Assembly: GCF_000024985.1 (NCBI RefSeq)
Contig: NC_013524.1
Location: 558,001 to 622,000 of the forward strand
Length of the DNA stretch: 64,000 nt
Reading direction: 5' to 3'
Origin: Sphaerobacter thermophilus DSM 20745
Lineage (GTDB): Bacteria; Chloroflexota; Chloroflexia; Thermomicrobiales; Thermomicrobiaceae
Shown here: positions 1-64,000 of the stretch, piece by piece
Layout of the letters: every line of letters begins with the position of its first letter
How positions within the stretch are numbered: the first letter of the stretch is position 1
Made by a program: the position numbers and the translations under genes
Notes under the pieces: model-generated
Databases searched by the model: none
What the model saw: the letters and a program-made list of their open reading frames with translations, nothing else
Told to the model about the DNA's origin: nothing

Positions 1-775
1 CCAGGCTAACCGGGTCGAGGTGCGGACCGGGGAAGACCTGCTTGGCGCCGACCATGGTGCAGGTGAAGGGCAGGCCCCAGGCGTTGACATGGAACATCGG
101 CACCACCGGCGTGACCACGTCCGTCTCGCGCAGGCTGATCGCGTCGGGGAAGAGGCAGCCGAAACAGTGCATCACGATTGCGCGGTGGGAGTAGACCACC
201 CCCTTTGGCCGCCCCGTGGTGCCGGAGGTGTAGCACATGGCCGCTGCCTGGTTTTCGTCCAGGTTGGGCTCGCGGTACTCGCTCGGATCGGCCGATGCCA
301 GCAGCTGCTCGTAGCCGATCGTCCCCTCATGCTCATTACCCTCGTTGGAGATGACGACAACGTGCTCGACGTTGAGCTGCGGGCGGATCTTCTGGAACAG
401 CGGGAGCAGCGACTCGTCCACCAGGATGACGCGGTCCTCGGCGTGGTTGGCGACGTAGATCAAGTCCTGCGGGGGTAGCCGGAGGTTGAGGGTATGGAGC
501 ACGCCACCGAAGGCCGGGATGCCGAAGTACGCTTCGAGGTGCTGGTAGTGGTTCCAGGCCAGAGTGGCGACCCGATCACCCGGCTGGATGCCGAGCCGCT
601 GCAGCGCCACCGCGAGTTGCTTGGCGCGCCGGATCATGTCGGCGTAGGTGTAGCGGTGGTAGCTCTTATCCGGCAGCCGGGAGACGATCTCCTTATCGCC
701 GTACAGCGCTTCGGCCCGGCGCATGATGGCGGGCAGGACCAGAGGGTAGTTCATCATCAAGCCGTCCACGGTCAT
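1..775 (-). CDS. Acyl-CoA synthetase (AMP-binding), partial
   Basis: The first 258 residues of an AMP-binding (ANL superfamily) enzyme run off the left edge of the window. It would activate fatty acids to acyl-CoA with ATP. The P-loop-like motif YTSGTTGRPKG followed by VVYSHR is at about residues 178-195, the signature of the family. The ATG at 775 is chosen because GAAGGAGGG lies just upstream. It begins 48 bases after the stop of the acyl-CoA dehydrogenase and is read in the same direction, so it is probably the last gene of the fadN-fadA-fadE transcript and supplies its substrate. The C-terminal adenylation lid is not visible, so medium- or long-chain preference cannot be judged. Confidence 0.9.
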   Translation of the reverse strand, partial: MTVDGLMMNYPLVLPAIMRRAEALYGDKEIVSRLPDKSYHRYTYADMIRRAKQLAVALQRLGIQPGDRVATLAWNHYQHLEAYFGIPAFGGVLHTLNLRLPPQDLIYVANHAEDRVILVDESLLPLFQKIRPQLNVEHVVVISNEGNEHEGTIGYEQLLASADPSEYREPNLDENQAAAMCYTSGTTGRPKGVVYSHRAIVMHCFGCLFPDAISLRETDVVTPVVPMFHVNAWGLPFTCTMVGAKQVFPGPHLDPVSL

Positions 776-822
776 CCCTCCTTCTCAAGACCTACCCACG
801 GGGACGAACTCGGGCGCTGCGC

Positions 823-2583
823 TTAGCCCGCGCGCGACGCCGCCGGCTGCGGGTAGCCGCCGGCCGCCAGAACGGCCGCTGCGACCTCACGCTGTACGCC
901 GATGCGGTCGAACGGCTCTCGACGGGTTAGCCGCCGGGCGACCGACAGATACATGCTCAGGTCGTCTCCCTCGGCCACGCGCGGAAGCACGCCCGTCGCG
1001 GCTAGCAGCGCTTTGCCCAGCATCGCGTCGAGGTACAGGCGGGCCATGTCGCCCCAGAGAGGCAGCCCGGTCTTCCGGGCGCGAGCCACGCCCGACTCGG
1101 CGGCATAGGTGTCGATCAACAGGTCTCCGATGGTGAGCAGCACCTCCTGTTCCTCCTCGATCGCCGTGCCGAACTTCTGAACGGCCAGCCCGGCGATCAT
1201 CAGCGCCAGCTTTTTGAGATTCGCGACCTGCGCCTCCTCTCGGGCCCACGGACCCTCCGGATCGTCGAAGTCCGGCTCCAGCAATTCCTCCTGGAGCCTT
1301 CCCGCCGCCTCCATCAGGGGCAGCTCACCCTTGAGCGCGCGGCGGAAGAGCATCTCGGGGATCAGCAGGCGGTTGATCTCGTTGGTCCCCTCGAAGATGC
1401 GCTGCACGCGCGAATCGCGGTAGGCACGCTCGATCGGAAAGTCCTGGAGGAAGCCGTAGCCGCCGTGAATCTGCACGCCCTCGTCGACGGCGTAGTCCAT
1501 CGTCTCGGTGCCGAGCACCTTCAGGATCGAGCACTCGACGGCGTACTCCTGGATGCCGGCTAGGATGGCGTCGGTGCCGGTCTTGCCGGCGATGGCCTCG
1601 TCGATCAGGCCGACGGTGCGGTAGACGGCGCTCTCGGTGACGTAGGTGCGAGTGGCCATCTCGGCCAGCTTCTGCTGAATCGCGCCGAAGGAGGCGATCG
1701 GGCGACCGAACTGGCGGCGCTCCTTGGCGTAGGTGGCGGAGAGGGCCAGGGCGTGCTTGGCGGCGCCGACCCCACCCGCACCCAGCTTGTAGCGGCCGAA
1801 GTTCAGGATGTTGAAGGCGATGCGGTGCCCCTTGCCGATCTCCCCCAGGACGTTCTCCACCGGGACCTGAGCGTTCTCCAAGATCAACTGGCGGGTAGAG
1901 GAGGCCTTGATGCCCATCTTCTTCTCTTCGGGGCCGAGGCTGACGCCGGGGAAGTCGCGCTCGACCAGGAAGGCGGTGAAGTGCTCGCCGTCGACCTTGG
2001 CAAAGACGGTGAAGAGGTTGGCGAAGCCGGAGTTGGAGATGAACTGCTTGGTCCCGTTGAGCAGGTAGTGGCGGCCGTCCGCGGAGAGGGTGGCACGGGT
2101 CCGGGCACCGAGCGCGTCGGAGCCGGAGCCCGGCTCGCTCAGGGCGTAGGCGGCGATCCACTCACCGCTGGCCAGCTTGGGCAGATACTTCTTCTTCTGC
2201 TCCTCCGTGCCCCAGTAGACCAGCGGCAGGGTGCCGATGCCGGTGTGGGCACCGTAGGTCACGGCGAAACCGCCGGTCGGGGCCATCTCCTCGGTGATAA
2301 CGGCGCCGACGACCTTGGGAAGATCGAGCCCGCCGTACTCCTCCGGAATCTCCGCCCCCAGCGGTCCCAGCTCGCCCAGCTTCTGAATCAGCGGGACGTT
2401 CAGCTCCAGTTCACCCTGATCCATGCGGTCGAGCACCGGGAGGACGTCGCGCTCGACGAACGTGCGGGTGATCTCGGCCAGGGTCTTGATGGTGTCGTCG
2501 AAGTCTTCCGGGCAATAGATCTCCTGCGGGCTCTCCAGTAGCCATCCGCCGCCGCGCCGCCACAGTGCCGTGTTTTCTGCCAT
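823..2583 (-). CDS. fadE: Acyl-CoA dehydrogenase, FadE type
   Basis: A 586-residue FAD-dependent acyl-CoA dehydrogenase, close in length to the roughly 594-residue Bacillus FadE and longer than the 380-residue mitochondrial type because of a C-terminal extra helical domain. It introduces the trans-2 double bond in beta-oxidation. Visible signatures are ALSEPGSGSDA (flavin/substrate loop), KMGIKASSTRQ, RRQFGRPIASFGAIQ and IFEGTNEINR at about residue 397, which holds the catalytic Glu. ATG 2583 is preferred over ATG 2589 because GAGGGAG is then 7 bases away. It follows the thiolase, separated by about 115 bases that carry a dispersed hairpin repeat. Confidence 0.93.
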   Translation of the reverse strand: MAENTALWRRGGGWLLESPQEIYCPEDFDDTIKTLAEITRTFVERDVLPVLDRMDQGELELNVPLIQKLGELGPLGAEIPEEYGGLDLPKVVGAVITEEMAPTGGFAVTYGAHTGIGTLPLVYWGTEEQKKKYLPKLASGEWIAAYALSEPGSGSDALGARTRATLSADGRHYLLNGTKQFISNSGFANLFTVFAKVDGEHFTAFLVERDFPGVSLGPEEKKMGIKASSTRQLILENAQVPVENVLGEIGKGHRIAFNILNFGRYKLGAGGVGAAKHALALSATYAKERRQFGRPIASFGAIQQKLAEMATRTYVTESAVYRTVGLIDEAIAGKTGTDAILAGIQEYAVECSILKVLGTETMDYAVDEGVQIHGGYGFLQDFPIERAYRDSRVQRIFEGTNEINRLLIPEMLFRRALKGELPLMEAAGRLQEELLEPDFDDPEGPWAREEAQVANLKKLALMIAGLAVQKFGTAIEEEQEVLLTIGDLLIDTYAAESGVARARKTGLPLWGDMARLYLDAMLGKALLAATGVLPRVAEGDDLSMYLSVARRLTRREPFDRIGVQREVAAAVLAAGGYPQPAASRAG

Positions 2584-2602
2584 GGCCATGCTCCCTCGTC
2601 AT

Positions 2603-2699
2603 ACGTCATGCGTCATGCGTCATGCGTCATCCTCCCCTCTCCCCTTGTGGGAGAGGGGCCGGGGGTGAGGGGGACGCATGACGTATGACGTATGACGCA
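2603..2699. repeat. Dispersed hairpin repeat with GCGTCATG borders
   Basis: This spacer between the thiolase and acyl-CoA dehydrogenase genes has tandem GTCATGC units on the left, a GGGGAGAGG-type palindrome around CCCCTTGTGGG in the middle, and tandem GACGTATGAC units on the right. The right flank is the reverse complement of the left. A related copy lies at 58151-58275. Its position inside an operon suggests a spacer hairpin in the mRNA, but the same sequence elsewhere marks it as a mobile-type repeat. Confidence 0.7.
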
Positions 2700-3866
2700 C
2701 TACCCATACACCTCGAACAACCCGGCGGCGCCCATACCGCCGCCGATGCACATGGTGACCATGCCGATGCCGCCACCCCGGCGGCGCAGTTCGTGGATCA
2801 GGCTGGTCGTCAGCTTGGCGCCGGTGGCGCCCAGCGGGTGCCCGAGGGCAATCGCCCCGCCGTTGACGTTCACGATGTCGGTGGGCAGATCCACCTCCTT
2901 GATGACCGCCAGCACCTGCGCCGCGAACGCCTCGTTGAACTCGATCAACTGGACGTCCTCGAGGCGCATCCCGGCCCGCGCCAGCACCTTCGGGATCGCC
3001 TTGGCCGGCGCGACGCCCATGATGTCGGGGTCGACGCCGGCGAGGGCAAACGTGATGAACCGCGCCAGCGGCTGGATGCCCAGCTCTTCGGCCCGCTCGC
3101 GCGCCATGAGGAGCACCGCAGCCGAGCCGTCGGAGTACGGGCTGGCGTTGCCGGCGGTGACGGTCCCACCCACTTTGAAGGCGGGGCGGAGCTTGGCCAG
3201 CTTCTCCAGCGAGGTGTCCGGGCGCACCGTCTCGTCGCGGCTGAACTCACAGGTTTCGACCGTCTTCTTGCGGCCGTTCCAGTGATAGCGCTCGACCGGG
3301 ATCGGCACGATCTCCTCGGAGAAGCAACCGGCCTCCCAGGCCGCCGCGGCGCGCCGGTGGCTCCGCAGCGCCCACTCGTCCTGCTCCTCCCGACTGATCC
3401 CCCAGCGGGCGGCGACCCGCTCCGCGGTGAAGCCCATGCCGATGTAGGCCTCGTATAGCTCCGGGTGGATACGAGTGTGGTAGCCGGACATCGGCACCTG
3501 GCTCATCATCTCCACCCCGCCGGCCAGCACCACGTCGGCCATCCCGGTCATGATGGCCTGCGCTCCCATGGCGATCGTCTGGAGCCCGGAGGAGCAGAAG
3601 CGGTTGATCGTGGCCCCCGGCACGTCGACCGGGAAGCCGGCCCGCAGCAGGGCGTTCCGAGCGACGTTGAGGCCCTGCGACGCTTCGGGCATGGCGCAGC
3701 CCCAGAGCACGTCGTCGATGATGGCCGGGTCAACTCCAACCCGCTCGACGGCGGCCCGCATCACGGTCGCCGACAGGTCCACCGGGTGCACGTGGGCGAG
3801 CGACCCGTCTGCCTTGCCCCGGCCGATGGGGCTGCGCACCGCGCTGACGATGACTGCCTCGCGCAT
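2700..3866 (-). CDS. fadA: Acetyl-CoA acyltransferase (thiolase)
   Basis: A 388-residue thiolase that cleaves 3-ketoacyl-CoA to acetyl-CoA and a shortened acyl-CoA. The nucleophilic Cys is in [10 protein letters not shown] (about residue 91), the His in [10 protein letters not shown] (about 340), and the second Cys in [10 protein letters not shown] (about 372), so the active site is complete. ATG 3866 is chosen because AAGGAGGAATC precedes it; the frame stays open further upstream into the FadN stop, but that part has no homology or ribosome site. It lies 53 bases after fadN and ahead of fadE, the same order as the Bacillus fadNAE operon. Confidence 0.94.
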
Positions 3867-3919
3867 GATTCCTCCTTGATGTGGTCGACACGCGCGCTGG
3901 CGCCCGCACGCGGGCGGCA

Positions 3920-6229
3920 TCAGTTGCGCAGCGGTTTGCCGGTCTTCAGCATGTGGGCGATGCGCTCCTGGGTCTTGCGCGTCCCCAGGAGCTTCAGGAA
4001 CGCCTCGCGCTCGAGGTCCAGGATGTCCTGCTCGGTCACCTCCCGCGGCGGCCCGTCGCCGCCGCAGAGGACGTAGGCCAGGGCGTTGCCGATCTCGACA
4101 TCGTGGTCGCTGATCTGCCCGGCCTCACGCATCGACCAGACGGCGTAGCGCAGATTCCCCAGCCCCTCCCGGCCCAGGGCGCGAATCGTCCCCGGCACGG
4201 GCGGCACGTAGTCGGGCGCGAGCGCCAGCACCGCGGCCTTGGCGTCCGCGATCAGCCGGTCGCGGTTCATCGTGATCCGGTCGCCCGGCCGGAGGAAGCC
4301 CATGCGGCGCGCTTCCAGCGCGCTGGTGCTGGTCTGTGCCATGCCGATCAGCATGAACGCGCGGCGCACCGCCTCGAACGGATCGGCCTCGACGTAGGGG
4401 GCCAGCTCCTGCGTAAAGCGGAAGAGCAGCTCCTTCGTGCCACCCCCGGCCGGAATCAGGCCCACCCCGACCTCGACGAGCCCGGTGTACAACTCGGCCG
4501 CGGCCTGGACATGGTCAGCGTGGAGCAGGAATTCGGCCCCGCCGCCAAGCGTCAGCCCGTGGGCCGCCACGACGACCGGGAAGGGTGCCGCGCGCAGGCT
4601 CATCGTCGCCCGCTGGAACTGGCGCACCGCGAGCTCCAGCTCGTCCCAGCCTCCCTCTCGGGCCAGCATCAGGATCAGCCCGAGGTTGGCCCCGGCCGAG
4701 AAGGCACGGGGATCCTCGTTGCCGATCACCAGCCCGGCGTAGCCCTCCTGCTCGACCAGCTTTATCCCGGCGTTGAGCATCCGCAGGATGCCCTCGCCGA
4801 TGGCGTTCATCTTGGTGTGGAACTCGAGCAGCACCACGCCGTCGCCCAGGTCGATCAGCGAGGCGTCCTTCGAGGACTTCAGGACCTTCCCGGCGTCCTT
4901 CAACCCGCTCAGCGCGATCGTGCCCGAAATGCCCGGCACCGGCTGGTAGGTGCCGGAGAAGTCGAGGTAGTGGAGGGTGCCGTCCTCGCGACTGTAGAAG
5001 CCGCGTTCGCCCGCTTTCTGGAGCAGTTCCGGCTCGGACAACCCAAGCTCGGCGAAGCCGGCCCGCAGCGCCTCCGCGCCGATCATGTCCATCTGGCGGA
5101 ACGGCCCGGCATCCCAGCCGAAGCCCCACTCCAGCGCCCGGTCCACCGCGACCAGGTCGTAGGCGACCTCGGGAGCGCGCTCCAGGGTGTAGTGAGCCGT
5201 GGTGAAGAAGAGCGTCCGCATGAAGTCGCCGTACTTGTCGGGCAGGGCCAGCACGCCGCGCAGCCGCTCCGGCAGCGGCAGATCCTTGATCTGCCCGATC
5301 GCCGGCAGGCGGAACTCCGCCCGCGGGTGGTACTCCCCGGTCTTCCAATCGAGAGTGAAGATGTCGCGTCCCTCGCGCCGGTAGAAGCCGATGCCGGACT
5401 TCTCCCCGAGCCGACCCTGCTCAACCAGCGCCTCCACCCAGCCGGGCAGCGAGAAGTCCTCGCCGGTCGCTTCACTGAGCTCGATCGCGACGTGGCGCAG
5501 CACATCGAGGCCCGAAAGGTCGGCAGTGCGGAAGGTCGCCGACCGGGGGCGGCCGATCAGCGGTCCGGTCAGGGCATCCACCTCGTCGATGGTGAGGTCA
5601 AACCGCTCCATCAGCCGGATCGCCTGGAGCAAGCCGTAGACGCCGATCCGGTTGCCGATGAAGCCGGGAACGTCACGGGCGAGGACCGTTCCCTTCCCCA
5701 GGATGCGGGAACCGAACGACTCGATTGCAGCCAGCACCTCAGGGTCCGTCTCGGACGTGGGGATCAGCTCCAGCAGGTGCAGGTAGCGCGGTGGGTTGAA
5801 GAAGTGGGTGCCGAGGAAGCGCCGCCGGAAGCGCTCGCTCCGCCCCTCCAGGAGCTGGTGCATCGGGATGCCGGATGTGTTGGAGGTGACGATGGTCGTC
5901 TCGGGCAGGACCTGCTCCAGCCGGGCATAGAGCGCTCGCTTCGGCTCGACCTGCTCGATGATCGCCTCGACCACCCAGTCGCAGCTCGCCAGCCGCTCCA
6001 GATGGTCCTCGGTGTTGCCGATCTCGATCAGCCGAGCGCGGTCCGGGTCCATGAAGGCCGCCGGGCGCGCCGCGAGCTGGCGTTCTAGCCCGCGCCTGGC
6101 CGGGCCGTCGCGGTCATCGTCGCCCGGGAGGTCGAGCAGCACGACCGGCACGCCGGCCGATGCCGCGAGCGCCGCGATGGCGCCGCCCATAGTGCCCGCG
6201 CCGACCACGCCCAACTTCCGTATGCGCAT
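3920..6229 (-). CDS. fadN: 3-hydroxyacyl-CoA dehydrogenase / enoyl-CoA hydratase fusion
   Basis: A 769-residue bifunctional beta-oxidation enzyme. The N-terminus is an NAD-binding Rossmann fold (GAGTMGG at residues 10-16) followed by the 3-hydroxyacyl-CoA dehydrogenase C-terminal domains. The crotonase domain is at the C-terminal end, with FSAGAN near residue 511 and [11 protein letters not shown] near 558. This domain order, dehydrogenase first, is that of Bacillus FadN and the reverse of E. coli FadB. ATG 6229 follows GGGAGGGACCCC; the open frame extends 61 codons upstream without homology. It is the first gene of the minus-strand operon fadN-fadA-fadE-acyl-CoA synthetase. Confidence 0.94.
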
Positions 6230-6260
6230 GGGGTCCCTCCCTGCTGGGTACGGAGGGGCA

Positions 6261-6282
6261 GCACGGGCGACGCGGCCCGTGC
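6261..6282 (-). other. Hairpin in the fadN leader
   Basis: GCACGGGC and GCCCGTGC form an 8-bp perfect stem around a 6-base loop, about 30 bases upstream of the fadN start. It may only be a leader stem; no known fatty-acid regulator site can be recognised in it. Confidence 0.35.
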
Positions 6283-6557
6283 CGCCGACGTCGTCCCCGC
6301 TCTCGTGCGCGAAAGCTCCTCCCCACTCGGTGCCCTGAGCATAGCATGTTTCGCGGGGCGGGCGCGATAGCGTGTCGTCGGGAGACAAGCACCGGGCTGC
6401 GGGCCTGACCACCGCTCCTGGATCCGCCAGGATGACTGGACGCAGGTCGGGGCAGGATGGTGTCTACACGCCCCAGAGGACCCCGGTCGGGATTGCGATG
6501 ACCGCTCGATGTCGAGCGGCCACCGCGGATAAGGCCAAGCGCAGACTCTACCGGAAG

Positions 6558-6639
6558 CTGTCATCCTGAACGAAGCGAGGGATCTCTCGTTGGAGTAGCC
6601 GCACATCCGACAGATCCTTCGCTCCGCTCAGGGTGACAG
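6558..6639. repeat. Dispersed palindrome, CTGTCATCCTGA type
   Basis: Two inverted arms, CTGTCATCCTGAACGAAGCG on the left and its near complement ending GGGTGACAG on the right, form a long imperfect hairpin. Single or rearranged arms recur at 26239-26266, 49023-49082 and 53104-53130. The 600-base gap between fadN and the nitronate monooxygenase holds this repeat and the two divergent leaders; I see no gene in it. Confidence 0.75.
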
Positions 6640-6833
6640 GATTGGCGAGGTGGACCACTTCCCATTGTGGACGGCACCAGCTTCGCCCAAGCCTGCCGGG
6701 GTGCGGAGTCGCCCCGACGCTCACGTCCGAGCACGGAGAGGCATCCTGGAGTGGGATTTGATATCGTGCTCCCGAACCAGCATCGGGCACGACGACAGCC
6801 AGGAGTCCCAGCCATGGACAGGAAGGACAGGCC

Positions 6834-7796
6834 ATGCGCACACGCGTGACGGACATCTTCGGCATCCGGTATCCGATCGTGCAGGGCGGGCTGGCGCACC
6901 TGGCGTTCGCCGGACTGTGCGCGGCCGTGTCCAATGCCGGCGGACTGGGGCAGATCAGCGCGGCGACCATCCCCGGCGGACCGGACGGACTGCGGGCGGA
7001 GATCCGCAAGGTGCGCGAGTTGACCGACCGGCCGTTCGCGGTCAACATCGCCATCAGCGCCCATCGCGACTCGATGTCACTGGTGGAAGCGGCGCTGGCG
7101 GAGGATGTCCGCATCATGAGCTTCACCGCCGGCAACCCGGAACCGTACCTGCGCCGCCTGGAGGGGACCGGCGTCAAGACGCTGGTGCTCGTCGCCAGCG
7201 TGCGTCAGGCGCAGAAGGTGGAGCAACTAGGCGGCACGGCGGTGATCGCCGTCGGCTACGAAGGCGGCGGCCACCTCGGTCGGGACGATGTCGGCACGAT
7301 GGTGCTGGTGCCCCGCATCCTAGAGTCGGTGTCGATCCCGGTGCTGGCCAGCGGCGGCATCGGCGACGGCCGCGGGCTGGCAGCGGCGCTGGCGATGGGG
7401 GCGGACGGCATCGAGATGGGCACCCGCTTCGTCGCCACTGCCGAGTGCATCGCCCACCCCAACTACAAGCAGGCACTGGTCGACGCGCGCGAGACCGACA
7501 CCCTCATCATCGAGCGCTCGCTCGGCACCCCCGGACGCGTGCTGGCCGGGCCCGCGGCCGAGCGCATCCTGTCGCTGGAGCAGGAAGGCGCGCGGGACGA
7601 ACTCATCCGCGCCATCTCCGGCGCCGAGAATCGACGCGCGGCGATCGATGGTGACATGGAAGGCGGGTGGGTCTGGGCCGGCCAGGTAGCCGGGCTGATC
7701 CACGACATTCCCACTGTACAGGAATTGCTTGACCGCATGGTTGCCGACGCCGCGCGACGCCTGCGCGCTGCGGCTGCTTCCTGCGCCGCCGTCTGA
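6834..7796 (+). CDS. Nitronate monooxygenase family protein (FMN)
   Basis: A 320-residue TIM-barrel flavoprotein of the 2-nitropropane dioxygenase family. Family signatures are PIVQGG near the N-terminus, the SNAGGLGQIS segment, GYEGGGHLGR, and the phosphate-binding ASGGIGDGRG followed by GADGIEMGTRF. Such enzymes oxidise alkyl nitronates with FMN, but many members have other or unknown substrates. AGGAAGGAC lies just before the ATG at 6834. It is monocistronic, divergent from the beta-oxidation operon. A fatty-acid-synthesis role (FabK-like) is less likely because no fab genes are near. Confidence 0.85.
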   Translation: MRTRVTDIFGIRYPIVQGGLAHLAFAGLCAAVSNAGGLGQISAATIPGGPDGLRAEIRKVRELTDRPFAVNIAISAHRDSMSLVEAALAEDVRIMSFTAGNPEPYLRRLEGTGVKTLVLVASVRQAQKVEQLGGTAVIAVGYEGGGHLGRDDVGTMVLVPRILESVSIPVLASGGIGDGRGLAAALAMGADGIEMGTRFVATAECIAHPNYKQALVDARETDTLIIERSLGTPGRVLAGPAAERILSLEQEGARDELIRAISGAENRRAAIDGDMEGGWVWAGQVAGLIHDIPTVQELLDRMVADAARRLRAAAASCAAV

Positions 7797-7797
7797 C

Positions 7798-7826
7798 TTG
7801 ACACTAAACGCTAGCGCAACTATCCT
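7798..7826 (+). promoter_or_regulatory. Sigma70-type promoter for ABC operon 1
   Basis: TTGACA at 7798-7803 and TATCCT at 7821-7826 with a 17-base spacer, starting at the stop codon of the upstream gene. It predicts a leader of about 475 bases before the lipoprotein gene at 8309. Confidence 0.65.
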
Positions 7827-7832
7827 AGGGCA

Positions 7833-8308
7833 AGATCAATGACGGTTTTCTGATGCTCTTGATACTGCTCTTGTTCACCAGCGCGACGATGTAAGCGAGC
7901 CTTACCCATTACTGACGTGTACCGACACCGAGGAGGCTGGTGATCGTCGAGGCCCATTCATCCTGGTGATGCATCGGTGGCGCATGCCCAGGTCGGCTGC
8001 GCCTCGTGGCCCGGCGCCCAGTGATGGGGTGCCCGTGGAAAGGAGGTCCGGCTGACGGAGGACCTCACCGGGCGCGGTTTCCACTCATGTCGCGACTTGG
8101 TGGGGTGCCCATGAGTTGAGTGCGACGTTCATAGCTACCGTTCGGGGATGGTAGCGCGGAGTGTTCCGGTAGTGCGGAACCACGTTTCCCGTTGATCTGG
8201 TGGACGGACACATGCCCAACTCATCCCACGGCGCAGTGGGCTCGGGGGAGTCGCGTGGGGGACGCGACATCCCGGGCTAGAGCTGGGCATGGTAGAGGAG
8301 GAGATCTC
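7833..8308 (+). other. Long untranslated leader without recognised gene
   Basis: About 475 bases between the promoter at 7798 and the lipoprotein start. It contains several GC-rich inverted segments, for example around 8035-8075 where GGAGGTCC faces GGACCTC, but nothing matches a riboswitch class that I can name. No credible ORF is present on the plus strand. Confidence 0.4.
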
Positions 8309-10123
8309 ATGGAAACAAAATCCCCGCAGCGTTTCTCCCTGGACGAAACACTCCAGGTGGGTGTCAGCCGGCGCACGCTCTTGCGCCGGGCGGCAGCACT
8401 CGGTGTGAGCATGCCGGTGGTCGGCGGGCTCCTGGCTGCCTGTGGCGGCGGCGATGACGAGGCCACCACCGCACCGCAGGCCACCCAGGCCGGTGGGGGC
8501 GGCGCGACCCCAGGTGCTACCGAAGCTCCCTCGGGTGACAGCACCCCAGCAACGACCCCGTCCAGCGAGGCCGGCGCCTTCGAGTACGAGGAGCCGCAGA
8601 ACAAGGGCGGGCAGATCATTGAGGGCACCTTTGCTGACGCCAAGACGGTCAACCCGGTGCTCGTTAGCGACACCTCCTCCGGCCGCATCGCCGATCTGAT
8701 CTTCAACGGGGTTATGACTCCCGACGTCGAGACAACCGAGCCGAAGGGCGAGCTGGCCGAGTCGTGGGAGATCTCGGACGACGGCCTCACTTATACCTTC
8801 ACGCTCCGCAGTGGCGTCACCTTCCACGACGGCGAACCGCTCACCGCTGAGGACGTCAAGTTCACCTACGACCTGCTGATGAACCCGGCTTCCAACTCGC
8901 CGCGCACCGCCGAGCTGACCGAGCGGATCGAATCGATCGAAGTGACCGACGAGTCGACGGTCGTCTTCACGCTGAAGAACCCGACCGCGCCGTTCCTGGT
9001 CAGCAACATGGTCTACGGCATCGTGCCGCAGCACATCCTCCAGGATGTCGACCCGGCCCAGTTGGCGCAGCACGAGTTCTCCGTCGGCACCAAGGGCGTC
9101 ACCATCGGGAGCGGTCCCTTCCAGTTCGAGGAATGGGTCAAGGACGACCACTTGACGCTGGTCAAGTACCCCGGCTACTGGGAGGGTGAGCCGAACATCG
9201 ACCGCTACATCTATAAGGTCGTCCCCGACCAGACGGTCGCGGTGCAGCAGCTCAAGACCGGTGAGATCGACTTCGGGCCGATCAACGAGGCCAGCTACGA
9301 GGAGATGAAGGCCCAGGAGAACGTCAAGGTCTTCGAGTACGACACCTTCAGCTTCACCTTCTACGCCTACCAGCTCGACCCGGAGAAAACGACCCTCTTC
9401 CAGGACAAGCGGGTCCGCCAGGCCCTCTTCTACGCGCTCGACCGCGAGGCGATGATCGAGGCGATCCGCTTCGGCCTCGGCGAGGTTGCGCACGGCACCA
9501 TGCCCTTGATCTCCTGGGCCTACAACCCGGACGGGCTTGAGATCAAGTACGAGTACGATCCGGAGAAGGCCAAGCAGCTCCTGGACGAGGCCGGCTGGGT
9601 GCCCGGTCCAGACGGCATCCGCGAGAAGGACGGCCAGCGCCTCGCCTTCAGCGTCTACACCAACGCCGGCAACCAGGTCCGCGAGCAGTACATCACCGTC
9701 TTCCAGCAGGCGTGGAAGGAAATCGGGGTCGAGTGCACCCCGAAGACCGAGGAGTGGAACGCATTCCTCGACCGGATCACCGGCAGCAAGGACTTCGAGA
9801 TGTTCCTGGTCGGCTTCCAGTGGGACGTCGACCCGGATCAGACCACCATGTGGGCCACCGAGGCCTACGAGGGCGGGTTCAACATGAACAAGTACTCGAA
9901 CCCGCAGGTCGATGAGCTCCTGAAGCAGGGTCTGCTCACGACCGACCAGGAGGAGCGCAAGCGCATCTACACCGAGATGCAGAACATCCTGCAAGATGAG
10001 CTGCCGAGCGCGGTGCTCGACTTCCCGAAGGCGATCGCCGGCGTGAACAAGCGGGTCCACAACCTGTGGCCCAACGCCGTCGATACGACCTTCAACGCGC
10101 ACCAGTGGTGGGTTGACGCATAG
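8309..10123 (+). CDS. ABC transporter substrate-binding lipoprotein (family 5)
   Basis: A 604-residue DppA/OppA-type solute receptor. The N-terminus has a twin-arginine-like signal (SRRTLLRRAAALG, residues 20-32) ending in the lipobox LLAAC, followed by a Thr/Ala/Gly/Pro-rich linker of about 45 residues, then the SBP_bac_5 fold from about residue 95 (AESWEISDDGLTYTFTLR; VTFHDGEPLTAEDV). It would be exported folded and anchored to the membrane to bind peptides or another small ligand. ATG 8309 follows GAGGAGGAGATCTC; the frame is open further upstream without a signal sequence. Followed by two permeases but no ATPase. The ligand cannot be told from sequence. Confidence 0.93.
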   Translation: METKSPQRFSLDETLQVGVSRRTLLRRAAALGVSMPVVGGLLAACGGGDDEATTAPQATQAGGGGATPGATEAPSGDSTPATTPSSEAGAFEYEEPQNKGGQIIEGTFADAKTVNPVLVSDTSSGRIADLIFNGVMTPDVETTEPKGELAESWEISDDGLTYTFTLRSGVTFHDGEPLTAEDVKFTYDLLMNPASNSPRTAELTERIESIEVTDESTVVFTLKNPTAPFLVSNMVYGIVPQHILQDVDPAQLAQHEFSVGTKGVTIGSGPFQFEEWVKDDHLTLVKYPGYWEGEPNIDRYIYKVVPDQTVAVQQLKTGEIDFGPINEASYEEMKAQENVKVFEYDTFSFTFYAYQLDPEKTTLFQDKRVRQALFYALDREAMIEAIRFGLGEVAHGTMPLISWAYNPDGLEIKYEYDPEKAKQLLDEAGWVPGPDGIREKDGQRLAFSVYTNAGNQVREQYITVFQQAWKEIGVECTPKTEEWNAFLDRITGSKDFEMFLVGFQWDVDPDQTTMWATEAYEGGFNMNKYSNPQVDELLKQGLLTTDQEERKRIYTEMQNILQDELPSAVLDFPKAIAGVNKRVHNLWPNAVDTTFNAHQWWVDA

Positions 10124-10177
10124 GCACGGCTGTGTCCCGGGCGCAGCGGCGCGCCCGGGGTGCCCGTCGCCGGGAGG

Positions 10178-10208
10178 GCGTCTCCCCGAGTCAGCCTCGG
10201 GGAGACGC
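10178..10208 (+). terminator. Intercistronic hairpin after the binding-protein gene
   Basis: A 13-bp perfect stem (GCGTCTCCCCGAG with its complement) around the loop TCAGC, in the 135-base gap between the binding protein and first permease. There is no U-tract. It probably attenuates read-through or protects the upstream message so that the receptor is made in excess over the permeases. Confidence 0.7.
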
Positions 10209-10258
10209 GCCCACCCCAAACCGGCGTGCGGGCTCCGCCACGAGTTGGGGAGAGCGTC

Positions 10259-11221
10259 ATGGGACAATACGTCGTGCGCCGGGTGCTCCAGATCGTCCCG
10301 CTGGTGCTCGGCATCACGATCATCACCTTTGCGCTGGCAAACCTGGTACCCGGGAGCCCAATCTCCGACCTCGAGTTCAACCCGCAGGTGCGGCCCGAGG
10401 ACCGGGAGCGCATCGCCAAGGCACTCGGCCTCGATCAGCCCTTGCACGTCCGTTATATCCAGTGGCTCTCGCACGTGGCGCGCGGTGATCTCGGCCTGTC
10501 GCTGATCACCTACCAGCCGGTCATGAAGACCATCATGGAGAAGCTGCCGAACACGCTGCTTCTCACGGTGACGGCACTGATTCTGTCGCTGCTTATCGCC
10601 ATCCCGATCGGGGTCTACGGCGCCGTCAGGCGCAACTCTGCCTTCGACCAGGTGACAACCGTGGGGGCGGTGGCCGGCTTCGCCATGCCCACCTTCTGGC
10701 TGGGGCTGATGGTGATCCTCATCCTGGTGCGCATGAAGGGCGCAGGATTGCCCACCCTGCCCACCGGCGGGGTCTGCGAGCTGGGGAACTGCACCGTTCT
10801 CAGCCGCATCCAGCACCTCATCGCACCCGCCTTCGTCCTCGCATTCGTTCAGACCGCGAGTTGGACCCGCTACATCCGTTCCCAAATGATCGAAGTCCTG
10901 CGACAGGACTACATGCGCACCGCCGAGGCCAAGGGGCTCCGTGAGGTCGTCGTCGTCTTCCGACACGGCCTGCGCAACGCGATCTTGCCGCTGGTCACGC
11001 TGCTGGCGCTGGATCTCCCGACCCTCTTCAGCGGCTCGGTGATCGTCGAGCAAATCTTCACCTGGAACGGATTGGGTCGGCTGATCCTCGACTCGGTCAA
11101 TAAGCGCGACTACACTGTCGTCATGGGCGTCACCCTGTTCGTGTCGGTCCTCACGGTGGTTGCGAACCTTCTGGCAGATATTGTGTACGGCGTGCTTGAC
11201 CCACGCATTCGTTACGATTGA
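10259..11221 (+). CDS. ABC transporter permease (DppB-like)
   Basis: A 320-residue inner-membrane permease. It begins with the typical VVRRVLQIVPLVLGITIITF first helix, has the N-terminal TM_PBP1 region, and carries the ATPase-contacting EAA loop EAKGLREVVVVFRHGLRNA. It ends with the usual VLDPRIRYD tail of the DppB group. ATG 10259 follows GGGGAGAGCGTC. It pairs with the DppC-like gene starting at 11295 to form the membrane channel of the importer. Confidence 0.92.
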   Translation: MGQYVVRRVLQIVPLVLGITIITFALANLVPGSPISDLEFNPQVRPEDRERIAKALGLDQPLHVRYIQWLSHVARGDLGLSLITYQPVMKTIMEKLPNTLLLTVTALILSLLIAIPIGVYGAVRRNSAFDQVTTVGAVAGFAMPTFWLGLMVILILVRMKGAGLPTLPTGGVCELGNCTVLSRIQHLIAPAFVLAFVQTASWTRYIRSQMIEVLRQDYMRTAEAKGLREVVVVFRHGLRNAILPLVTLLALDLPTLFSGSVIVEQIFTWNGLGRLILDSVNKRDYTVVMGVTLFVSVLTVVANLLADIVYGVLDPRIRYD

Positions 11222-11294
11222 CGCAAGACCGGTGGCCGGGCCCGCCGCCGTGCCCGGCCGATACGTTGTCGTGAGAGAGCTTTGGAGTTGAGCG

Positions 11295-12254
11295 ATGGCA
11301 GAGGTTCGACCCGAAGGCTTCGCGGAGCGACGCCCAGCGGCTCCGGCCACCAGCCGGGTGGCGGATGATCTCAGCCGCGTCGGCCGTACCAAGCCCCGCA
11401 GCAACGCACAACAGGCATGGGCGCGCTTCCGGCGAAACCGCCTGGCCATGGCCTCAATCGTCGTGGTCCTGCTGGTGTTCGCCTTCGGGTTCGGCGCACC
11501 GCTTATCTCCCGCTACGTCACGCACGTCGGCTACGACACGCAGTCGCTGCTCGACAAGTTCAAGAAGCCGGGCGAAGACGGCTATATCCTCGGCACGGAC
11601 AACCTGGGCCGGGACGTCCTCACCCGCCTCGCCTACGGCGCCCGCATGTCGATGATGGTCGCCATTCTGGCCGTCGCCAGCGCGCTCCTCCTCGGCGGCA
11701 CGCTCGGGTCGCTGGCCGGCTACTACGGTCGGTGGATCGACTCAGTCATCATGCGCTTCGTCGACATCATGCTCTCGATCCCCTCGCTCTTCCTTCTCAT
11801 CTTCATCAACACGCTCTTCACCGTCGGTGCCACCGCCCTCGCGTTTGTCATCGCCTCAGTGAGCTGGATGGGTCTCGCCCGGCTGATCCGCGGCGAGATT
11901 ATGTCCATCAAGCGCCGCGACTACGTCGAAGCGGCGCGCGTGCTCGGCGCTCCAGACAGCCGGATCATCACCCGGCACATCCTGCCGAACGTGACGCCGA
12001 TCGTCATCGTCTGGGCAACGCTGGCCCTGCCGGCCTTCATCCTGGTCGAAGCTGCCCTCAGCTTCCTCGGCCTCGGCGTGCAGGTGCCCGTCCCGAGCCT
12101 GGGCAATATGCTCAGCGACGCCATCACCTACATCTCCCACTCCTGGTCGCTGATCTTCATCCCCGGCTTCGTCATCTACATCACGGTGCTGGCGATCAAC
12201 CTGTTCGGCAACGGCCTGCGCGACGCGCTCGACCCGCGCCTGGGCGAGAACTAG
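11295..12254 (+). CDS. ABC transporter permease (DppC-like)
   Basis: A 319-residue permease with the DppC N-terminal cytoplasmic stretch, first helix around residues 52-72, the signature ILGTDNLGRDVLTRLAYGAR and the EAA loop AARVLGAPDSRIITRHILPN. It ends ALDPRLGEN, typical of the family. It lies 73 bases after the DppB-like gene. No DppD/DppF ATPase follows, so the energising subunits must be supplied from elsewhere in the genome. Confidence 0.92.
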   Translation: MAEVRPEGFAERRPAAPATSRVADDLSRVGRTKPRSNAQQAWARFRRNRLAMASIVVVLLVFAFGFGAPLISRYVTHVGYDTQSLLDKFKKPGEDGYILGTDNLGRDVLTRLAYGARMSMMVAILAVASALLLGGTLGSLAGYYGRWIDSVIMRFVDIMLSIPSLFLLIFINTLFTVGATALAFVIASVSWMGLARLIRGEIMSIKRRDYVEAARVLGAPDSRIITRHILPNVTPIVIVWATLALPAFILVEAALSFLGLGVQVPVPSLGNMLSDAITYISHSWSLIFIPGFVIYITVLAINLFGNGLRDALDPRLGEN

Positions 12255-12324
12255 CGCATCCCCTACGCGCCGCCGGCCGCGGTACCGGACTCGTATGCCC
12301 TGCTGACCAGGGCAGGAAAGGTGG

Positions 12325-12738
12325 ATGCGCATGTTCCGCAATCCCCAGGTGAACTTCTACGTCCGCGATGTCGAAGCAGCAGCGCGGTTCTACACCGAAC
12401 TGTTCGGCTTCACCGAAACCTTTCGCACCCCCGCGACCGGCGCCCCGGAGCACGTCGAGCTCCGCCTGGACGGCTTCATCCTCGGCCTGGCCTCGATCGA
12501 ATCGGCGCGGCGCGCGCACGACATCCCGGCGGACTCCGGCCCGCCACGGGCAGAGGTTTGCCTGTGGACCGACGACATCGACCGCACCTACACAAACCTC
12601 CTCACCAGGGGCGCCCGGCCGGTGAGCCCGCCGCACGACTTCCTCAACGGCCGCCTGCGCGCGGCCTGGGTCGCCGACCCGGACGACAACCCCATCCAGA
12701 TCGTCGCCGAGCGCACTCCCGCGGCGCAGGAACAGTAG
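12325..12738 (+). CDS. VOC (glyoxalase/bleomycin-resistance) family protein
   Basis: A 137-residue single VOC module: NPQVNFYVRDVEAAARFYTE at the N-terminus and ADPDDNPIQIVAER at the C-terminus are the paired beta-alpha-beta-beta-beta ends. Such proteins are metal-dependent lyases, dioxygenases or drug-binding proteins; function is not predictable here. GGAAAGGTGG precedes the ATG. It lies 70 bases after the permease gene and could be read through from that operon. Confidence 0.85.
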   Translation: MRMFRNPQVNFYVRDVEAAARFYTELFGFTETFRTPATGAPEHVELRLDGFILGLASIESARRAHDIPADSGPPRAEVCLWTDDIDRTYTNLLTRGARPVSPPHDFLNGRLRAAWVADPDDNPIQIVAERTPAAQEQ

Positions 12739-12929
12739 CCACCTCCTGCGCCCGCGGCAGCAACCCCGGCTGCGTCACCCGCCTTATCCCGCCGCCTCGA
12801 CGCGGCTCCATTCGCGCTGCCCTGCGGCGGCGTGACCAGCAGCGCGGACGTCGGACATAGTTTCGCCCGACTCCAAGAGATGCGCGCATTGCCGCGCGCC
12901 TCCGGCACATCGTCCACCGAGACGCGCGA

Positions 12930-12959
12930 TTGACAGGCCACGCCCCGCGCGCATAGGAT
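12930..12959 (+). promoter_or_regulatory. Promoter of the hydantoinase operon
   Basis: TTGACA at 12930-12935 and TAGGAT at 12954-12959 with an 18-base spacer, giving a leader of about 160 bases before the hydantoinase start. The rest of the 390-base gap from 12739 shows no gene. Confidence 0.6.
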
Positions 12960-13127
12960 GGAGACACGAAACGCACGACAGGTCATCCTTCCACCAGGCT
13001 CGCCCACGGGGCGGCGCGGCACCGGCCTTGATGCCGGGTGCCGGACTCGGGTCTACCCAGCACCGGGCAGCGGAGCGGTTTCCTGTCGATGCGACGACCT
13101 CCGGCAGCCACACGGGAGGGAGAGCCC

Positions 13128-14549
13128 ATGTCCGTACTGATCAAAGGCGGGCGCATCATCACCGCCAGCGACGACTACGTCGGCGACATTTACATCGAGG
13201 ATGAGCGCATCTCGCTCATCGGCCAGTCGCTCGACATGCCTGCGGACACGGTGATCGATGCAAGCGGGAAGTACGTCTTGCCCGGCTGCATCGACCCGCA
13301 CACCCACATCGAGTTCCCCTTCGGCGGGACCACTACCTGCGACACCTGGACCTCGGCGACGGTCGCGGCGGCCTTCGGCGGCACGACGACCCTGGTCGAC
13401 TTCTGCTGCCAGGTGCCGGGCCACTCACTCTTCAGCGCGCTGGAGGACTGGCACCGCAAGATGAGCGAGCGCAAGCCGGTGATCGACGTAGGCTTCCACA
13501 TGGCGATCACCGACCTGTCCGACCCCGCACGCATGGAGGAACTGAAGCGAGTCGTACAGGACGAGGGCGTAACCAGCTACAAGCTCTTCATGGCCTACAA
13601 GGGCTCGGTCATGGTCGACGACACGACCCTCTTCAAGGTGATGCAGCAGGCACACGAGACCGGTGCCCTGGTCATGGTGCACGCCGAGAACGGCGACGTC
13701 ATCGACGTCCTGGTACGCCAGGCGCTGGCGGCGGGACACACGAGCACCATCTGGCATGCCCGCACGCGCCCGCCGATCACCGAGGGAGAGGCGACGAACC
13801 GGGCCATCCAGCTCGCCCACCTGGCCGACGCGCCGCTCTACGTGGTCCACGTCTCCTGCAAGGAAGCGATCGACCCGGTTGCCGAGGCGCGGGCCAAGGG
13901 CTGGAAGGTCTGGGCTGAGACCTGCCCGCAGTACCTCTTCTTCGACGAGAGCGTGCTCGACCAGCCCAACTTCGAAGGCGGCAAGTGGATCTACACCCCG
14001 CCGCCGCGACCCAAGGAGCACCAGGAGCACCTGTGGCAAGCGCTGTCGACCGGCATCCTCTCGGTCGTCTCAACCGATCACTGCCCGTTCAACTTCAACG
14101 GCCAGAAGACGCTCGGCCGGGACGACTTCTCCAAGATCCCGAACGGCGGGCCGGGCATCGAGAATCGGCTGCACCTGATGCACGAGTTCGGCGTGCGGCA
14201 GGGCCGCTTCTCGATGAACCGCCTGGTGGAACTGCTGGCGACCAACCCGGCGAAGCTCTTCGGGCTCTACCCGAAGAAGGGCACCATCGCCGTCGGCTCC
14301 GACGCTGACCTCGTCGTCTTCGACCCGAACAAGCAACTGACCATCTCCGCCGCCACGCACCACTCGCTGATCGACTACAACCTGTACGAGGGCTACCAAG
14401 TGACCGGAGCGCCGGAGATCGTGATGGTGCGCGGCCGGACGATCGTCCAGGGTGATGAGCTGGTCGCGGGGCCGGGCGCGGGGACGTTCATCAAGCGAGC
14501 CCGCTTCGGCGAGGAGCTGACCGGCGCGACGGGAGGGGTAGCGGTATGA
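13128..14549 (+). CDS. Dihydropyrimidinase / D-hydantoinase
   Basis: A 473-residue amidohydrolase-fold enzyme that opens cyclic ureides such as dihydropyrimidines or 5-substituted hydantoins. Metal ligands are visible: DPHTHIEF (about residues 57-64), the carbamylated Lys in SYKLFMAYKG (about 150), HAEN (about 184), HVSC (about 241) and the catalytic Asp in STDHCPF (about 315). ATG 13128 follows GGGAGGGAGAGCCC; the open frame extends 30 codons upstream without homology. Its stop overlaps the start of the cysteine amidohydrolase (ATGA), so the two are translationally coupled and probably act in sequence on the same ureide. Confidence 0.92.
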   Translation: MSVLIKGGRIITASDDYVGDIYIEDERISLIGQSLDMPADTVIDASGKYVLPGCIDPHTHIEFPFGGTTTCDTWTSATVAAAFGGTTTLVDFCCQVPGHSLFSALEDWHRKMSERKPVIDVGFHMAITDLSDPARMEELKRVVQDEGVTSYKLFMAYKGSVMVDDTTLFKVMQQAHETGALVMVHAENGDVIDVLVRQALAAGHTSTIWHARTRPPITEGEATNRAIQLAHLADAPLYVVHVSCKEAIDPVAEARAKGWKVWAETCPQYLFFDESVLDQPNFEGGKWIYTPPPRPKEHQEHLWQALSTGILSVVSTDHCPFNFNGQKTLGRDDFSKIPNGGPGIENRLHLMHEFGVRQGRFSMNRLVELLATNPAKLFGLYPKKGTIAVGSDADLVVFDPNKQLTISAATHHSLIDYNLYEGYQVTGAPEIVMVRGRTIVQGDELVAGPGAGTFIKRARFGEELTGATGGVAV

Positions 14550-15205
14550 CGCACGACGCGCAGACCCACCAGATCTACCAGCGAGCCGGCTTCGGCCAGG
14601 CAGTTCCCCGCGGACAGAACCCGGCAGTGCTCGTGGTCGATTTCTCCTGCGGCTTCACCGACCCTGCCTGCTCGCTCGGCTCGGACCTGACGGCAGAGGT
14701 CGAGGCAACCCGGCGACTCCTCGACGCCGCGCGGGCCAAGGGCTTCCTGGCGGTTTTCACCACCATCGGCTTCGAGCCGGGATTGACCGACGGCGCACTC
14801 TGGATCAAGAAAGCCCCCTCGCTGGCTGAACTCCAGCTCGGCGGGCGCTGGGTCGAGATCGACCCACGCCTGGCGCGCCGGGAGAGCGAGCCGGTGATCC
14901 TTAAGAAGGGGGCATCCGCTTTCTTCGGCACCAACCTGGCGTCGATCCTGATCGCCCAGGGCGTCGACACCGTGATCCTGTGCGGCGCGACGACCAGCGG
15001 CTGCATCCGCGCCACGGCGATCGACCTGCTGCAGTACGGGTTCCCAACCCTCGTGCCCCGCGAGTGCGTAGGCGACCGTGCCCCCGGACCGCACGAGGCG
15101 AACCTGTTCGACATCAACCAGAAGTACGCCGACGTCGTCTCGGTCGACGAAGCCATCGCGTACATCGAGTCCCTCCCCGCCCGCACCGCAGCCATGGCGC
15201 ACTGA
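14546..15205 (+). CDS. Isochorismatase-family cysteine amidohydrolase (carbamoylase-like)
   Basis: A 219-residue cysteine hydrolase. The catalytic triad is present: Asp in VVDFSCGF (about 32), Lys in KKGASAFFG (about 121) and Cys in ATTSGCIRATAID (about 153), with the cis-peptide preceding the Cys. It most resembles N-carbamoylsarcosine amidohydrolase. As partner of the hydantoinase it would remove the carbamoyl group from the ring-opened product, releasing ammonia, CO2 and an amino acid. RutB-type ureidoacrylate hydrolysis is an alternative. It overlaps the hydantoinase by 4 bases. Confidence 0.88.
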   Translation: MTHDAQTHQIYQRAGFGQAVPRGQNPAVLVVDFSCGFTDPACSLGSDLTAEVEATRRLLDAARAKGFLAVFTTIGFEPGLTDGALWIKKAPSLAELQLGGRWVEIDPRLARRESEPVILKKGASAFFGTNLASILIAQGVDTVILCGATTSGCIRATAIDLLQYGFPTLVPRECVGDRAPGPHEANLFDINQKYADVVSVDEAIAYIESLPARTAAMAH

Positions 15206-15230
15206 GCGGGGACGACGGGCCGCCAAACGA

Positions 15231-15322
15231 TTTGGAGTGCGGCGGCCCGAGACGCCGCTTTGGTATGGCCGCTGGGTAGTGACACACGCCCGCGGCCGAA
15301 TGATGCGAGGGGCGTCGCGGTA
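15231..15322. repeat. Dispersed composite repeat (TTTGGAGTGCGGCGG type)
   Basis: Begins TTTGGAGTGCGGCGGCCCGA, whose GGCGGC/GCCGCC parts form a hairpin, and continues with CGCCCGC and ATGATGCG blocks. A second copy with the same order of blocks is at 61362-61443. No coding potential. Confidence 0.65.
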
Positions 15323-15373
15323 CGGTCAGTGCCCAGGGATGAGTTGTGCGAGGATCCCCGCGCGGTGGTCTGT

Positions 15374-15740
15374 GCCCGGGGGTAAACCCCCGGGCTCACA
15401 ACGACAGCCCGCTTTAGCGGGCTGAGGACGATGGTGAAGAAAACCGGTGTGGTGACAAGACCACGGCCCCCGGCACGTGCCCGGGGCTAGAGCGCCGGGC
15501 TGAATAATGGGTAAGCCCACTGAAGGGGCTGAAATGGCGAGATACAGGCGTATCCGGTTACGTCTCCCGCCGGACCCAGCGTCCCCTGCCCCTTCAGTGG
15601 GCTTCGCCGTGTTAGCCCGGGGGTTTACCCCCGGGCACTTACCGACCGGCGGACACCGTTTGATGCGGATCTGAGTCCGCCTGCTCCCCAGCCGGCTTTA
15701 GCCGGCTTTCCTTGTGAGCCCGGCGGCTTTAGCGCCGGGC
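15374..15740. repeat. Cluster of dispersed GC-rich palindromes
   Basis: Several short perfect palindromes follow each other: GCCCGGGGGTAAACCCCCGG type at 15374-15395, AGCCCGCTTTAGCGGGCT at 15406-15423, a second CCCGGGGGTTTACCCCCGGG at 15615-15636, AGCCGGCTTTAGCCGGCT at 15690-15707 and GCCCGGCGGCTTTAGCGCCG at about 15719-15740. Related units occur at 22411-22606, 41284-41310, 41408-41436 and 61500-61526. The region 15206-15876 contains only these repeats and the dapF upstream sequence. Confidence 0.8.
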
Positions 15741-15876
15741 ACGCGCCACGACCCGAAGACCCTCACACCTCCCCCCTGGGCCGTGCCCAGCCCGCCACCC
15801 ACGAGCATCCTGCATGCTACACTGCGTGGCAGAAGTGCCATGGGAACATCGGAGCCGTCCGGCAAGGGAGGCGCGG

Positions 15877-16701
15877 GTGGTTGGCGAACTGCCATTCATG
15901 AAGCTCAGCGGGGCGGGAAACGACTTCATCGTGCTGGCCGAGGAGGACGCAGCCGACCTTGATCTCAGTTGGCTAGCCCGCCGGCTCTGTACCCGTGCGC
16001 TGTCGCTCGGCGCCGACGGGATTATCGTCGTCGGCGCCGAGCGGTCCGACGCGGCGCGCATCCGCTTCTACAACCCGGATGGCTCTCTCGCCGAGATGTG
16101 CGGCAACGGCAGCCGCTGCGCCGCGCGCTACGCCGTAGAGCGAGGGCTTGTGCAGGGCCCCGAATTCCACCTGCTCACCGACTCCGGGGATCTGCCGGTC
16201 ATGGCCCGCCCTGACGGGCGGTTTGAGGTGGTCATGCCGGAACCGGAGCAGGTCCGCTTCGATGCCATGACGGTCGAGGCGGGTGAGGAGCAATGGCCGC
16301 TCCACGCACTGTGGGTCGGCGTGCCCCACGCGGTCGTGTTCGTGCCGGACGTTGAGCGCCACTCTGACGAACACCTCACCGCGCTCGGACGGGCGCTGCG
16401 ATACGACGACAAGCATTTCCCGGCCGGGACGAACGTCAACTTCGTCGAGGTGGCGCCAGATCGGCCGATCCGGCAGCGGACCTATGAGCGCGGCGTCGAG
16501 GCGTTGACCAAGGCCTGCGGCACCGGCGCCACCGCGACCGCGTTCGTCGTCCACACGCTGCTGGATCGCCCCTGGCCGGTGGACCTGGTGGTCGATGGCG
16601 GACGCCTGACGGTCGACCAGCGCGACGGTCGTCTGTGGCTGATCGGAGACGCGCGCATCATCGCACGGGGTACGCTGAGCCCCGAAGCGCTGGCCTGGTA
16701 G
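15877..16701 (+). CDS. dapF: Diaminopimelate epimerase
   Basis: A 274-residue PLP-independent racemase that converts LL- to meso-diaminopimelate for peptidoglycan and lysine. Both active-site Cys are present, in EMCGNGSRCAARY (about residue 74) and KACGTGATATA (about 214), and the N-terminal KLSGAGNDFIVL and PDGSLAEMCGNG motifs are typical. GTG 15877 is chosen because AAGGGAGG lies at good spacing and gives the usual family length. The DUF2203 gene starts 26 bases downstream. Its presence indicates the DAP lysine pathway even though lysX is also in this window. Confidence 0.94.
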   Translation: MVGELPFMKLSGAGNDFIVLAEEDAADLDLSWLARRLCTRALSLGADGIIVVGAERSDAARIRFYNPDGSLAEMCGNGSRCAARYAVERGLVQGPEFHLLTDSGDLPVMARPDGRFEVVMPEPEQVRFDAMTVEAGEEQWPLHALWVGVPHAVVFVPDVERHSDEHLTALGRALRYDDKHFPAGTNVNFVEVAPDRPIRQRTYERGVEALTKACGTGATATAFVVHTLLDRPWPVDLVVDGGRLTVDQRDGRLWLIGDARIIARGTLSPEALAW

Positions 16702-16727
16702 CGCACGGCGCCGGAACGGGAAACACG

Positions 16728-17135
16728 ATGGCCGAGGACGCACTCCCACACTACTTCACCGTCGAGGAAGCCCGGGCACTGGTTCCCCGGCTGCGCGGGA
16801 TCCTGACCGCGATCCAGGCCGAGAAGCAACAACTCGATCAAGAGGTGGTCGCCCTGCAACAGCTCACCCCAGCTATGCGCAGCAACGGGCATGGAGCCGA
16901 GGCCAACCGGCGCGAGGAACGGATCGCGGAGTTGGTCGCCGCGCTCCAGGAGAAGGTGCAGCAACTCATGGAGCAGGGCATCGAGGTGAAGGACCTGAAC
17001 ATGGGACTGGTGGACTTCCCGAGCCTGCGCGGCGGGCGGGTGGTCTACCTCTGCTGGCGCGTGGACGAGCCGACCGTTGCCTTCTGGCACGAGACAGACG
17101 CGGGCTACGCCGGCCGGCAGCCGTTGGAGGAGTAA
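16728..17135 (+). CDS. DUF2203 family protein
   Basis: A 135-residue protein of the DUF2203 family: HYFTVEEARALVPRLRG at the N-terminus, a central Glu/Gln-rich helical stretch of about 60 residues likely to be a coiled coil, then VKDLNMGLVDFPSLR and a C-terminal CWRVDEPTVAFWHETDAGY, the most conserved part. Function is unknown. It follows dapF by 26 bases and precedes a 90-residue unknown protein, so the three may be co-transcribed. Confidence 0.8.
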   Translation: MAEDALPHYFTVEEARALVPRLRGILTAIQAEKQQLDQEVVALQQLTPAMRSNGHGAEANRREERIAELVAALQEKVQQLMEQGIEVKDLNMGLVDFPSLRGGRVVYLCWRVDEPTVAFWHETDAGYAGRQPLEE

Positions 17136-17168
17136 CCGGTCGGCGCCGGGCAGGGGGACAGGTCGAGC

Positions 17169-17441
17169 ATGGAGAGTCACAGCGGGGTCGGGCGCCTGCT
17201 CGCCCCGGACGGGACCGAAATCGCAGCGGTGCGCTACACGTACGAGATCGACCGCCGCAATCGCGTCTGGCGCGGCACGGCCACGCGTTTGGACGGTGAG
17301 GGCGCGCTGGCGCAGCCGGCCGGGCCCGCCACGCTGGAGATCGAGGACGGCTCCCAGGCACCCGTCCACTACTTCCAGCGCCACACCCCAGAAGGCACCA
17401 CCATCGTCTTCACCGGCCGCGGCGCCCCGCCCGGGGAGTAG
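17169..17441 (+). CDS. Hypothetical protein, 90 residues
   Basis: Unrecognised. The sequence predicts a compact beta-rich domain (GRLLAPDGTEIAAVRYTYEI, then TATLEIEDGS-like and TTIVFTGRG strands) with no signal peptide or membrane segment. It starts 33 bases after the DUF2203 gene with GGGGGACAGGTCGAGC upstream, and codon use matches its neighbours, so it is probably real and in the same transcript. Confidence 0.6.
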   Translation: MESHSGVGRLLAPDGTEIAAVRYTYEIDRRNRVWRGTATRLDGEGALAQPAGPATLEIEDGSQAPVHYFQRHTPEGTTIVFTGRGAPPGE

Positions 17442-17473
17442 CCAGCCGACCCCCTCCCGCCCTCGGGATTCGT

Positions 17474-17503
17474 TTGCATCCCTCCATGGTTATCCCCTAT
17501 AGA
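17474..17503 (+). promoter_or_regulatory. Promoter for the NADH dehydrogenase gene
   Basis: TTGCAT at 17474-17479 and TATAGA at 17498-17503 with 18 bases between, about 175 bases before the NDH-2 start. Confidence 0.5.
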
Positions 17504-17682
17504 AGAGCCCCGCCTGGCACGGCGTGACAACGGCGCTGAGCCAGTGACGGGTACCGCATGATCGGGCATGCCGCGCCAGCGACGTCAGGCCAACAGGGCG
17601 CCGCCGGGTGGCATCGATCCGGCGACAGGAAGGGGCGCAACGACGCGCCCACGCCTCGCTGCAGAGAGGGGACGCCGAACCG

Positions 17683-19038
17683 ATGGAATGGCTTCGACCG
17701 GGTGAGCGCCAGGCACCCCGCATCGTGATCCTGGGCGGCGGCTTCGCCGGCGTCTACACCGCATTTGAGTTGCAGAAGCGCTTGCGCCGCACGCCGGCCG
17801 AGATCGCGATCGTCAACCGCGAGAACTTCTTCGTCTTCTACCCCCTCATCCCCGAGATCGTCTCCGGGGCGATCGAGACCGAGCACATTCTGAACCCGAT
17901 CCGACTGCTGGTTCCCCGCGCAACGCTGTACGTCGGCGAGATCACCGGCATCGATCTGGCGGAGCAGCGGGTGGATATCCGCCACGGCCTTTACCGCCAC
18001 CGGCAACAGCCGCGCTCGCTGTACTACGACCATCTGGTGCTGGCGCTGGGCGGCGTGCCCAACGTGGGGCTCGTCCCCGGTCTGGGTGAGTACGCCTTCG
18101 ACGTGCAGCGGCTGAGCCACGCCTTCGCCCTGCGGAACCACCTGATCGACATCCTGGAGCAGGGGGACATCGAAACCGATCCGGTGGCCAAGGCCCGGCT
18201 GCTCACGGTGGTGGTCGTCGGCGGTGGCGCCAACGGGGTGGAGGTGGTGGCCGAAGTCACCGACCTGCTCTACGACGCCGCCAAGCACTACCGACACCTC
18301 AGCACGGACGACTTCCGGATCGTCCTGGTCCATGGCGGTGACCGCCTGATCCCCGATCTGCCGGAGAACCTGGGCCGGTTCGCTGAGCAGCAGTTGCGCT
18401 CCCGCGGCGTCGAGGTGATCCTCGGAAGGCGCGTCGCGTCGGTCGAGCCGACCGCGGTGCGGCTCGACGACGGCACGGTGATCGAGACGGAGACGGTGGT
18501 CGGCTCGGTCGGCGTCATGCCGAACCCCCTGGTGCGCGACCTGCCGCTACCGAAGGACGAGCGGGGTCGCCTGATCGTAGACGAGTACATGGCCGTCGAG
18601 GGCCAGGACAACGTCTGGGCACTCGGGGACAACGCGCGGGTACCGGACCCGACCACCGGGCAGCCCTACCCACAGACTGCGCAGCACGCGATCCGCGAGG
18701 CGCGAGTCCTGGCGCACAACGTGGCCGCACGGCTGCGTGGCCGGTCGCCCAAGCCGATCGCCTACCGCACGCTGGGGCAGATGGTGGCGCTGGGCCACCG
18801 CTCGGCGGTGGTAAACCTGCGGGGCTGGACCTTCTCCGGGTTCCCGGCCTGGTGGTTGTTCCGAACCTACTATCTGTCGCAGTTGCCGCGCTGGGAGAAG
18901 CGACTGCGGGTGACGCTCGACTGGACGCTCGACCTGCTGTTCCCGCCGACGCTCGTGCAACTCAAGGTCGGCCAGCCGGCCCCGATGGCCGATCGGCCCG
19001 CCCGCGAGGCAGTGCGCGCGGGCGACGGGGAGGGATAA
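17683..19038 (+). CDS. ndh: Type II NADH:quinone oxidoreductase
   Basis: A 451-residue two-dinucleotide-binding flavoprotein that passes electrons from NADH to menaquinone without pumping protons. The FAD-binding ILGGGFAGVYTA is at about residues 14-26, NFFVFYPLIPEIVSG is the quinone-site region, VVVGGGANGVEVVAEV at about 173-188 binds NADH, and VWALGDNARVP at about 312 completes the FAD site. The C-terminal amphipathic stretch around FPAWWLFRTYYLSQLP would hold it on the membrane. ATG 17683 follows GAGAGGGG. It has its own promoter and a strong hairpin downstream. The menaquinone methyltransferase at 25268 acts on its likely acceptor. Confidence 0.88.
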   Translation: MEWLRPGERQAPRIVILGGGFAGVYTAFELQKRLRRTPAEIAIVNRENFFVFYPLIPEIVSGAIETEHILNPIRLLVPRATLYVGEITGIDLAEQRVDIRHGLYRHRQQPRSLYYDHLVLALGGVPNVGLVPGLGEYAFDVQRLSHAFALRNHLIDILEQGDIETDPVAKARLLTVVVVGGGANGVEVVAEVTDLLYDAAKHYRHLSTDDFRIVLVHGGDRLIPDLPENLGRFAEQQLRSRGVEVILGRRVASVEPTAVRLDDGTVIETETVVGSVGVMPNPLVRDLPLPKDERGRLIVDEYMAVEGQDNVWALGDNARVPDPTTGQPYPQTAQHAIREARVLAHNVAARLRGRSPKPIAYRTLGQMVALGHRSAVVNLRGWTFSGFPAWWLFRTYYLSQLPRWEKRLRVTLDWTLDLLFPPTLVQLKVGQPAPMADRPAREAVRAGDGEG

Positions 19039-19139
19039 CGAAGGGGAACCGCCGAGCGCCCGCGGGCAGGTTTCACCGAGTATGACCGTCTAGGGAAGTG
19101 CCCGACGGGAGAATCTAGCTCATCCGGAATAGCACAACG

Positions 19140-19171
19140 CCGCCCCTCCCCGAGCCTGCGGGGAGGGGCGG
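19140..19171. terminator. Terminator hairpin, bidirectional
   Basis: A 12-bp perfect stem (CCGCCCCTCCCC with its complement) around GAGCCTGC, between the convergent ends of the NDH-2 gene and the small membrane-protein gene. Confidence 0.75.
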
Positions 19172-19197
19172 TAGATGACGCATCCGTGAGGGCGCGG

Positions 19198-19383
19198 CTA
19201 GCGGGTGAAGCCCCAGACGATGTAGATGAGGGAGAGCACCAGGGACACCACCCCGGCGGCATAGCCGATCTTCTCCAGCCAGGGGTAGCCCTGCTCACGC
19301 ACCAGCCGGGTGCCCGCGATGCTCCAGAACGCACCGAAGAGCCCCATAATCCCCAGCTCGATCATCAGGTAGCCCTGGGCCAC
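19198..19383 (-). CDS. Small two-helix membrane protein
   Basis: A 61-residue protein with two hydrophobic segments (IELGIMGLFGAFWSIAG, about residues 8-24, and GYAAGVVSLVLSLIYIVWGF, about 40-59) separated by a short charged loop. It starts with GTG at 19383 behind GAGAGGAGC. No family is recognised. It is read alone, convergent to the NDH-2 gene; whether it works with that enzyme is not shown. Confidence 0.55.
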   Translation of the reverse strand: MAQGYLMIELGIMGLFGAFWSIAGTRLVREQGYPWLEKIGYAAGVVSLVLSLIYIVWGFTR

Positions 19384-19684
19384 CGCTCGCTCCTCTCGTC
19401 CGCCGTCCCCTGCCGGGGGTCACTCGCTGTCGCGCGTCGTCAGTTCACAAATTCACACTCAGAGGGGCGCGGCCATGGGCCGCGCTACACTGGCACCATA
19501 GCATGAACGAGCCGATCCGGCTACCCCGCCGGTCGACGTATCGAGGAGATGATACGGCAAGACGGCGCCGGATGGTAGCCGGGCGCGGCTCCTGCGAGCG
19601 CTTCCGTGTAGACTGACGGCGGCCGGGGCGCTGGCTCCGCGGCCCGACCGGCGGATGGGTAGCGATGCGAGGAGGTCGAGGCTC

Positions 19685-21490
19685 ATGGCGCAGATGACGC
19701 GCGACGCGGTTCCCGAGAGCGAGCGGTGGGATCTGACACACCTGTTCCCGAGCGCCGAGGCGTGGGAAGCCGAGCGCCAGGCCGTCCAGGCGGCGCTGCC
19801 GGACATCGAGGCCTTTCGGGGCACGCTCGGCCAGAGCCCGCAGCAGTTGCTGGCGGCACTCTCTCTGGCGGACCAGATCGACGAGCGACTGGAGCGCCTG
19901 TTCGCCTACGCGATGCTGGAGCGGGACGAGGATACCCGCAACACGGCCGCGATCCAGCGCTACGAGCAGGTGATGGCGCTCGTGGTCGCCGCCGGGCGGG
20001 CGACGGCCTGGATCCAGCCCGAGTTGCTGACCCTCACCGACGAGCAACTCCGCGGCTTCCTCGACGCCGAGCCGGGCCTTGAGCCGTTCCGGCGGCTGAT
20101 CGAGCGCACCATCCGCCAGCGTCCGCACGTGCGCAGCGCCGAGGTCGAAGAGGTCCTCGCCGAGACGGCGGAGATGGCGCAGACCGCCTCAAACGTCTTC
20201 ACCTTCTTCGACAACGCCGACATCCGCTTCGGGACGGTCATCGACAGCGACGGCACCGAGATCGAGCTGACCAAAGCGCGCTACCTGCGCCTGCTCGAAA
20301 GCCGTGACCGCCGGGTCCGCCGCGACGCCTACGAGACGCTGCACGCACCCTACCACGCCCACCGGAACACACTCGGGGCGCTGCTGACCGCGAGCAACCA
20401 GCGCGACGCCTTCTTCGCCCGCGTGCGCCGTTACAACAGCGCGCTCGAAGCGGCACTGAAGCCGGAAAACATCCCGCTCGAGGTCTACACCAACTTGATC
20501 GACACGGTGCACCGCTACCTCCCGCTGCTCCACCGCTACGTGTCGCTGCGCAAGCGGGTCCTGGGCCTGGACGAGGTCCACATGTACGACCTCTACGTGC
20601 CCCTGGTGGAGATGCCGAAGCGGACCTTCGACTACCAGGAGGCGACCGACACCGTCGTGGCCGCCTTCGCGCCGCTCGGCGAGCGGTACGTCAATGCGGT
20701 GAGCGAGGGGCTGCGCTCCCGCTGGATCGACGTGCACGAGACACCGGGCAAGCGCTCCGGCGGGTACAACCTCGGGGTCTACGGGGTTCACCCCTACGTG
20801 CTACTCAACTGGGGCGGCACACTCAACGACGTCTTCACCCTGGCCCACGAGCTGGGCCACGCGATGCACTCGCACTTCTCGGCAGAGAACCAGCCGCACC
20901 CCACGTCGTCCTACACCATCTTCGTCGCCGAGGTGGCCTCCACCTTCAATGAGGCGCTCCTGAGGGCATACCTGCTCGAGCGCAGCACCGACCCGCGAGA
21001 GCGGGCCTACCTGGTGAACGACGCGCTGGAGGGGATTCGCACCACCATCTTCCGGCAGACGATGTTCGCCGAGTTCGAGCTGCTGACGCACCAAGTGGTC
21101 GAGGCGAATGAGGGGCTGACGCCGGAGCGGATGATGAACGAGTACACCCGCCTGGCGACGATGTACCACGGCCCCGACTTCGCGGCCGACGACCAGTTAG
21201 CAGTCGAGTGGTCGCGCGTGCCGCACTTCTACCGCGCGTTCTATGTCTACCAGTACGCCACGGGGCTGATCGCGGCCATGGCGCTCGCCTCAGCGGTGCT
21301 GTCCGGAGACGAGCAGGCGCGCGACCGGTACCTGGCCTTCCTGGCTGCCGGGTCGTCGAAGGACTCGCTCGATCTGCTGCGCGACGCCGGGGTCGACCTG
21401 ACGACGGCGGCGCCCTACGACGCAGCCTTCGCGACGATGGAGGAATACCTCAACACGCTGGAGGAAGCGCTGAGCGAGACGCAGGCGTAG
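19685..21490 (+). CDS. pepF: Oligoendopeptidase F (M3 family)
   Basis: A 601-residue cytoplasmic zinc metallopeptidase that cleaves short peptides. The zinc motif HELGH is at about residues 388-392 within TLAHELGHAMHSHFS, and the third ligand Glu lies in the following FVAEVASTFNEALL segment. Length and the N-terminal helical domain fit PepF. ATG 19685 follows GCGAGGAGGTCGAGGCTC. It is a single gene, downstream neighbour convergent. It may hydrolyse peptides brought in by the peptide-type importers of this window, which is inference. Confidence 0.93.
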   Translation: MAQMTRDAVPESERWDLTHLFPSAEAWEAERQAVQAALPDIEAFRGTLGQSPQQLLAALSLADQIDERLERLFAYAMLERDEDTRNTAAIQRYEQVMALVVAAGRATAWIQPELLTLTDEQLRGFLDAEPGLEPFRRLIERTIRQRPHVRSAEVEEVLAETAEMAQTASNVFTFFDNADIRFGTVIDSDGTEIELTKARYLRLLESRDRRVRRDAYETLHAPYHAHRNTLGALLTASNQRDAFFARVRRYNSALEAALKPENIPLEVYTNLIDTVHRYLPLLHRYVSLRKRVLGLDEVHMYDLYVPLVEMPKRTFDYQEATDTVVAAFAPLGERYVNAVSEGLRSRWIDVHETPGKRSGGYNLGVYGVHPYVLLNWGGTLNDVFTLAHELGHAMHSHFSAENQPHPTSSYTIFVAEVASTFNEALLRAYLLERSTDPRERAYLVNDALEGIRTTIFRQTMFAEFELLTHQVVEANEGLTPERMMNEYTRLATMYHGPDFAADDQLAVEWSRVPHFYRAFYVYQYATGLIAAMALASAVLSGDEQARDRYLAFLAAGSSKDSLDLLRDAGVDLTTAAPYDAAFATMEEYLNTLEEALSETQA

Positions 21491-21530
21491 TGCGTACTGC
21501 GTAGTGCGTATCGATAGGAAGCGCGGCGGA

Positions 21531-22238
21531 TCAGAGCTGGTCGCCGGCCAGTGGAAAGCGTAGGCCCAGGTCGCGGGCGAGACCGGCGCGGCCGGCCGGA
21601 GTCAACTCGACGAGGCGCTCGCCGGGGACGGGCACGATCCAGCCGCGCTCAATCAACCGGGCCAACAGTGCCGGCCCAAGAGCGCCGGCCAGGTGCGGCC
21701 GGCGCTCGGTCCAGTCCAGGCACCGACGAGCGAAGGAGCGACGCGCCCGGCGCGCTGCCACGAGGTCCACGCCGAAGTCCGCGAACCAGGCCTCCCCGGC
21801 GGGCGTGACCTGATGCTCCGCGCCGTGCTCCAGCAGCAGTCCTCGTTCGATCATCGCGCTCCGGATCGCCACCGCGGGGCGGCCGGCGAGGTGGTCGTAA
21901 CAGGTGCGGGCAAAGCGCAGCCCCTCGACCTCCTCGAACTCCGACGCATCGCGATCCTCGGCTGGCTGCGGAAAGGCACCAAGCGTCTCGATCACGCGCG
22001 CGACCTCCGGGCCTGCCAGGCGGTAATAGCGGTGGCGGCCTTGGACCTCCACCGCGAGCAGCCCCCCATCCACGAGCCGTGCCAGATGGGCGCTGGCCGT
22101 CGACGGCGCGATGTCGGCCCGCGCCGCCAGCTCCGTGGCCGTCAGTGCACGGCCACCCATCAACTCCGCCAGCATCACCGCGCGGGCGGGTTCGGCAAAC
22201 AGAGCACCGAGCTGTGCGAGACGCGAATGCGTAGCCAT
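21531..22238 (-). CDS. ArsR-type winged-helix transcriptional regulator
   Basis: A 235-residue regulator. Residues about 5-85 form an ArsR-like winged helix (RAVMLAELMGGRALTATELA, then APSTASAHLARLVDGGLLAV and HRYYRLA). The C-terminal 150 residues are a second domain seen in the larger ArsR group without obvious Cys metal ligands. Start ATG 22238 has only a weak GGCGG ribosome site. An 18-base palindrome lies 33 bases upstream and could be its own operator. It converges on pepF; no target gene is adjacent except the IS element. Confidence 0.82.
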   Translation of the reverse strand: MATHSRLAQLGALFAEPARAVMLAELMGGRALTATELAARADIAPSTASAHLARLVDGGLLAVEVQGRHRYYRLAGPEVARVIETLGAFPQPAEDRDASEFEEVEGLRFARTCYDHLAGRPAVAIRSAMIERGLLLEHGAEHQVTPAGEAWFADFGVDLVAARRARRSFARRCLDWTERRPHLAGALGPALLARLIERGWIVPVPGERLVELTPAGRAGLARDLGLRFPLAGDQL

Positions 22239-22270
22239 GCCGCCAGTATACCCACGCGTCGGCGCCGATA

Positions 22271-22288
22271 CTTCGGTTCAGACCGAAG
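22271..22288. promoter_or_regulatory. Palindrome upstream of the ArsR-type gene
   Basis: CTTCGGT-TCAG-ACCGAAG, 7-bp perfect arms. Its place just upstream of the regulator start suggests autoregulation. Confidence 0.45.
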
Positions 22289-22410
22289 CATCTCCGCGGG
22301 ATGAGGAGTACAGTCTAGGGAAGCAATGCAAGCGCCCGCCGCGGTGGCCGGTGCCCGACGGCGAGCCTGGCTCATAACACGTGATGACGAAGGCTCCTCG
22401 CGGTCGGCAC

Positions 22411-22606
22411 GTGCCAGGGGGTAACCCCCCGGGCTGACAACGAGAAGCCGGCTGAAGCCGGCTGGGGACGAGGGCTCACCCCTCGATGCTACGGTGTCCA
22501 CCATCACGGTGCGTGCCCGCATAGTCGGAACCGTATCGCCAGGGTCGGCGCCCTGCCACGTCCCAGCCCGCTTTAGCGGACTTTCGTTGTGAGCCCGGCG
22601 CCTTTA
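22411..22606. repeat. Dispersed palindromes interrupted by the insertion sequence
   Basis: Units of the same GC-rich family as at 15374-15740: CAGGGGGTAACCCCCCGGG near 22414, AAGCCGGCTGAAGCCGGCTG near 22445, AGCCCGCTTTAGCGGACT near 22565. The last, GCCCGGCGCCTTTA at 22593-22606, is cut in the loop by the IS element and resumes at 23667 as TTTAGCCCCGGGCC. Confidence 0.75.
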
Positions 22607-23666
22607 ACGCTTGGTGTGAGTTAGCCGGGGCATGCTGTGCCCTCTTGACACAGGAAGGTGCCCACTTCCATACGGGAGATAGCTCGTATCCGTCTCCCAC
22701 GAAAGGAGCACCCGATGGATGTGGACACCTTCCTGATTACAGTCTATGTCCTGGTCGACACCTTCTGCCAGACCCACCTGCCCCCGGAGCCCCACCGCCC
22801 CGGCCCCGCGCCGGCCCTGAGCCGCAGCGAGGTCTTGACCCTGGCCATCTTCGGGCAGTGGATGAGGTTCTCCAGTGAGCAGGACTTCTACCGCTACGCC
22901 GAGCGCCACCTGCGCCCCTACTTCCCGACCCTGCCCCACCGCAGCCAATACAACCGGCTGCTGCGGCGGCATCAGGTCGCCCTGGCCCAGTTCGCCCTCT
23001 ACCTGGCAGACCAACTTGGCCGGGGGCCAGTGGCGGTGGATGTGCTCGATGTGGCGCCGGCTCCGGTGCGCAACGCCAAGCGCCGCGGGCGGGGCTGGCT
23101 GGCCGGCGAGGCCAACATCGGCTTCAGCTTGCGCCTGGGCTGGTTTGCCGGCTTCCGCGTGCTGACCGCCGTCAGCCTGGAGGGGGCGATCACCGGCTGG
23201 GGCGTGGCCCCGGCCAGCACCAATGAGCGGTCCCTCGCCGAGACCCTGATTGCCTGTCGGGCCCACCCCGATCCCCGCCTGCCCAGTGTCGGCACGCCGG
23301 TGGCGACCTATCTGGCGGATAGTGGCTTTGCCGGCGAGGACTACGAGGCGCACCTGGCGGCCACCTACGGGGTGACGCTGGTGGCCACCCCGCAGCGAGG
23401 CAGTCGGCGGCGCTGGCCCAAGGCGGTCCGCCGCTGGGCGGCCCGGCATCGCCAGATCGTGGAGACGGTCATCGGGCGGCTGCTGCACACCTTCGGGCTG
23501 GAGCGCGAGCGGCCGCACACGCTGGCGGGCTTCCAGGCGCGGCTGGCGGCCCGGGTGGCGCTGCACAATCTCTGCTGCTGGCTAAATCGGCAGCGGGGAC
23601 GGCCGCTGCTGGCGGTGGCGAACCTGATCACCTGGTAGCCACGGCGCCCTAACTCACACCAAGCGT
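22607..23666 (+). mobile_element. IS982-family insertion sequence
   Basis: A complete element of about 1060 bases with perfect terminal inverted repeats ACGCTTGGTGTGAGTTAG at both ends (22607-22624 and 23649-23666) and one transposase gene. The flanking TTTA occurs on both sides (22603-22606 and 23667-23670) and looks like the target duplication, although IS982 elements often give longer ones. Removing the element and one TTTA restores a GCCCGGCGCCTTTAGCCCCG palindrome of the local repeat family. Confidence 0.88.
22715..23638 (+). CDS. IS982-family transposase
   Basis: A 307-residue DDE transposase. The acidic triad is in AVDVLDVAP (about residue 109), YLADSGFAG (about 202) and IVETVIGRLLHTFG (about 249), and PTLPHRSQYNRLLRR is typical of the family's N-terminal region. 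ATG 22715 follows GAAAGGAGCACCCG; an ATG 57 bases upstream is in frame but lacks a ribosome site. The gene is intact, so the element could still be active. Confidence 0.9.
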   Translation: MDVDTFLITVYVLVDTFCQTHLPPEPHRPGPAPALSRSEVLTLAIFGQWMRFSSEQDFYRYAERHLRPYFPTLPHRSQYNRLLRRHQVALAQFALYLADQLGRGPVAVDVLDVAPAPVRNAKRRGRGWLAGEANIGFSLRLGWFAGFRVLTAVSLEGAITGWGVAPASTNERSLAETLIACRAHPDPRLPSVGTPVATYLADSGFAGEDYEAHLAATYGVTLVATPQRGSRRRWPKAVRRWAARHRQIVETVIGRLLHTFGLERERPHTLAGFQARLAARVALHNLCCWLNRQRGRPLLAVANLITW

Positions 23667-23848
23667 TTTAGCCCCGGGCCCTGACCACGGTGCGAGAACG
23701 GTCGCGCCACCCGTCCCGGGCCCAGACCACGGCACCGGGAACCCTCACACCACCCGTCCCGGGGGCGGATGGGCGGGTCCAATGGCGCGGGGCTCTCCGT
23801 CCCGTGGATGGTCCGTCGCACGCCGGCTGGGCCGGAAGGAGGTCAAGC

Positions 23849-24478
23849 ATGTTCGTCGTGCTCTTCGAGGTGTGGCCCAAGCCGGAGCGCTGGGACGAGT
23901 ACCTGGAGATCGCCCGGCTGCTGCGGCCGGAGCTGGAGCAGATCGAGGGCTTCATCGACAACGAGCGGTTCCGGCGCATCGGGGACGAGAGCGGGCTCCT
24001 CTCCCTCTCGACCTGGCGCGACGAGAAGGCGTTGATCCGCTGGCGGACCAACGCGCTGCACTACACGCGCGGCCAGGTGCCCGGGCGATTCGAGATCTTC
24101 GCCGACTACCGCTTGCGTGTCGGGGAGGTGATTGCCGACACGCACCCGCCCGCCGGGCTCGAACCCCGGCCGACGCGCCTCGATCTCACGGAGGTCGGCG
24201 TGGCCAAGGTCGTCACGATCACCGAGACGCTGTCCCCCGCGCCCGACGCCGCAACGACTTCCCCACCGCCGCCGGCGATGGGCGACCCCGTCGAACAAGC
24301 ACGGTTCGAGAGCATCTACCAGCCCGGGAAGCACCTGCTCCTCATGTCCTGGCGGAATACTCCCCCGGAGACACCGGCGCTGCCGGAGGGCGTCCGTTAC
24401 CGGCAGGTGCGTGTCATCCGCGAGTACGGGATGCGCGACCGCCGCGAGGCTCCGCAGTACTTCCCTCCGGTGGACTGA
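23849..24478 (+). CDS. Antibiotic-biosynthesis-monooxygenase (ABM) domain protein
   Basis: A 209-residue protein. The N-terminal 100 residues are an ABM fold: FVVLFEVWPKPERWDEYLEI, then EGFIDNERFRR and SLSTWRDEKALIRWRTNALH. The C-terminal half contains a Pro/Ala-rich linker (about residues 128-145) and a second, weakly similar segment with HLLLMSWRNTPPE, so it may be a tandem ABM protein. Such proteins oxidise quinol-like compounds or haem without cofactor; substrate here unknown. ATG 23849 follows GGAAGGAGGTCAAGC. Encoded just right of the IS element, ahead of two decayed genes. Confidence 0.75.
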   Translation: MFVVLFEVWPKPERWDEYLEIARLLRPELEQIEGFIDNERFRRIGDESGLLSLSTWRDEKALIRWRTNALHYTRGQVPGRFEIFADYRLRVGEVIADTHPPAGLEPRPTRLDLTEVGVAKVVTITETLSPAPDAATTSPPPPAMGDPVEQARFESIYQPGKHLLLMSWRNTPPETPALPEGVRYRQVRVIREYGMRDRREAPQYFPPVD

Positions 24479-24571
24479 GCCTGTCGATCCGGCAGACATG
24501 GTGGAGGAGGTATGCCCCTGACGTAACAGGCACTTGATATGATTGCCTTGAAGCGTAGTCTGACCATATGA

Positions 24572-24802
24572 TCGGGAACGTTCGCGCAATTTCGCCCCTG
24601 CCTGACCGGCATCGGGTGCGGGGTGCAGCCAGCGCCCAGCTTCGACCCCGACCATGAGATCTGGGCGGAGAACGCGCACCCCTTCGCCAGTAAGATCGCC
24701 TTCGCCGTCGGCACCTCGGGCAGCACCTTCAGCGACTACGGGATGACCTGGGACAACTCCGGCAAGAACGGGCACTACGCCCCGATCTCATGGTCGGGGT
24801 AG
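24572..24802 (+). pseudogene. DUF1326 protein remnant (C-terminus only)
   Basis: An open stretch without start codon ending at TAG 24800-24802. Its end, AVGTSGSTFSDYGMTWDN followed by SGKNGHYAPISWSG, matches my knowledge of the C-terminal end of DUF1326 proteins. The usual N-terminal 120-150 residues, including the Cys-rich start, are missing. It lies directly in front of a DUF2182 remnant, the usual partner of DUF1326, so both were probably lost together. Confidence 0.6.
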
Positions 24803-25231
24803 CCGTCCGCCCTAGCCCGAGGCCCGAAGCCCACCGCGGCGAGCGGCGGCGCGATCCTGATCCTCGCCGGGCTGTACCAGCTCTCCCCGCTCAAGCGTGC
24901 CTGCCTGGCCAAATGCCGCACCCCGCTGGCGTTCATTCTCCCCTCGTGGCGCGACGGCGCCCGAGGCGCATTCCGGATGGCAATTGAACACGGGAGCTAC
25001 TGTCTCGGGTGCTGCTGGCTGTTGTTCGTGATCCTCTTCCCGCTCGGGATCATGAAGGTGGCGGTGATGGCGCTCGTCACGGTGCTGATCTTCGCCGAAA
25101 AGGCGCTGCCGATCGGACCGCGACTGGCGCAGGTCGCGGCCGTCGCCCTCATCGCCTACGGCGCCCTGGTGCTCGTCATGCCGGAGTTGCTGCCGACCGC
25201 CATGCCGGCCGGGATACCGGCCGCGATGTAG
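24803..25231 (+). pseudogene. DUF2182 membrane protein remnant
   Basis: In the same frame and directly after the DUF1326 stop. It encodes ILILAGLYQLSPLKRACLAK, CRTPLAFILPSWRDGARGAF and EHGSYCLGCCWLLFVILFP, the hallmark C-terminal half of DUF2182 predicted metal-binding membrane proteins, ending at TAG 25231. No start codon or N-terminal helices are present upstream. A short ORF beginning at ATG 24977 lies inside but has no ribosome site. I read it as a truncated gene. Confidence 0.65.
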
Positions 25232-25267
25232 CGCCCCCTGAGTAGACCTCTCCCGCTCAAACGGCCC

Positions 25268-26020
25268 CTACCGGGGGGTTGTGCCCGGCTTGACGCCGAC
25301 ATGCAGGGCGACGGTCCGCATCATCAGGTACTGGTAGCGGACCGTCGCCAACCCGGCGCGCGTCATGATCGCGGCCAGTTCCTCGGCCGGAGGAAAGGCG
25401 CTGACGGAGGTGGGCAGGTAGCGGTAGGCATCGCGGTCGCCGCTGATGAGCCCGCCGATCAGGGGAACGAGGCGATCGAAGTACCAGCGGAAGAGGGTGC
25501 GCAGCACCGGCACGCGGAGCGGGGTCATCTCCAGGACCACCAACCGGCCGCCCGGCCGGAGCACGCGGGCCATCTCGACGACGGCGGCCTCGTAGTCGGG
25601 CATGTTCCGCAGGCCGAAGGCAACGGTGCAGGCGTCGAACGCGCCGTCCGGGAACGGGAGTGCCATCGCGTCAGCCTGGAGCAGACGAATCGACGCGCCG
25701 CGCCCGCGGATCTTGTCCGCGGCCAGTTCGAGCATCCCGCGGGAGAAGTCGGCGCCGACGACATGCGGGGCGCCCTGGCGCGCCAGCTCCAGTGCCAGGT
25801 CGGCGGTGCCGGTCGCCACGTCGAGCACCTGCCGGGCACCCCCGGCGACCGCCTCGCGGGCGGCCAGGCGCCGCCAGGCGACATCGCGCCCGAGGCTCAT
25901 GAGCCGGTTCATCAAGTCGTAGCGCCGGACGATGCGATCGAACATCGCCCGGACCTCGGGCGGCTGCCGCAGCGCCCCACGTGCTCCGCGCCGTGGCGTC
26001 TCGGTTTCGGTCCCGGTCAC
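25268..26020 (-). CDS. menG: Demethylmenaquinone methyltransferase
   Basis: A 250-residue UbiE/MenG methyltransferase, the last step of menaquinone synthesis. SAM motif I is VLDVATGTADLALELA, followed by GADFSRGMLELA, and the UbiE signatures FGLRNMPDYEAAV and RVLRPGGRLVVLEMT are present; YRYLPTSVSAFPPAEEL is typical near the end. GTG 26020 is chosen for the GGGGAGGCGAGGC site; ATG 26038 in the same frame is an alternative. It is monocistronic here. Menaquinone is the expected electron acceptor of the NDH-2 enzyme. Confidence 0.9.
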   Translation of the reverse strand: MTGTETETPRRGARGALRQPPEVRAMFDRIVRRYDLMNRLMSLGRDVAWRRLAAREAVAGGARQVLDVATGTADLALELARQGAPHVVGADFSRGMLELAADKIRGRGASIRLLQADAMALPFPDGAFDACTVAFGLRNMPDYEAAVVEMARVLRPGGRLVVLEMTPLRVPVLRTLFRWYFDRLVPLIGGLISGDRDAYRYLPTSVSAFPPAEELAAIMTRAGLATVRYQYLMMRTVALHVGVKPGTTPR

Positions 26021-26238
26021 GCCTCGCCTCCCCCTCATGCCTGCGCAGGTCCAGCACCGCGCGCCCGAACTGTGGCACGGAGACGATCCCCGCGGCAAGG
26101 CTTTCCGTCCAAGCAGTGGTCGCGACACGCTTTGGCGGGCGTGAGTCCGCCGCTCAGGCTGGGGCGTGATACCGAATGCAGGTGATTGCTTGTATTCGTG
26201 ATGCTCCTATGTCAAGGGTTGGGGCTGGCGAGGTACGG

Positions 26239-26266
26239 CTGTCATCCTGAGCGGAACGAGGGATCT
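26239..26266. repeat. Dispersed repeat arm, CTGTCATCCTGA type
   Basis: A single arm of the element at 6558-6639. The 525-base gap between the menG start and the end of lysX holds this arm and no recognisable gene. Confidence 0.6.
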
Positions 26267-26653
26267 CATGTGGTGATGCTGAGCACCGGGGGCACGACCA
26301 ACCGTTCGGTATCGGGGTGAGCCGGTCGATCGAGAGCTCGCGCGATATGTCGCCTGAAAGCGCCGAAGCGCGCCGCCGCTCTGGTTCACCACCGACCACA
26401 CTGCCAAACTCAGCCACCGGCGGCGCGGTCCAGCTCGCGGGACGTCAGCGACGGTGCTGTGTACGCCTACGTCCGAGCGCGTTACCAGTAGCGCCGGCCG
26501 GCAGGAACCCGGGTTCCCGAGGACCCGTTCAGACCCGGCTCCCGGCCCCTGGTCACCGCCATCGCTCACGGGATATGTATCGTTGTAGCGGCCGGGACGA
26601 GCATCACCTCTCGGCCAGCCAGCTCCCCCGCGACGGTTCGCCCGCCTTCGGCA

Positions 26654-27562
26654 CTACACCGCCATGGCGGCCTCGCGGCGCTCGGCTCGCTGCGCGGCCA
26701 GCGCGAGGGCGTGGTCCACGATGCGGCCCGGGATGTTCACGCCCGTGGTGTGGATGCTGTTGCGGAACTCCATCGTGGCGTTGACCTCGTTCACCAGGAG
26801 CCCACGGTCCGGGTCCTCGAACAGGTCGATCGCCAGCACCCCGCCGCCGACCGCGCGGGCGACTGCGCTGCACAGCTCGGCGATCTCCGGCGTGACCACG
26901 CAGTTGCTCGCCTCGGCACCCCGCGCGGTGTTGGTGATCCAGTGCCCGGAGCGGCGGTAGATGGCGCAGATCGTCTCGTCGCCGACGACGAAGGCGCGGA
27001 TGTCCCGCCCCGGCTTGCGCACGTACTCCTGGATGTAGAAGGTGCCGTGGTGGAACGCCCCGAGAGACTCCTTGTGCTCCAGCAACGCCTCGGCCGCGGC
27101 ACGGTTGTTGACCCTGGCCAGGAGCCGTCCCCAGGAGCCGACGGGCGGCTTGAGCACAACCGGGTAGCCCAGCGACTCGATCGCCTCCAACGCTGCCTCG
27201 GGCGTGTAGGCGACCAGCAGGCGCGGCTGCGGCAGCCCGGCGCAGGCGATCGCGGCCGAGGTGCGCAGCTTGTCGTTGCAGAGCGCCACTACCTCAGACC
27301 GGTTGAGCGTCGGGATGCCCCACCCTTCGGCGATCGCCAGGGTGTGCAGGGTCCGCTGCTGGCTGACGCTGCGCCCGATCACGACATCGTAGTCCCAGGG
27401 CTGGCCGGTGAGGTCGACCACAGCACGACGATCGTCGATACGGGCGACTTCGATGCCGCGGCGCGCGAACTCGGCGAAAAGCAGTCGCTCCTCAGCCCGC
27501 AGCGGGCCGTGGACGACCGCGACGCGTGGCGCCTGCGGCGCGTTGGGGATCGGTGAAGACAT
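26654..27562 (-). CDS. lysX: LysX/ArgX-type LysW-amino acid ligase (ATP-grasp)
   Basis: A 302-residue RimK-like ATP-grasp enzyme. LysX-group features are [16 protein letters not shown] (about residues 132-147) and [20 protein letters not shown] (about 257-276). In the LysW-mediated pathway it attaches alpha-aminoadipate (or glutamate, ArgX) to the C-terminal Glu of the carrier LysW. No lysW or other pathway gene is in the window. ATG 27562 follows GAGGAGAACGGACCG. It is preceded by a promoter and a T-box leader, so transcription should respond to an uncharged tRNA. RimK-type ribosomal modification is less likely given the NATMEFRNS motif. Confidence 0.85.
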
Positions 27563-27861
27563 CGGTCCGTTCTCCTCTTCGGTCAGGTTCCGCTCCAAAG
27601 ACGACAGACACGGGCAGCGCCGACGGTTTGCACCGCAGCGAGCGCCGGGCCTGTTTGGCTTTGGAGCCGGCGAGAACGGACCATGGTTTGAGGGCGTCCG
27701 AGGAGGACCCGGCGCGGCGCGCCGGCAGGAGAGCCACGGTGTTCCGGACGATGTTGTCCATGTGATCGCGCATCTCTGCCTCTCTCGGACGGGCCGGGAC
27801 GCTCCCGGCATGGTACGAATACGAACTCGATCGACGGCGACACCGGCGAGGCGCGGGGAAA

Positions 27862-27894
27862 CAAAAAACCGCCGCCCCGGCTGGGGACGAGCGG
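27862..27894 (-). terminator. T-box terminator hairpin
   Basis: CCGCTCGTCCCC and GGGGCGGCGG form an imperfect stem followed by TTTTTT (27863-27868 on the complement), right after the T-box motif. It should stop lysX transcription unless tRNA stabilises the antiterminator. Confidence 0.85.
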
Positions 27895-28163
27895 TGTCCG
27901 ACTCGTGGTACCACCCCACTTCGCCGTGCCCTCGCGGGTCACGGCCTCAACCCGTGCCGATACCTCGACACGGCCGGTTCGCTAACGGGAACCGCTCCCG
28001 TCGCCGCCTACTAGGAGGGGCAGCGCCCGCTCCGTTGGGGGCGAGGCTCCGAGGGCTTCTTCGCCGGCATTCCCGATCCCGCTTCTCAGCGCCCGCGGTT
28101 CTCTGTCTCGTTCCTGCCGGTTACTCGTCCTCATCAACGCCGGTGCGCGCTCAGTTGTCCGCG
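27862..28163 (-). promoter_or_regulatory. T-box leader of lysX
   Basis: Read on the minus strand, the leader has Stem I (GAGG ... CCGGCA pairing TGCCGG ... CCTC) with GACGAGTA on its 5' side and AGAGA and CTGAGAAG loops, then the diagnostic T-box GTGGGGTGGTACCACG at 27904-27919 and a terminator with six U. The loop opposite the AGTA side reads CGAAGAAGC (28055-28063) and should hold the specifier codon: AAG (Lys), AGA (Arg) and GAA (Glu) all occur, so the tRNA cannot be decided by eye. About 280 bases lie between terminator and lysX start; a 140-codon frame there (27492-27914) lacks homology. Confidence 0.85.
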
Positions 28164-28167
28164 GCAG

Positions 28168-28196
28168 ACGGTAGCACAGGGGGCAGCGAGAATCAA
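28168..28196 (-). promoter_or_regulatory. Promoter of the T-box/lysX transcript
   Basis: On the minus strand TTGATT (28191-28196), 17 bases, TACCGT (28168-28173), immediately upstream of the T-box Stem I. Confidence 0.65.
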
Positions 28197-28356
28197 GGGT
28201 GCTTCATGCGACCGCCATGCGTACGCTTCGTGGGTTGCTTGCTCTCACCGCCCGCAAGCTCTCGCGCCCCTACGAGGACCGACACCCCGCATCCTCACAC
28301 AGCACTACAACCGGTGCGTGCACGGATGACCTCAGCGATCTCCAGAGCGATCTCAT

Positions 28357-28650
28357 CTATGGTGTGCGCAGAGGAGGGAGTGCGCCGGGAAGAACACGGA
28401 CACTTGAACGCACAGTACCGCGGAGGCCGTTCAGATCGACGGTAACGTACCAACGCCCCGACCGAGGGATCTGAAGGAGAACAGGCGAGCGCGTCACCAG
28501 ACCACCAATGTACCGATGCCGTTGATGAGCCCGGTACCGACTGAAGTTGAGCGAGTCGAGAAGCCTGACATTTGCTGCACTGCCAGACAGGGTGACTTCG
28601 ACGATCTCTCCTCGAGATCGGTGCCCGAGGTCGTAGTAGTTGAACCGCAT
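28357..28650 (-). CDS. DUF1883 family protein
   Basis: A 97-residue protein matching DUF1883 throughout: MRFNYYDLGHRSRGEIVEVT at the start, AANVRLLDSLNFSRYRAHQR, a central HRYIGGLVTRSPV and the C-terminal SGRWYVTVDLNGLRGTVRSS. It is a small beta-sandwich of unknown role; some homologues are joined to signalling (TIR) or other domains. ATG 28650 is chosen as it gives the family N-terminus. A good promoter lies 50 bases upstream. The region 28200-28960 has visibly more A and T than its surroundings, which suggests separate acquisition. Confidence 0.75.
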   Translation of the reverse strand: MRFNYYDLGHRSRGEIVEVTLSGSAANVRLLDSLNFSRYRAHQRHRYIGGLVTRSPVLLQIPRSGRWYVTVDLNGLRGTVRSSVRVLPGALPPLRTP

Positions 28651-28698
28651 AGACGCCAACCCCTTTCACGCCAGTCAACGTACGTACAGCTTACCAGA

Positions 28699-28726
28699 AT
28701 GATACCACAACATGTAGTGTTATCAA
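28699..28726 (-). promoter_or_regulatory. Promoter of the DUF1883 gene
   Basis: TTGATA (28721-28726), 16 bases, TATCAT (28699-28704) on the minus strand. CTGTACGTACG follows 9 bases after the -10 element. The remaining part, 28727-28956, shows no gene. Confidence 0.55.
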
Positions 28727-28956
28727 GGATATGGGACAGCCATATCTTGTGACTCATAGTCACATCACCCAAACGACCAGGGTTGCTCTGAACATCATGT
28801 CCCACAGGTGCTGCAACAGCGGGATCGGCCCCGTCGCACTAGGGCAGCACGAAGAATGCTTCGTGGATCACGGGTTGCCTCTTGCTATGGGAGCTGTGCA
28901 GGGCTATCAGGGAGCGGTGCGATCTATGCAGTGCGCGAAACCACACGAAGAGGCGA

Positions 28957-28987
28957 TCCCGGGCGGTCCCGTGAAGACCGCCCGGGA
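28957..28987 (-). terminator. Terminator of the Nramp-like gene
   Basis: A perfect 12-bp stem (TCCCGGGCGGTC and complement) around CCGTGAA, 10 bases after the stop codon at 28998. No clear U-tract. Confidence 0.75.
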
Positions 28988-28997
28988 TAACGCCCGC

Positions 28998-30527
28998 CTA
29001 GAAGCTGACCAGTGGGCTGCCGGTCAACTGTGAGACGGCGAAGTTGATGAAGAAGAAGCCGAAGAAGAGGACGTTGAGCATCAGGATCACGTAGGACCAC
29101 CAGCGCATGCGGGCGGGGCCGGGCAGCTTGCTGTTCAGGTACATCAGCAAGAACGGGTAGATGAGCGCCCCCAGGTTCGCCATGTTGGCCGAGATCAGCA
29201 CCAGCCCGACCGGCAGTGCCACGAAGAGGATGATGCCGATCACGACCGCCAGCACCGCCATGTACGGGTAGTAGAAGCGGCGCGGGTCGCCCGCAAGGAA
29301 CTGGCGGAACCGCTCGCTGGTGCCGTAGAGTCCGTCGGCCACGTTGCGCACCAGGCCCTCGTAGATGCCGATCTGGGTGCTGAACAGGACGAAGAAGCCC
29401 ATCAGCAGCGCCCAGTAGTAGAAGAATGAGCCGTAGTGGCGCGAGAGGACGTCGGCCGCGTAGGTCGGCATCGTCTCGCGGGTCGGCGCGGCCTCACCGG
29501 GCAGCCCGGCCAGGTGCGACACCAGCAACGTAGTTAGGAAGATGCCGATGAGCGCCCCGCCGAAGAAGACCACCCACTGGTCGAGCATCAGCAGGCGGAA
29601 CCAGCGCTTCCAGCGCCGCTCGTTCTCCGGCGTGTCGGGGAAGGTCTTCCCGACTGGGGCGATTTCTTCCTGCCGGCCGCCGATCAGGCCGGAGATGAAC
29701 CCGACCCGGTAGCCCATGCCGTAGCCGTGGTCGCGGTAGTAGTTCATCGCGTACCAGTTGAGGCCGGACGAGAGCGCGGTGTAGCCGACGATCCCGCCGA
29801 TGACGGTCGCATCGACGCCGGACGGCGGTAGGGCGGGCGTGACCAGCCCCCGCAGGGCCGCGGCCCAGGTCGAGAAGGGCACGACAATCAGGTCCACGAT
29901 GAGCAGGGTCACGACGATGAAGCCGACGATGACCCAGTTGACCAGCTCGAGCGTGCGGGCGATCTTGCGCCCAACGAGGGTGATCGCCAGCACCAGGAGC
30001 ATCAGCCCGAAGGCCAGGAAGCGGGCGGTCGTGCGCTCGCTCGGGGTATCGACCAGATCGCCGGTGAAGAGCACATAGAGGCTCTCGCCTGCCCCGGCAG
30101 CCCAGCCGCCCCAGATGTTGGCCATGTAGAGGATCGCCAGTGAGATCGCCACCCAGAATATGGCGCCCGGAGCCACGCGCGCGAACCCCAGGATCGGCAC
30201 CTCACCGGTGGCCATGATGTAGCGGCTGACCTCCATGTTGTAGAACGTCTGCAGGACAGCCGAGATCAGGATGATCCAACCAATGCCGACGAAACCGTAG
30301 GACGCCACGCCGAGGGGAGCCAGCAGCCACTCGCCACTACCGATCGAGATGCCGAGCGCGATCAGGCTCGGGCCGATGACATGGGTGATGGCCTGCTTCG
30401 GGCCGATGTGCGGAACTTTGAAGACCTCTTCCGGTTCAGGCAGGTCGTCAACGTCAAGCGGTGGCCTGGTATGGCCCAACGGATACCCCTTTGGGGAGGC
30501 AATGCTTGCCTCTTCGGCAATCGTCAT
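28998..30527 (-). CDS. Nramp-related transporter (non-canonical)
   Basis: A 509-residue polytopic membrane protein with about eleven or twelve hydrophobic helices and the general Nramp layout. The metal-binding motifs of true Mn/Fe Nramps are not seen: helix 1 reads GISIGSGEWLLAP where DPGN is expected, and helix 6 reads GYTALSSGLNWYAM without the MPH motif. It therefore belongs to the divergent Nramp-related group, some of which move Mg or organic solutes; substrate is open. Between helices there is a charged loop ERRWKRWFRL. ATG 30527 follows GGAGGTGGCGT. Single gene with its own promoter, a 260-base leader and a terminator hairpin. Confidence 0.82.
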   Translation of the reverse strand: MTIAEEASIASPKGYPLGHTRPPLDVDDLPEPEEVFKVPHIGPKQAITHVIGPSLIALGISIGSGEWLLAPLGVASYGFVGIGWIILISAVLQTFYNMEVSRYIMATGEVPILGFARVAPGAIFWVAISLAILYMANIWGGWAAGAGESLYVLFTGDLVDTPSERTTARFLAFGLMLLVLAITLVGRKIARTLELVNWVIVGFIVVTLLIVDLIVVPFSTWAAALRGLVTPALPPSGVDATVIGGIVGYTALSSGLNWYAMNYYRDHGYGMGYRVGFISGLIGGRQEEIAPVGKTFPDTPENERRWKRWFRLLMLDQWVVFFGGALIGIFLTTLLVSHLAGLPGEAAPTRETMPTYAADVLSRHYGSFFYYWALLMGFFVLFSTQIGIYEGLVRNVADGLYGTSERFRQFLAGDPRRFYYPYMAVLAVVIGIILFVALPVGLVLISANMANLGALIYPFLLMYLNSKLPGPARMRWWSYVILMLNVLFFGFFFINFAVSQLTGSPLVSF

Positions 30528-30826
30528 ACGCCACCTCCGGGTGATGTCAGAGCCATCAATCGAACGTCCCGGGAGTAGTCACATCCTGAGAACCGGGGTC
30601 AGAGGGATTGCCCCACGGCACACCGCAAGGGCACGGGGGAGGCCGACTGCGGTACGGCACCACCGCGTGAGCCACCGCAGGATCGGTCGCACGGGGTTGC
30701 CAGGGCACACGAAACTGGCGACCCCGAACCAGACGCGTCGTGGTCTCCACCATCGGCGCCACCGAACCCACTCATCGACAGGTGCGTAGCTGAATCCACT
30801 CTAGCACGCGCTCATGAACACCGCAA
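30528..30826 (-). promoter_or_regulatory. Promoter and long leader of the Nramp-like gene
   Basis: On the minus strand TTGCGG (30821-30826), 17 bases, TAGAGT (30798-30803), giving a leader of about 260 bases. The leader is rich in GGTG/CACC and GGGGC/GCCCC pairs and could fold, but it does not match M-box, yybP-ykoY or other metal riboswitch sequences that I can recall. Confidence 0.45.
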
Positions 30827-30902
30827 CTCTGTGCATCCTGTCACATACGCGACGTACACGAATCTAACCGCGTGAACTGTCAGGTCCGGGGTCGCGCCGT
30901 TG

Positions 30903-31757
30903 CTACGGTTGGATAGGGTCGTAGACCACCTCGGTGACCGTGAGGTCGATGTAGGAGAAGTCCCCGTCCGGCAGCATCCAACTCGCTCGAGCCCGGACGG
31001 GGAGCATCAGGCCGCCGCGCTCGCCGTACTCCAGGGCCTCGGCCGACCAGGTCGTCAACTCCTGCCCCCCGTCGACGCTGCGGTAGCGTTGGGCGACGAA
31101 GCGGGTGAAGCGGCCCTCGTCGTCGAAGTGCATGGTCCCGCTGACGCGCTGACCGTGGTCGGTGAGCGTCACCCGGACCGACTGCGCATCCAGCGACTCG
31201 AAGGCGATCTGCTCCCCGAGGAACCCGGTGGGGAGCCAGATCAACTCGCTCAAGTAGCGCATGAGCGCGCCCTGGTCCATCTCCGGCCCGCCGGCATCGG
31301 CCACGGTGACGACCCCACCGGCCTTGATCAGCATGTGCCCCACGCCGTCCAGATACATGTCCCGGCCACGCGCGACAGGGAGCGGGCCAAGCCGCACGGT
31401 GCCGTCCCAGACGAACCCGGGTGGGCGCACCGAGAAATACTGCTGTGCGGTGAGGGGCATCCAGGGCTGGCCGGGGCTGAGCCGCATCCGTCCAGTCTGC
31501 TTCAGATGGACCGTGCCGGCCATCGGCTTGCCGACGATGCCGCTGTACGCGAGATAGCGCCGCACCGGCTCAGGGAGATCGCTCAGCATGGTGTCGGTGA
31601 CCACCCCCGCCGGGACGGGCTCCGCGCGAGTCAGCAGCGCCGTGACGTCGCGGCGGACCATGCGCGTCATTCCGCGCTGGCCGAGCGTCACTGAGGCCGA
31701 ACCAACAGCCAGCCCCACCACGACGGCGCCGGTTATCCATCTCAGGAGTGTTTTCAT
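30903..31757 (-). CDS. DUF6544-like protein with N-terminal membrane anchor
   Basis: A 284-residue protein with one N-terminal hydrophobic segment (residues about 8-26) and a beta-rich domain. The order DLPEPVRRYLAYSGIVGKP, then VHLKQTGRMRLSPGQPWMPL and FVWDGTVRLGPLPVARGRDMY, matches the family of about 280 residues named DUF6544, of unknown function. ATG 31757 follows GGAGGATCGCC. It is the third gene of a minus-strand set with a flavodoxin-like and a membrane protein, 80 bases behind the flavodoxin gene. Confidence 0.7.
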   Translation of the reverse strand: MKTLLRWITGAVVVGLAVGSASVTLGQRGMTRMVRRDVTALLTRAEPVPAGVVTDTMLSDLPEPVRRYLAYSGIVGKPMAGTVHLKQTGRMRLSPGQPWMPLTAQQYFSVRPPGFVWDGTVRLGPLPVARGRDMYLDGVGHMLIKAGGVVTVADAGGPEMDQGALMRYLSELIWLPTGFLGEQIAFESLDAQSVRVTLTDHGQRVSGTMHFDDEGRFTRFVAQRYRSVDGGQELTTWSAEALEYGERGGLMLPVRARASWMLPDGDFSYIDLTVTEVVYDPIQP

Positions 31758-31836
31758 GGCGCGATCCTCCGCTCCGTCCTGGCAAATTCCTCCGGCGCCT
31801 CCCGACTGCGGCGCGACCGTGCGACCTGCCCCGCGC

Positions 31837-32346
31837 TCAGCCCGCACTGCCCGCGAGTAGGGGCAGCTCGGTGGCGATCTCCCGGGCCCAGGCACGGATC
31901 GCGTCCCAGTCCCGAAAATCGCCCTCCGGTGCCTTGACCATCCTCACGATGAGCCGCTCGCCGATGCCCAGTCCACGCATGTCCAGCTTGCCGGCAAAGA
32001 TGCGGTGCCCGCGGGCCTGGGTCGCCTGGATCAGGTCGTCCAGGCCGGCAGGGTCGCCCGTCGGCTTCGGATCGTCGTGGCCCAGCGGCCCGCTGCAGAA
32101 GAGCCAGACCGGGATGGCCGCCAGCCGTGCGCGGTGTCGGGTGACGAACTGCCGGGCCTCAGGCAGCCACTTTCCCATGTAGACGGCACTGCCGAGGACT
32201 ACCGCATCGTACGATTCCAGGCTGTCGACATCCTCCGCGGCACGCAGGTCGACGACGTCACCGGCGGCCCGCACCTCAGCGGCAATCACCTCGGCGATCT
32301 CGTACGTGCTGCCGTGCCGGCTCGCGACGGCGATCAAGACGCGCAT
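31837..32346 (-). CDS. Flavodoxin-domain protein (HemG-like)
   Basis: A 169-residue flavodoxin. The FMN phosphate loop is VASRHGSTYEIAEVIA at residues 7-22, VVLGSAVYMGKWLPEA binds the isoalloxazine ring, and VWLFCSGPLG follows. The pattern matches Flavodoxin_5, which includes menaquinone-dependent protoporphyrinogen oxidase HemG, but many members are uncharacterised. ATG 32346 follows CAGGAGGTTCCACC. Middle gene of the three-gene operon 32828-30903. Confidence 0.8.
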   Translation of the reverse strand: MRVLIAVASRHGSTYEIAEVIAAEVRAAGDVVDLRAAEDVDSLESYDAVVLGSAVYMGKWLPEARQFVTRHRARLAAIPVWLFCSGPLGHDDPKPTGDPAGLDDLIQATQARGHRIFAGKLDMRGLGIGERLIVRMVKAPEGDFRDWDAIRAWAREIATELPLLAGSAG

Positions 32347-32414
32347 GGTGGAACCTCCTGCCCCGTCGGCGCGCGGGCGATGGATTTGCCCGCCGCGCCG
32401 CGGCTGCCGTGCGC

Positions 32415-32828
32415 TCAAGACACGGGCCGCGCCCGGTGCGCGCCGGTCACGATGAGGTACAGCAGGGCACACTCCAGTACGATCTGGACACCCTTCGACA
32501 CCAGCCCGCCAGCGGAGAAGAGCACCGCCGGCCGGTCCAGGTAGCTCGTGAGGAAGATGAGGATCACGATCGCGTTGATCACAGCGCCGACCACCCAGAG
32601 CCAGCGGCGCCGGATCAGGATCAGCAGCCCACCCAGCACGTAGCCGCCCGCGGCTGCGAAGATGATCCCGGCCGGGCGCTCGGACGCGGCAAGGTCGCCG
32701 ACAGTCAGCACCTCCAGGCCGATCAGCACGTAGCACAGGGCAGCCACTAGAGCCATCCCCGCGGCAAGCCACAGAGCACGGTCGGCAGTCCCGGCCCGAG
32801 CGGCCCGCCCCTGTCGAAGAGCAACCAT
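32415..32828 (-). CDS. Four-helix membrane protein
   Basis: A 137-residue protein with four predicted helices (about residues 19-42, 52-73, 77-95, 107-127). No catalytic motif is seen and I do not recognise the family. ATG 32828 follows GGGAGGTCCACG; the open frame continues 43 codons upstream without hydrophobic content. First gene of the operon with the flavodoxin and DUF6544-like genes. Confidence 0.7.
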   Translation of the reverse strand: MVALRQGRAARAGTADRALWLAAGMALVAALCYVLIGLEVLTVGDLAASERPAGIIFAAAGGYVLGGLLILIRRRWLWVVGAVINAIVILIFLTSYLDRPAVLFSAGGLVSKGVQIVLECALLYLIVTGAHRARPVS

Positions 32829-33176
32829 CGTGGACCTCCCAGTCCCAGCCGCACTCGCACGCGGCCCGTACAGGTCGAGCGTATCTGGAGGCGCATGACA
32901 GATGTGCGTGGGAAGCCACCCGGAAATTGCAGGGTTGCAACAGGGAGATGGCGGCACTTTACGCGGCAGGGCGCGAGCGTGGTCGCCAGTACCGGGGGAC
33001 GGCCGCGGCCCGCTCCGACGCCCGAGCCTCCCGGGTTGTCATATGGCGCCGGTTGGAAGAACGCGACGGGAGCGGTGGCCTCGCCTCCGCTGCCGGTACC
33101 CCGCGCTGCGGTATCATGCGCGTAGTCTGGTCAAGCGCCCCGGGGGCGCGAGCCGCACGAGGAAACGGGGTGTTCC

Positions 33177-35384
33177 ATGCCGGCACGCAGTAAGGAGTTC
33201 CAGCGGCGCCTGGACGCCGCTGTCCGCGATCCGAATCTCGCCGTCGCCCTGCGGCGCTCTCTCTCGACCTTCCGCGACCGCCGGGCTGGAGCCTTCGCCC
33301 CGCTCGACTTCCCCGCCATGCAGGCCGACCTGCGACGGCGCAAGGAGGACGCGATCGCGCGGCTGCCGGAGCTGATCGAGCAGTTCACCCGCGAGGCGGA
33401 GGCGGTCGGCGCGGTCGTCCACCTGGCCAAGACGCCGGAGGACGCCTGCCGCATCATCGCCGACATCGCGACCGAGCGCGGCGTGAAGCTGGCGGTCAAG
33501 AGCAAGTCGATGGCGACCGAGGAGATCCGCCTCAACCCGGCGCTGGAGGCGCGCGGTATCCGGGTCGTCGAGACGGACCTGGGCGAGTGGATCGTGCAAC
33601 TGGCGGGCGACCACCCCTCCCACCTGATCGCCCCAGCGATCCACATCACGCGCGAGCAGGTCGCTGAACTCTTCTCGAAGGAGACGGGACAGGAAGTCTC
33701 GCCGGAGGTGCAGGCGCTGGTCGGTGTCGCACGGCAGCGACTGCGGCAGGCCTTCATCGACGCCGACATGGGCATCACCGGCGCCAACGCGGCCATCGCC
33801 GAAACCGGAACCATCGCCATCGTCACCAATGAGGGGAACGACCGGCTGGTCGCCACCCTCCCCCCGGTGCACGTCGCGGTCCTCGGGGTGGAGAAGATCG
33901 TGCCGACCATCGACGACGTGGCCGCCATGCTGAAGCTGCTGCCGCGCTCGGGCACGGCGCAGAAGATCACCAGTTATGTCTCCTTCATCACCGGCCCGAG
34001 CCGAACGGCGGACATCGAGCTGGTGACGGCCATGGGCGTGCACGGGCCGAAGGAGGTCCATATCGTCCTGCTGGACAACGGGCGGCTGGCGGCGCGCGAA
34101 GACCCGGAGCTGGTCGACACGCTCTACTGCATCCGGTGCGGCGCGTGCTCGAACGTCTGCCCGCCCTACCAGGTCGTGGGCGGTCACCTCTTCGGCCACA
34201 TCTATACCGGGCCGATCGGCTTGCCGCTGACCGCGCTGCACCACGGCTTGGACGCCGCGGCCGACCCGCAGAGCCTCTGTGTCTCCTGCAATGCCTGCGA
34301 GCTGGTCTGCCCGGCGGGTATCCCGATCCCCCGGCTGATCCTGGAGGTGCGCAGCCGCGTCACGGAGTCAATGGGACTGCCCACGCCGAAGGAGCAGGTG
34401 ATGGCGCGCTGGCAGCACCCCAAGCGGGGTGACCGTTGGGCGCGGGCAGCCGCGCGCGGGGCGGCGCTGGTGGCACGGGACGGCTATATCGAGCGCATCC
34501 CCTTCCAGGGGGAACTGACGCGGGACCGCCACCTGGTCGCCCCGGCACGCAAGCCGCTGCGCGACCGCGTCCGCCACCTGGCCGGGAACCGTGCACGTCA
34601 GCAACCGGCCCCGGAGCCCCGCTTTGCCGGCAGTCAGGCGGCCGGGCTGACGGTCGCCTATTTCCCGGGCTGCATGGTCGACCGGCTCATGCCGGAGATG
34701 GGCGAGGCCACCATCCAGGTGCTGGAAGCCTGCGGCTGCCGCGTCATCTTCCCGCCCGATCAGCACTGCTGCGGCCTGGTCGCGCTCAACATGGGCGACC
34801 GCCCGCGCGGGCGGGTCATGGCCGAGCAGACGGTTCGGGTGCTGGAGGAGGTCGAGGCCGACTGGATCGTGACCAACTCGACGAGCTGCTACGCAGCGAT
34901 GGCGCAGGACTACCAGCACCTGTTCCGCGACGACCCGGAATGGCGAGAGCGGGCGGCACGACAGGCGGAGCGGCTGATCGACCTGACGACCTTCCTCGAC
35001 CGTGTCGCACGGCTCGGCCCGCAGCAATGGACGGAGCCGGGACCGCGCGTCACCTACCACGATGCCTGCCAGTCGTACAACGCACTGGGCATCCGCGAGG
35101 CGCCGCGGCGGATCATCACCGAGGTGCTGGGTCTGGAGCTGGTCGAGATGCCCGAATCGAGCGTCTGCTGCGGGTTCGGCGGCTCTTTCTCGGTGGACTA
35201 CCCGCAGGTGTCATCCGCCATCCTTGGGCGAAAGCTCGATAACGCGCTCTCGACCGACGCGCCGGTGGTCGTGGCCGACAACCCCGGCTGCCTGATGCAG
35301 ATCCGTGGTGGCCTGCACGCCCGCCGCAGCCCGGTCCGCGCCCTGCACCTGGCGGAGTTGATCGCGGAGCGGCTGGGGATGTGA
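33177..35384 (+). CDS. LutB-LutA fusion, lactate-utilisation iron-sulfur protein
   Basis: A 735-residue protein joining two subunits that are normally separate. Residues about 1-310 are the LUD domain of LutB (GANAAIAETGTIAIVTNEGN). Two 4Fe-4S ferredoxin motifs follow, CIRCGACSNVC at about 317 and CVSCNACELVC at about 367. From about 490 come the two CCG domains of LutA: PGCMVDRLMPE, DQHCCGLVA (about 528), DACQSYN (about 629), SVCCGFGGSFS (about 662) and NPGC (about 702). Such complexes oxidise L-lactate to pyruvate; a LutC is not in the window. A perfect hairpin follows the gene. Confidence 0.9.
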   Translation: MPARSKEFQRRLDAAVRDPNLAVALRRSLSTFRDRRAGAFAPLDFPAMQADLRRRKEDAIARLPELIEQFTREAEAVGAVVHLAKTPEDACRIIADIATERGVKLAVKSKSMATEEIRLNPALEARGIRVVETDLGEWIVQLAGDHPSHLIAPAIHITREQVAELFSKETGQEVSPEVQALVGVARQRLRQAFIDADMGITGANAAIAETGTIAIVTNEGNDRLVATLPPVHVAVLGVEKIVPTIDDVAAMLKLLPRSGTAQKITSYVSFITGPSRTADIELVTAMGVHGPKEVHIVLLDNGRLAAREDPELVDTLYCIRCGACSNVCPPYQVVGGHLFGHIYTGPIGLPLTALHHGLDAAADPQSLCVSCNACELVCPAGIPIPRLILEVRSRVTESMGLPTPKEQVMARWQHPKRGDRWARAAARGAALVARDGYIERIPFQGELTRDRHLVAPARKPLRDRVRHLAGNRARQQPAPEPRFAGSQAAGLTVAYFPGCMVDRLMPEMGEATIQVLEACGCRVIFPPDQHCCGLVALNMGDRPRGRVMAEQTVRVLEEVEADWIVTNSTSCYAAMAQDYQHLFRDDPEWRERAARQAERLIDLTTFLDRVARLGPQQWTEPGPRVTYHDACQSYNALGIREAPRRIITEVLGLELVEMPESSVCCGFGGSFSVDYPQVSSAILGRKLDNALSTDAPVVVADNPGCLMQIRGGLHARRSPVRALHLAELIAERLGM

Positions 35385-35423
35385 TGCCCGTCCCGTGCCG
35401 GGCCTGCGGAGTGTTGCGAGTTC

Positions 35424-35459
35424 GACAGCCGTCCGCGTTTACGGACGCGGACGGCTGTC
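35424..35459 (+). terminator. Hairpin after the LutB-LutA gene
   Basis: A 15-bp perfect stem (GACAGCCGTCCGCGT and complement) with the loop TTACGG, 40 bases after the stop. No U-tract. Confidence 0.75.
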
Positions 35460-35608
35460 AGTACAATGACCTAGCATGGTAGCCTGGCGAGCGCGATCCG
35501 TCGCCGGTATGCTCCGCACGCCGGTGACCTGACTGCCTGCCAGGTGGAGGGAGGGGCGCGGCGTGGAGCCCGCCGCGTGGGACACTCAGCAAAGGAGAAC
35601 GGGCCGCC

Positions 35609-36979
35609 ATGGCGAGCAACGGCGATAGCCAGACAAAGTACCTGCTCTCGGAAGCGGAGATGCCGACTGCCTGGTACAACCTGCAGGCGGACCTGCCGAA
35701 CCCGGCGCCGCCGCTGCACCCGGGCACGGGCCAGCCGATCGGGCCGGCTGATCTGGCGCCGCTCTTCCCGATGGCGCTGATCGAGCAGGAGGTCAGCACC
35801 GAGCGCTGGATCGAGATCCCGGAGGAGGTCCAGGCGGTTTATCGGCTCTGGCGGCCGACCCCGCTCTACCGGGCGCGCCGGCTGGAGAAGGCGCTCGGGA
35901 CCCCCGCGCGGATCTTCTACAAGTACGAAGGCACGAGCCCGGCCGGGAGTCACAAGCCCAACACCGCCGTGGCCCAGGCGTACTACAACAAGCAAGAGGG
36001 CATCAAGCGGCTGACCACGGAGACCGGGGCCGGGCAGTGGGGCAGCGCGCTGGCGATGGCCTGCGCCTTCTTCGGCCTTGAGCTGAAGGTCTACATGGTC
36101 AAGGTCAGCTACGAGCAGAAGCCCTACCGCCGGGCGCTGATGGAAGCCTGGGGCGCCACCTGTGTCCCCAGCCCGAGCACCGACACCGAGTCGGGCCGGC
36201 GCATCCTCGCGGCCGATCCCAACTCGCGGGGGAGCCTGGGGATCGCGATCAGCGAGGCGGTGGAGGACGCCGCTTCCCGGGATGACACCCACTACTCGCT
36301 CGGCAGCGTGCTCAACCACGTGCTGCTGCACCAGACGGTGATCGGCCAGGAGGCGCAGAAGCAGCTCGCCATGGCCGACGCCGAGCCGGACATCATCATC
36401 GGCTGCGCCGGTGGCGGCTCGAACTTCGCCGGGCTGAGCTTCCCCTTCGTGCGCGAGAAGCTGCTGGGGAAGGAGATCCGGATCGTGGCGGTCGAGCCGG
36501 CCGCCTGCCCGACGCTGACCCGCGGCGTCTACGCCTACGACTTCGGCGACACCGGGCAGATGACGCCCCTGCTGAAGATGCACACGCTCGGCCACAGCTT
36601 CATGCCGGCAGCGATCCACGCCGGTGGGCTCCGCTACCACGGCATGGCGCCGTTGGTGAGCCTGCTCTACGAGCAGGGGTTGATCGAGGCGGTGGCCCTG
36701 CCGCAGACGAAGGTGTTCGAGGCGGCGGTGCAGTTCGCGCGGACCGAGGGGCTGGTCCCGGCGCCGGAGTCGGCCCACGCGGTGCGTGCGGCGATCGACG
36801 AGGCGCTGCGCTGCAAGGAGACCGGCGAGGCCAAGACGATCCTGTTCGGCCTGAGCGGCCACGGGAACTTCGACATGGCGGCCTACGAGGCCTATTTCGC
36901 GGGTCAACTGATGGACTACGCCCACCCCCAGGAGGAGATCGAAGCCGCGCTGGCCGGTCTGCCCGCGGTGGGGAACTAG
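35609..36979 (+). CDS. trpB2: Tryptophan synthase beta chain-like protein, TrpB2 type
   Basis: A 456-residue PLP enzyme of the TrpB2 group, longer than standard TrpB (about 400) because of an N-terminal extension ([20 protein letters not shown]) diagnostic for the group. The PLP Lys is in [13 protein letters not shown] (about residue 115), [14 protein letters not shown] follows, and the phosphate loop is [11 protein letters not shown]. It condenses indole, or possibly O-phosphoserine and indole, with serine to give tryptophan; TrpB2 enzymes can work without TrpA, which is absent nearby. ATG 35609 follows AAAGGAGAACGGGCCGCC. Single gene followed by a 14-bp terminator stem. Confidence 0.92.
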
Positions 36980-37009
36980 TCCGCAAACTCCCCAGATACG
37001 AGCACTCGC

Positions 37010-37041
37010 GCCGGCTGACCGCCGTGTGGCGGTCAGCCGGC
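37010..37041 (+). terminator. Terminator of trpB2
   Basis: A 14-bp perfect stem (GCCGGCTGACCGCC and complement) with the loop GTGT, 31 bases after the trpB2 stop. Confidence 0.8.
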
Positions 37042-37198
37042 CGCACCCTGATCCCACGCCCATTCCGCCCTCCAACGACTAGTTCCTGTTCATTACGTAG
37101 CCACTAGACGTACTACTCAGACGACATGCCGTCGGTACGACAACCTGCTCAGCTACTAGACATTCCCGGAGCACCAAGCCGATTCGGCAATGATTGTC

Positions 37199-37228
37199 TT
37201 GACAGCGCAGCACAGCACTGCCTACAAT
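37199..37228 (+). promoter_or_regulatory. Strong sigma70-type promoter for ABC operon 2
   Basis: TTGACA at 37199-37204 and TACAAT at 37223-37228 with 18 bases between. It starts a leader of about 215 bases before the binding-protein gene. The 160 bases between the terminator and this promoter are AT-richer and hold no gene. Confidence 0.75.
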
Positions 37229-37453
37229 CTCCGCGTCTGGCACAGGGCATCGTGACGCACACCACCGGGCCAAGGTCGGTACAGGTTAGTCCTTAAGCAG
37301 CGAGAAACGCAGCACAGCGGAGAACGCGGCGGTGACAACCGGGCATTCTGGCGGCGGTGCGTGGTTGCCCAACGCGCAGGCAGAGGAGGAGTCGGCCCCG
37401 GGGGCCAACGGGGGGTTTCCGGGCGTCCGGCGGGCGTCTGAGGAGGAGATGTG

Positions 37454-39166
37454 ATGCAGAAGGGCTCCGAGGAACTTCGTCAGTTGTTGGCCGATGCACT
37501 GGCCGGGAAACAGAGCCGGCGCGAGATCCTGCGCCGGGCCGCGGCGATGGGGATCAGCGCTCCCGTCTTCGGCGCGCTCCTGGCTGCTTGCGGCGGTGGT
37601 GACGATACGTCGGATTCGGGCGGCTCCGGTGGCGGCAGCCAGACCACGCCGTCGACCGGGGGTGACACCACGCCGACGGCGTCGAGCGGTGACGGTGGCA
37701 GCTCGGGCGGCGATGGCGACATCCCCGAGGAAGTCGTCATCATGCAGGGCGTGGACGCCAACACGCTCGATCCGCTCCTGCGCAACGCCACGCCTGAGTT
37801 CAACATCAACGTCCACGTCTTCGACATGTTCACCAAGCGGAATCCGCAGACCCTGGAGGTCGAGCCGCACATCGTCACCGAGTGGAAGACGATCGACGAC
37901 CTGACCTGGGAATTCAAGCTCGTCGAGGGCGCGACGTTCCACAACGGCGACCCGGTCAACGCCGACGCCGCGATCTACTCCTTCGAGCGCTGCGCCAAGG
38001 GCAAGATCGGGGAGCAGCCGGTCGTGCAGACCATTACCCGCCTCATCGGCTACGAGTCGGCCGAGAAGATCGACGACTACACCTTCCGGGTCAAGACCTC
38101 GAAGCCGGCGGCGATCTTCCCCGACCTGCTGACCTCCTTCGAGATCATCCCGCCGAGCGTGTACACCGACGCCGATGCGGACACCATCGCCAAGGTGCAG
38201 CGCGAGCCGGTCGGCTCCGGCCCGTACAAGCTGGTCGAGTGGGTCAAGGACGACCACATCACGCTGGAAGCCTACGAGAACTACTGGGGCCCGAAGCCCA
38301 AGGTCAAGCGGGTCATCTTCCGCCCGGTGCCCGAACTGTCGTCCCGGGTGGTGGCCCTGCAGAACGGCGAGGCCAACATCATCGTCAACGTGGCGCCCGA
38401 TCTGGTGCCGCAGTTGGACGCGGGCGAGAACACTCGGGTGTCCCAGGTCACCGGCGGCCGCATCATCTTCATCGGTATCCGCTGCGACAAGCCGCCGTTT
38501 GACGATAAGCGCGTCCGCCAGGCGCTGAACTACGCGGTCGACTTCGACTCGATCCGAACCGCGCTCCTCAACGGCGCCGGCGAGCGGGCGGCGACGATCG
38601 TGAACCCGCCGCACCAGCACCCGGACCTCAAGCCCTACCCGTACGACCCGGAGCGGGCCCGCGCGCTCCTGCAGGAGGCTGGCGTCCCCGAGGGCTTCGA
38701 GGTGACGATGGACGCCCCGAACGGCCGCTACATCAAGGATGCGGAGATGGCCCAGGCCATCGCGCAGAACTTCCAGGATATCGGCCTGAATGTCAACCTC
38801 CGGGTCCTGGAGTGGTCGGTCTACGCCGGAGAGTTGCTGCCGTCGGGCAACCCCGACCCGCTCTTCTTCCTGGGTCTGGGCGCTCCGTTCAGCGGCGAGC
38901 AGGAGATCTTCTACGTCCACCCGGATTACTCGCTGAACTTCACCTACTGGCAGCATGACGAGTTCGTTGCCAAGTTCGCCGAGTTGAGCCAGACGATCGA
39001 TTCGGACAAGCGGCAGCAACTCATGAACGAGCTGCAGGAGATCATTTACGACGAGTGCCCGTGGGTGCCGCTCTGGCACCAGGTGGACTTCTACGGGGTG
39101 ACGAAGACCTTCCCGTGGGAGGCCCGGCCGGACGAGCGGATCTTCGTCGGCGACGTGGGCATCTAG
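37454..39166 (+). CDS. ABC transporter substrate-binding lipoprotein (family 5), second
   Basis: A 570-residue SBP_bac_5 receptor. Its signal (SRREILRRAAAMG, then the lipobox LLAAC at about residue 47) is twin-arginine-like and closely resembles that of the receptor starting at 8309. A Gly/Ser/Thr/Asp linker of about 45 residues follows, then the binding fold (EWKTIDDLTWEFKLVEGATF; VGSGPYKLVEWVKDDHITLE). ATG 37454 is taken over the adjacent GTG because AGGAGG is then 7 bases away. It heads an operon with two permeases and no ATPase. Ligand unknown; peptides or sugars bound by DppA-like proteins are possible. Confidence 0.92.
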   Translation: MQKGSEELRQLLADALAGKQSRREILRRAAAMGISAPVFGALLAACGGGDDTSDSGGSGGGSQTTPSTGGDTTPTASSGDGGSSGGDGDIPEEVVIMQGVDANTLDPLLRNATPEFNINVHVFDMFTKRNPQTLEVEPHIVTEWKTIDDLTWEFKLVEGATFHNGDPVNADAAIYSFERCAKGKIGEQPVVQTITRLIGYESAEKIDDYTFRVKTSKPAAIFPDLLTSFEIIPPSVYTDADADTIAKVQREPVGSGPYKLVEWVKDDHITLEAYENYWGPKPKVKRVIFRPVPELSSRVVALQNGEANIIVNVAPDLVPQLDAGENTRVSQVTGGRIIFIGIRCDKPPFDDKRVRQALNYAVDFDSIRTALLNGAGERAATIVNPPHQHPDLKPYPYDPERARALLQEAGVPEGFEVTMDAPNGRYIKDAEMAQAIAQNFQDIGLNVNLRVLEWSVYAGELLPSGNPDPLFFLGLGAPFSGEQEIFYVHPDYSLNFTYWQHDEFVAKFAELSQTIDSDKRQQLMNELQEIIYDECPWVPLWHQVDFYGVTKTFPWEARPDERIFVGDVGI

Positions 39167-39185
39167 CCAGCCTTCGGCGGAGAGT

Positions 39186-39229
39186 CCCGTGCCGCCGCAC
39201 CGGCTTCGGCCGGTCTGGCGGCGCGGGCC
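39186..39229 (+). terminator. Intercistronic hairpin after the second binding-protein gene
   Basis: CCGTGCCGCC and GGCGGCGCGG form an outer stem and CCGGC-TTCG-GCCGG an inner stem with a stable UUCG-type loop. It occupies the same position as the hairpin at 10178-10208 in the first ABC operon. Confidence 0.7.
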
Positions 39230-39277
39230 ATTCCAGGCTGCGACCGGGGTGTCGCACGATACGGGAAGTGAATCCCC

Positions 39278-40213
39278 ATGGGACGTTTTATCATCCGACG
39301 TCTCCTCCAATCGATTCTCGTCGTCTTCGGCGTCACCTTGCTGGTCTTCGTGGTGCTGTTCAAGACCGGCGACCCGGTAATCCTGCTGGTGAGCCCCGAC
39401 GCGACCAAGGAGGAGATCGAACAGGTCCGACGCGAACTGGGCTTCGACCGGCCCTGGTACGTGCAGTACGCCGACTTCATGACCGACGCGCTGCGGGGCG
39501 ATTTCGGCATCTCGCTGCGCCAGAAGCAGCCGGTGTTCAAGCTCGTCGTGGAGCGCATCCCGGCAACACTCGAGCTTGCCATCGCAGCGTTCATCATCTC
39601 CATCGTTGTGGCGGTCCCGGTCGGCATCATCTCCGCCACCCAGCGCAACTCGATCTGGGACAACCTGAGCATGGGCTTCGCCCTCCTGGGCCAGTCGCTG
39701 CCGGTCTTCTTCCTCGGGGTGATGCTCATCTTCATCTTCGCCGGTCAACTCAAGGTGTTACCCAGCTACGGCCGTGGCGACGGAACGCTGGTGGGTGAAC
39801 TCCGCCACCTGATCCTGCCCGCCGTGACGCTGGCGACCTTTACGCTGGCCCGCACCGCGCGACTGGTACGCTCCAGCCTGCTGGAGGTACTGGGCCTCGA
39901 ATACGTCAAGACCGCGCGCGCCAAGGGATTGGCCGAGCGGGTCGTCATCCTGCGCCACGCATTGCAGAACGCGATGATCCCGGTCGTCACCGTGCTGGGC
40001 CTTGAGCTCGGCACGCTGCTGGGCGGCGCGGTGATCACCGAGACGGTATTCGCCTGGCCGGGAGTCGGCCGACTGGTCATCAACGCGATCCAACAGCGCG
40101 ACTTCCCGGTGGTGGTCGGCGCGGTGACGCTGGTGGCCGTCATGTTTGTCGTGATCAACCTGGTGGTCGACGTGCTCTACGGCGTGATCGACCCACGGGT
40201 GCGCTACTCGTAG
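39278..40213 (+). CDS. ABC transporter permease (DppB-like), second operon
   Basis: A 311-residue permease beginning IIRRLLQSILVVFGVTLLVF, with the conserved KTGDP loop, the EAA segment TARAKGLAERVVILRHALQN and the C-terminal VIDPRVRYS. It is of the same family as the gene at 10259 but clearly a different paralogue. The ribosome site (GGGAAG) is weak, which with the upstream hairpin would lower its expression relative to the receptor. Confidence 0.92.
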   Translation: MGRFIIRRLLQSILVVFGVTLLVFVVLFKTGDPVILLVSPDATKEEIEQVRRELGFDRPWYVQYADFMTDALRGDFGISLRQKQPVFKLVVERIPATLELAIAAFIISIVVAVPVGIISATQRNSIWDNLSMGFALLGQSLPVFFLGVMLIFIFAGQLKVLPSYGRGDGTLVGELRHLILPAVTLATFTLARTARLVRSSLLEVLGLEYVKTARAKGLAERVVILRHALQNAMIPVVTVLGLELGTLLGGAVITETVFAWPGVGRLVINAIQQRDFPVVVGAVTLVAVMFVVINLVVDVLYGVIDPRVRYS

Positions 40214-40275
40214 CGCGACCGCACGAGGCGGGGCGCTTGGGACTGGCAGCCCAAGGGACATGAGGGGTTTACGGG

Positions 40276-41223
40276 ATGGCTAAGAGCGACGACGCAGTGG
40301 TCCAGGCCGGAAGCCGCGCGAGCGGCGGGGCGCTGACCGAGTTCGGGGCGGCACGGCCGACCCGGCGGCGAATGCCGCGTGCACTGCGCAGCCTGCTCCA
40401 GAACCGGCTAGCCGTCTTCGGCGCCCTGATGCTAGTGCTCGTCGTCATCGCGGCGATCGCGGCGCCGGTGCTCAGCGACCTGGACCCGCGCCGGGGCGAG
40501 ATCCTGGCCAGCAAGAAGCCGCCGGCCTGGAGCAGCGGCGGTAGTTCGGAGTACCTGCTCGGCACCGACGCGCTCGGCCGCGACATCTACACCCGCATCC
40601 TCTACGGAGCACGCATCTCACTGGTCGTCGGTATCGTCGCGGTGCTGATCGCCGGAGCGATCGGCGTGACGCTGGGCCTGATTTCCGGCTACTACGGGGG
40701 CCGAATCGACGACATCATCATGCGCATCGCCGAGATCCAGCTCGCGGTGCCGTTCATCCTGTTCGCCATCGCCATCCTGGCGGTGTTAGGCCAGGGCCTG
40801 GACAAGATCATCATCACCCTCGGCGTGACCGGCTGGGTTACCTACGGCCGCGTCGTGCGCGGGCAGGTGTTGTCCTGGAAGCAAGCCGAGTTCGTCGAGG
40901 CGGCCCGCGCCATCGGCGCGCGCGACCTGGCGATCATGGTCAAGCACATCCTGCCCAACACCTTCGCCTCGATCATCGTCATCGCCAGCTTCGCCGTCGC
41001 CAGCACGATCCTGGCCGAGGCCTCCCTGTCGTTCCTCGGCCTCGGCGTGCCGCCGGATGTACCCACCTGGGGCGGGATGGTCGCCGCCGGGCGCGATTAC
41101 ATCCTCTCCGGCCAGTGGTGGATGTACACCTTCCCCGGCATCGCCATCATGCTGACGGTCCTGGGGATCAACACCGTCGGCGACTGGCTGCGCGACTACC
41201 TCGACCCACGGCTCAACGTCTAG
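40276..41223 (+). CDS. ABC transporter permease (DppC-like), second operon
   Basis: A 315-residue permease. After a 50-residue cytoplasmic N-terminus come the first helix, the LLGTDALGRDIYTRILYGAR signature, and the EAA loop AARAIGARDLAIMVKHILPN. It ends YLDPRLNV. It lies 62 bases after the DppB-like gene and completes the membrane part of the importer. The next gene to the right is an unrelated sigma factor; no ATPase gene is present. Confidence 0.92.
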   Translation: MAKSDDAVVQAGSRASGGALTEFGAARPTRRRMPRALRSLLQNRLAVFGALMLVLVVIAAIAAPVLSDLDPRRGEILASKKPPAWSSGGSSEYLLGTDALGRDIYTRILYGARISLVVGIVAVLIAGAIGVTLGLISGYYGGRIDDIIMRIAEIQLAVPFILFAIAILAVLGQGLDKIIITLGVTGWVTYGRVVRGQVLSWKQAEFVEAARAIGARDLAIMVKHILPNTFASIIVIASFAVASTILAEASLSFLGLGVPPDVPTWGGMVAAGRDYILSGQWWMYTFPGIAIMLTVLGINTVGDWLRDYLDPRLNV

Positions 41224-41283
41224 CCGCCGTGGTCCTGCTCCGGGGCCATAGAGCCTAACCATTGAAATGAGGCGTATGCGGTC

Positions 41284-41436
41284 AGCCCGGGGGGTTATCC
41301 CCCGGGCTGATTACGCCAGGCGGTTGGGCGCGCGGCGCGGAAACGCCGGACGGCCACTCCGGATGCCGTCCGATGTCCGGGACGGTGATGTACGGATTTC
41401 GCGCCGTGGCACGTGCCCGGGGATGAACCCCCGGGC
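41284..41436. repeat. Two dispersed GC-rich palindromes
   Basis: AGCCCGGGGGGTTATCCCCC at about 41284-41308 and GCCCGGGGATGAACCCCCGG at about 41417-41436, of the family described at 15374-15740. They lie after the second ABC operon; the gap 41224-41668 has no gene. Confidence 0.7.
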
Positions 41437-41668
41437 CGCGACGACGGGGCGAGAATCCCCACCAACCACGTCGGCGCCCTGCCTCCAAACATCCGCCGCA
41501 CCCGTGGCGACCACCTTGCTGTCATCCCGGTGGCCGTGCTGGTCCGGGTGCGGTAGCGCGTTGCGCGGCGCGAGGGACGGCGTCGCGCACGGAGCCGGCG
41601 CGGGATCCACCATTTGGCGCACCGCACCTGACCGGTCGAGCCGGTCTGGACCTGATCCGAGGAACAGG

Positions 41669-41696
41669 TTGACACGCGGACACAAGCTGCTAGTAT
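41669..41696 (+). promoter_or_regulatory. Sigma70-type promoter of the ECF sigma gene
   Basis: TTGACA at 41669-41674 and TAGTAT at 41691-41696, 16 bases apart, with TG before the -10 (extended -10). This suggests that the sigma gene is transcribed by the housekeeping sigma rather than only by itself. Confidence 0.6.
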
Positions 41697-41701
41697 ACGT
41701 A

Positions 41702-41717
41702 CAGAACGCCTGTTCTG
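41702..41717. promoter_or_regulatory. SOS-box-like palindrome at the sigma promoter
   Basis: CAGAAC-GCCT-GTTCTG, 6-bp perfect arms, placed just downstream of the -10 element. GAAC-N4-GTTC is the core of Gram-positive LexA sites, so repression by LexA is possible. Confidence 0.45.
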
Positions 41718-41810
41718 ACCGTGGTGGTTGAGCAGCATCGTGCGGCCACACGCCCCACGCCACCGCACGACTGCCGACCGCACTAGCGCGCCGTGTTTGG
41801 AGCGACCTGC

Positions 41811-43067
41811 ATGATGAACACGCACGCGGACGAGCGGGTGCGCACCATAGTCGACAACGTCTACCGCTCGGACGGGCGGCGCGTCTTCGCCACCCTCATC
41901 CGCCTGCTTGGCGACTTCGACCTCGCGGAAGATGCGCTACACGAAGCCTTCGCAGCGGCCGTGGAGCAGTGGCCGAGAGACGGCCTGCCGGCCAACCCCC
42001 GGGCCTGGCTGGTCTCCACCGGCCGGTTCAAAGCCATCGACGCCATGCGCCGCCGTGCCCGCTTCGACGCGTCACTGGCGGCCCTCGCTGAGCGTCTGGA
42101 GACGGTCGGCCGCGACCCCAGCGACTGGGACGACGACAACATCGAGGACGACCGGCTGCGACTGATCTTCACCTGCTGCCACCCCGCCCTGTCGCCCGAG
42201 GCGCAGGTAGCACTGACGCTGCGGGAGGTATGCGGGCTCACCACCGAGGAGATCGCGCACGCCTTCCTCACCACCCCCTCAACGCTCGCCCAGCGGATCG
42301 TGCGCGCCAAGCGGAAGATCCGCGACGCGCGCATCCCATATGTCGTGCCCTCGCGGGAAGAGCTGCCGGAGCGGCTCGATGCCGTCCTCCGCGTCATCTA
42401 CCTGGTGTTCAACGAGGGGTACTCCGCCTCGTCGGGCCAGTCGCTCACCCGCGCCGACCTCTCGGGGGAGGCGATCCGCCTGGGGCGGCTGGTGTTCGAG
42501 CTCCTGCCGGAGCCGGAGGTGGCCGGTCTGCTCGCGCTGATGCTGCTGCAGGAGTCACGGCGCGCGGCACGGACCACGCCGACCGGCGACCTGATCCTGT
42601 TGGAAGACCAGGACCGCTCGCTCTGGAACCAGGAGCAGATCGCAGAGGGATTGGCGCTGGTAGATCGGGCGCTCGCGTCGCGCCGCTTCGGGCCGTACAC
42701 CATTCAGGCCGCCATCGCCGCCGTCCACGCCCGCGCAGCCACACCCGACGCGACCGACTGGAACCAGATCGTCGGGTGGTATGACCTGCTGGCGCAGTTC
42801 GAGCCCTCGCCGGTCGTCGAGCTGAACCGAGCGGTGGCGGTGGCGATGCGAGACGGGCCGGAGGCAGGGCTGGCATTGATCGACGCCATCCTCGAGCGGG
42901 GCGACCTGACCGGTTACCATCTGGCCTACTCGGCACGCGCAGACCTGTGCCGCCGCCTGGGCCGGACAGCGGACGCCCGTGCCGCCTACGAGCAGGCCCT
43001 GGCCCTCACCCAGCAGGAACCCGAGCGGCGATTCCTGGAGCGGAGGCTACGCGAACTAGCCGGCTGA
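41811..43067 (+). CDS. ECF sigma factor, ECF42 type with C-terminal extension
   Basis: A 418-residue sigma factor. Sigma2 covers about residues 5-75 ([20 protein letters not shown], then [20 protein letters not shown]) and sigma4 about 110-165 ([20 protein letters not shown], then [20 protein letters not shown]). The last 230 residues ([57 protein letters not shown]) form the TPR-like extension of the ECF42 group, which has no anti-sigma factor and whose genes lie beside DGPF-motif YCII proteins, as here. ATG 41811 follows TTGGAGCGACCTGC. It probably recognises the WGTCGA-N17-CG sites in the following 10 kb. Confidence 0.9.
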
Positions 43068-43106
43068 GACGGCACACGCGGGACTCGGCCGATTCCATCC
43101 GATCGG

Positions 43107-43135
43107 AGTCGATTTCGGCATCTGCCGAACGACGA
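43107..43135 (+). promoter_or_regulatory. Candidate ECF42 promoter 1
   Basis: AGTCGA, 17 bases, CGACGA; 75 bases before the VOC gene. The spacer TTTCGGCATCTGCCGAA is nearly identical in its ends to that at 46888. Confidence 0.6.
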
Positions 43136-43209
43136 GAGCGTGGGACGAGCCAGGCGCGGCGCTTGGAAACCGCCCCGGGAGCCTGGCCGGCATGCGGAAA
43201 GGGAGTCTG

Positions 43210-43584
43210 ATGATTGCGTACGTTCATTCGGCCACCATCATCGTCAGCGATCAGGAAAAGGCGCTCGACTTCTACGTCAACACGCTCGGCTTCGAGAAGG
43301 TGTTCGACAATCAGCTCGACCCCAACATGCGCTTTGTCACGGTGGTCCCGCCGGGAGCGCAGACGCAGGTCGCGCTCGGGCTACCGTCCTGGTATGAGGA
43401 TGGCCGCAAACCGGGTGGCTACACCGGTATCTCCCTGATCACCCGCGATATCGACGAGGCATACAAGACGCTGACCGAGCGCGGCGTGACCTTCACGAAG
43501 CCGCCTGAGATGATGCCCTGGGGACAGCGGGCGACCTGGTTCTCCGACCCCGACGGCAACCAATTCTTCCTGGTCGAGGAGTAG
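43210..43584 (+). CDS. VOC family protein
   Basis: A 124-residue single VOC module starting IAYVHSATIIVSDQEKALDF and ending WFSDPDGNQFFLVEE, which supply the conserved metal-site His and Glu of the glyoxalase fold. ATG 43210 follows AAAGGGAGTCTG. VOC proteins of this size are frequent partners of ECF42 sigma factors; substrate unknown. It is the first gene after the sigma factor and has its own candidate ECF42 promoter. Confidence 0.87.
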   Translation: MIAYVHSATIIVSDQEKALDFYVNTLGFEKVFDNQLDPNMRFVTVVPPGAQTQVALGLPSWYEDGRKPGGYTGISLITRDIDEAYKTLTERGVTFTKPPEMMPWGQRATWFSDPDGNQFFLVEE

Positions 43585-43735
43585 AGACCACGACAACGCC
43601 GGCCGGGGACTGGAGCGATTATCCGGTTCCCGGACTGTGAGGCATGCGATCCACGAGCGTAGACGGCGCACGGCGGTCAGCAAGATCAAGGCGATAGACG
43701 CCGCGTTTCTCATGTGACCGGCCCAGGCGGTCCGG

Positions 43736-44005
43736 GTGGTCCAGGCGCTGGCCCTGCTCGTGATCGGGAACTCGGACATTACCCGACCGGAGCACATGGC
43801 CGAGTTGTTCCGCCTGCTCGACGGCGTCTCCGGCGACAATGAGACACTGCCGACGGCCCACCTCGCAATCCTGCCCGGCACCTTACACATCTCGCCCATC
43901 TACCAGGTCGAGTGGCTCGCCTCGATGACCAACGCCTTCCTGGACGCGCCGATGCCCGAGAACGGACACAGGCGGTTCACGCCGGACCGAGGAGGCACAG
44001 CCTAA
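43736..44005 (+). pseudogene. Alpha/beta-hydrolase remnant (C-terminus)
   Basis: Only the last 80-90 residues of an alpha/beta hydrolase are encoded: LLVIGNSDITRPEHMAELFR, AILPGTLHISPIYQVEW and NAFLDAPMPENG. They align with IVIGDSDGTRPEHAVEMFR, VVLPGTMHLGILDRVGW and EEFLDAPMPEQ of the intact hydrolase at 46038-46862. The lid and nucleophile parts are missing and there is no ribosome site. It looks like a partial copy left by duplication and deletion in this cluster. Confidence 0.75.
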
Positions 44006-44043
44006 CCATCGGGCATCGAGCTCCGCCCTCGAGGCTTGACCCC

Positions 44044-44117
44044 TTGACACTAGCACGATTGTTCTATACTGTACGTACAGGCGCCACCTGTCGAATCGGG
44101 TCCGGCTCGTTCGACTA
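44044..44117 (+). promoter_or_regulatory. Tandem promoters of the BNR-propeller operon
   Basis: Two elements overlap in this stretch. A sigma70-like TTGACA (44044-44049) with TATACT (44065-44070) or TACTGT (44067-44072), over the perfect palindrome CTGTACGTACAG at 44069-44080. Then the candidate ECF42 promoter TGTCGA (44089-44094), 17 bases, CGACTA (44112-44117), 57 bases before the start codon. Confidence 0.6.
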
Positions 44118-44174
44118 CGGTATGGGAGCAACAGCCGTGGTCAGTGGTATCGAGCGCTCAGGAAGGAGCCTTGG

Positions 44175-45290
44175 ATGAGCGGAGTCCGTGTCCTTGTTGG
44201 GACACGCAAGGGAGCTTTCATTCTCACCGCGGACGGCAAACGTGATCGGTGGCAGGTTACCGGTCCCCTCTTTGGGGGCTGGGAGGTCTACCACATCAAA
44301 GGCTCACCCGCCGATCCGAACCGGATCTACGCCGCGCCGTCGCTGAGCTGGTTCGGCCAGCAGATCCAGCGCTCCGACGACGGCGGCGAGACGTGGGAGC
44401 CGGTCGGCAACGAGTTCGTCTACGACGGGGAGACCGGGACACACCAGTGGTACGACGGCACCCAGCATCCCTGGGAGTTCTCGCGGGTCTGGCACCTGGA
44501 GCCGTCGCTGACTGACCCCGACACGGTCTATGCCGGCGTGGAGGACGCCGCTCTGTTCCGCTCCACCGACGGCGGCCGGACCTGGCAGGAATTCCCCGGC
44601 CTGCGCTGCCACGATACCGGCCATCTCTGGCAACCCGGCGCCGGCGGCCTGTGCCTCCACACCATCCTGCTCGATCCCAGCAACCCCGAGCGTATTCTCG
44701 TGGCGATTTCGTCGGCGGGGGCCTTCCGGACCGACGACGGCGGCGGGACGTGGAAGCCGATCAACCGCGGCCTGCGCTCTGACTACATCCCCGATCCGGA
44801 TGCCGAGGTCGGCCACTGCGTCCACCGGATTGCGATGCACCCGTCGCGGCCGAACGTGCTCTTCATGCAGAAGCACTGGGATGTGATGCGTAGCGACGAT
44901 GCGGGCGAGTCGTGGCACGAAGTGAGCGGGAACCTCCCGAGCGACTTCGGCTTCCCGATCGAGGTCCACGCGCACGAGCCGGAGACGATCTACGTCGTCC
45001 CGATCACGAGCGACCATCAGCACTACCCGCCCGAGGGGAAGCTGCGGGTCTACCGAAGCCGCACCGGCGGGCATGAGTGGGAGCCCCTGACGAAGGGCCT
45101 GCCGCAGCAGAACTGCTACGTCAACGTGCTGCGCGATGCGATGGCCGTGGACCAGCTCGACCCCTGCGGCGTCTACTTCGGGACCACCGGCGGGCAGGTC
45201 TACGTGTCGGCCGACTCCGGCGACACCTGGATGCCGATCGTCGAGAACCTGCCGGCGGTCGTTTCGGTGGAAGTGCAGACCCTGCCATGA
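44175..45290 (+). CDS. BNR/Asp-box beta-propeller protein
   Basis: A 371-residue beta-propeller of the sialidase-like BNR fold without sialidase catalytic residues. Asp boxes occur five times: SDDGGETW (about 63), STDGGRTW (about 132), TDDGGGTW (about 184), SDDAGESW (about 239) and SADSGDTW (about 346), spaced about 45-60 residues apart. There is no signal peptide, so it acts in the cytoplasm. It overlaps the MoaD/ThiS-like gene by 4 bases (ATGA). The pair propeller plus small ubiquitin-like protein recurs in actinobacteria and others, but its role is unknown. Confidence 0.85.
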
Positions 45291-45583
45291 TCCGTGTGGT
45301 GCTCCCGCCCCACTTGCAGATCCTGGCGCGGACGGGCCGCGAGGTGACGGTCGAGGTCGAGGGGCCGGTGACGCAGCGTGCGGTCCTCGACGCCCTGGAA
45401 GCCGCCTACCCGGTCCTGCGCGGCGCTATCCGCGACCACGTTACCAAGCGCCGCCGGCCCCTGGTGCGGTTCTTCGCGTGTGAGCAGGACCTGTCACACG
45501 ACGATCCGGATGCGCCGCTCCCCGAGGCGGTGGCGTGCGGCGACGAGCCGTTCAGAATCGTCGGTGCCATCGCCGGCGGTTAG
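45287..45583 (+). CDS. MoaD/ThiS-like small protein with C-terminal Gly-Gly
   Basis: A 98-residue beta-grasp protein: [20 protein letters not shown], then [17 protein letters not shown] and [12 protein letters not shown], ending VGAIAGG. The final Gly-Gly is the feature used for adenylation and sulfur transfer or conjugation. Start and stop overlap with the propeller gene (ATGA) indicates equal production. It could carry sulfur or tag the partner protein; no E1-like enzyme is in the window. Confidence 0.8.
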
Positions 45584-45604
45584 AGAAAGAAACGAGGGAG
45601 ACCC

Positions 45605-45997
45605 GTGCGATACATGCTCCTCATCTACGGCAACGAGCAGGCGCTCAGCGACGACGAGCGGCAGGCCTGCTATCAGGAATCCACGGAGCTGGCACACCAG
45701 CTCGCGCGAGAAGGGCACTTCATCGCGACCGCGCCGCTGCATCCGACGTCCACGGCGACCAGCGTGCGCATCCGCGACGGCAAGCGGCTGGTGACCGACG
45801 GCCCGTTCGCCGAGACACACGAGCAACTGGGCGGCTTCTTCATGATCGAGGCCAACGACCTCGATGAGGCCATCGCCATCGCGGCGCGGATTCCGGGCGC
45901 GCGCTGGGGCACGGTCGAGATCCGACCCGTCATCGAGCTCCCCGGCCTGCCGGAGGAGAAGCGCTCGGCCGATCTCGACGCGCAGCCGACGCTGTAA
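45605..45997 (+). CDS. DGPF-motif YCII family protein, first copy
   Basis: A 130-residue YCII protein starting MRYMLLIYGNEQALSDDERQ, with the hallmark TDGPFAETHEQLGGFFMIEA near residues 64-83. DGPF proteins are the conserved neighbours and targets of ECF42 sigma factors; the fold is a ferredoxin-like dimer with unknown activity. GTG 45605 follows GAAACGAGGGAGACCC. It lies 22 bases after the MoaD-like gene, so it belongs to the operon driven from 44089. Confidence 0.88.
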   Translation: MRYMLLIYGNEQALSDDERQACYQESTELAHQLAREGHFIATAPLHPTSTATSVRIRDGKRLVTDGPFAETHEQLGGFFMIEANDLDEAIAIAARIPGARWGTVEIRPVIELPGLPEEKRSADLDAQPTL

Positions 45998-46037
45998 CCC
46001 ATCGTCCTCGTGCCAGCACCACGAAAGGAGCTTCATC

Positions 46038-46862
46038 ATGGCACATGGTGCGCGCGGCACAGGCGGAGACATTACGAGCGGGTACGCCCCCGTGAACGGC
46101 CTGCAGATGTACTACGAGATCCACGGCGCCGGGCAGCCGCTGGTCGTGCTGCACGGCGCCTACATGACGATCGAGCTCATGGGGGAGTACATCCCCGCGT
46201 TCGCGAGGACACGGCAGGTCATCGCGGTCGAACTCCAGGGGCACGGGCACACGGCGGACATCGACCGGCCGATCACGTACGAGTCCCTGGCGGACGACAC
46301 GGCCGCGCTGCTGCGGTTTCTCGGGATCGACCAGGCCGATGTCTTCGGCTACAGCATGGGAGGCACCGCGGCCCTGCAGGTGGCGATCCGGCATCCGGCG
46401 CTGGTGCGCAAGCTGGTGTCCGTCTCGGGGTCCTTCAATACTGGCGGTCTCTACCACGAGGAGCTTGAAACCATCGAGCAGATGACGCCCGACTGGTTGG
46501 AGAGTACGCCCATGCGCGCGGCTTACGACCGCTCGTCGCCCCACCCGGAGGACTTCCCCACGCTGATGGCGAAGCTGAAGCAGTTGGATCTCACGCCGCA
46601 GGACTGGCCCGCCGAGGAGATCCAGGCGATCACCGCACCGACTATGATCGTCATCGGCGACTCCGACGGAACCCGTCCCGAGCACGCCGTGGAGATGTTC
46701 CGGCTACGGGGCGGCGGCGTGTTTGGCGACATCACCGGGCTCCCAGCAGCCCAACTCGTCGTCCTCCCCGGCACGATGCACCTGGGCATCCTCGACCGCG
46801 TCGGCTGGTTGGTGCCGATGGTCGAGGAGTTCCTCGACGCGCCCATGCCGGAGCAGGCGTGA
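46038..46862 (+). CDS. Alpha/beta hydrolase
   Basis: A 274-residue hydrolase. The nucleophile elbow is FGYSMGGTAA with Ser at about residue 107; HGAYMT holds the oxyanion region and PGTMHLG the catalytic His, with Asp likely in GDSDGTRPEH. ATG 46038 follows GAAAGGAGCTTCATC. It is 41 bases after the DGPF gene and presumably its operon partner. A truncated copy of its C-terminus is at 43736-44005. Substrate unknown; esters or lactones are typical. Confidence 0.88.
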   Translation: MAHGARGTGGDITSGYAPVNGLQMYYEIHGAGQPLVVLHGAYMTIELMGEYIPAFARTRQVIAVELQGHGHTADIDRPITYESLADDTAALLRFLGIDQADVFGYSMGGTAALQVAIRHPALVRKLVSVSGSFNTGGLYHEELETIEQMTPDWLESTPMRAAYDRSSPHPEDFPTLMAKLKQLDLTPQDWPAEEIQAITAPTMIVIGDSDGTRPEHAVEMFRLRGGGVFGDITGLPAAQLVVLPGTMHLGILDRVGWLVPMVEEFLDAPMPEQA

Positions 46863-46887
46863 TCGACCAGGGGTCCGGCGCGCCCGG

Positions 46888-46916
46888 TGTCGATTTCGGA
46901 CGTCCCCGAACGACTA
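46888..46916 (+). promoter_or_regulatory. Candidate ECF42 promoter 3
   Basis: TGTCGA (46888-46893), 17 bases, CGACTA (46911-46916). The flanking spacer ends TTTCGG...CCGAA are shared with promoter 1. It lies 155 bases before the PPOX-family gene. Confidence 0.65.
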
Positions 46917-47071
46917 CCGAGCAAGGTGGCCCCTTCGCGCCACGGCCGGTAGAGGCGGCACCACGCCGAAGGCCGTGGCGGGCACGAGGGGACACGGCAG
47001 GCACCCGGGCGGACGCAGAGCCGCCCGGTGCGACGAGGATGCATGGTACGCCCACACGAGGGAGGATCACC

Positions 47072-47596
47072 ATGGCGAGTCGCGGACCAGCGGCTGACCT
47101 GATGGTCGTGATCGACGACGCGCATCGGACCCCGGCGGCGTGGGAGGACACCCGCAGCACGCTGGAGGCGGCGCAGTGGTTCTGGCTGGCGACCGTGCGG
47201 CCGGACGGCCGACCGCACCTGGTACCCCTGCTCGCGATCTGGATGGACGATGCCCTGTACTTCGCCGCCAGCCCCAACTCGCGCAAGGGCCGGAACCTCG
47301 CCGACGATCCCCACTGCACCATCGCGACGCGGGAGCACGGCGTCGACCTCGTGATCGAAGGCGAAGCGGTGCGGGTGACGGACGAGGCTCGCCTCCACCG
47401 GCTCGCCGATGCATATGCGGACAAGTACGGATGGCAGGTCGAGGTGCGGGATGGCGCGCTCTACGGCGACGGGGCTCCCACTGCCGGCCCACCCCCGTAC
47501 GCGGTCTACGCACTCACGCCGGCGACGGCCTTTGGGTTCCCGGCGGGCCAGCAGTTCCCGCCGACCCGATGGCGCTTCGCCAGCGGGAGCGACTAG
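47072..47596 (+). CDS. Pyridoxamine 5'-phosphate oxidase (PPOX) family protein
   Basis: A 174-residue split-barrel flavin-binding protein: QWFWLATVRPDGRPHLVPLL, then MDDALYFAASPNSRKGRNL and HCTIATREHGVDLVIEGEAV are the typical FMN/F420 or haem-binding pattern of this group. In high-GC bacteria such proteins often use F420. ATG 47072 follows GAGGGAGGATCACC. It is followed 30 bases later by a RibD_C protein, giving an operon of two probable reductases. Confidence 0.82.
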   Translation: MASRGPAADLMVVIDDAHRTPAAWEDTRSTLEAAQWFWLATVRPDGRPHLVPLLAIWMDDALYFAASPNSRKGRNLADDPHCTIATREHGVDLVIEGEAVRVTDEARLHRLADAYADKYGWQVEVRDGALYGDGAPTAGPPPYAVYALTPATAFGFPAGQQFPPTRWRFASGSD

Positions 47597-47626
47597 CACG
47601 GGATCGCCTTACGAAGGGAGCACCCG

Positions 47627-48244
47627 ATGGGACGCGTGTTTGCATCGATGTCCACGTCGATCGACGGCTACATCACCGGCCCGAACGATCGCCTCGAGAT
47701 GCCCCTCGGAGAAGGCGGCGATCGGCTCCACGAGTGGCTCTACGATCTGGAAAGCTGGCGCAAGCCCCACGGCCTCGAAGGTGGGGAGGTCACCACAGAC
47801 GGCGATCTGCTTGACGAGGCCATCCAGCGCACCGGCGCCGTGGTGATGGGCCGGCGCATGTTCGACTTCGCCGAGGGACCGTGGGGCGAAAACCCGCCCT
47901 TCCACGTGCCGGTCTTCGTGGTAACCCACCGCACGCGAGAGCCGCTGGTCAAAGAAGGCGGCACGACGTTCACCTTCGTTACCGACGGGATCGAGCCCGC
48001 CCTGGACCAGGCCCGCGCCGCCGCGGGCGACAAGGACGTGTCGATCGGCGGCGGAGCCAGCGTCATCCAGCAGTACCTGCGGGCCGGGCTCCTCGACGAG
48101 ATCCACGTCACCCTGGTGCCGGTGCTGCTGGGGGGCGGGAAGCGGCTGTTCGACCATCTCGACGAGACGCCCATCGAGCTGGAGCGGACGCAGGTAGTCG
48201 CGTCGTCCGGCGTCACCCACCTCCAGTTCACCGTTGTGCGATGA
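47627..48244 (+). CDS. Dihydrofolate reductase-like RibD_C protein, first of three
   Basis: A 205-residue NADPH-type reductase fold. FASMSTSIDGYITGPNDRLE at the start, VVMGRRMFDFAEGPWGENPP in the middle and DEIHVTLVPVLLGGGKRLFD near the end are the RibD C-terminal domain hallmarks. No deaminase domain is present and no riboflavin genes are near, so it is not RibD itself. ATG 47627 follows GAAGGGAGCACCCG. Two paralogues are encoded at 50984 and 51599. Confidence 0.85.
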   Translation: MGRVFASMSTSIDGYITGPNDRLEMPLGEGGDRLHEWLYDLESWRKPHGLEGGEVTTDGDLLDEAIQRTGAVVMGRRMFDFAEGPWGENPPFHVPVFVVTHRTREPLVKEGGTTFTFVTDGIEPALDQARAAAGDKDVSIGGGASVIQQYLRAGLLDEIHVTLVPVLLGGGKRLFDHLDETPIELERTQVVASSGVTHLQFTVVR

Positions 48245-48303
48245 GGGATATGCCGCCCCGGTCGCCCGCGCGGCGCCGGGGCGGATCGCTGTCACGAGAA
48301 CTG

Positions 48304-48332
48304 TGTCGAGACACGAGGGAACCGAACGAATT
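48304..48332 (+). promoter_or_regulatory. Candidate ECF42 promoter 4
   Basis: TGTCGA (48304-48309), 17 bases, CGAATT (48327-48332). The -10 overlaps the TTG start assumed for the DUF3052-like gene, so either this site or that start is wrong. Confidence 0.4.
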
Positions 48333-48735
48333 GAGCGCGAAGACCGTGGCCCAGAAGCTCCTCATCAAGCCGGGGGCGACCGTCTGGTCGTCGCGCTCCG
48401 ATCGGCTCCGGCTCATCGAGCCGCTGCCCGAGGGGGTGCGCACGGTGGGCGGGCTGGATGAGGCGACGACGGCGCTGATCTTCGCCGACGACGAAGCCTC
48501 GGTGCGGGCCATCCTCGCGGCGCACCAGGACCACCTGGCCAGCCCCGCGCACCTCTGTGTGGCCTTCCCCAAGGCGAACCGGACCGACATCAACCGCGAC
48601 ACGCTGTGGCCGATCCTGGCCGAAAACGGACTGCGCCCGATCACGCAGGTGGCGGTCGACGACGTCTGGTCGGCGCTCCGCTTCCGCCTGGGCAAGGAGG
48701 GCGAGGCGCAGTTCACAGGAGGGAACAAGTCCTGA
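48331..48735 (+). CDS. DUF3052-like protein
   Basis: A 134-residue protein resembling DUF3052 proteins: KTVAQKLLIKPGATVWSSRS at the start, an Asp/Glu-rich middle and CVAFPKANRTDINRDTLWP near residue 77. It is a small single domain of unknown function. TTG 48331 has GAGGGA 11 bases upstream; GTG 48346 is the alternative if the candidate promoter at 48304 is real, which would give an almost leaderless message. It overlaps the next gene by one base (TGATG). Confidence 0.65.
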   Translation: MSAKTVAQKLLIKPGATVWSSRSDRLRLIEPLPEGVRTVGGLDEATTALIFADDEASVRAILAAHQDHLASPAHLCVAFPKANRTDINRDTLWPILAENGLRPITQVAVDDVWSALRFRLGKEGEAQFTGGNKS

Positions 48736-48953
48736 TGCACGCAGACGAGACGGCGGTCGACCTGCCGACCACGCTGGCCCAGCCGGCCCGACGCGCACTT
48801 CTGGGCGCCGGCTACACCCGGCTCGAGGATCTCACCCGGGTCACCGAGGACCAGCTTCTGCAACTCCATGGGATAGGCCCCAAGGCGCTGGCACAGCTCC
48901 GCGAGGCGCTGGCCGCCCGGGGCCTCGCATTCGCCGCCGATACCGACGACTAG
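48735..48953 (+). CDS. Helix-hairpin-helix domain protein
   Basis: A 72-residue protein consisting almost wholly of a helix-hairpin-helix unit (ARRALLGAGYTRLEDLTRVT then LLQLHGIGPKALAQLREALA), like the RNA-polymerase alpha C-terminal domain or RuvA-type DNA-binding folds. It overlaps the stop of the DUF3052-like gene, so the two are made together. DNA binding is likely from the fold; target unknown. Confidence 0.75.
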   Translation: MHADETAVDLPTTLAQPARRALLGAGYTRLEDLTRVTEDQLLQLHGIGPKALAQLREALAARGLAFAADTDD

Positions 48954-49022
48954 CCGGTGGGGCCTCTTAATGAAGTTTGACGAATTGTCTTGGTACCCCG
49001 GAGCCGCCCCTGTCGCTCGTTC

Positions 49023-49082
49023 GCTGTCATCCTTCGCTGCGCCGGGGCCGGCTGGCCGCCGCCCCCGCTCCGCTCAGGATGA
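49023..49082. repeat. Dispersed repeat, rearranged CTGTCATCC type
   Basis: CTGTCATCCTTCGCTGCGCC on the left and CGCTCCGCTCAGGATGAC on the right, arms of the element at 6558, here separated by a GC-rich loop of about 25 bases. It fills most of the gap between the HHH gene and the methyltransferase. Confidence 0.6.
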
Positions 49083-49189
49083 CCGCAGGAGAGTCGCGGG
49101 CTGCTGGCGGGTTTACGGGGTTAGTTCGACAAAGGTCATAGACAGGCCCCACCGGCATCGCTGCCCGCACATGACGGAAGGAGCAACCA

Positions 49190-49840
49190 GTGACGCGTGT
49201 TCCCGCGCGGATCACCGCGGCGGTTGACCTGCTCCGGATCCACCCAGGTGACACCATCCTGGAGATCGGCTGCGGCAACGGAACGGCCGCTGCTCTGATC
49301 TGCGAGCGACTGGGCGACGGCCGGCTGGTCGCCATCGATCGGTCGGAGACACAGATCCGCCGGGCACGCGAGCGCAACCGTGCGCACCTCGCATCCGGCA
49401 CCTTGACGCTGCATGTCATGGCGCTGGAGAGCGCCATCCTCCCCGAGGCGCCGTTCGACACCATCTTCGCCATCAACGTCAACTGCTTCTGGCTGCGCGC
49501 CGACGAACCGCTAGCCGCGGTCCGGCGTCTGCTCAAGCCCGACGGTATGTTTTATGTCTTCTATGAGCACCCAACAGCGGCCAAGATGCGCGACGTGGCG
49601 GCGGTCCTTCGGACCAACCTCGTCCGCGCGGGTCTGACGATCCGCGACGAGACGGCGACCGGCCCGGTCTACGCGCTGGCGAGCACCCTCACCGCCCACG
49701 AGTGCACTGATATGGCGGCCATCCCCGAAGCAACCCGCGAGCCGGATTTCCCGCGATCGGTCGCCCAACATGTCGATTTCAGCGCCCTCCGTTCGACCAA
49801 TAGATGGAGGCAACGAGAGACGGCCCTGTGCCGCAGGTAG
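49190..49840 (+). CDS. Class I SAM-dependent methyltransferase
   Basis: A 216-residue methyltransferase. SAM motif I is ILEIGCGNGTAAALICERLG at about residues 23-42, LVAIDRSETQIRRA follows, and FDTIFAINVNCFWLRADEPL with LLKPDGMFYVFYEHP are motifs II and III. GTG 49190 follows GGAAGGAGCAACCA. Substrate unknown. Its last 60 bases contain the candidate ECF42 promoter of the next gene. Confidence 0.85.
   Translation: MTRVPARITAAVDLLRIHPGDTILEIGCGNGTAAALICERLGDGRLVAIDRSETQIRRARERNRAHLASGTLTLHVMALESAILPEAPFDTIFAINVNCFWLRADEPLAAVRRLLKPDGMFYVFYEHPTAAKMRDVAAVLRTNLVRAGLTIRDETATGPVYALASTLTAHECTDMAAIPEATREPDFPRSVAQHVDFSALRSTNRWRQRETALCRR
49771..49799 (+). promoter_or_regulatory. Candidate ECF42 promoter 5
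   Basis: TGTCGA (49771-49776), 17 bases, CGACCA (49794-49799), 84 bases before the second DGPF gene and inside the end of the methyltransferase gene. Confidence 0.65.
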
Positions 49841-49882
49841 GGCCCCGCCAGTGTGGGGCGGGGCTACGAGAGAGGAATGGCA

Positions 49883-50308
49883 ATGCGGTTCATGATCCTG
49901 GTTCGGGCCAACGATGAGACCGAAGGGGGAGTCCTCCCGACGGAAGAGGACATCGCCGCGATGACGAAGTTCAACGAGGCGATGGTGGATGCGGGCATCC
50001 TGCTGGCGGGAGAGGGACTCCACCCCAGCTCCAACAGTGCGCGCGTCCGGTTCTCCCGGGGGGAGACGACCGTCATCGACGGCCCCTTCCCGACCAAGGA
50101 GGTGATCGCAGGCTTCTGGATCATCCAGGTCGGGTCGAAGGAAGAGGCCATCGAGTGGGCCAAGCGCTGCCCCGCCCGGCCCGACGAGGAGATCGAGCTG
50201 GAGATCCGGCAGATCTACGACGCAGACGACTTCGGTGAGGCGCTCACGCCCGAGCTGCGCGCGGCCGAGGAGCGTATGATCCAGCGCATCGCTGAGCAGC
50301 ACGGCTGA
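49883..50308 (+). CDS. DGPF-motif YCII family protein, second copy
   Basis: A 141-residue YCII protein: MRFMILVRANDETEGG at the start and VIDGPFPTKEVIAGFWIIQV with the DGPF motif at about residue 64. It belongs to the long YCII group that ends with DFGEALTPELRAAEERM. ATG 49883 is preferred over ATG 49877 for the AGAGGA spacing. Together with the copy at 45605 it places the typical ECF42 target twice in the cluster. Confidence 0.88.
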   Translation: MRFMILVRANDETEGGVLPTEEDIAAMTKFNEAMVDAGILLAGEGLHPSSNSARVRFSRGETTVIDGPFPTKEVIAGFWIIQVGSKEEAIEWAKRCPARPDEEIELEIRQIYDADDFGEALTPELRAAEERMIQRIAEQHG

Positions 50309-50457
50309 TTCCCGGCGCCCATCAGCACCAAGTTTGCACCGGGTGACCAGCGACAGGCGGACGACCTCCGAGCAATTTACCCCGCCTGTCGCGGAACCCG
50401 GACAGAAACCGGTCAGTAGTGCGAGTCGTCGTGTTGGAGTCATGAAGGGAGAGGCCC

Positions 50458-50868
50458 ATGAAGTTCACTCCGTACCTCAACTTCAACGGCACCTGCGCCG
50501 AGGCATTCCGGTTCTACGCCGAACTGCTCGGCGGTGAGATCGTCGAGTCCACGACCTTCGGGGAGACGCCGGCTGCGGCGCACGTCCCCGCCGACTTCCA
50601 GGACCGCGTCATGCACGCCGTGCTGGCGGTGGGCGATCAAACCATCTTCGGGTCCGACGCACCATCGGCGAACTACGCCAAGCCGCAGGGCGCCTACGTG
50701 GCACTCCAGGTCGATAGCCCGGCTGAGGCCGAACGGATCTATCAGGCACTGGCCGAGGGCGGCACGGTGGAGATGCCGCTCGCGGAGACCTTCTGGGCGG
50801 CCCGCTTCGGCATGCTGGTCGATCGCTACGGCACGCCCTGGATGATCAATTGCCCACCGCAACAGTAA
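50458..50868 (+). CDS. PhnB-like VOC protein
   Basis: A 136-residue protein of the PhnB/3-demethylubiquinone-methyltransferase-like VOC group: MKFTPYLNFNGTCAEAFRFY, ELLGGEIVES, and a C-terminal FGMLVDRYGTPWMINC. ATG 50458 follows GAAGGGAGAGGCCC. A poor match to the cluster promoter (TGTCGC-N17-CGGTCA, around 50388-50416) lies upstream; I do not count it. Function unknown. Confidence 0.83.
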   Translation: MKFTPYLNFNGTCAEAFRFYAELLGGEIVESTTFGETPAAAHVPADFQDRVMHAVLAVGDQTIFGSDAPSANYAKPQGAYVALQVDSPAEAERIYQALAEGGTVEMPLAETFWAARFGMLVDRYGTPWMINCPPQQ

Positions 50869-50876
50869 CGCTTCGG

Positions 50877-50931
50877 AGTCGAACGGTTCCGGCCGGCGTC
50901 GTCGCACGATTCGAACGCTCCGGCCGGAACC
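50877..50931 (+). promoter_or_regulatory. Candidate ECF42 promoter 6 within a hairpin
   Basis: AGTCGA (50877-50882), 17 bases, CGTCGC (50900-50905). The spacer and following sequence carry 12-bp perfect inverted arms GGTTCCGGCCGG (50885-50896) and its complement (50920-50931), so promoter and a possible terminator of the PhnB-like gene overlap. Confidence 0.55.
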
Positions 50932-50983
50932 ATGCAACGCATTGACGTGGGATCCGCGACGATGCGGCGAGAGGATCGCGACG

Positions 50984-51541
50984 ATGCGACGCCTGATCAT
51001 GTGGAACCTGGTCACCCTCGACGGCTACTTCGAAGGGCCGGAGAGCTGGTCGATCGACTGGCACGACGTCGCCTGGGGCGATGAGCTGGAACAGTTCTCG
51101 CTGGAACAACTGGCATCGGCGGACCTCATACTGTTCGGCCGCGTGACCTACGAGGGTATGGCCGCCTACTGGTCCAATGCCGAGGGCGCGGTGGCCGAGC
51201 AGATGAACAGCATCCCCAAAGTCGTCTTCTCGCGAACGCTCGAACAGGCCACCTGGAACAATACGCGACTGGTAAAGGACGAGGCTGAAAAAGAGGTCGC
51301 CCTCCTGAAGGAGCAGCCGGGCAAGGATATCCTCCTCTTTGGGAGCGCCAACCTGGCCTCGACGCTGATGCGGCACGGCCTGATCGATGAGTACCGCCTC
51401 GGCGTTGCGCCAATCGTGCTCGGCGGCGGAAACCCGCTCTTCAAGCCCAGCCCCGACCGGATGCAGATGACGCTCATTGAGGCCCGCCCCTTCTCGACCG
51501 GATGTGTCCTGCTGCGCTACCAGCCCGCGGCGACAGCCTAA
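50984..51541 (+). CDS. Dihydrofolate reductase-like RibD_C protein, second
   Basis: A 185-residue RibD_C-type protein: MWNLVTLDGYFEGPESWSID, ASADLILFGRVTYEGMAAYW, LLFGSANLASTLMRHGLIDE and LGVAPIVLGGGNPLFK. ATG 50984 follows GAGAGGATCGCGACG. It is 57 bases ahead of a third RibD_C gene, with which it shares the overall motif order but only moderate identity. It starts the unit 50984-51599-52205. Confidence 0.85.
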   Translation: MRRLIMWNLVTLDGYFEGPESWSIDWHDVAWGDELEQFSLEQLASADLILFGRVTYEGMAAYWSNAEGAVAEQMNSIPKVVFSRTLEQATWNNTRLVKDEAEKEVALLKEQPGKDILLFGSANLASTLMRHGLIDEYRLGVAPIVLGGGNPLFKPSPDRMQMTLIEARPFSTGCVLLRYQPAATA

Positions 51542-51598
51542 GGGCACGGCCCCGGAAACAGCTTGCCCACACGCAGCCCCGCATGAACGGAGAGCGCG

Positions 51599-52177
51599 AT
51601 GCGCACCGTGGTCTACGGGATGATGGTGACGATCGACGGCTTCATCGAGGGGCCGAACCACCAGCTCGATTGGCCCATCATCGACGACGAGCTGCACGAG
51701 TACGTCAACGAGCAGCAACGGTCCAAGGACACCTACGTGTTGGGGCGGCGGCTCTACGAAATGATGGAGGCGTTCTGGCCGACGGCGGACCAGGATCCCT
51801 CCGCTCCGCCGTACATCGTCGAGTTCGCCCGGATCTGGCGGGACACACCCAAGGTCGTCTTTTCCAAGACTCTCGATCAGGTCGGGCCGAACGCCCGGCT
51901 GGTCCGCGACGACGTCGTCGACGAGGTGGCACGGCTGAAGCAGCAGCCCGGCAAGGACATCGACGTCGGCGGCGCCTCGATCGCGGCATCCCTCATGCGG
52001 CACGACCTGATCGATGAGTACCACCTCTTCATCCACCCAGTCGTGCTGGGCGGCGGGACGCCCATGTTCCCGGCGCTCAGCGACCAGCGCCTGTTGCGGC
52101 TGATCGACATGCGCACGTTCCGATCCGGAGTCGTGTTCCTCCGCTACCAACCGGCTGATGCCGAGCACGTGAGGTAG
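51599..52177 (+). CDS. Dihydrofolate reductase-like RibD_C protein, third
   Basis: A 192-residue RibD_C-type protein: VYGMMVTIDGFIEGPNHQLD, TYVLGRRLYEMMEAFWPTAD, DVGGASIAASLMRHDLIDEY and HPVVLGGGTPMFP. The NADPH-binding Gly segment is intact. CGGAGAGCGCG precedes ATG 51599. Encoded between the second RibD_C protein and an alpha/beta hydrolase. Confidence 0.85.
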   Translation: MRTVVYGMMVTIDGFIEGPNHQLDWPIIDDELHEYVNEQQRSKDTYVLGRRLYEMMEAFWPTADQDPSAPPYIVEFARIWRDTPKVVFSKTLDQVGPNARLVRDDVVDEVARLKQQPGKDIDVGGASIAASLMRHDLIDEYHLFIHPVVLGGGTPMFPALSDQRLLRLIDMRTFRSGVVFLRYQPADAEHVR

Positions 52178-52204
52178 CGGTCCATCTGATGAGGAGCCGG
52201 GCCG

Positions 52205-52984
52205 ATGCAGACGGTACCTTCCAGCGACGGGACACCCATCGCGTTCGAGCGGTCGGGCAGTGGCCCGCCGGTCGTGCTGGTCGGCGGCGCACTGTCCACG
52301 CGCGCGGGCGGCGCCCCGTTGGCGGAGAGACTGGCGCCGCATTTCACCGTGATCTGCTACGACCGTCGCGGGCGCGGCGACAGCGGCGACACACCACCGT
52401 ACGCGGTCGAGCGGGAGATCGAGGACCTCGCCGCGATCATCGACGCCGCCGGCGGCGCCGCGTTCGTGTTCGGCATGTCCTCCGGCGCGGGACTCTCCCT
52501 GCTAGCGGCGGCAAGCGGCCTCCCGATCACCAGGCTCGCTGTGTTCGAGCCACCGTACGCCGTGGACGATAGCCGGCCGCCGGTGCCGCCGGACTACCAG
52601 ACACGGCTCGATGCGCTGCTGGCGGAGGGTCGCCGCGGCGACGCGGTCACATACTTCATGACCGAGGGAGTGGGCGTCCCGCCCGATCTCGTCGCGCAGA
52701 TGCAACAGGCCCCGATGTGGCCGGGTATGGAGGCAGTCGCCCACACCCTGCCCTACGACCACGCCGTCATGGGAGACAATACGATCCCGACCGCTCGGTT
52801 CGCCTCGATCTCGATTCCGACGCTGGTGATGGATGGCGGCGCGAGTCCAGCCTGGATACGGCACACAGCCCAAGAACTCGCCGACACCATCCCGAACGCG
52901 CGGTACGTCACCCTGGAGAACCAGACGCACACTGTCGCACCGGACGCCATCGCCCCGGTGCTGGTGGAGTTCTTCACTCGCTGA
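52205..52984 (+). CDS. Alpha/beta hydrolase, second
   Basis: A 259-residue hydrolase with the N-terminal SSDGTPIAFERSGSGPPVVL, the strand VICYDRRGRGDSGD and the nucleophile elbow FVFGMSSGAGLSLL (Ser about residue 97). The C-terminal ENQTHTVAPDA holds the catalytic His. ATG 52205 follows GAGGAGCCGGGCCG, 28 bases after the RibD_C gene. Not closely similar to the hydrolase encoded at 46038. Confidence 0.87.
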   Translation: MQTVPSSDGTPIAFERSGSGPPVVLVGGALSTRAGGAPLAERLAPHFTVICYDRRGRGDSGDTPPYAVEREIEDLAAIIDAAGGAAFVFGMSSGAGLSLLAAASGLPITRLAVFEPPYAVDDSRPPVPPDYQTRLDALLAEGRRGDAVTYFMTEGVGVPPDLVAQMQQAPMWPGMEAVAHTLPYDHAVMGDNTIPTARFASISIPTLVMDGGASPAWIRHTAQELADTIPNARYVTLENQTHTVAPDAIAPVLVEFFTR

Positions 52985-53103
52985 GGTGGCCGGTCCACGG
53001 CGCGGCGAGCGGTGGAGAGGGACAGCCTATGGAGACCGGAGGACTGTCCGCGGCACGACGTGGGCGCATTCACGAGGTCATGGCACGGCATGTCGAACGC
53101 GGC

Positions 53104-53130
53104 GAGATCCTTCGCTCCGCTCAGGATGAC
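53104..53130. repeat. Dispersed repeat arm, ATCCTTCGCTCCGCTCAGGA type
   Basis: Single arm of the element at 6558-6639, in the 225-base gap before the DUF2277 gene. Confidence 0.65.
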
Positions 53131-53210
53131 AGTGGAGCGTCATGCGAGCGCGCCTACCCGCAAATGACATGTGTGCAACCGCCCACAACACCGACTGGAG
53201 GCAGCCCGGC

Positions 53211-53474
53211 ATGTGCCGCAATATCACGAGGCTCTTCAACGTCGACCCACCGGTGACCGACGCCGAGATCCACGCCGCGTCGCTCCAGTTCGTCCGGAAG
53301 ATCAGCGGATACAGAAAGCCCTCCAAGGAGAACGAAGCCGCCTTTGCCGCGGCGGTTGAGGAGATCGCGGCGGCCGCGCGCCGGCTTCTGGACTCGCTCG
53401 AAACGAGCCGCCCTCCCAGGAGCCGGCTGGAGATCGCGGAGCGCGCCGCGGCTCGCACTGGTCGCGACCGCTAA
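53211..53474 (+). CDS. DUF2277 family protein
   Basis: An 87-residue protein with the DUF2277 start MCRNITRLFNVDPPVTDAEI and the following AASLQFVRKISGYRKPSKEN, then a helical end. The Cys-Arg-Asn start is invariant in the family. Function unknown. ATG 53211 follows ACTGGAGGCAGCCCGGC. It is the last plus-strand gene of the cluster; its stop overlaps the convergent hydrolase gene by 4 bases. Confidence 0.8.
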   Translation: MCRNITRLFNVDPPVTDAEIHAASLQFVRKISGYRKPSKENEAAFAAAVEEIAAAARRLLDSLETSRPPRSRLEIAERAAARTGRDR

Positions 53475-54420
53475 CGCGCCGTCGGGTCGTACGGGACACC
53501 ACGGGCGTCGCGACGGACGAAGGGGTCCTGGACCTCGGGGGCGACGAGCGGGCCGTACCGGTGCGGTCGCCGGAAGGCGTTGCCCCAGACCTCGCGCTGT
53601 CGCCAGGCCCGCAGGCGGTCCAGGTCGAACGGCGCCAGGTAGATCCCCTGGGCCTCCCCCGCCTCGACGATGAGCGTGTCGCGGAAGCGCTCCTCCTCGT
53701 CTAAGGCGATCGGGTCGAACGCCACCGAGTGGCCGTTCTGCTGGGGCGCGGCGTAGTTGGCCATCGCCACCCCGACCATGTTCTCGAAGGCGCGGGCGCG
53801 GAACTGCCCGATCCGGTTCGGCTCCAGCGGGCAGGCATTGGGCGTCAGGATGATCTCGGCGCCGTTGAGCATGAGCAGCCGCGCGCTCTCGGGGACTCCC
53901 GGTCGAAGCAGATCATGGCACCGACCCGCACCGGCCCGGCGGCGGTGTCGAGCGTGCAGACCGGGAAATCGTCACCGGGGGTCAGGGCGGCCTCCAGCCC
54001 GAAGTCACAGGTGTGGACCTTGGCGTAGGTCAGCACGATCTCGCCGTGGCGGTCGATGAGGGATACGGTGTTGCGCGGGGCGCCGGGCCACCGCTCCAGG
54101 TAGGTCAAAGCGATGGCCATGTCGAGCTCACGGGCGAGTTCCCGGAAGTGGACGACAAACGCGTCGTCGGGGCCGATCGCCTGCGCCTGCCACGCCGCGC
54201 GGGCCCGCGCCTGCTCCGGCGTCTCAGCCCCGACCTGATGGTAGTTCACGGCGCAACCCGGGTAGGGCGTGTAGCCGATGTTCCACATCTCGGGAAAGAG
54301 CGCGATGTCGGCGCCCATGGCGCGGGCGCGGCGGCAGAAGGCGTCGCCCTTGCGCAGGTTCGCGTCCTGGTCGGTACCGGAGGCGACCATCTGGAGCAGG
54401 GCGACGGTCAGAACAGGCAT
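53471..54420 (-). pseudogene. Carbon-nitrogen hydrolase, frameshifted
   Basis: A nitrilase-superfamily gene broken by one base. The first frame (from ATG 54420) holds the full triad: Glu44 in LFPEMWN, Lys134 in YAKVHTCDF and Cys171 in MICFDRE. It leaves frame in a run of four G on the plus strand at 53890-53893, where one more base would join it to the second frame (MLNGAEIILTPNACPLEPNR to the stop at 53471). The restored protein would have about 316 residues, near the family length, and hydrolyse an amide or nitrile. It may be a real mutation or an assembly error. Confidence 0.85.
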
Positions 54421-54448
54421 GGCCGCCTCCTCCGGGTCAGACGTCTGG

Positions 54449-54814
54449 TTAGAGCGTGATCACCTGGTCCGGCGGGTTGCCGGAGAGCGCGGCATAGAGG
54501 TCGGGGAAGCAACCGACCTGGACTCCCTCGACGGTGCCGCTCGGCCGGCAATCACCCGGCACGCCCTCGGCCAGTCCCCGCTCCAGCGCGCACTGGTCGC
54601 AGAGCATGAGCAGGATGTTCTGCTCCTTCGCGACCTTCGCCAGGCGCTCGCCGAGCGGGTCACCCTTGCGCAGGAGATAGGTGTTGTCGTCGAAGAAGAA
54701 CATGCCGACGACGTCGGCGCCGTGCCGCCCCTCCTCCAACTGGGGCAGGATCATCTTGCCCAGCTTGTAGCTGGCGGTGTGGCCGGAGGTGCTGAAGACA
54801 TAGGCAACCTTCAT
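54449..54814 (-). CDS. DsrE-like protein
   Basis: A 121-residue DsrE/DsrF-like fold: MKVAYVFSTSGHTASYKLGK, GADVVGMFFFDDNTYLLRKG and ILLMLCDQCALERGL, the last with a Cys-x-x-Cys pair at about residues 72-75. Members carry sulfur on Cys or serve as partners in sulfur and selenium metabolism. It precedes the broken carbon-nitrogen hydrolase by 28 bases on the same strand, so both were probably one operon. Precise role unknown. Confidence 0.75.
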   Translation of the reverse strand: MKVAYVFSTSGHTASYKLGKMILPQLEEGRHGADVVGMFFFDDNTYLLRKGDPLGERLAKVAKEQNILLMLCDQCALERGLAEGVPGDCRPSGTVEGVQVGCFPDLYAALSGNPPDQVITL

Positions 54815-54918
54815 GGACCATCGCCCCCATCACTCGGTCTGCCGCGCTCCACGAGCGCGGGACCATCTCCGGCGGAATCCGTGCCGCCGGTTAGACGCGG
54901 GGCCAGGAGCCCCTGCCG

Positions 54919-55779
54919 CTATCGTACCGCAGGCGTGGCAAACAAGCGGCGCCAGCCGCCGCGCTTCGGGGAAAAGACCAGCGCCAGCAGGAAGAAGGCA
55001 CTGGCGACCAGCACGATCGTCCCGCCCGAGGGAACATTCAGGTAATACGACAGATAAAACCCGATCAGCGCCGAGAGGGCGCCGAACCCAGCGCCGAGCG
55101 CCATCATGCGGCCGAAGCGGTTGGTCAGGAGGTAGGCGGTCGCGCTCGGGGTAACGAGCATCGCCACCACCAGGACGACCCCGACCGCCTGCACCGAGAC
55201 GACGACCGTCACCGCCAGGAGCACGAGCAGCAACATCTGCAGCAGCCCGCCGGGCAACCCCGCGGCCTCGGCGACCACCGGGTCGAAGCTGACGAAGAGC
55301 AACTCCTTGAAGAGGGCGAGCACGACCAGCAGCACCAGCGCACCGAGCAGCGCGATCGCCACGAGGTCGGCCGCCTGCACGCCGAGGATGTCGCCGAACA
55401 GGTAGCTGAAGAGATCGACGGTGTAGGTCTGGATCCCGACGCTGGCGAGGACGATGCCCAGGGCGAAGACCCCGCTGAAGAGAATACCGATCGACGTGTC
55501 CGTGCTGATCCCTGCCCGGCGGCTGACAGCGCCGATGCCGAGCGCGGCCAGCACCGCGGCGACCAGCGCGCCCAGGTAGAAGGCGAAGCCGCCGATGAAG
55601 GCCACGACGATACCGGTGAAGGCGATGTGGGCCAGCGCATCGCCGATGAAGGCGAAGCCCTTCAGCACCACGAAGGTGCCGATCACGGCGCAGATGATGC
55701 CGATCAGGATGCCCGCGACGAGCCCCCGCTGGAGGAAGCCGTAGCTCAGCGGCTCGAGCAGCAGGTCAAGCAGTCCCAT
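54919..55779 (-). CDS. Zinc/manganese ABC transporter permease
   Basis: A 286-residue ABC-3 family (ZnuB/MntB) membrane protein with about eight helices. [18 protein letters not shown] and [15 protein letters not shown] are the family signatures, the latter being the ATPase-contact loop. It overlaps the ATPase gene by 14 bases. Last gene of the Fur-regulated minus-strand operon. Confidence 0.92.
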
Positions 55780-56593
55780 GATGGTCGGGGTCCTCCACCA
55801 CGAAGGTCCGCTCGCCCACCCGCAGGAGGAGCAGGTGCGAGCGGAACGTCTCGTTCAACAACTCCTGGGTCAGAACCTCCTCGGGCGGTCCGTAGGCGAC
55901 GACGCGCTGGTTGAGGAGGAGCACCTGATCGAAGCGCTGGGCCACACAGCTCAGGTCGTGCGAGGCGACCATCGCGGTAATCCCGCGCTGGCACAGCCGC
56001 TCCAGCAGCTCGAAGATCTGGTGCTGAGTAACGGCGTCCACGCCGCTGACCGGCTCGTCCAGGAGGAGGATGCTCGGCTCCTGCGCCAGGGCGCGGGCGA
56101 GGAAGACGCGTTGACGCTGCCCGCCCGACAGCTCGCCGATCTGCCGGTCGCGGTACTCCTGCATCCCGACCGCTTCGAGGGCCTCGGTCGCGATCTCGTG
56201 GTCGCGCGCGCGTGGCCGCCGGAGGAACCCGAGCCGCGGCGTGCGGCCCATCAAGACCACGTCGTGGACCGTGACCGGGAAGGACCAATCGACTGTCTCG
56301 GCCTGCGGCACGTAGGCGATGCGCGGGCCGGGCCGGCGCGGCGACCCCTCGATCAAGACGGTGCCGGACCATGGCCGGAGCAGCCCCAGGATCGCCTTGA
56401 ACAGGGTCGACTTGCCGCCACCGTTCGGGCCGATGACACCCACCAACGAGCCGCGCTCGACCGTGAGCGTGACATCCTGCAGCACGGGGTTCTCACGGTA
56501 GCCCGTCGTCAGGTTCCGTACAACGATCGGGGCGGACGTGGCCGGCTCCGCCACGCCGTTGGCGATGGTCGATTGCACCGGCTGCCCCTTCAA
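55766..56593 (-). CDS. Zinc/manganese ABC transporter ATPase
   Basis: A 275-residue ABC ATPase: Walker A GPNGGGKST at about residues 54-62, Q-loop YVPQAETVDWSFP, signature LSGGQRQRVFLARAL, Walker B ILLLDEPVSGVD and the switch His in ASHDLS. It starts with TTG at 56593, overlapping the receptor stop (TTGA), so its translation is coupled to the receptor gene. Confidence 0.92.
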   Translation of the reverse strand: MKGQPVQSTIANGVAEPATSAPIVVRNLTTGYRENPVLQDVTLTVERGSLVGVIGPNGGGKSTLFKAILGLLRPWSGTVLIEGSPRRPGPRIAYVPQAETVDWSFPVTVHDVVLMGRTPRLGFLRRPRARDHEIATEALEAVGMQEYRDRQIGELSGGQRQRVFLARALAQEPSILLLDEPVSGVDAVTQHQIFELLERLCQRGITAMVASHDLSCVAQRFDQVLLLNQRVVAYGPPEEVLTQELLNETFRSHLLLLRVGERTFVVEDPDHHGTA

Positions 56594-57528
56594 CGTAGCC
56601 CCTCCACGACGTGCTCGATATTGGTGCGCATCAGCTCCAGGTAGCCCCCACCCTCGGGTGGCGTCTCGCTGTAGAGCACCTGGGTGGTGATGCCCGCCTC
56701 CTGCGCGAGACGCTCGGCCAGTCTCGGGTTGAACTGCGGCTCGACGAAGAGCACCGGCACCTCCTGTGCCCGGATCTCATCCACGAGCCGCGCCAGATCG
56801 CGGGGCGATGGCTCCCGGCCCGGACTCGGCACGACCACCCCGACCAGCTCCAGCCCGTAGTGCGCCGCGAAGTACGGGAACGCGTCATGGTAGGTCACCA
56901 GCGTGCGCCGCTCGGGCGGAATGGTCGCGATCTGCTCCTGCGCCCACGCGTCGAACGCCTCGATCTCCGCGACGTAGCTATCGGCGTTCGTTCGGTAGTG
57001 ATCAGCCCCGCCCGGGTCGTGCTCACTCAGCCGCTGCTCGATCTGACGCACGTAGGCGATGGCATACGTCGGGTCGAGCCACAGGTGTGGGTTCCCCTCC
57101 GGGTGCTCGTGGTCGTGGTCCTCTTCCTCGATCGTCGTCAAACCCTGTGCCAGCTCATAGACGGGGACCTGCTGGCCGCCGGCCGACTCGATCAGCCCGC
57201 GCAGCCACTCCTCCAGCCCGGCGCCGTTGATGAAGACCAGATCGGCATCGGCCACGGCCTTCGCGTCGGCCGGGGTCGGCTGATAGGTGTGCGGGTCAGC
57301 GCCCGGGGGCACGAGCGCGGTTACGTCGACCCGCTCACCCCCAACGGCCTCCACCATCGAGATGAAGACCGGCAGGCTGACGACGACACGGAGCGCGGCG
57401 TCCTCCCCGGCCGCACTCGACCGGTTCTCGGTCCGCCCGGGGCCGCAGGCAACGAGGAGGAGCGCGGCGAACAGCGCCACAACCACGGGCCACCTACCCC
57501 GGCGGTCAATCCACCGCATCCGCTCCAT
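56590..57528 (-). CDS. Zinc/manganese-binding lipoprotein (ZnuA-like)
   Basis: A 312-residue cluster A-I receptor. The signal ends in the lipobox LLLVACGPG (Cys about residue 28). Metal ligands appear as His in ADPHTYQPTP, His in NPHLWLDP, His in VTYHDAFPYF and the Glu of LFVEPQFNP. A His/Asp/Glu-rich loop EEEDHDHEHPEG at about 134-145 is typical of zinc receptors. ATG 57528 is taken; ATG 57519 is possible. It heads the receptor-ATPase-permease operon, behind a Fur-type operator and next to a fur-like gene. Confidence 0.92.
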   Translation of the reverse strand: MERMRWIDRRGRWPVVVALFAALLLVACGPGRTENRSSAAGEDAALRVVVSLPVFISMVEAVGGERVDVTALVPPGADPHTYQPTPADAKAVADADLVFINGAGLEEWLRGLIESAGGQQVPVYELAQGLTTIEEEDHDHEHPEGNPHLWLDPTYAIAYVRQIEQRLSEHDPGGADHYRTNADSYVAEIEAFDAWAQEQIATIPPERRTLVTYHDAFPYFAAHYGLELVGVVVPSPGREPSPRDLARLVDEIRAQEVPVLFVEPQFNPRLAERLAQEAGITTQVLYSETPPEGGGYLELMRTNIEHVVEGLR

Positions 57529-57576
57529 CCCGATTTCCGCTCTTCCTGCCCACCATGCGACCCGGTCGCCGCGCCG

Positions 57577-57614
57577 CTATTGATACTCGGTATCAATAGT
57601 ACAAGGGATGTCAA
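57577..57614 (-). promoter_or_regulatory. Promoter and Fur/Zur-type operator of the metal importer
   Basis: A 23-base palindrome CTATTGATA-CTCGG-TATCAATAG with 9-bp perfect arms (57577-57599). On the minus strand TTGACA (57609-57614), 16 bases, TACCGA (57587-57592) place the -10 inside the palindrome, so a bound repressor would block the polymerase. AT-rich dyads of this kind are recognised by Fur-family proteins; the adjacent gene encodes one. Confidence 0.8.
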
Positions 57615-57647
57615 GGACGCAGCGGGCCAAGCCGACCAGCCCGCGCC

Positions 57648-58100
57648 TCAGTCAGCGGCGTCTCGGCTCTGGCAATCGGCGCACACGCCGAAGAACTCCA
57701 GCCAGTGCCCCTCGATGCGGAACCGGGTGCGATCGGCCAGCTCGTCGGCGAGGGCAGCGACGTTGCAGCCCTGGAACTCGACGACCGTGCCGCAGGTGGA
57801 ACAGACGAGGTGATGCCGGTGTCCTGGCTCGCGGAGGACGTACCCGTGGCTACCATCGGGGCGATGGACGCGACCGAGCAGGCGCAGGCCGACCAGCAGG
57901 TCGAGCGTGCGGAACACCGTGGCCCGCCCGGTGCTCGAACCCGCGGCGCGCAGTTCGTCGTAGACCTCGTCCGCGGAGAAGGGCATCTCGCGGGCGCAGA
58001 TCGCCTCCACCACCTCGCGCCGCGGGCCGGTGATGCGCAGGCCAACGTCGCGTAGGCTCTCAAGAACGTGTGCCGCGTCCACCGTCGGTACTACCTCCAT
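57648..58100 (-). CDS. Fur-family metalloregulator (probably Zur)
   Basis: A 150-residue Fur-family repressor. The winged helix covers residues 10-90 (GLRITGPRREVVEAICAREM, TGRATVFRTLDLLVGLRLL). GHRHHLVCSTCG and VCADCQ give the structural zinc site (two Cys pairs) and the His cluster for the sensory metal. Its place ahead of a zinc/manganese importer with a His-rich receptor favours Zur; Mur or Fur cannot be excluded. TATAAT lies 9 bases before ATG 58100, so the message is probably leaderless. Confidence 0.87.
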   Translation of the reverse strand: MEVVPTVDAAHVLESLRDVGLRITGPRREVVEAICAREMPFSADEVYDELRAAGSSTGRATVFRTLDLLVGLRLLGRVHRPDGSHGYVLREPGHRHHLVCSTCGTVVEFQGCNVAALADELADRTRFRIEGHWLEFFGVCADCQSRDAAD

Positions 58101-58108
58101 CCGCCCCC

Positions 58109-58114
58109 ATTATA
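58109..58114 (-). promoter_or_regulatory. TATAAT -10 element of the fur-like gene
   Basis: A perfect TATAAT on the minus strand, 8 bases from the start codon, with a poor -35. Transcription would begin at or next to the ATG. Confidence 0.5.
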
Positions 58115-58150
58115 CGGTGGGTGGAAAGAGATGCAGGCAGCGGACCGTCA

Positions 58151-58275
58151 CGCGTCATGCGTCATCCGTGTTGCGTGTTGCGTGTTCCGTCTTTCTCCCC
58201 TTCCCCTTGTGGGCTCCGTCCGAGAGGGGCCAGGGGTAAGGGGGACGCATGACGAGTGACGCATGACAAGTGACG
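58151..58275. repeat. Second copy of the GCGTCATG-bordered hairpin repeat
   Basis: Related to 2603-2699: tandem GCGTCATGCGTCATC on the left, then TTGCGTGTTGCGTGTT, a centre with CCCCTTGTGGG and GAGAGGGGCCAGGGGT, and tandem GACGCATGACGAGTGACGCA on the right. Located between the fur-like and VOC genes. Confidence 0.7.
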
Positions 58276-58310
58276 CATCCCCGCACGGCGCCGGCCACGA
58301 AGCGACCGGC

Positions 58311-59243
58311 TCAGATAACCCCCTCGATCGCCGCCGCGTCCGCGACGCTCAGCGCGCGGCCGGCCTGGAGCACCAACGTGTTCCCCGACGGATCCTGCAC
58401 GACGACACGGTCGCCGGCCTGCCGGTGGGCGATCCCGGCCGCATCGATGCGCGCGACGACAGCCTGAAGCGCCTCGCGGCTAGGGAGGTCAACCGTGAAG
58501 TAGCGCAGGCGCACGAACTCATCCGGCGCCGGGCCGGCGCCGCGAGAGTGCCAGACGTTCATGCCGATGTGGTGGTGATAGCCGCCAGCCGACACGAAGA
58601 GCGCCATCGGCATGTGAGCCACGATGTCGAAGCCGAGGACGCCGTGGTAGAAGTCGGCCGACTGCCGGATGTCGCTCACCTGCAGGTGCATATGCCCCAG
58701 GCGGGTGCCCTCGGGCAGTCCCGACCACGGCCGCCCCTCCTCTTCGGCATCGCGCAGCAGCCCGCGAATATCGACCGGCAGGGTCGCCATCTGGACCTGG
58801 CCGTTCGACCACTGCCACTCCTCGCGCGGCCGGTCGCGGTACATCTCGATCCCATGCCCGTCCGGGTCTTCGAGGTAAAGCGCCTCGCTGACCAGATGAT
58901 CCCCCTGGCCGGGCAAGGGGAAGCCCAGTTCAAGCCAGTTGCGCAGCCAGCGCCCCAGGTCGGCACGCGTCGGCAAGAGAATGGCGAAGTGGTAGAGGCC
59001 GGTGTAGCTGCGCGCGCCGCGGGGCCACGGCTCGGCACCCGGCTGCTCCCGCAGCAGCAGGATCGGCCGCCCCGCCACGCCGAGCGTCGCGGCACCATCG
59101 GATCGCTCGAGCACCGCCAGGCCGATCGCTGCCGTGTAGAACGTGAGCGAGCGCTCGAGATCGGCCACGGTGAGCGCGAGCAGGCCGACCTCCGTCCCGG
59201 GGTCGATCGTCGCGGTGGGATGATCGGGCGCGGTGGACGTCAT
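58311..59243 (-). CDS. Two-module VOC protein (catechol 2,3-dioxygenase-like)
   Basis: A 310-residue protein with two VOC modules, residues about 15-140 (LLALTVADLERSLTFYTAAI, YHFAILLP, YLEDPDGHGIEMYRDR) and about 180-300 (LGHMHLQVSDIRQSADFYHG, GGYHHHIGMNVW). The layout is that of CatE-type ring-cleaving dioxygenases such as those of Bacillus; the metal His/Glu residues HMHLQ, YHHHIG and IEMYRDR are visible. ATG 59243 follows AGGAGATACACC. Monocistronic; aromatic substrate not known. Confidence 0.85.
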   Translation of the reverse strand: MTSTAPDHPTATIDPGTEVGLLALTVADLERSLTFYTAAIGLAVLERSDGAATLGVAGRPILLLREQPGAEPWPRGARSYTGLYHFAILLPTRADLGRWLRNWLELGFPLPGQGDHLVSEALYLEDPDGHGIEMYRDRPREEWQWSNGQVQMATLPVDIRGLLRDAEEEGRPWSGLPEGTRLGHMHLQVSDIRQSADFYHGVLGFDIVAHMPMALFVSAGGYHHHIGMNVWHSRGAGPAPDEFVRLRYFTVDLPSREALQAVVARIDAAGIAHRQAGDRVVVQDPSGNTLVLQAGRALSVADAAAIEGVI

Positions 59244-59484
59244 GGTGTATCTCCTAGACGAAGCACGTAGCAGCCAGAGCCGGAACGCAACGGCGTGCTG
59301 AGAGTCTCGCACAACACGGGCCGGACCGCGCTCGGCGGTCCGGCACCACTCCCTAACACACACGGCTCCCGCCGCATTCCATACAAATCAGACAAATCGC
59401 GCACCGCGCACACCGCTCTGGCACCCGGCTTGCGTCCCGGCGGCCGAAAGCACCGGCGCTTCACCACGCGAAAGGAGATACCCG

Positions 59485-60168
59485 ATGGAGCGGACCCACC
59501 TCGACCTGGGCAAACCGGTCGTCGCCGCCGACGGCAAGCGAGTCGGCACCGTCGACCGGCTGGTTCTCGACGCCAACTCCAAGGAGCTCCGGCAGTTCAT
59601 CGTCCGCCAGGGCACACTCCTGACCAAGGACCGCATCATCGACCGCCCGGTGATCGACCGGATCGACCCGGACGGGACGGTTCACCTGAACGTGTCGTCC
59701 GAGATGGTCGATCAGTTCCCCGAGTTCTACGAGGCGAACTTCATCATCCCCCAGGAGGAGGACCTGACCTGGCTTCCACATGCCTGGGTGAGTGGGCAGC
59801 CGATCGAGGGGGCGATCCTCTACCCTGCCGGTGGCTCCTTCGGGCAAGGGTACGATCCGCACGCCGGGGTGATCGAGGCCGCCCCGCTCGACCCGCCGGT
59901 GGTCGAGACGGAGTCGAACCTGAGCACCGACACGGTGCTGATCGACGAGGGCACCAGCGTGGTGGACCGCAACGGGGACAAGATCGGCACGGTCGACGAG
60001 ATCGTCTATGATGAGGACGGCAACGTCGTCGGCTTCGTGGTCAAGGCCGGGTTCATCTTCCACCACGACGTCCGGATCCCGGCCGACTGGGTTGAGTCGG
60101 TCACGACCGATAGCGTACAACTGACCGTGACCGCCGAGGAGGCGGAGCAGGCCGGCACGCACGAGTAG
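59485..60168 (+). CDS. PRC-barrel domain protein
   Basis: A 227-residue protein with two PRC-barrel-like units, residues about 8-75 (LGKPVVAADGKRVGTVDRLV) and about 145-215 (GTSVVDRNGDKIGTVDEIVY). The halves are linked by a segment rich in Pro and acidic residues. PRC barrels act in photosynthetic reaction centres, RNA processing and as stress or storage proteins; here no pathway is indicated. ATG 59485 follows GAAAGGAGATACCCG. It lies 12 bases before an IDI-2-like gene and is probably co-transcribed with it. Confidence 0.8.
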   Translation: MERTHLDLGKPVVAADGKRVGTVDRLVLDANSKELRQFIVRQGTLLTKDRIIDRPVIDRIDPDGTVHLNVSSEMVDQFPEFYEANFIIPQEEDLTWLPHAWVSGQPIEGAILYPAGGSFGQGYDPHAGVIEAAPLDPPVVETESNLSTDTVLIDEGTSVVDRNGDKIGTVDEIVYDEDGNVVGFVVKAGFIFHHDVRIPADWVESVTTDSVQLTVTAEEAEQAGTHE

Positions 60169-60180
60169 GAGGGATGCCGG

Positions 60181-61290
60181 GTGACGGTCCGGTCCGGCCG
60201 CCGGCGCGGCCAGCTCGCCGCGGACGCCCAGTCGGCGCCCAAGGCAGCATCCACCCCGAGGGCCGCACCTGACTCAACGCCCGCGCCGTCCCCGGTGTGG
60301 AGTGCGCTGACGCTACTGCCCAACCCGTTGCCGGAGATCGCCCTGGCCAACGTGGACACGAGTGTCCGCTTCCTGGGCCGGGAGATCAGCCTGCCCGTGC
60401 TCCTGCTCGCGTCGCAACCCAGCGAGGAGCTCGGGAAGTTGGCAGCGCTGGCCCAGTCGCGCAGGCTGCCGCTGAGCATCGGCGACGTTAGCGCGCTCGC
60501 GACCGATCCGGCGCTGCCCGCGTCGCTGCAGGGGCTACGCCTCCGCGCCCCCGACGCCATCCTCCTGGGCGAGATCCCCGCCACCGCGCTGGTGCCGCAG
60601 CCGGATCAAGCCGCCCACGACTTGGACCGCCTGGCAGAAGCGCCCCACCAGGCGGGGCTCAGCGGCCTGATCGTCCGGCTCGACTTCGACCAGGCCGTCC
60701 TCGCGGGCAATTCCACACCGGACGCCACCGGCGCGCTGGACGCGATCGCAGCACTGATCCGCCGGCTGCGCCTGCCGGTGCTCGTACGCTGTGCCTCAGG
60801 GCTCGCGCGCCACACAGCCCGCGGGCTGGTCGAGCGCGGCGTGGCGGGCCTGCTCGTGGCGGGCACCGGCCCCATCCCGACGGCCGCCGGTGGCGGCACC
60901 CCGGCCCCGGAGCAGCCCCAACCCCGCTCACTTGCCACGGTCTTCGCCGGGTGGGGCATCCCCACCGTCGCAGCGATCCGCATGCTCCGCTCCGTCGGCG
61001 CACCGGTCATCAGCGACGGAGCGGTCGAGACCGGCCTGGACGCAGCGAAGGCAATCGCGCTCGGCGCCGACCTCATCGCCCTGACCCCACCGGTGGACTC
61101 CAGCCTCTCCGGCGAGGACGCCCTGGCCGCCTGGCTGGACACCTTCACCGCCGAGATTCGAGCCGCGATGTTCCTGGCCGGCGCCCTCCGCATCGGCGGC
61201 CTCCGCCAGATCCCCTTCGTCGCCACCGGCGAAACCCGCGAGTGGCTCGAAGCCGCCGAATCCCTCTGGCGAACGGACGTGGGGGACTAG
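60181..61290 (+). CDS. IDI-2-like FMN-barrel protein, probably not an isomerase
   Basis: A 369-residue protein with the C-terminal half of type 2 IPP isomerase: WGIPTVAAIRML, VISDGAVETGLDAAKAIALG and AEIRAAMFLAGALRIGGLRQ. Key isomerase residues are changed: the HLN-x2-QE loop reads RLDFDQAVL, so the Mg-binding Glu is lost; the usual MTGG and GSQR motifs are absent; and the N-terminus is a 40-residue Ala/Pro-rich stretch without the RKxDHL motif. GTG 60181 follows AGGAGGGATGCCGG. It could be a flavin protein with another role. Confidence 0.7.
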   Translation: MTVRSGRRRGQLAADAQSAPKAASTPRAAPDSTPAPSPVWSALTLLPNPLPEIALANVDTSVRFLGREISLPVLLLASQPSEELGKLAALAQSRRLPLSIGDVSALATDPALPASLQGLRLRAPDAILLGEIPATALVPQPDQAAHDLDRLAEAPHQAGLSGLIVRLDFDQAVLAGNSTPDATGALDAIAALIRRLRLPVLVRCASGLARHTARGLVERGVAGLLVAGTGPIPTAAGGGTPAPEQPQPRSLATVFAGWGIPTVAAIRMLRSVGAPVISDGAVETGLDAAKAIALGADLIALTPPVDSSLSGEDALAAWLDTFTAEIRAAMFLAGALRIGGLRQIPFVATGETREWLEAAESLWRTDVGD

Positions 61291-61361
61291 GCGTACCGCA
61301 CGTCGCGCCCCCGAAGAAGGCACCCGGGGCCAAGGCCGCCGGACTTACGACGAAAGCCGGC

Positions 61362-61526
61362 TTTGGAGTGCGGCGGCCCGAGCCGCCGCTTTGGTATCGC
61401 GCGGCGTGATACCGCGCGCCCGCAGACGGATGATGCGTGCGGCGCCGCGGCGTAGTGGCACCCGTAGACTGGTAACGCAAGGGTTCCCACGCCGCGGGTA
61501 GGGCCCGGGGATTTACCCCCGGGCAC
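61362..61526. repeat. Composite repeat and CCCGGGG palindrome
   Basis: A second copy of the TTTGGAGTGCGGCGG repeat (compare 15231-15322) at 61362-61443, followed by the GCCCGGGGATTTACCCCCGG palindrome at about 61501-61523. They fill the gap between the convergent IDI-2-like and amine oxidase genes. Confidence 0.7.
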
Positions 61527-61577
61527 GCTCCACGACCGCGCCATCTCACCACGGAACACGCAACACGCAACCGCCCC

Positions 61578-63518
61578 CTACGTCCCGCAGTGGCTGCCGT
61601 GCCCGTTGGGGTTGACGAGGTGCTGCGGCGGGACGTCGAGCGCCGGGTTGGCGTCGAAGAAGCCGAAGGGCTGGAGCAGGAAGCCGACGTACTGCACCGG
61701 CATCACCGGCCAGTCCTCCAGCCGCACCACGTGGTGCGAGCCGAGCGTGTACCAGACTACGACGTCGGTGTCGACGATTGGACGGTTCTGCGCCGTCCAC
61801 GCCGGCAGGCCCGCACCGCCGGGGTGCTGGTTCGGATAGTCGCCCGCGGCGTACTTCTCCTCCGGCCGGTAGGGCGTGACCCAGACGTGCTTGGTCATGA
61901 ATCCGGCCCGCTGCATCACGCTCGCCGTCGGGTGGGCCATGGGCAGCACGTTCCCGTGGGGCATCAGCCGATAGGCCACCGGCTCACCCACCTTGTTGAG
62001 CGAGTTGTGGTTCACGATCTTCCAGTAACGGGCCGACAGTGGATCGACCACCCGGTGGCCGTCCCCCTCGCGCTCCAACAGGACGGCGTGGGAGCGGAAG
62101 GCGTTGCCGTGCGGGTTGTCCGGCCCGAGTGGCTCGGGCGCGGAGTGGACCTCATAGACCGCGTTGACCGGACCGTCGACGTCGAAGTCGAGCCGGTAGT
62201 TGAAGAAGTGCTGGTGGATCGGGCCGTAGAGACCGTCGGGCGAGAGGAGCTGGCCGTAGGGCGACTTCTGGCCCGGCGGCAGCGCGGCGGTCGAGACCAA
62301 ACCGGTCAGCTTCACCTCGTGCTGGATCGTGCCGTCCTGGTAGAAGTACCAGAAGAAGCCGTACTCGTAGTTGCCGACGGTGGCAATCCAGGAGATGACC
62401 AGCCGGCGGGAGCGTCGTACCTCGGCCGTCTCCAGCCGGAAGTCGTAGTGCTTCCAGAGGATGCCGTAGTCCTCCTCGTGGAGGCAGATCGCGTTCTTGA
62501 TCACGACCGGGTTTCCGTCGGTGTCGGAGAGGACGGCGTCGAAGTAGCGGATCTCGCCCAGGCAGTCGCAGCCGAGCTCCAGCGAGTTGGCCAGCGCACC
62601 GATGTTGTACTCCCCGGCATCGAAGGCGTTCTTGCGCCACTGAGTCGGGGACGGATCGCCGTAGGGCACCACCATCTCGGACAGCGAGGCGCGATAGAGG
62701 ATCGGCCGGACGCGGCCCTTGTCCTCGTAGCCGACGGTGTGCAGCACCAGGCCCTCACGCGCGGTGAAGCCGACGCGGAAGCGCCAGCGCTGCCAGCGCA
62801 CCTCATGGCCGTCGATCACGAAGCTCGGCCCCTGCGCCTGGTGGATCTCCAGCGGCTTGAGGTCGGTCCGCAGCGGGCCGATGGCCTCCGGGCGGTACTC
62901 GCCGGGCGTCTTGGGGACGGGGATGACGCCGTAGTCCTCAACCCGCACGACCTGGTTGGCGTTCAGGTCGAACACGACCACGACGTTGTCGACCGGGTGG
63001 GCGTACCCGTTACCCTCTGGGTCGGGTCGCACCCAGACCAGCGCACGCAGCAGCCGCTGGCCGCGCTCCGACTCGTCGCCGTAGTAGCCGGCCGACCAGG
63101 GCTCGACCATGACCAGGTCGAGGTCGGTGATGCCGCGCTTGCGCATCGCTTCCTGGAAGTCCGGATGCTGCTTGACGACCGACTCGCAGGCGAGGAACTC
63201 ATCGAAGATGATCGGCGGCTGAACATCCGGGACATGCTTCCAGGAGCGGACCTCGCCCGCGGTGATCGACACAACCGCCTCATAGGTGGCACGCTCGGCC
63301 TTATCGAGCACCACGATGAACGCCTCGCGGTCGATCGGGTCGCCCGGCTTGAAGGACTGGACGACGTCCTTGGACGGCTCGTGGAGCGTGATCGAGACGA
63401 TCCGCGCGCTGTCGGTGAGCCCGCGCTGCTCGCGCACGATCTTGCCGGCGGCCGCGATCTCCTCCGGGCCAAGGGGATCCAGCGGATGGCTGACCTGAGA
63501 GCGGACCGAAACTGCCAT
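61578..63518 (-). CDS. Copper amine oxidase (primary-amine oxidase)
   Basis: A 646-residue copper/TPQ amine oxidase that oxidises primary amines to aldehydes with release of ammonia and H2O2. The TPQ precursor Tyr is in VGNYEYGFFWYF (about residue 382). Copper ligands are in PIHQHFFNYRLD (about 435) and in GSHHVVRLEDWPVMP (about 594). The N2/N3 domains precede the catalytic beta-sandwich from about residue 230. There is no signal peptide, so it appears cytoplasmic. ATG 63518 follows GGGAGGAGGTCTGCGTC. It converges on the IDI-2-like gene and is followed upstream by a P-type ATPase, maybe a copper pump. Confidence 0.92.
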   Translation of the reverse strand: MAVSVRSQVSHPLDPLGPEEIAAAGKIVREQRGLTDSARIVSITLHEPSKDVVQSFKPGDPIDREAFIVVLDKAERATYEAVVSITAGEVRSWKHVPDVQPPIIFDEFLACESVVKQHPDFQEAMRKRGITDLDLVMVEPWSAGYYGDESERGQRLLRALVWVRPDPEGNGYAHPVDNVVVVFDLNANQVVRVEDYGVIPVPKTPGEYRPEAIGPLRTDLKPLEIHQAQGPSFVIDGHEVRWQRWRFRVGFTAREGLVLHTVGYEDKGRVRPILYRASLSEMVVPYGDPSPTQWRKNAFDAGEYNIGALANSLELGCDCLGEIRYFDAVLSDTDGNPVVIKNAICLHEEDYGILWKHYDFRLETAEVRRSRRLVISWIATVGNYEYGFFWYFYQDGTIQHEVKLTGLVSTAALPPGQKSPYGQLLSPDGLYGPIHQHFFNYRLDFDVDGPVNAVYEVHSAPEPLGPDNPHGNAFRSHAVLLEREGDGHRVVDPLSARYWKIVNHNSLNKVGEPVAYRLMPHGNVLPMAHPTASVMQRAGFMTKHVWVTPYRPEEKYAAGDYPNQHPGGAGLPAWTAQNRPIVDTDVVVWYTLGSHHVVRLEDWPVMPVQYVGFLLQPFGFFDANPALDVPPQHLVNPNGHGSHCGT

Positions 63519-63752
63519 GACGCAGACCTCCTCCCGTTGGTCTCGACGTCGCGCACGCCTCGCTGCCGGCCAACGGCGATCGCGCGGGCGTGGCGCAGGG
63601 TAGCCGACCGCCGGCGAGGCACGGAACGGGCGCCTCACCATCGGTCATACCTGCGGAAACCGGTGCTTGCGAGCACTGTACGGAGGGGCGCACAAGATGT
63701 CAAGCGAGCATGAGGGGGCGTGCCGCGTGCTTGGCGCCCGGGTGCAACGGAT

Positions 63753-64000
63753 TCATTCGCCTCGCCACTCCCGGGCACGCCCATGCCCCAGTCGGCCGGC
63801 GAACGAGTTGCCGAGCACCACGCTCACGCTGGCCGCCATCGCCACCATGGCCCAGACCGGCGCGACGAGGCCGGTGATGGCGGCGATGACCCCGATGCCG
63901 TTGAAGGCGAGCGCCAGCCCGACGTTCGTGACGGTCAACTGGTAGCTGCGGCGCGCCAGCTCGCGCGCCTCCACGAGCGTCTCCAGACGCTCGCTTACGA
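63753..64000 (-). CDS. P-type ATPase, C-terminal end (partial)
   Basis: The last 82 residues of a P-type ATPase, cut by the right edge. ARRSYQLTVTNVGLALAFNG, then IGVIAAITGLVAPVWAMVAM and AASVSVVLGNSF are the last two transmembrane helices of P1B heavy-metal pumps (a similar block ends CtpC/CopA-like proteins). The ATP-binding and metal-binding domains lie outside the window, so the metal is not known; its nearness to a copper enzyme suggests but does not prove copper. No start codon within the window is claimed. Confidence 0.8.
   Translation of the reverse strand, partial: VSERLETLVEARELARRSYQLTVTNVGLALAFNGIGVIAAITGLVAPVWAMVAMAASVSVVLGNSFAGRLGHGRAREWRGE

Follow-up and report, generated by a model that had tools for sequence, protein, structure and literature searches.

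The gene lysX of Sphaerobacter thermophilus DSM 20745 raises two questions: what does the RNA leader in front of it sense, and does the enzyme behind it serve lysine or arginine synthesis? The initial annotation of the window (64,000 nucleotides of contig NC_013524.1; coordinates without a further label refer to it, and elsewhere in the genome selected stretches were read) had described a T-box riboswitch ahead of a ligase gene of the LysX/ArgX type. Its specifier loop appeared to allow a lysine, an arginine or a glutamate codon. As set out below, the alignments point to lysine, the enzyme appears to be of the LysX type, and a second, translated element probably stands in series with the T-box.

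All the parts that had been listed ahead of the ligase gene, namely a promoter, Stem I, the T-box sequence and a terminator with six U, are found, and all of them are on the minus strand. The putative promoter consists of a -35 hexamer TTGATT (28196-28191) and a -10 hexamer TACCGT (28173-28168) with a 17-nt spacer, and hexamers resembling TTGACN and TACANT occupy the equivalent position in relatives. A scan of 1.3 kb with cmscan matches RF00230 at 28146-27880, over the full length of the model (1-219), with 75.3 bits and an E-value of 3.6e-16. Within this leader, Stem I carries the specifier loop CGAAGAAGC, and the Rfam alignment places the S-turn AGUA of Stem II (CCUAGUAGG) at 28007..28015. 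Alignment and sequence together put the T-box sequence GGGGTGGTACCACG (= GGGGUGGUACCACG), with its UGGU bulge, at 27904..27917. The intrinsic terminator, GCTCGTCCCCAGCCGGGGCGGCGG followed by T6, lies at 27863..27892 and is conserved in relatives. As in transcriptional T-boxes, it overlaps with the antiterminator's 3' half. CUCGUCCCC is the antiterminator 3' arm and also lies inside the terminator 5' arm, which makes the two structures mutually exclusive. The same T-box precedes the same gene at the orthologous loci of 16 other genomes of the family. The covariance match and this shared arrangement confirm the lysX T-box as a real and complete leader of the transcriptional type, with a predicted response to tRNA.

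A default scan of the window is silent at this place, since the match of 75.3 bits is below the Rfam gathering score for RF00230, which is 93. The genome (3.99 Mb, two replicons) has 11 T-boxes in total, and a scan by E-value puts nine of them under the gathering score. It also encodes a RimK-like protein identical to that of PDB 5i47, and the genomes nearest to it are of Sphaerobacter and Thermomicrobium species. As T-boxes under the threshold stand before fitting genes, we blame the silence of the default scan on the threshold and not on the element. The covariance search that had been proposed as a check therefore comes out in favour of the T-box, although at a score below the gathering one.

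Structural alignment, the other check proposed, bears on the specifier. The covariance alignment puts GAA-G-AAG-C ahead of the CCUC strand (GAA-G-AAG-C-CCUC), a position that makes AAG (Lys), at 28056..28058, the specifier. AAG is invariant in 21 loci, that is in 17/17 family members and in the distant relatives L029, L031, L033 and L034. Its flanks vary: the preceding base can be G, A, U or C and the next one C, A or G, as in the relatives' loops GAA-A-AAG-A, GAA-U-AAG-C, GAA-G-AAG-G, GAA-A-AAG-C and GAA-C-AAG-A. The same reading rule gives the right amino acid for each of the genome's 10 other T-boxes, whose downstream genes were named by reading their N-termini: leuA and leuS (CUC), trpE and trpS (UGG), ileS (AUC), valS (GUC), metX and a metE-like gene (AUG), thrS (ACC) and pheS (UUC). 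Some of these control loops have no spacer base, the codon following directly after GAA, and for this reason GAA-GAA (Glu) is conceivable in the lysX loop taken alone; AGA, too, can be read in the single Sphaerobacter sequence. That the T-box reads arginine (AGA) or glutamate (GAA), with ArgX as the gene behind it, is nevertheless hardly credible, because the first GAA is a loop motif conserved in nearly all T-boxes examined, the AGA position is AGC or AGG in relatives, and the gene product carries the LysX substrate motif. Neither AGA nor GAA is conserved as a codon. With the alignment and the 20 relatives, which keep only AAG constant, the ambiguity that had been attributed to the specifier goes away, and by this evidence the specifier is that of lysine and not of arginine.

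The bulge is in line with this reading. UGGU expects A73 as the discriminator base, and A73 is present in both tRNA-Lys species of the genome (CUU and UUU). The variable bulge base differs by specificity, being C in the Trp T-boxes (UGGC) and A in the Thr T-box (UGGA).

Turning to the enzyme, lysX (26654..27562, minus strand) encodes an ATP-grasp ligase of 302 aa that scores 335.2 bits with TIGR02144, against a cut-off of 275.6; the closest solved structures are those of T. thermophilus LysX (3vpd, 1uc8). The product has the motifs GSWGR and EFRNS, the latter being EFKNS in the T. thermophilus enzyme, and a paralogue within the lysW cluster of the other replicon has EFKGL. The two enzymes are told apart by a five-residue signature, which has Asn-Thr in the LysX of Sulfolobus and Gly-Phe in ArgX (PMC10433800). 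The difference between EFRNS and EFKGL marks the lone gene as LysX and the cluster gene as ArgX-like. The choice between LysX and ArgX, which had been left to the identity of the specifier, can accordingly be made on two grounds: specifier and substrate motif agree, and they support a LysX-type enzyme.

The search for lysW that had been suggested finds it on the first replicon (C1:239.4-246.6 kb), where reading of the sequences assigns lysW, a divergent RimK-like gene, lysK, the argX-like gene, lysY, lysZ and lysJ. No T-box and no known Rfam family precedes the cluster in the loci scanned. The lysX gene stands alone on the second replicon, and the first carries lysW, the genes of the shared enzymes and the ArgX-like paralogue. 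Two other features of the cluster may be mentioned. Upstream of lysW (L039, about 11100-11480) there is a conserved PAPIPAPRxLGAPAA-like stretch in one frame together with a terminator-like hairpin; both recur in L191, L192, L194 and L198, with no Rfam match in those scanned. Between the argX-like gene and lysY (L039, 14563-14639) there is a probable long inverted repeat. A eukaryotic microRNA model hits it on either strand, presumably for no other reason than its hairpin shape.

The initial annotation also took dapF in the window as a sign that lysine is made by the DAP route as well. This is only half borne out: dapF (15895-16677) is present, and so are two lysA-like genes in the genome, but model searches do not find dapB in the genus, and the route is incomplete by these models. 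The other route has a gap of its own. No homocitrate synthase over the cut-off is found in the genome; the best match to TIGR02146 has 263 bits against a cut-off of 413.6, and it is the leuA gene under leucine control. Homocitrate synthase would be the source of the alpha-aminoadipate that LysX is expected to use. In one family member (G004) a homocitrate synthase is present and adjoins homoaconitase-like genes. A second aconitase-like pair in Sphaerobacter (C1:13.5-15.2 kb) was considered as evidence for the alpha-aminoadipate route and rejected, as it lies near CoA-transferase-, HMG-CoA lyase- and hydantoinase B-like genes. By these models neither lysine route is complete in Sphaerobacter, so that the assignment of the lone lysX to lysine at the same time exposes a gap in the lysine synthesis of this organism.

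What lies between the T-box and the gene? The earlier description holds from the T-box through the terminator, but it missed a conserved leader of about 300 nt between the terminator and lysX. This stretch contains a leader ORF in 17 genomes of the family, belonging to five genera. In Sphaerobacter the ORF has 93 codons (27492..27773, minus strand) and its own Shine-Dalgarno sequence, GAGAGAGG, at 27786-27779, and it extends 70 nt into lysX in a different frame. A Lys/Arg-rich segment is conserved in all five genera; it is THGAQPHKRGxKRxA followed by the stop in the Thermomicrobium-like genus, VLKRLKACKPGGRG in the second, IAKRSKRAAKPKRLA in the third and VLKRLAGAAKAKRCS in the fourth. The choice of lysine codon is striking. 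Across the 17 genomes, AAA accounts for 56 of the 62 Lys codons in the leaders against 1 of 72 in the lysX genes, and the excess remains with one representative per genus (p 1.7e-17). Within Sphaerobacter the leader uses AAA for 4/4 Lys codons, compared with 11/198 (5.6%) in 19 other genes (p 2e-5). Part of this bias could reflect AAA:UUU pairs within the hairpin that is described below. Lys residues as such are in strong excess in one genus and in modest excess in the others: the Sphaerobacter leader has 3 in 20 codons, and the leaders of the Thermomicrobium-like clade have 2-3 only. Moreover, Arg codons outnumber Lys codons in the leaders, which counts against reading them as a lysine attenuator. 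At the conserved peptide end in the Thermomicrobium-like clade, the three codon positions have 4, 3 and 13 variable sites, respectively, and in L018 AAA CGC is replaced by AAG CGA with the peptide unchanged. This variation at third positions and the synonymous change suggest that the leader is translated and that its sequence is constrained. A more distant lysX (71% identical; L015, genome G030) has no T-box and has a leader ORF with two AAA codons (VLSKSCSKP); a possible hairpin at its ribosome-binding site has a duplex z of only -0.9, and we regard it as a weak lead.

A rival explanation of the second element does without codon starvation. Lysine, arginine or some other metabolite might make the peptide ending in THGAQPHKRGxKRxA arrest the ribosome, or the RNA itself might bind a ligand. 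In the Thermomicrobium-like clade, residues other than Lys are conserved as far as the stop, and Arg codons stand alongside Lys throughout; both agree with peptide arrest. Between genera, though, the residues vary and the AAA codons persist, and the codon bias points to reading by tRNA. No LYS riboswitch is among the Rfam matches at the loci that were scanned. We consider arrest or ligand binding unlikely, if the best of the explanations that compete with an attenuator read at its Lys codons.

The position of the AAA codons is of interest for such an attenuator. The segment just before or at these codons can base-pair with the lysX ribosome-binding site. In Sphaerobacter the predicted hairpin has its 5' arm inside the leader ORF (TGGTCCGTTCTC and GCTCCAAAG, 27659..27683), with AAA codons at 27662-27660 and 27656-27654, and has as its 3' arms CTTTGGAGC (27600-27592) and GAGGAGAACGGACC (27577-27564), all on the minus strand. 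The second of these 3' arms includes the lysX Shine-Dalgarno sequence. The arms differ in sequence by genus (GGTCCGTTCTC/GAGAACGGACC, CTCTCTGGCG/CGCCAGAGAG and GTGTGCTG/CAGCATAC), and the two genera that can be aligned show paired changes, the inner helix being CCAAAG/CTTTGG in one and TGAAAG/CTTTCA in the other. Counting the Shine-Dalgarno bases that are paired in the minimum-energy fold proved a poor discriminator in GC-rich DNA, and duplex energies were used instead, expressed as z against dinucleotide shuffles. For the duplex between the leader ORF and the Shine-Dalgarno region, the genus mean of z is -2.6, -1.8, -2.5, -4.1 and -2.1 in the five genera and 0.17 +/- 1.15 in 26 control genes (genera against controls, p 7e-5). 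The duplexes of L025 and L026, two of the 17, are no better than shuffles. The hairpin is not followed by a U-run, which favours translational control. In the Thermomicrobium-like genus the leader stop lies inside the hairpin; in Sphaerobacter the leader overlaps the lysX start.

A sceptic could still hold that this is a plain lysine T-box and that the 300 nt are an idle 5' UTR, with an ORF and a hairpin that are incidental in GC-rich DNA. The T-box by itself would suffice for lysine control; in the order-level relatives L029, L033 and L034 it stands close before lysX with no leader ORF; and control genes likewise pair much of the Shine-Dalgarno region in their folds (on average 9 of 19 bases in the minimum-energy fold). 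An idle 5' UTR does not account for the excess of AAA codons, nor an incidental hairpin for duplex energies far below those of controls in five genera, nor an incidental ORF for change that falls mainly on third positions in the conserved peptide end. We give this explanation a little less credit than arrest by the peptide. It is most improbable that the ORF codes for a small basic protein with a function of its own and overlaps lysX by chance, for despite its own Shine-Dalgarno sequence and a length of 66-106 codons, its N-terminal part is not conserved, its length and stop vary by genus, and only the segment at the hairpin is kept.

Our preferred reading, which we consider probable, is that lysX is controlled in series, by a T-box at the level of transcription and by a leader-peptide attenuator with Lys codons at the level of translation. 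As we picture it, uncharged tRNA-Lys would bind the T-box through the AAG specifier and stabilise the antiterminator, allowing RNA polymerase to pass the terminator. The readthrough transcript would then bear the leader ORF, with its rare AAA Lys codons and its Arg codons, and the RNA of this ORF can pair with the ribosome-binding site of lysX. With ample charged Lys-tRNA, the ribosome would traverse the leader, the hairpin would re-form and lysX would be poorly translated; in the genus Sphaerobacter the unstalled ribosome may instead cross the lysX start in the other frame. When lysine is short, we infer that the ribosome would stall at the AAA codons and cover the 5' arm, which would expose the ribosome-binding site and allow LysX synthesis. 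Within the LysW pathway only the LysX step is committed to lysine, so that regulation at this point need not deprive the cell of arginine, for which the ArgX-like paralogue and the enzymes shared within the lysW cluster would be used. Judging from the gene arrangement, a switch on this one lysine-committed ligase would keep the shared enzymes available for arginine.

A more speculative suggestion can be added. The tandem may be a two-stage AND gate for lysine, in which the T-box reads tRNA-Lys(CUU) through AAG and the leader reads tRNA-Lys(UUU) through AAA. The AAG specifier pairs fully with tRNA-Lys(CUU), and no tRNA of the genome other than tRNA-Lys(UUU) is expected to read AAA; the codon bias of the leader suggests that tRNA-Lys(UUU) is the one it reads. 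However, tRNA-Lys(UUU) could pair with AAG too, by wobble. Together with the idea that the same tandem operates at leuA and might be an architecture used across the family, we hold this suggestion only tentatively, as somewhat short of an even chance.

The leuA leader itself (C1, L001 1697-2017) has a Leu T-box (CUC) and a terminator, then a leader peptide rich in Leu, MVIGQMAARNLDLLGLFLLSLLRPLGGARGALGGCP, and another terminator, which competes with an antiterminator (GCTGGGAGGC/GCCTCCCAGC) of nearly equal energy. The tandem is found in three genomes of the genus, and two genomes of another genus have a similar peptide. It supports the view that sensors may be stacked here in an analogous way. 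The genome has further composite leaders. A SAM-I riboswitch with its own terminator is immediately followed by a Met T-box (AUG) at metX and at the metE-like gene (L007 1329-1751, L041 3120-2709). A tRNA-Ala(GGC) gene lies inside the leuS T-box leader, before the antiterminator (C1:1582329-1582401; L002, L070), and a tRNA-Val(GAC) gene lies directly upstream of the thrS T-box (L040, 3259-3186 and 3115-2872, respectively). Apart from leaders, transposase-like ORFs with the same N-terminus occur in the window (22658-23638) and in L190 (12139-13119), and are likely one insertion sequence present on both replicons.

T-boxes and leader-peptide attenuators are usually seen as alternatives in different bacterial groups. 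At lysX, in five genera, the two appear stacked for one amino acid, with an analogous case at leuA. This makes it testable why one amino acid should have two sensors and whether two isoacceptors are read separately. The open papers that we searched describe no leader in which a T-box and a leader-peptide attenuator act in series, a search outside which the main T-box surveys may lie, and the open literature yielded no paper on Sphaerobacter and T-boxes.

Several known systems can be compared with the lysX leader. Its T-box adds a member to a known family and shares with other transcriptional T-boxes of RF00230 the specifier loop of Stem I, the S-turn of Stem II, the antiterminator with a UGGU bulge and the overlapping terminator. 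It differs in having a Lys specifier before the lysX of a LysW pathway, in the putative second attenuator behind it, and in being a GC-rich variant below the gathering score. Compared with the LysX and ArgX enzymes of T. thermophilus, Sulfolobus and Thermococcus (3vpd, 1uc8, 3vpb, 5k2m), the enzyme shares GSWGR and has EF(K/R)NS as in T. thermophilus LysX, but its gene stands apart from the lysW cluster on a separate replicon. In translational attenuation of the erm type, a leader peptide is combined with a hairpin that sequesters the ribosome-binding site. Leader-peptide attenuators that hide the ribosome-binding site have been described in general terms (PMC9413887). Like them, the lysX leader has its regulatory codons in a leader ORF that contains the 5' arm of the hairpin; unlike them, it uses the lysine codon AAA, stands behind a T-box and in some genera overlaps its target. 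The translational T-boxes of actinobacterial ileS, which hide the ribosome-binding site (PMC1262725), likewise combine control by tRNA with a sequestering hairpin. There the T-box itself holds the ribosome-binding site, whereas the lysX T-box runs into a terminator and another element would hold the ribosome-binding site. Finally, tandem riboswitches have been published in which a T-box is joined to another T-box or to SAM or ppGpp elements (PMC12452182, PMC7583486), the T-box/SAM tandems being reported for Bacillota (PMC12452182). These too place two sensors in one leader and combine their logic. The difference is that the second sensor of lysX would be a translated peptide and not an aptamer, and that both sensors would respond to the same amino acid.

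Follow-up and report, generated by a model that had tools for sequence, protein, structure and literature searches.

An IDI-2-like protein without isomerase motifs, conserved in Sphaerobacter and a sister genus and encoded behind a PRC-barrel gene in Sphaerobacter

The closest described system to the gene analysed here is the type 2 IPP isomerase (IDI-2), a TIM-barrel enzyme whose active site has been described for the protein of S. shibatae. According to PMC3509576, the substrate of the S. shibatae IDI-2 lies close to Arg7, Lys8, Ser9, Arg98, His155 and 'Gln161', with Met67/Thr68 located at the flavin N5; the label 'Gln161' is one number off from our own count, in which the Gln is residue 160 and residue 161 is a Glu. 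Counting along our sequence alignment with the solved IDI-2 entries, Arg98 and His155 correspond to Arg104 and His166 in the numbering of the protein described here (window numbering), Ser96, Asn125, Lys193 and Glu161 correspond to Ser102, Asn131, Lys203 and Glu172, and the MTGG loop starts at Met67/Thr68. The Glu of column 172 is the Mg ligand of IDI-2, whilst the FMN is surrounded by Ser102, Asn131 and Lys203, by the GGTS motif and by the S/TGG motif with its second Gly. The locus in question lies in a stretch of 64,000 nucleotides, hereafter termed the window, from the genome of Sphaerobacter thermophilus DSM 20745 (3,993,764 bases, two contigs). It comprises an open reading frame with a GTG start encoding 369 amino acids, which the initial annotation had interpreted as a degenerate IDI-2 coupled to a PRC-barrel gene (Table 1). 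Amongst the titles listed from the open-licence PMC literature on IDI-2/isopentenyl isomerase and on PRC-barrel proteins of Chloroflexi, none refers to this protein.

Table 1. Positions of the IDI-2-like gene, its upstream neighbour and selected features (window coordinates; residue numbers refer to the window protein).
Feature	Position	Strand	Comment or basis
PRC-barrel gene encoding 227 aa with two PRC stretches	59485..60168	+	Pfam
12-base spacer, PRC stop to IDI-like start	60169..60180	+	identical in three Sphaerobacter genomes
IDI-2-like gene	60181..61290	+	residues 1-36 Ala/Pro-rich, low model confidence; 37-365 predicted IDI-2-type TIM barrel without isomerase motifs
W40...TLLPNPLPE52, conserved segment of orthologue family	60298..60336	+	
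Asp102 codon	60484..60486	+	replaces Ser, 119/119 intact rows
Glu131 codon	60571..60573	+	replaces Asn, 119/119 intact rows
HLNxxQE replaced by RLDFDQA at residues 166-172, with loss of the substrate His and of the Glu	60676..60696	+	motif alignment
Arg203 codon	60787..60789	+	replaces Lys, 119/119 intact rows
Phosphate cup, kept in part and containing the new Asp279 (residues 277-297; IS-D279-G280...TGLDAAKAIALGAD)	61009..61071	+	motif alignment

Residues 38–349 of the window protein matched TIGR02151 (IPP_isom_2, NCBIfam) with 131.2 bits vs a curated cut-off of 281.3, and the eight orthologues described below all fell under this cut-off (108.8–139.3 bits). Motifs were compared in an alignment of 127 rows, consisting of the eight degenerate orthologues and 119 intact IDI-2s. 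Only matches retrieved as loci entered the alignment, the underlying sampling having yielded matches in 102/158 class genomes and in 134/400 evenly drawn phylum genomes; the weaker matches outside the alignment may include a further degenerate copy. Prior to counting, L020 was excluded for an internal stop and L022 and L025 for being partial; also removed were L002–L006 and L026–L035, which are short matches or the gene of the window itself, and L065–L069 and L145–L147, which repeat the eight orthologues. The 119 intact rows include apparent double entries with identical motifs (L070/L155, L037/L090 and L042/L080), rows with minor single-motif departures (e.g. L018 MMGG; L036 RKDRQ, TTGG; L082 HINPLHE; L104 MTAG) and one row, L015, whose N-terminus was unreadable in the motif table. 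Across all 119, a single residue was found at Ser102, Arg104, Asn131, Gly133, Gln136, His166, Asn168, Glu172, Lys203, Gly231 and Gly281. Each of these was lost in 8/8 orthologues, except for Asn168, which was kept by the five rows from the sister genus. In the window protein the Glu is A172, the His is R166, the Arg of GSQR is S104, the second Gly of S/TGG is A281, and the Ser, Asn and Lys are D102, E131 and R203, respectively. Taken by function, the substrate and Mg residues (RKxxH, the Arg of GSQR, and the His and Glu of HLNxxQE) were missing in all eight orthologues, and the FMN ring contacts (MTGG, Ser102, Asn131, Lys203 and GGTS) were replaced in all eight, as was the Gly at the second Gly position of S/TGG. 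Gln171 was retained in 7/8, with Glu at this position in L008. The sub-threshold family score and the loss of the catalytic set, including the Mg-binding Glu and the N-terminal substrate site, bear out the initial annotation of a degenerate IDI-2. In our judgement the window protein is very probably no IPP isomerase, the name that similarity-based annotation could give to this gene and that would very probably be wrong.

The IDI-2 barrel fold is nevertheless predicted to be kept. The model of the window protein had a mean pLDDT of 82.1 (input alignment of 29 rows), with values <50 at residues 1–36 and 230–244. Its top 13 PDB entries were all IDI-2 (Z 28.8–34.7, rmsd 2.1–2.7 over 266–321 residues), followed by FMN hydroxy-acid oxidases (Z ~25–26), and a model of the sister-genus protein (mean pLDDT 88.0) likewise had an IDI-2 as best structural match (Z 35.5); this agreement in fold is partly built in, as intact IDI-2 rows were present in both modelling alignments. 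By sequence, the nearest solved structures were also three IDI-2 entries (2zru, 1p0k and 1vcf).

The FMN phosphate site, which the initial annotation had considered preserved, is only partly so: G280, G285, K290 and G295-A296 of the phosphate cup remain, but G281 and the GGTS loop are lost. The retained G280, G285, K290 and G295, together with a Pfam FMN_dh match well over its threshold (52.6 bits vs 24.9, best stretch 178–341), would suit a flavin enzyme that holds FMN in the usual place and performs some other chemistry. Given that the flavin-ring motifs are gone in 8/8 orthologues, however, use of flavin by the window protein is doubtful and we consider such an enzyme improbable. The proposal of a 'flavin enzyme of new function' is thus supported in its second half, for reasons given below, and weakened in its first.

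We investigated the occurrence of orthologues in 61 genomes of relatives and in 158 class genomes that included the same relatives. Eleven matches exceeded 170 bits, namely the eight orthologues, present in 3/3 Sphaerobacter genomes and 5/5 genomes of one sister genus (g4, ~40% identity), and three intact IDI-2s (L013, L015 and L016); the next match scored 128 bits. The family's genera g2, g3, g5 and g6 yielded none. A wider, pattern-based contig scan revealed no further orthologue among the 80 loci listed: the five with at least 38% identity (38–63%) were genes already found, and the remaining 75 had 28–36% identity and intact motifs. In a tree built from 54 of the 127 rows, the seven orthologues included formed one clade (support 100/100), far from the true Sphaerobacter IDI-2 (L001) and beside intact IDI-2s from other families of the order (L013; L015 + L016), although its placement as sister by L013 was weakly supported (82/11), leaving the exact sister unsure, and the tree carried warnings for long branches meeting, an unsettled bootstrap and unlike composition in the three Sphaerobacter rows. 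At E 1e-5, the genomes with L013, L015 and L016 had no TIGR02151 match besides these three. The simple story that we infer is that a Chloroflexota-type IDI-2 lost its isomerase function in the ancestor of Sphaerobacter and g4, and that Sphaerobacter carries a second, standard IDI-2 alongside the repurposed copy.

The IDI-2-like gene is under purifying selection. Within Sphaerobacter, whole-gene dN/dS (Nei–Gojobori) was 0.192 (window vs G001) and 0.389 (window vs G002), with values of 0.206 and 0.493 for the PRC gene, the only comparison gene. By region, dN/dS against G001 and G002, respectively, was 0.147 and 0.194 for residues 251–369, 0.133 and 0.323 for residues 181–250, 0.226 and 0.602 for residues 38–180, and 0.334 and 0.83 for the first 37 residues. 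The fast N-terminal half in Sphaerobacter fits relaxed constraint. Within g4, dN/dS ranged from 0.014 to 0.087 in 9/10 pairs (the tenth being saturated), values that are rough as dS exceeded 1.6 in 8 of the 9. No internal stop was present in any of the eight orthologues, one of which is truncated by a contig end. The initial annotation had offered a structural relic as the other outcome. Read as a decaying IDI-2 on its way to loss, such a relic would agree with the fast-evolving N-terminal half and with the lack of an orthologue found in g2, g3, g5 and g6, but dN/dS well below 1, frames that are open in all eight and identical replacement residues across the distance between the genera (see below) make it very improbable.

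Asp102, Glu131, Pro133, Arg203 and Asp279 were found in 8/8 orthologues and in 0/119 intact rows. Of the strongly conserved columns, 26 were lost in every orthologue, and no more than six of these show the same new residue in all eight (H47P, S102D, N131E, G133P, A160L and K203R); the Asp279 column, occupied by Ser/Thr in intact rows, lies outside these 26. In the window model, D102, E131, R203 and D279 lie where strands 2, 3, 5 and 7 (residues 97–102, 127–133, 200–204 and 276–278) reach their C-terminal ends, or close by. A TIM barrel has its active site at this end, so the four residues probably share one pocket. The two genera are separated by ~2.7 changes per site after their common branch (0.7 + 1.96 in the tree), and retention of this set over such a distance therefore suggests constraint. 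Against this, with a common replacement at only six of the 26 columns, the shared residues could in part reflect plain common ancestry.

A new function, as initially proposed, is supported by the occurrence of the eight orthologues in both genera, by purifying selection on the gene, by the good confidence of the barrel models and by replacements at pocket positions that are identical throughout. On balance, we find it somewhat likely that the IDI-like protein is a re-purposed descendant of a Chloroflexota IDI-2, in which a working new binding site carries out chemistry. The surviving cup at strands 7–8 would hold the phosphate of a new ligand, candidates being a differently posed FMN and some other metabolite that carries a phosphate. 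D102, E131, R203 and D279 would replace the flavin-ring and IPP sites, bind the rest of the ligand and probably act chemically on it, whilst isoprenoid work would be left to the true IDI-2 on the other replicon. What argues against one fully fixed active site is the difference between the genera at residues 166–172, which read RLDFDQA or RLDFDEA in Sphaerobacter vs NLNGIQQ in the sister genus. Provided that the rebuilt pocket is real, nature would here have changed the ligand of a flavin barrel, and intact sister proteins would be available for comparison. The known spread of this putatively re-purposed IDI-2 is narrow. Only tentatively, and as something we consider rather unlikely, we suggest a flavin-free enzyme in which the kept phosphate cup carries a new active site, made up of D102, E131, R203 and D279 and perhaps binding metal, with the PRC-barrel protein as partner of the enzyme. 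Were this true, it would represent an undescribed enzyme family derived from a flavin isomerase through a swap of the cofactor pocket.

The upstream neighbour matched Pfam PRC in two stretches (58.2 bits vs a gathering score of 21.2), and the IDI-like gene follows it after 12 bases, as the initial annotation stated. By position, the two genes probably form one transcription unit. Their translation is likely coupled, since a GGAGG-type ribosome site lies in the spacer directly at the PRC stop codon and the spacer is the same in the three Sphaerobacter genomes. Conservation of the pair is tight in Sphaerobacter, where the genes are adjacent in 3/3 genomes, and loose in the sister genus. There, three genomes have contigs that permit a test, and in each of them a PRC homologue precedes the IDI-like gene on the same strand, at distances of ~1.4–1.5 kb (G017), 7.7 kb (G009) and 11.2 kb (G005). 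Between the two genes lies an IclR regulator (Pfam in G009; by eye in G017 and G005), and in G009 and G005 this interval also contains, judged by eye, a racemase-like gene and genes for ABC transporters. The PRC match of G012 is truncated by a contig end and sits on a different contig, and in G015 a PRC match was not found. This looks like an ancestral pair that was later split by a cassette in g4. A PRC gene was also present in G003, G004, G007 and G013, for which the search gave no orthologue of the IDI-like gene; the surroundings of the PRC gene in G003, G004 and G007 yielded no significant IDI-like match either (best E 0.30).

Contact with other proteins is a known role of PRC domains. As the IDI-like gene is encoded right behind the PRC gene in Sphaerobacter, its product and the two-domain PRC-barrel protein probably act in one process. 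The linkage of the two genes in both genera would also suit a non-catalytic pseudoenzyme, whose barrel serves as a scaffold or ligand sensor through protein contacts, e.g. with the PRC-barrel protein. So would the distribution of conservation across genera, which is highest in the C-terminal part and includes the C-terminal helix, outside the known catalytic motifs (window vs G005 identity: 69/116 for residues 251–366, 17/69 for residues 181–250 and 46/143 for residues 38–180). However, a pure scaffold would have no need for new pocket residues that are charged and invariant in 8/8 orthologues, and the four genomes with a PRC gene and no IDI-like gene found suggest that the PRC protein is independent of it. 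We therefore regard a pseudoenzyme as a credible, yet less probable, explanation than the re-purposed binding site with chemistry.

Several other genes were observed around these loci. In the window, a Fur-family regulator and a cluster for metal uptake (ZnuA/ABC/ABC-3) are found close to the PRC gene (54919–58100), and Fur-like and metal-uptake-type ABC genes were seen by eye near the PRC gene in both G007 and G004 (loci L166, L167). A copper amine oxidase gene (61578–63518, − strand) is convergent to the IDI-like gene. In g4 (L056:10571–13271; also L055, L057 and L058), the IDI-like gene is convergent with a sigma-70 family gene (ECF-type; Pfam in L056), with a small gene that lacks a Pfam match and is possibly an anti-sigma factor, and with SulP-like transporter genes (by eye).

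The initial annotation had also raised the question of a true IDI elsewhere in the genome. Such a gene is present on the other contig (390.9 bits, TIGR02151), and 3/3 Sphaerobacter genomes have both a true IDI-2 and the IDI-like gene. In all three, the true IDI-2 carries a C-terminal UPF0047 domain (L063:10265–11770 in S. thermophilus, G000:C1; L169:107–1612; L170:40–1602), and in S. thermophilus a squalene-hopene cyclase gene (Pfam) starts 124 bases after it (coordinates from our own gene caller). The co-occurrence in 3/3 Sphaerobacter genomes would be expected of a regulatory subunit in mixed oligomers with the true enzyme, as would the oligomeric nature of IDI-2, described as a homotetramer in PMC3509576 and as an octameric form in the title of 3vkj. 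In g4, however, the IDI-like gene is present in 5/5 genomes, whilst a TIGR02151 match over the cut-off was found in 0/5 (two genomes 98% complete, the others 70–87%). A regulatory partner of the true IDI-2 is thus disfavoured and, to us, scarcely credible.

IspH makes both IPP and DMAPP. It was detected in 14/14 genomes tested, with two matches in 7/14 (G003, G004, G005, G009, G012, G013 and G015); both were over the cut-off in six of these seven, and in G015 one was just under. IDI-1 was found over the cut-off in 0/14; the weak matches in 10/14 (up to 39.3 bits) may belong to other Nudix proteins. At E 1e-5, neither G003 nor G004 had a TIGR02151 match. With IspH in all genomes tested, IDI-1 over the cut-off in none and these two genomes without a TIGR02151 match, a replacement IDI in the sister genus is unsupported. 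As the IDI-like gene is the only IDI-2-like gene found in that genus, pathway reconstructions could credit it with an isomerase that is seemingly absent.

Amongst known systems, the window protein is closest to IDI-2 (TIGR02151; 2zru, 1p0k and 1vcf), its best match by both sequence and structure, with which it shares the predicted fold, the domain order, the WGxPT and G..DAAKA...GA motifs and the C-terminal helix, over which the alignment runs through to the end. It differs through the loss of RKxxH, MTGG, GSQR, NLG, HLNxxQE, KExGxG, GGTS and S/TGG and through the new residues D102, E131, P133, R203 and D279. The FMN-dependent alpha-hydroxy acid oxidases (glycolate, lactate and mandelate oxidase), compared by fold score, belong to the same wider FMN-barrel superfamily and rank under IDI-2 in similarity to the window model. 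The nearest intact relatives by tree, their exact order as sisters being unsure, are the intact Chloroflexota IDI-2 subfamily (L013, L015, L016 and L148–L164; KETGAG, mostly ATGG). L013, L015 and L016 share with the window protein the NPLPE/EPLPE start, a PQ insertion and a W-containing end. Unlike the window protein, however, this subfamily keeps the catalytic motifs (as far as readable in L015), and these three members score 353.6–359.5 bits against TIGR02151, over the cut-off.
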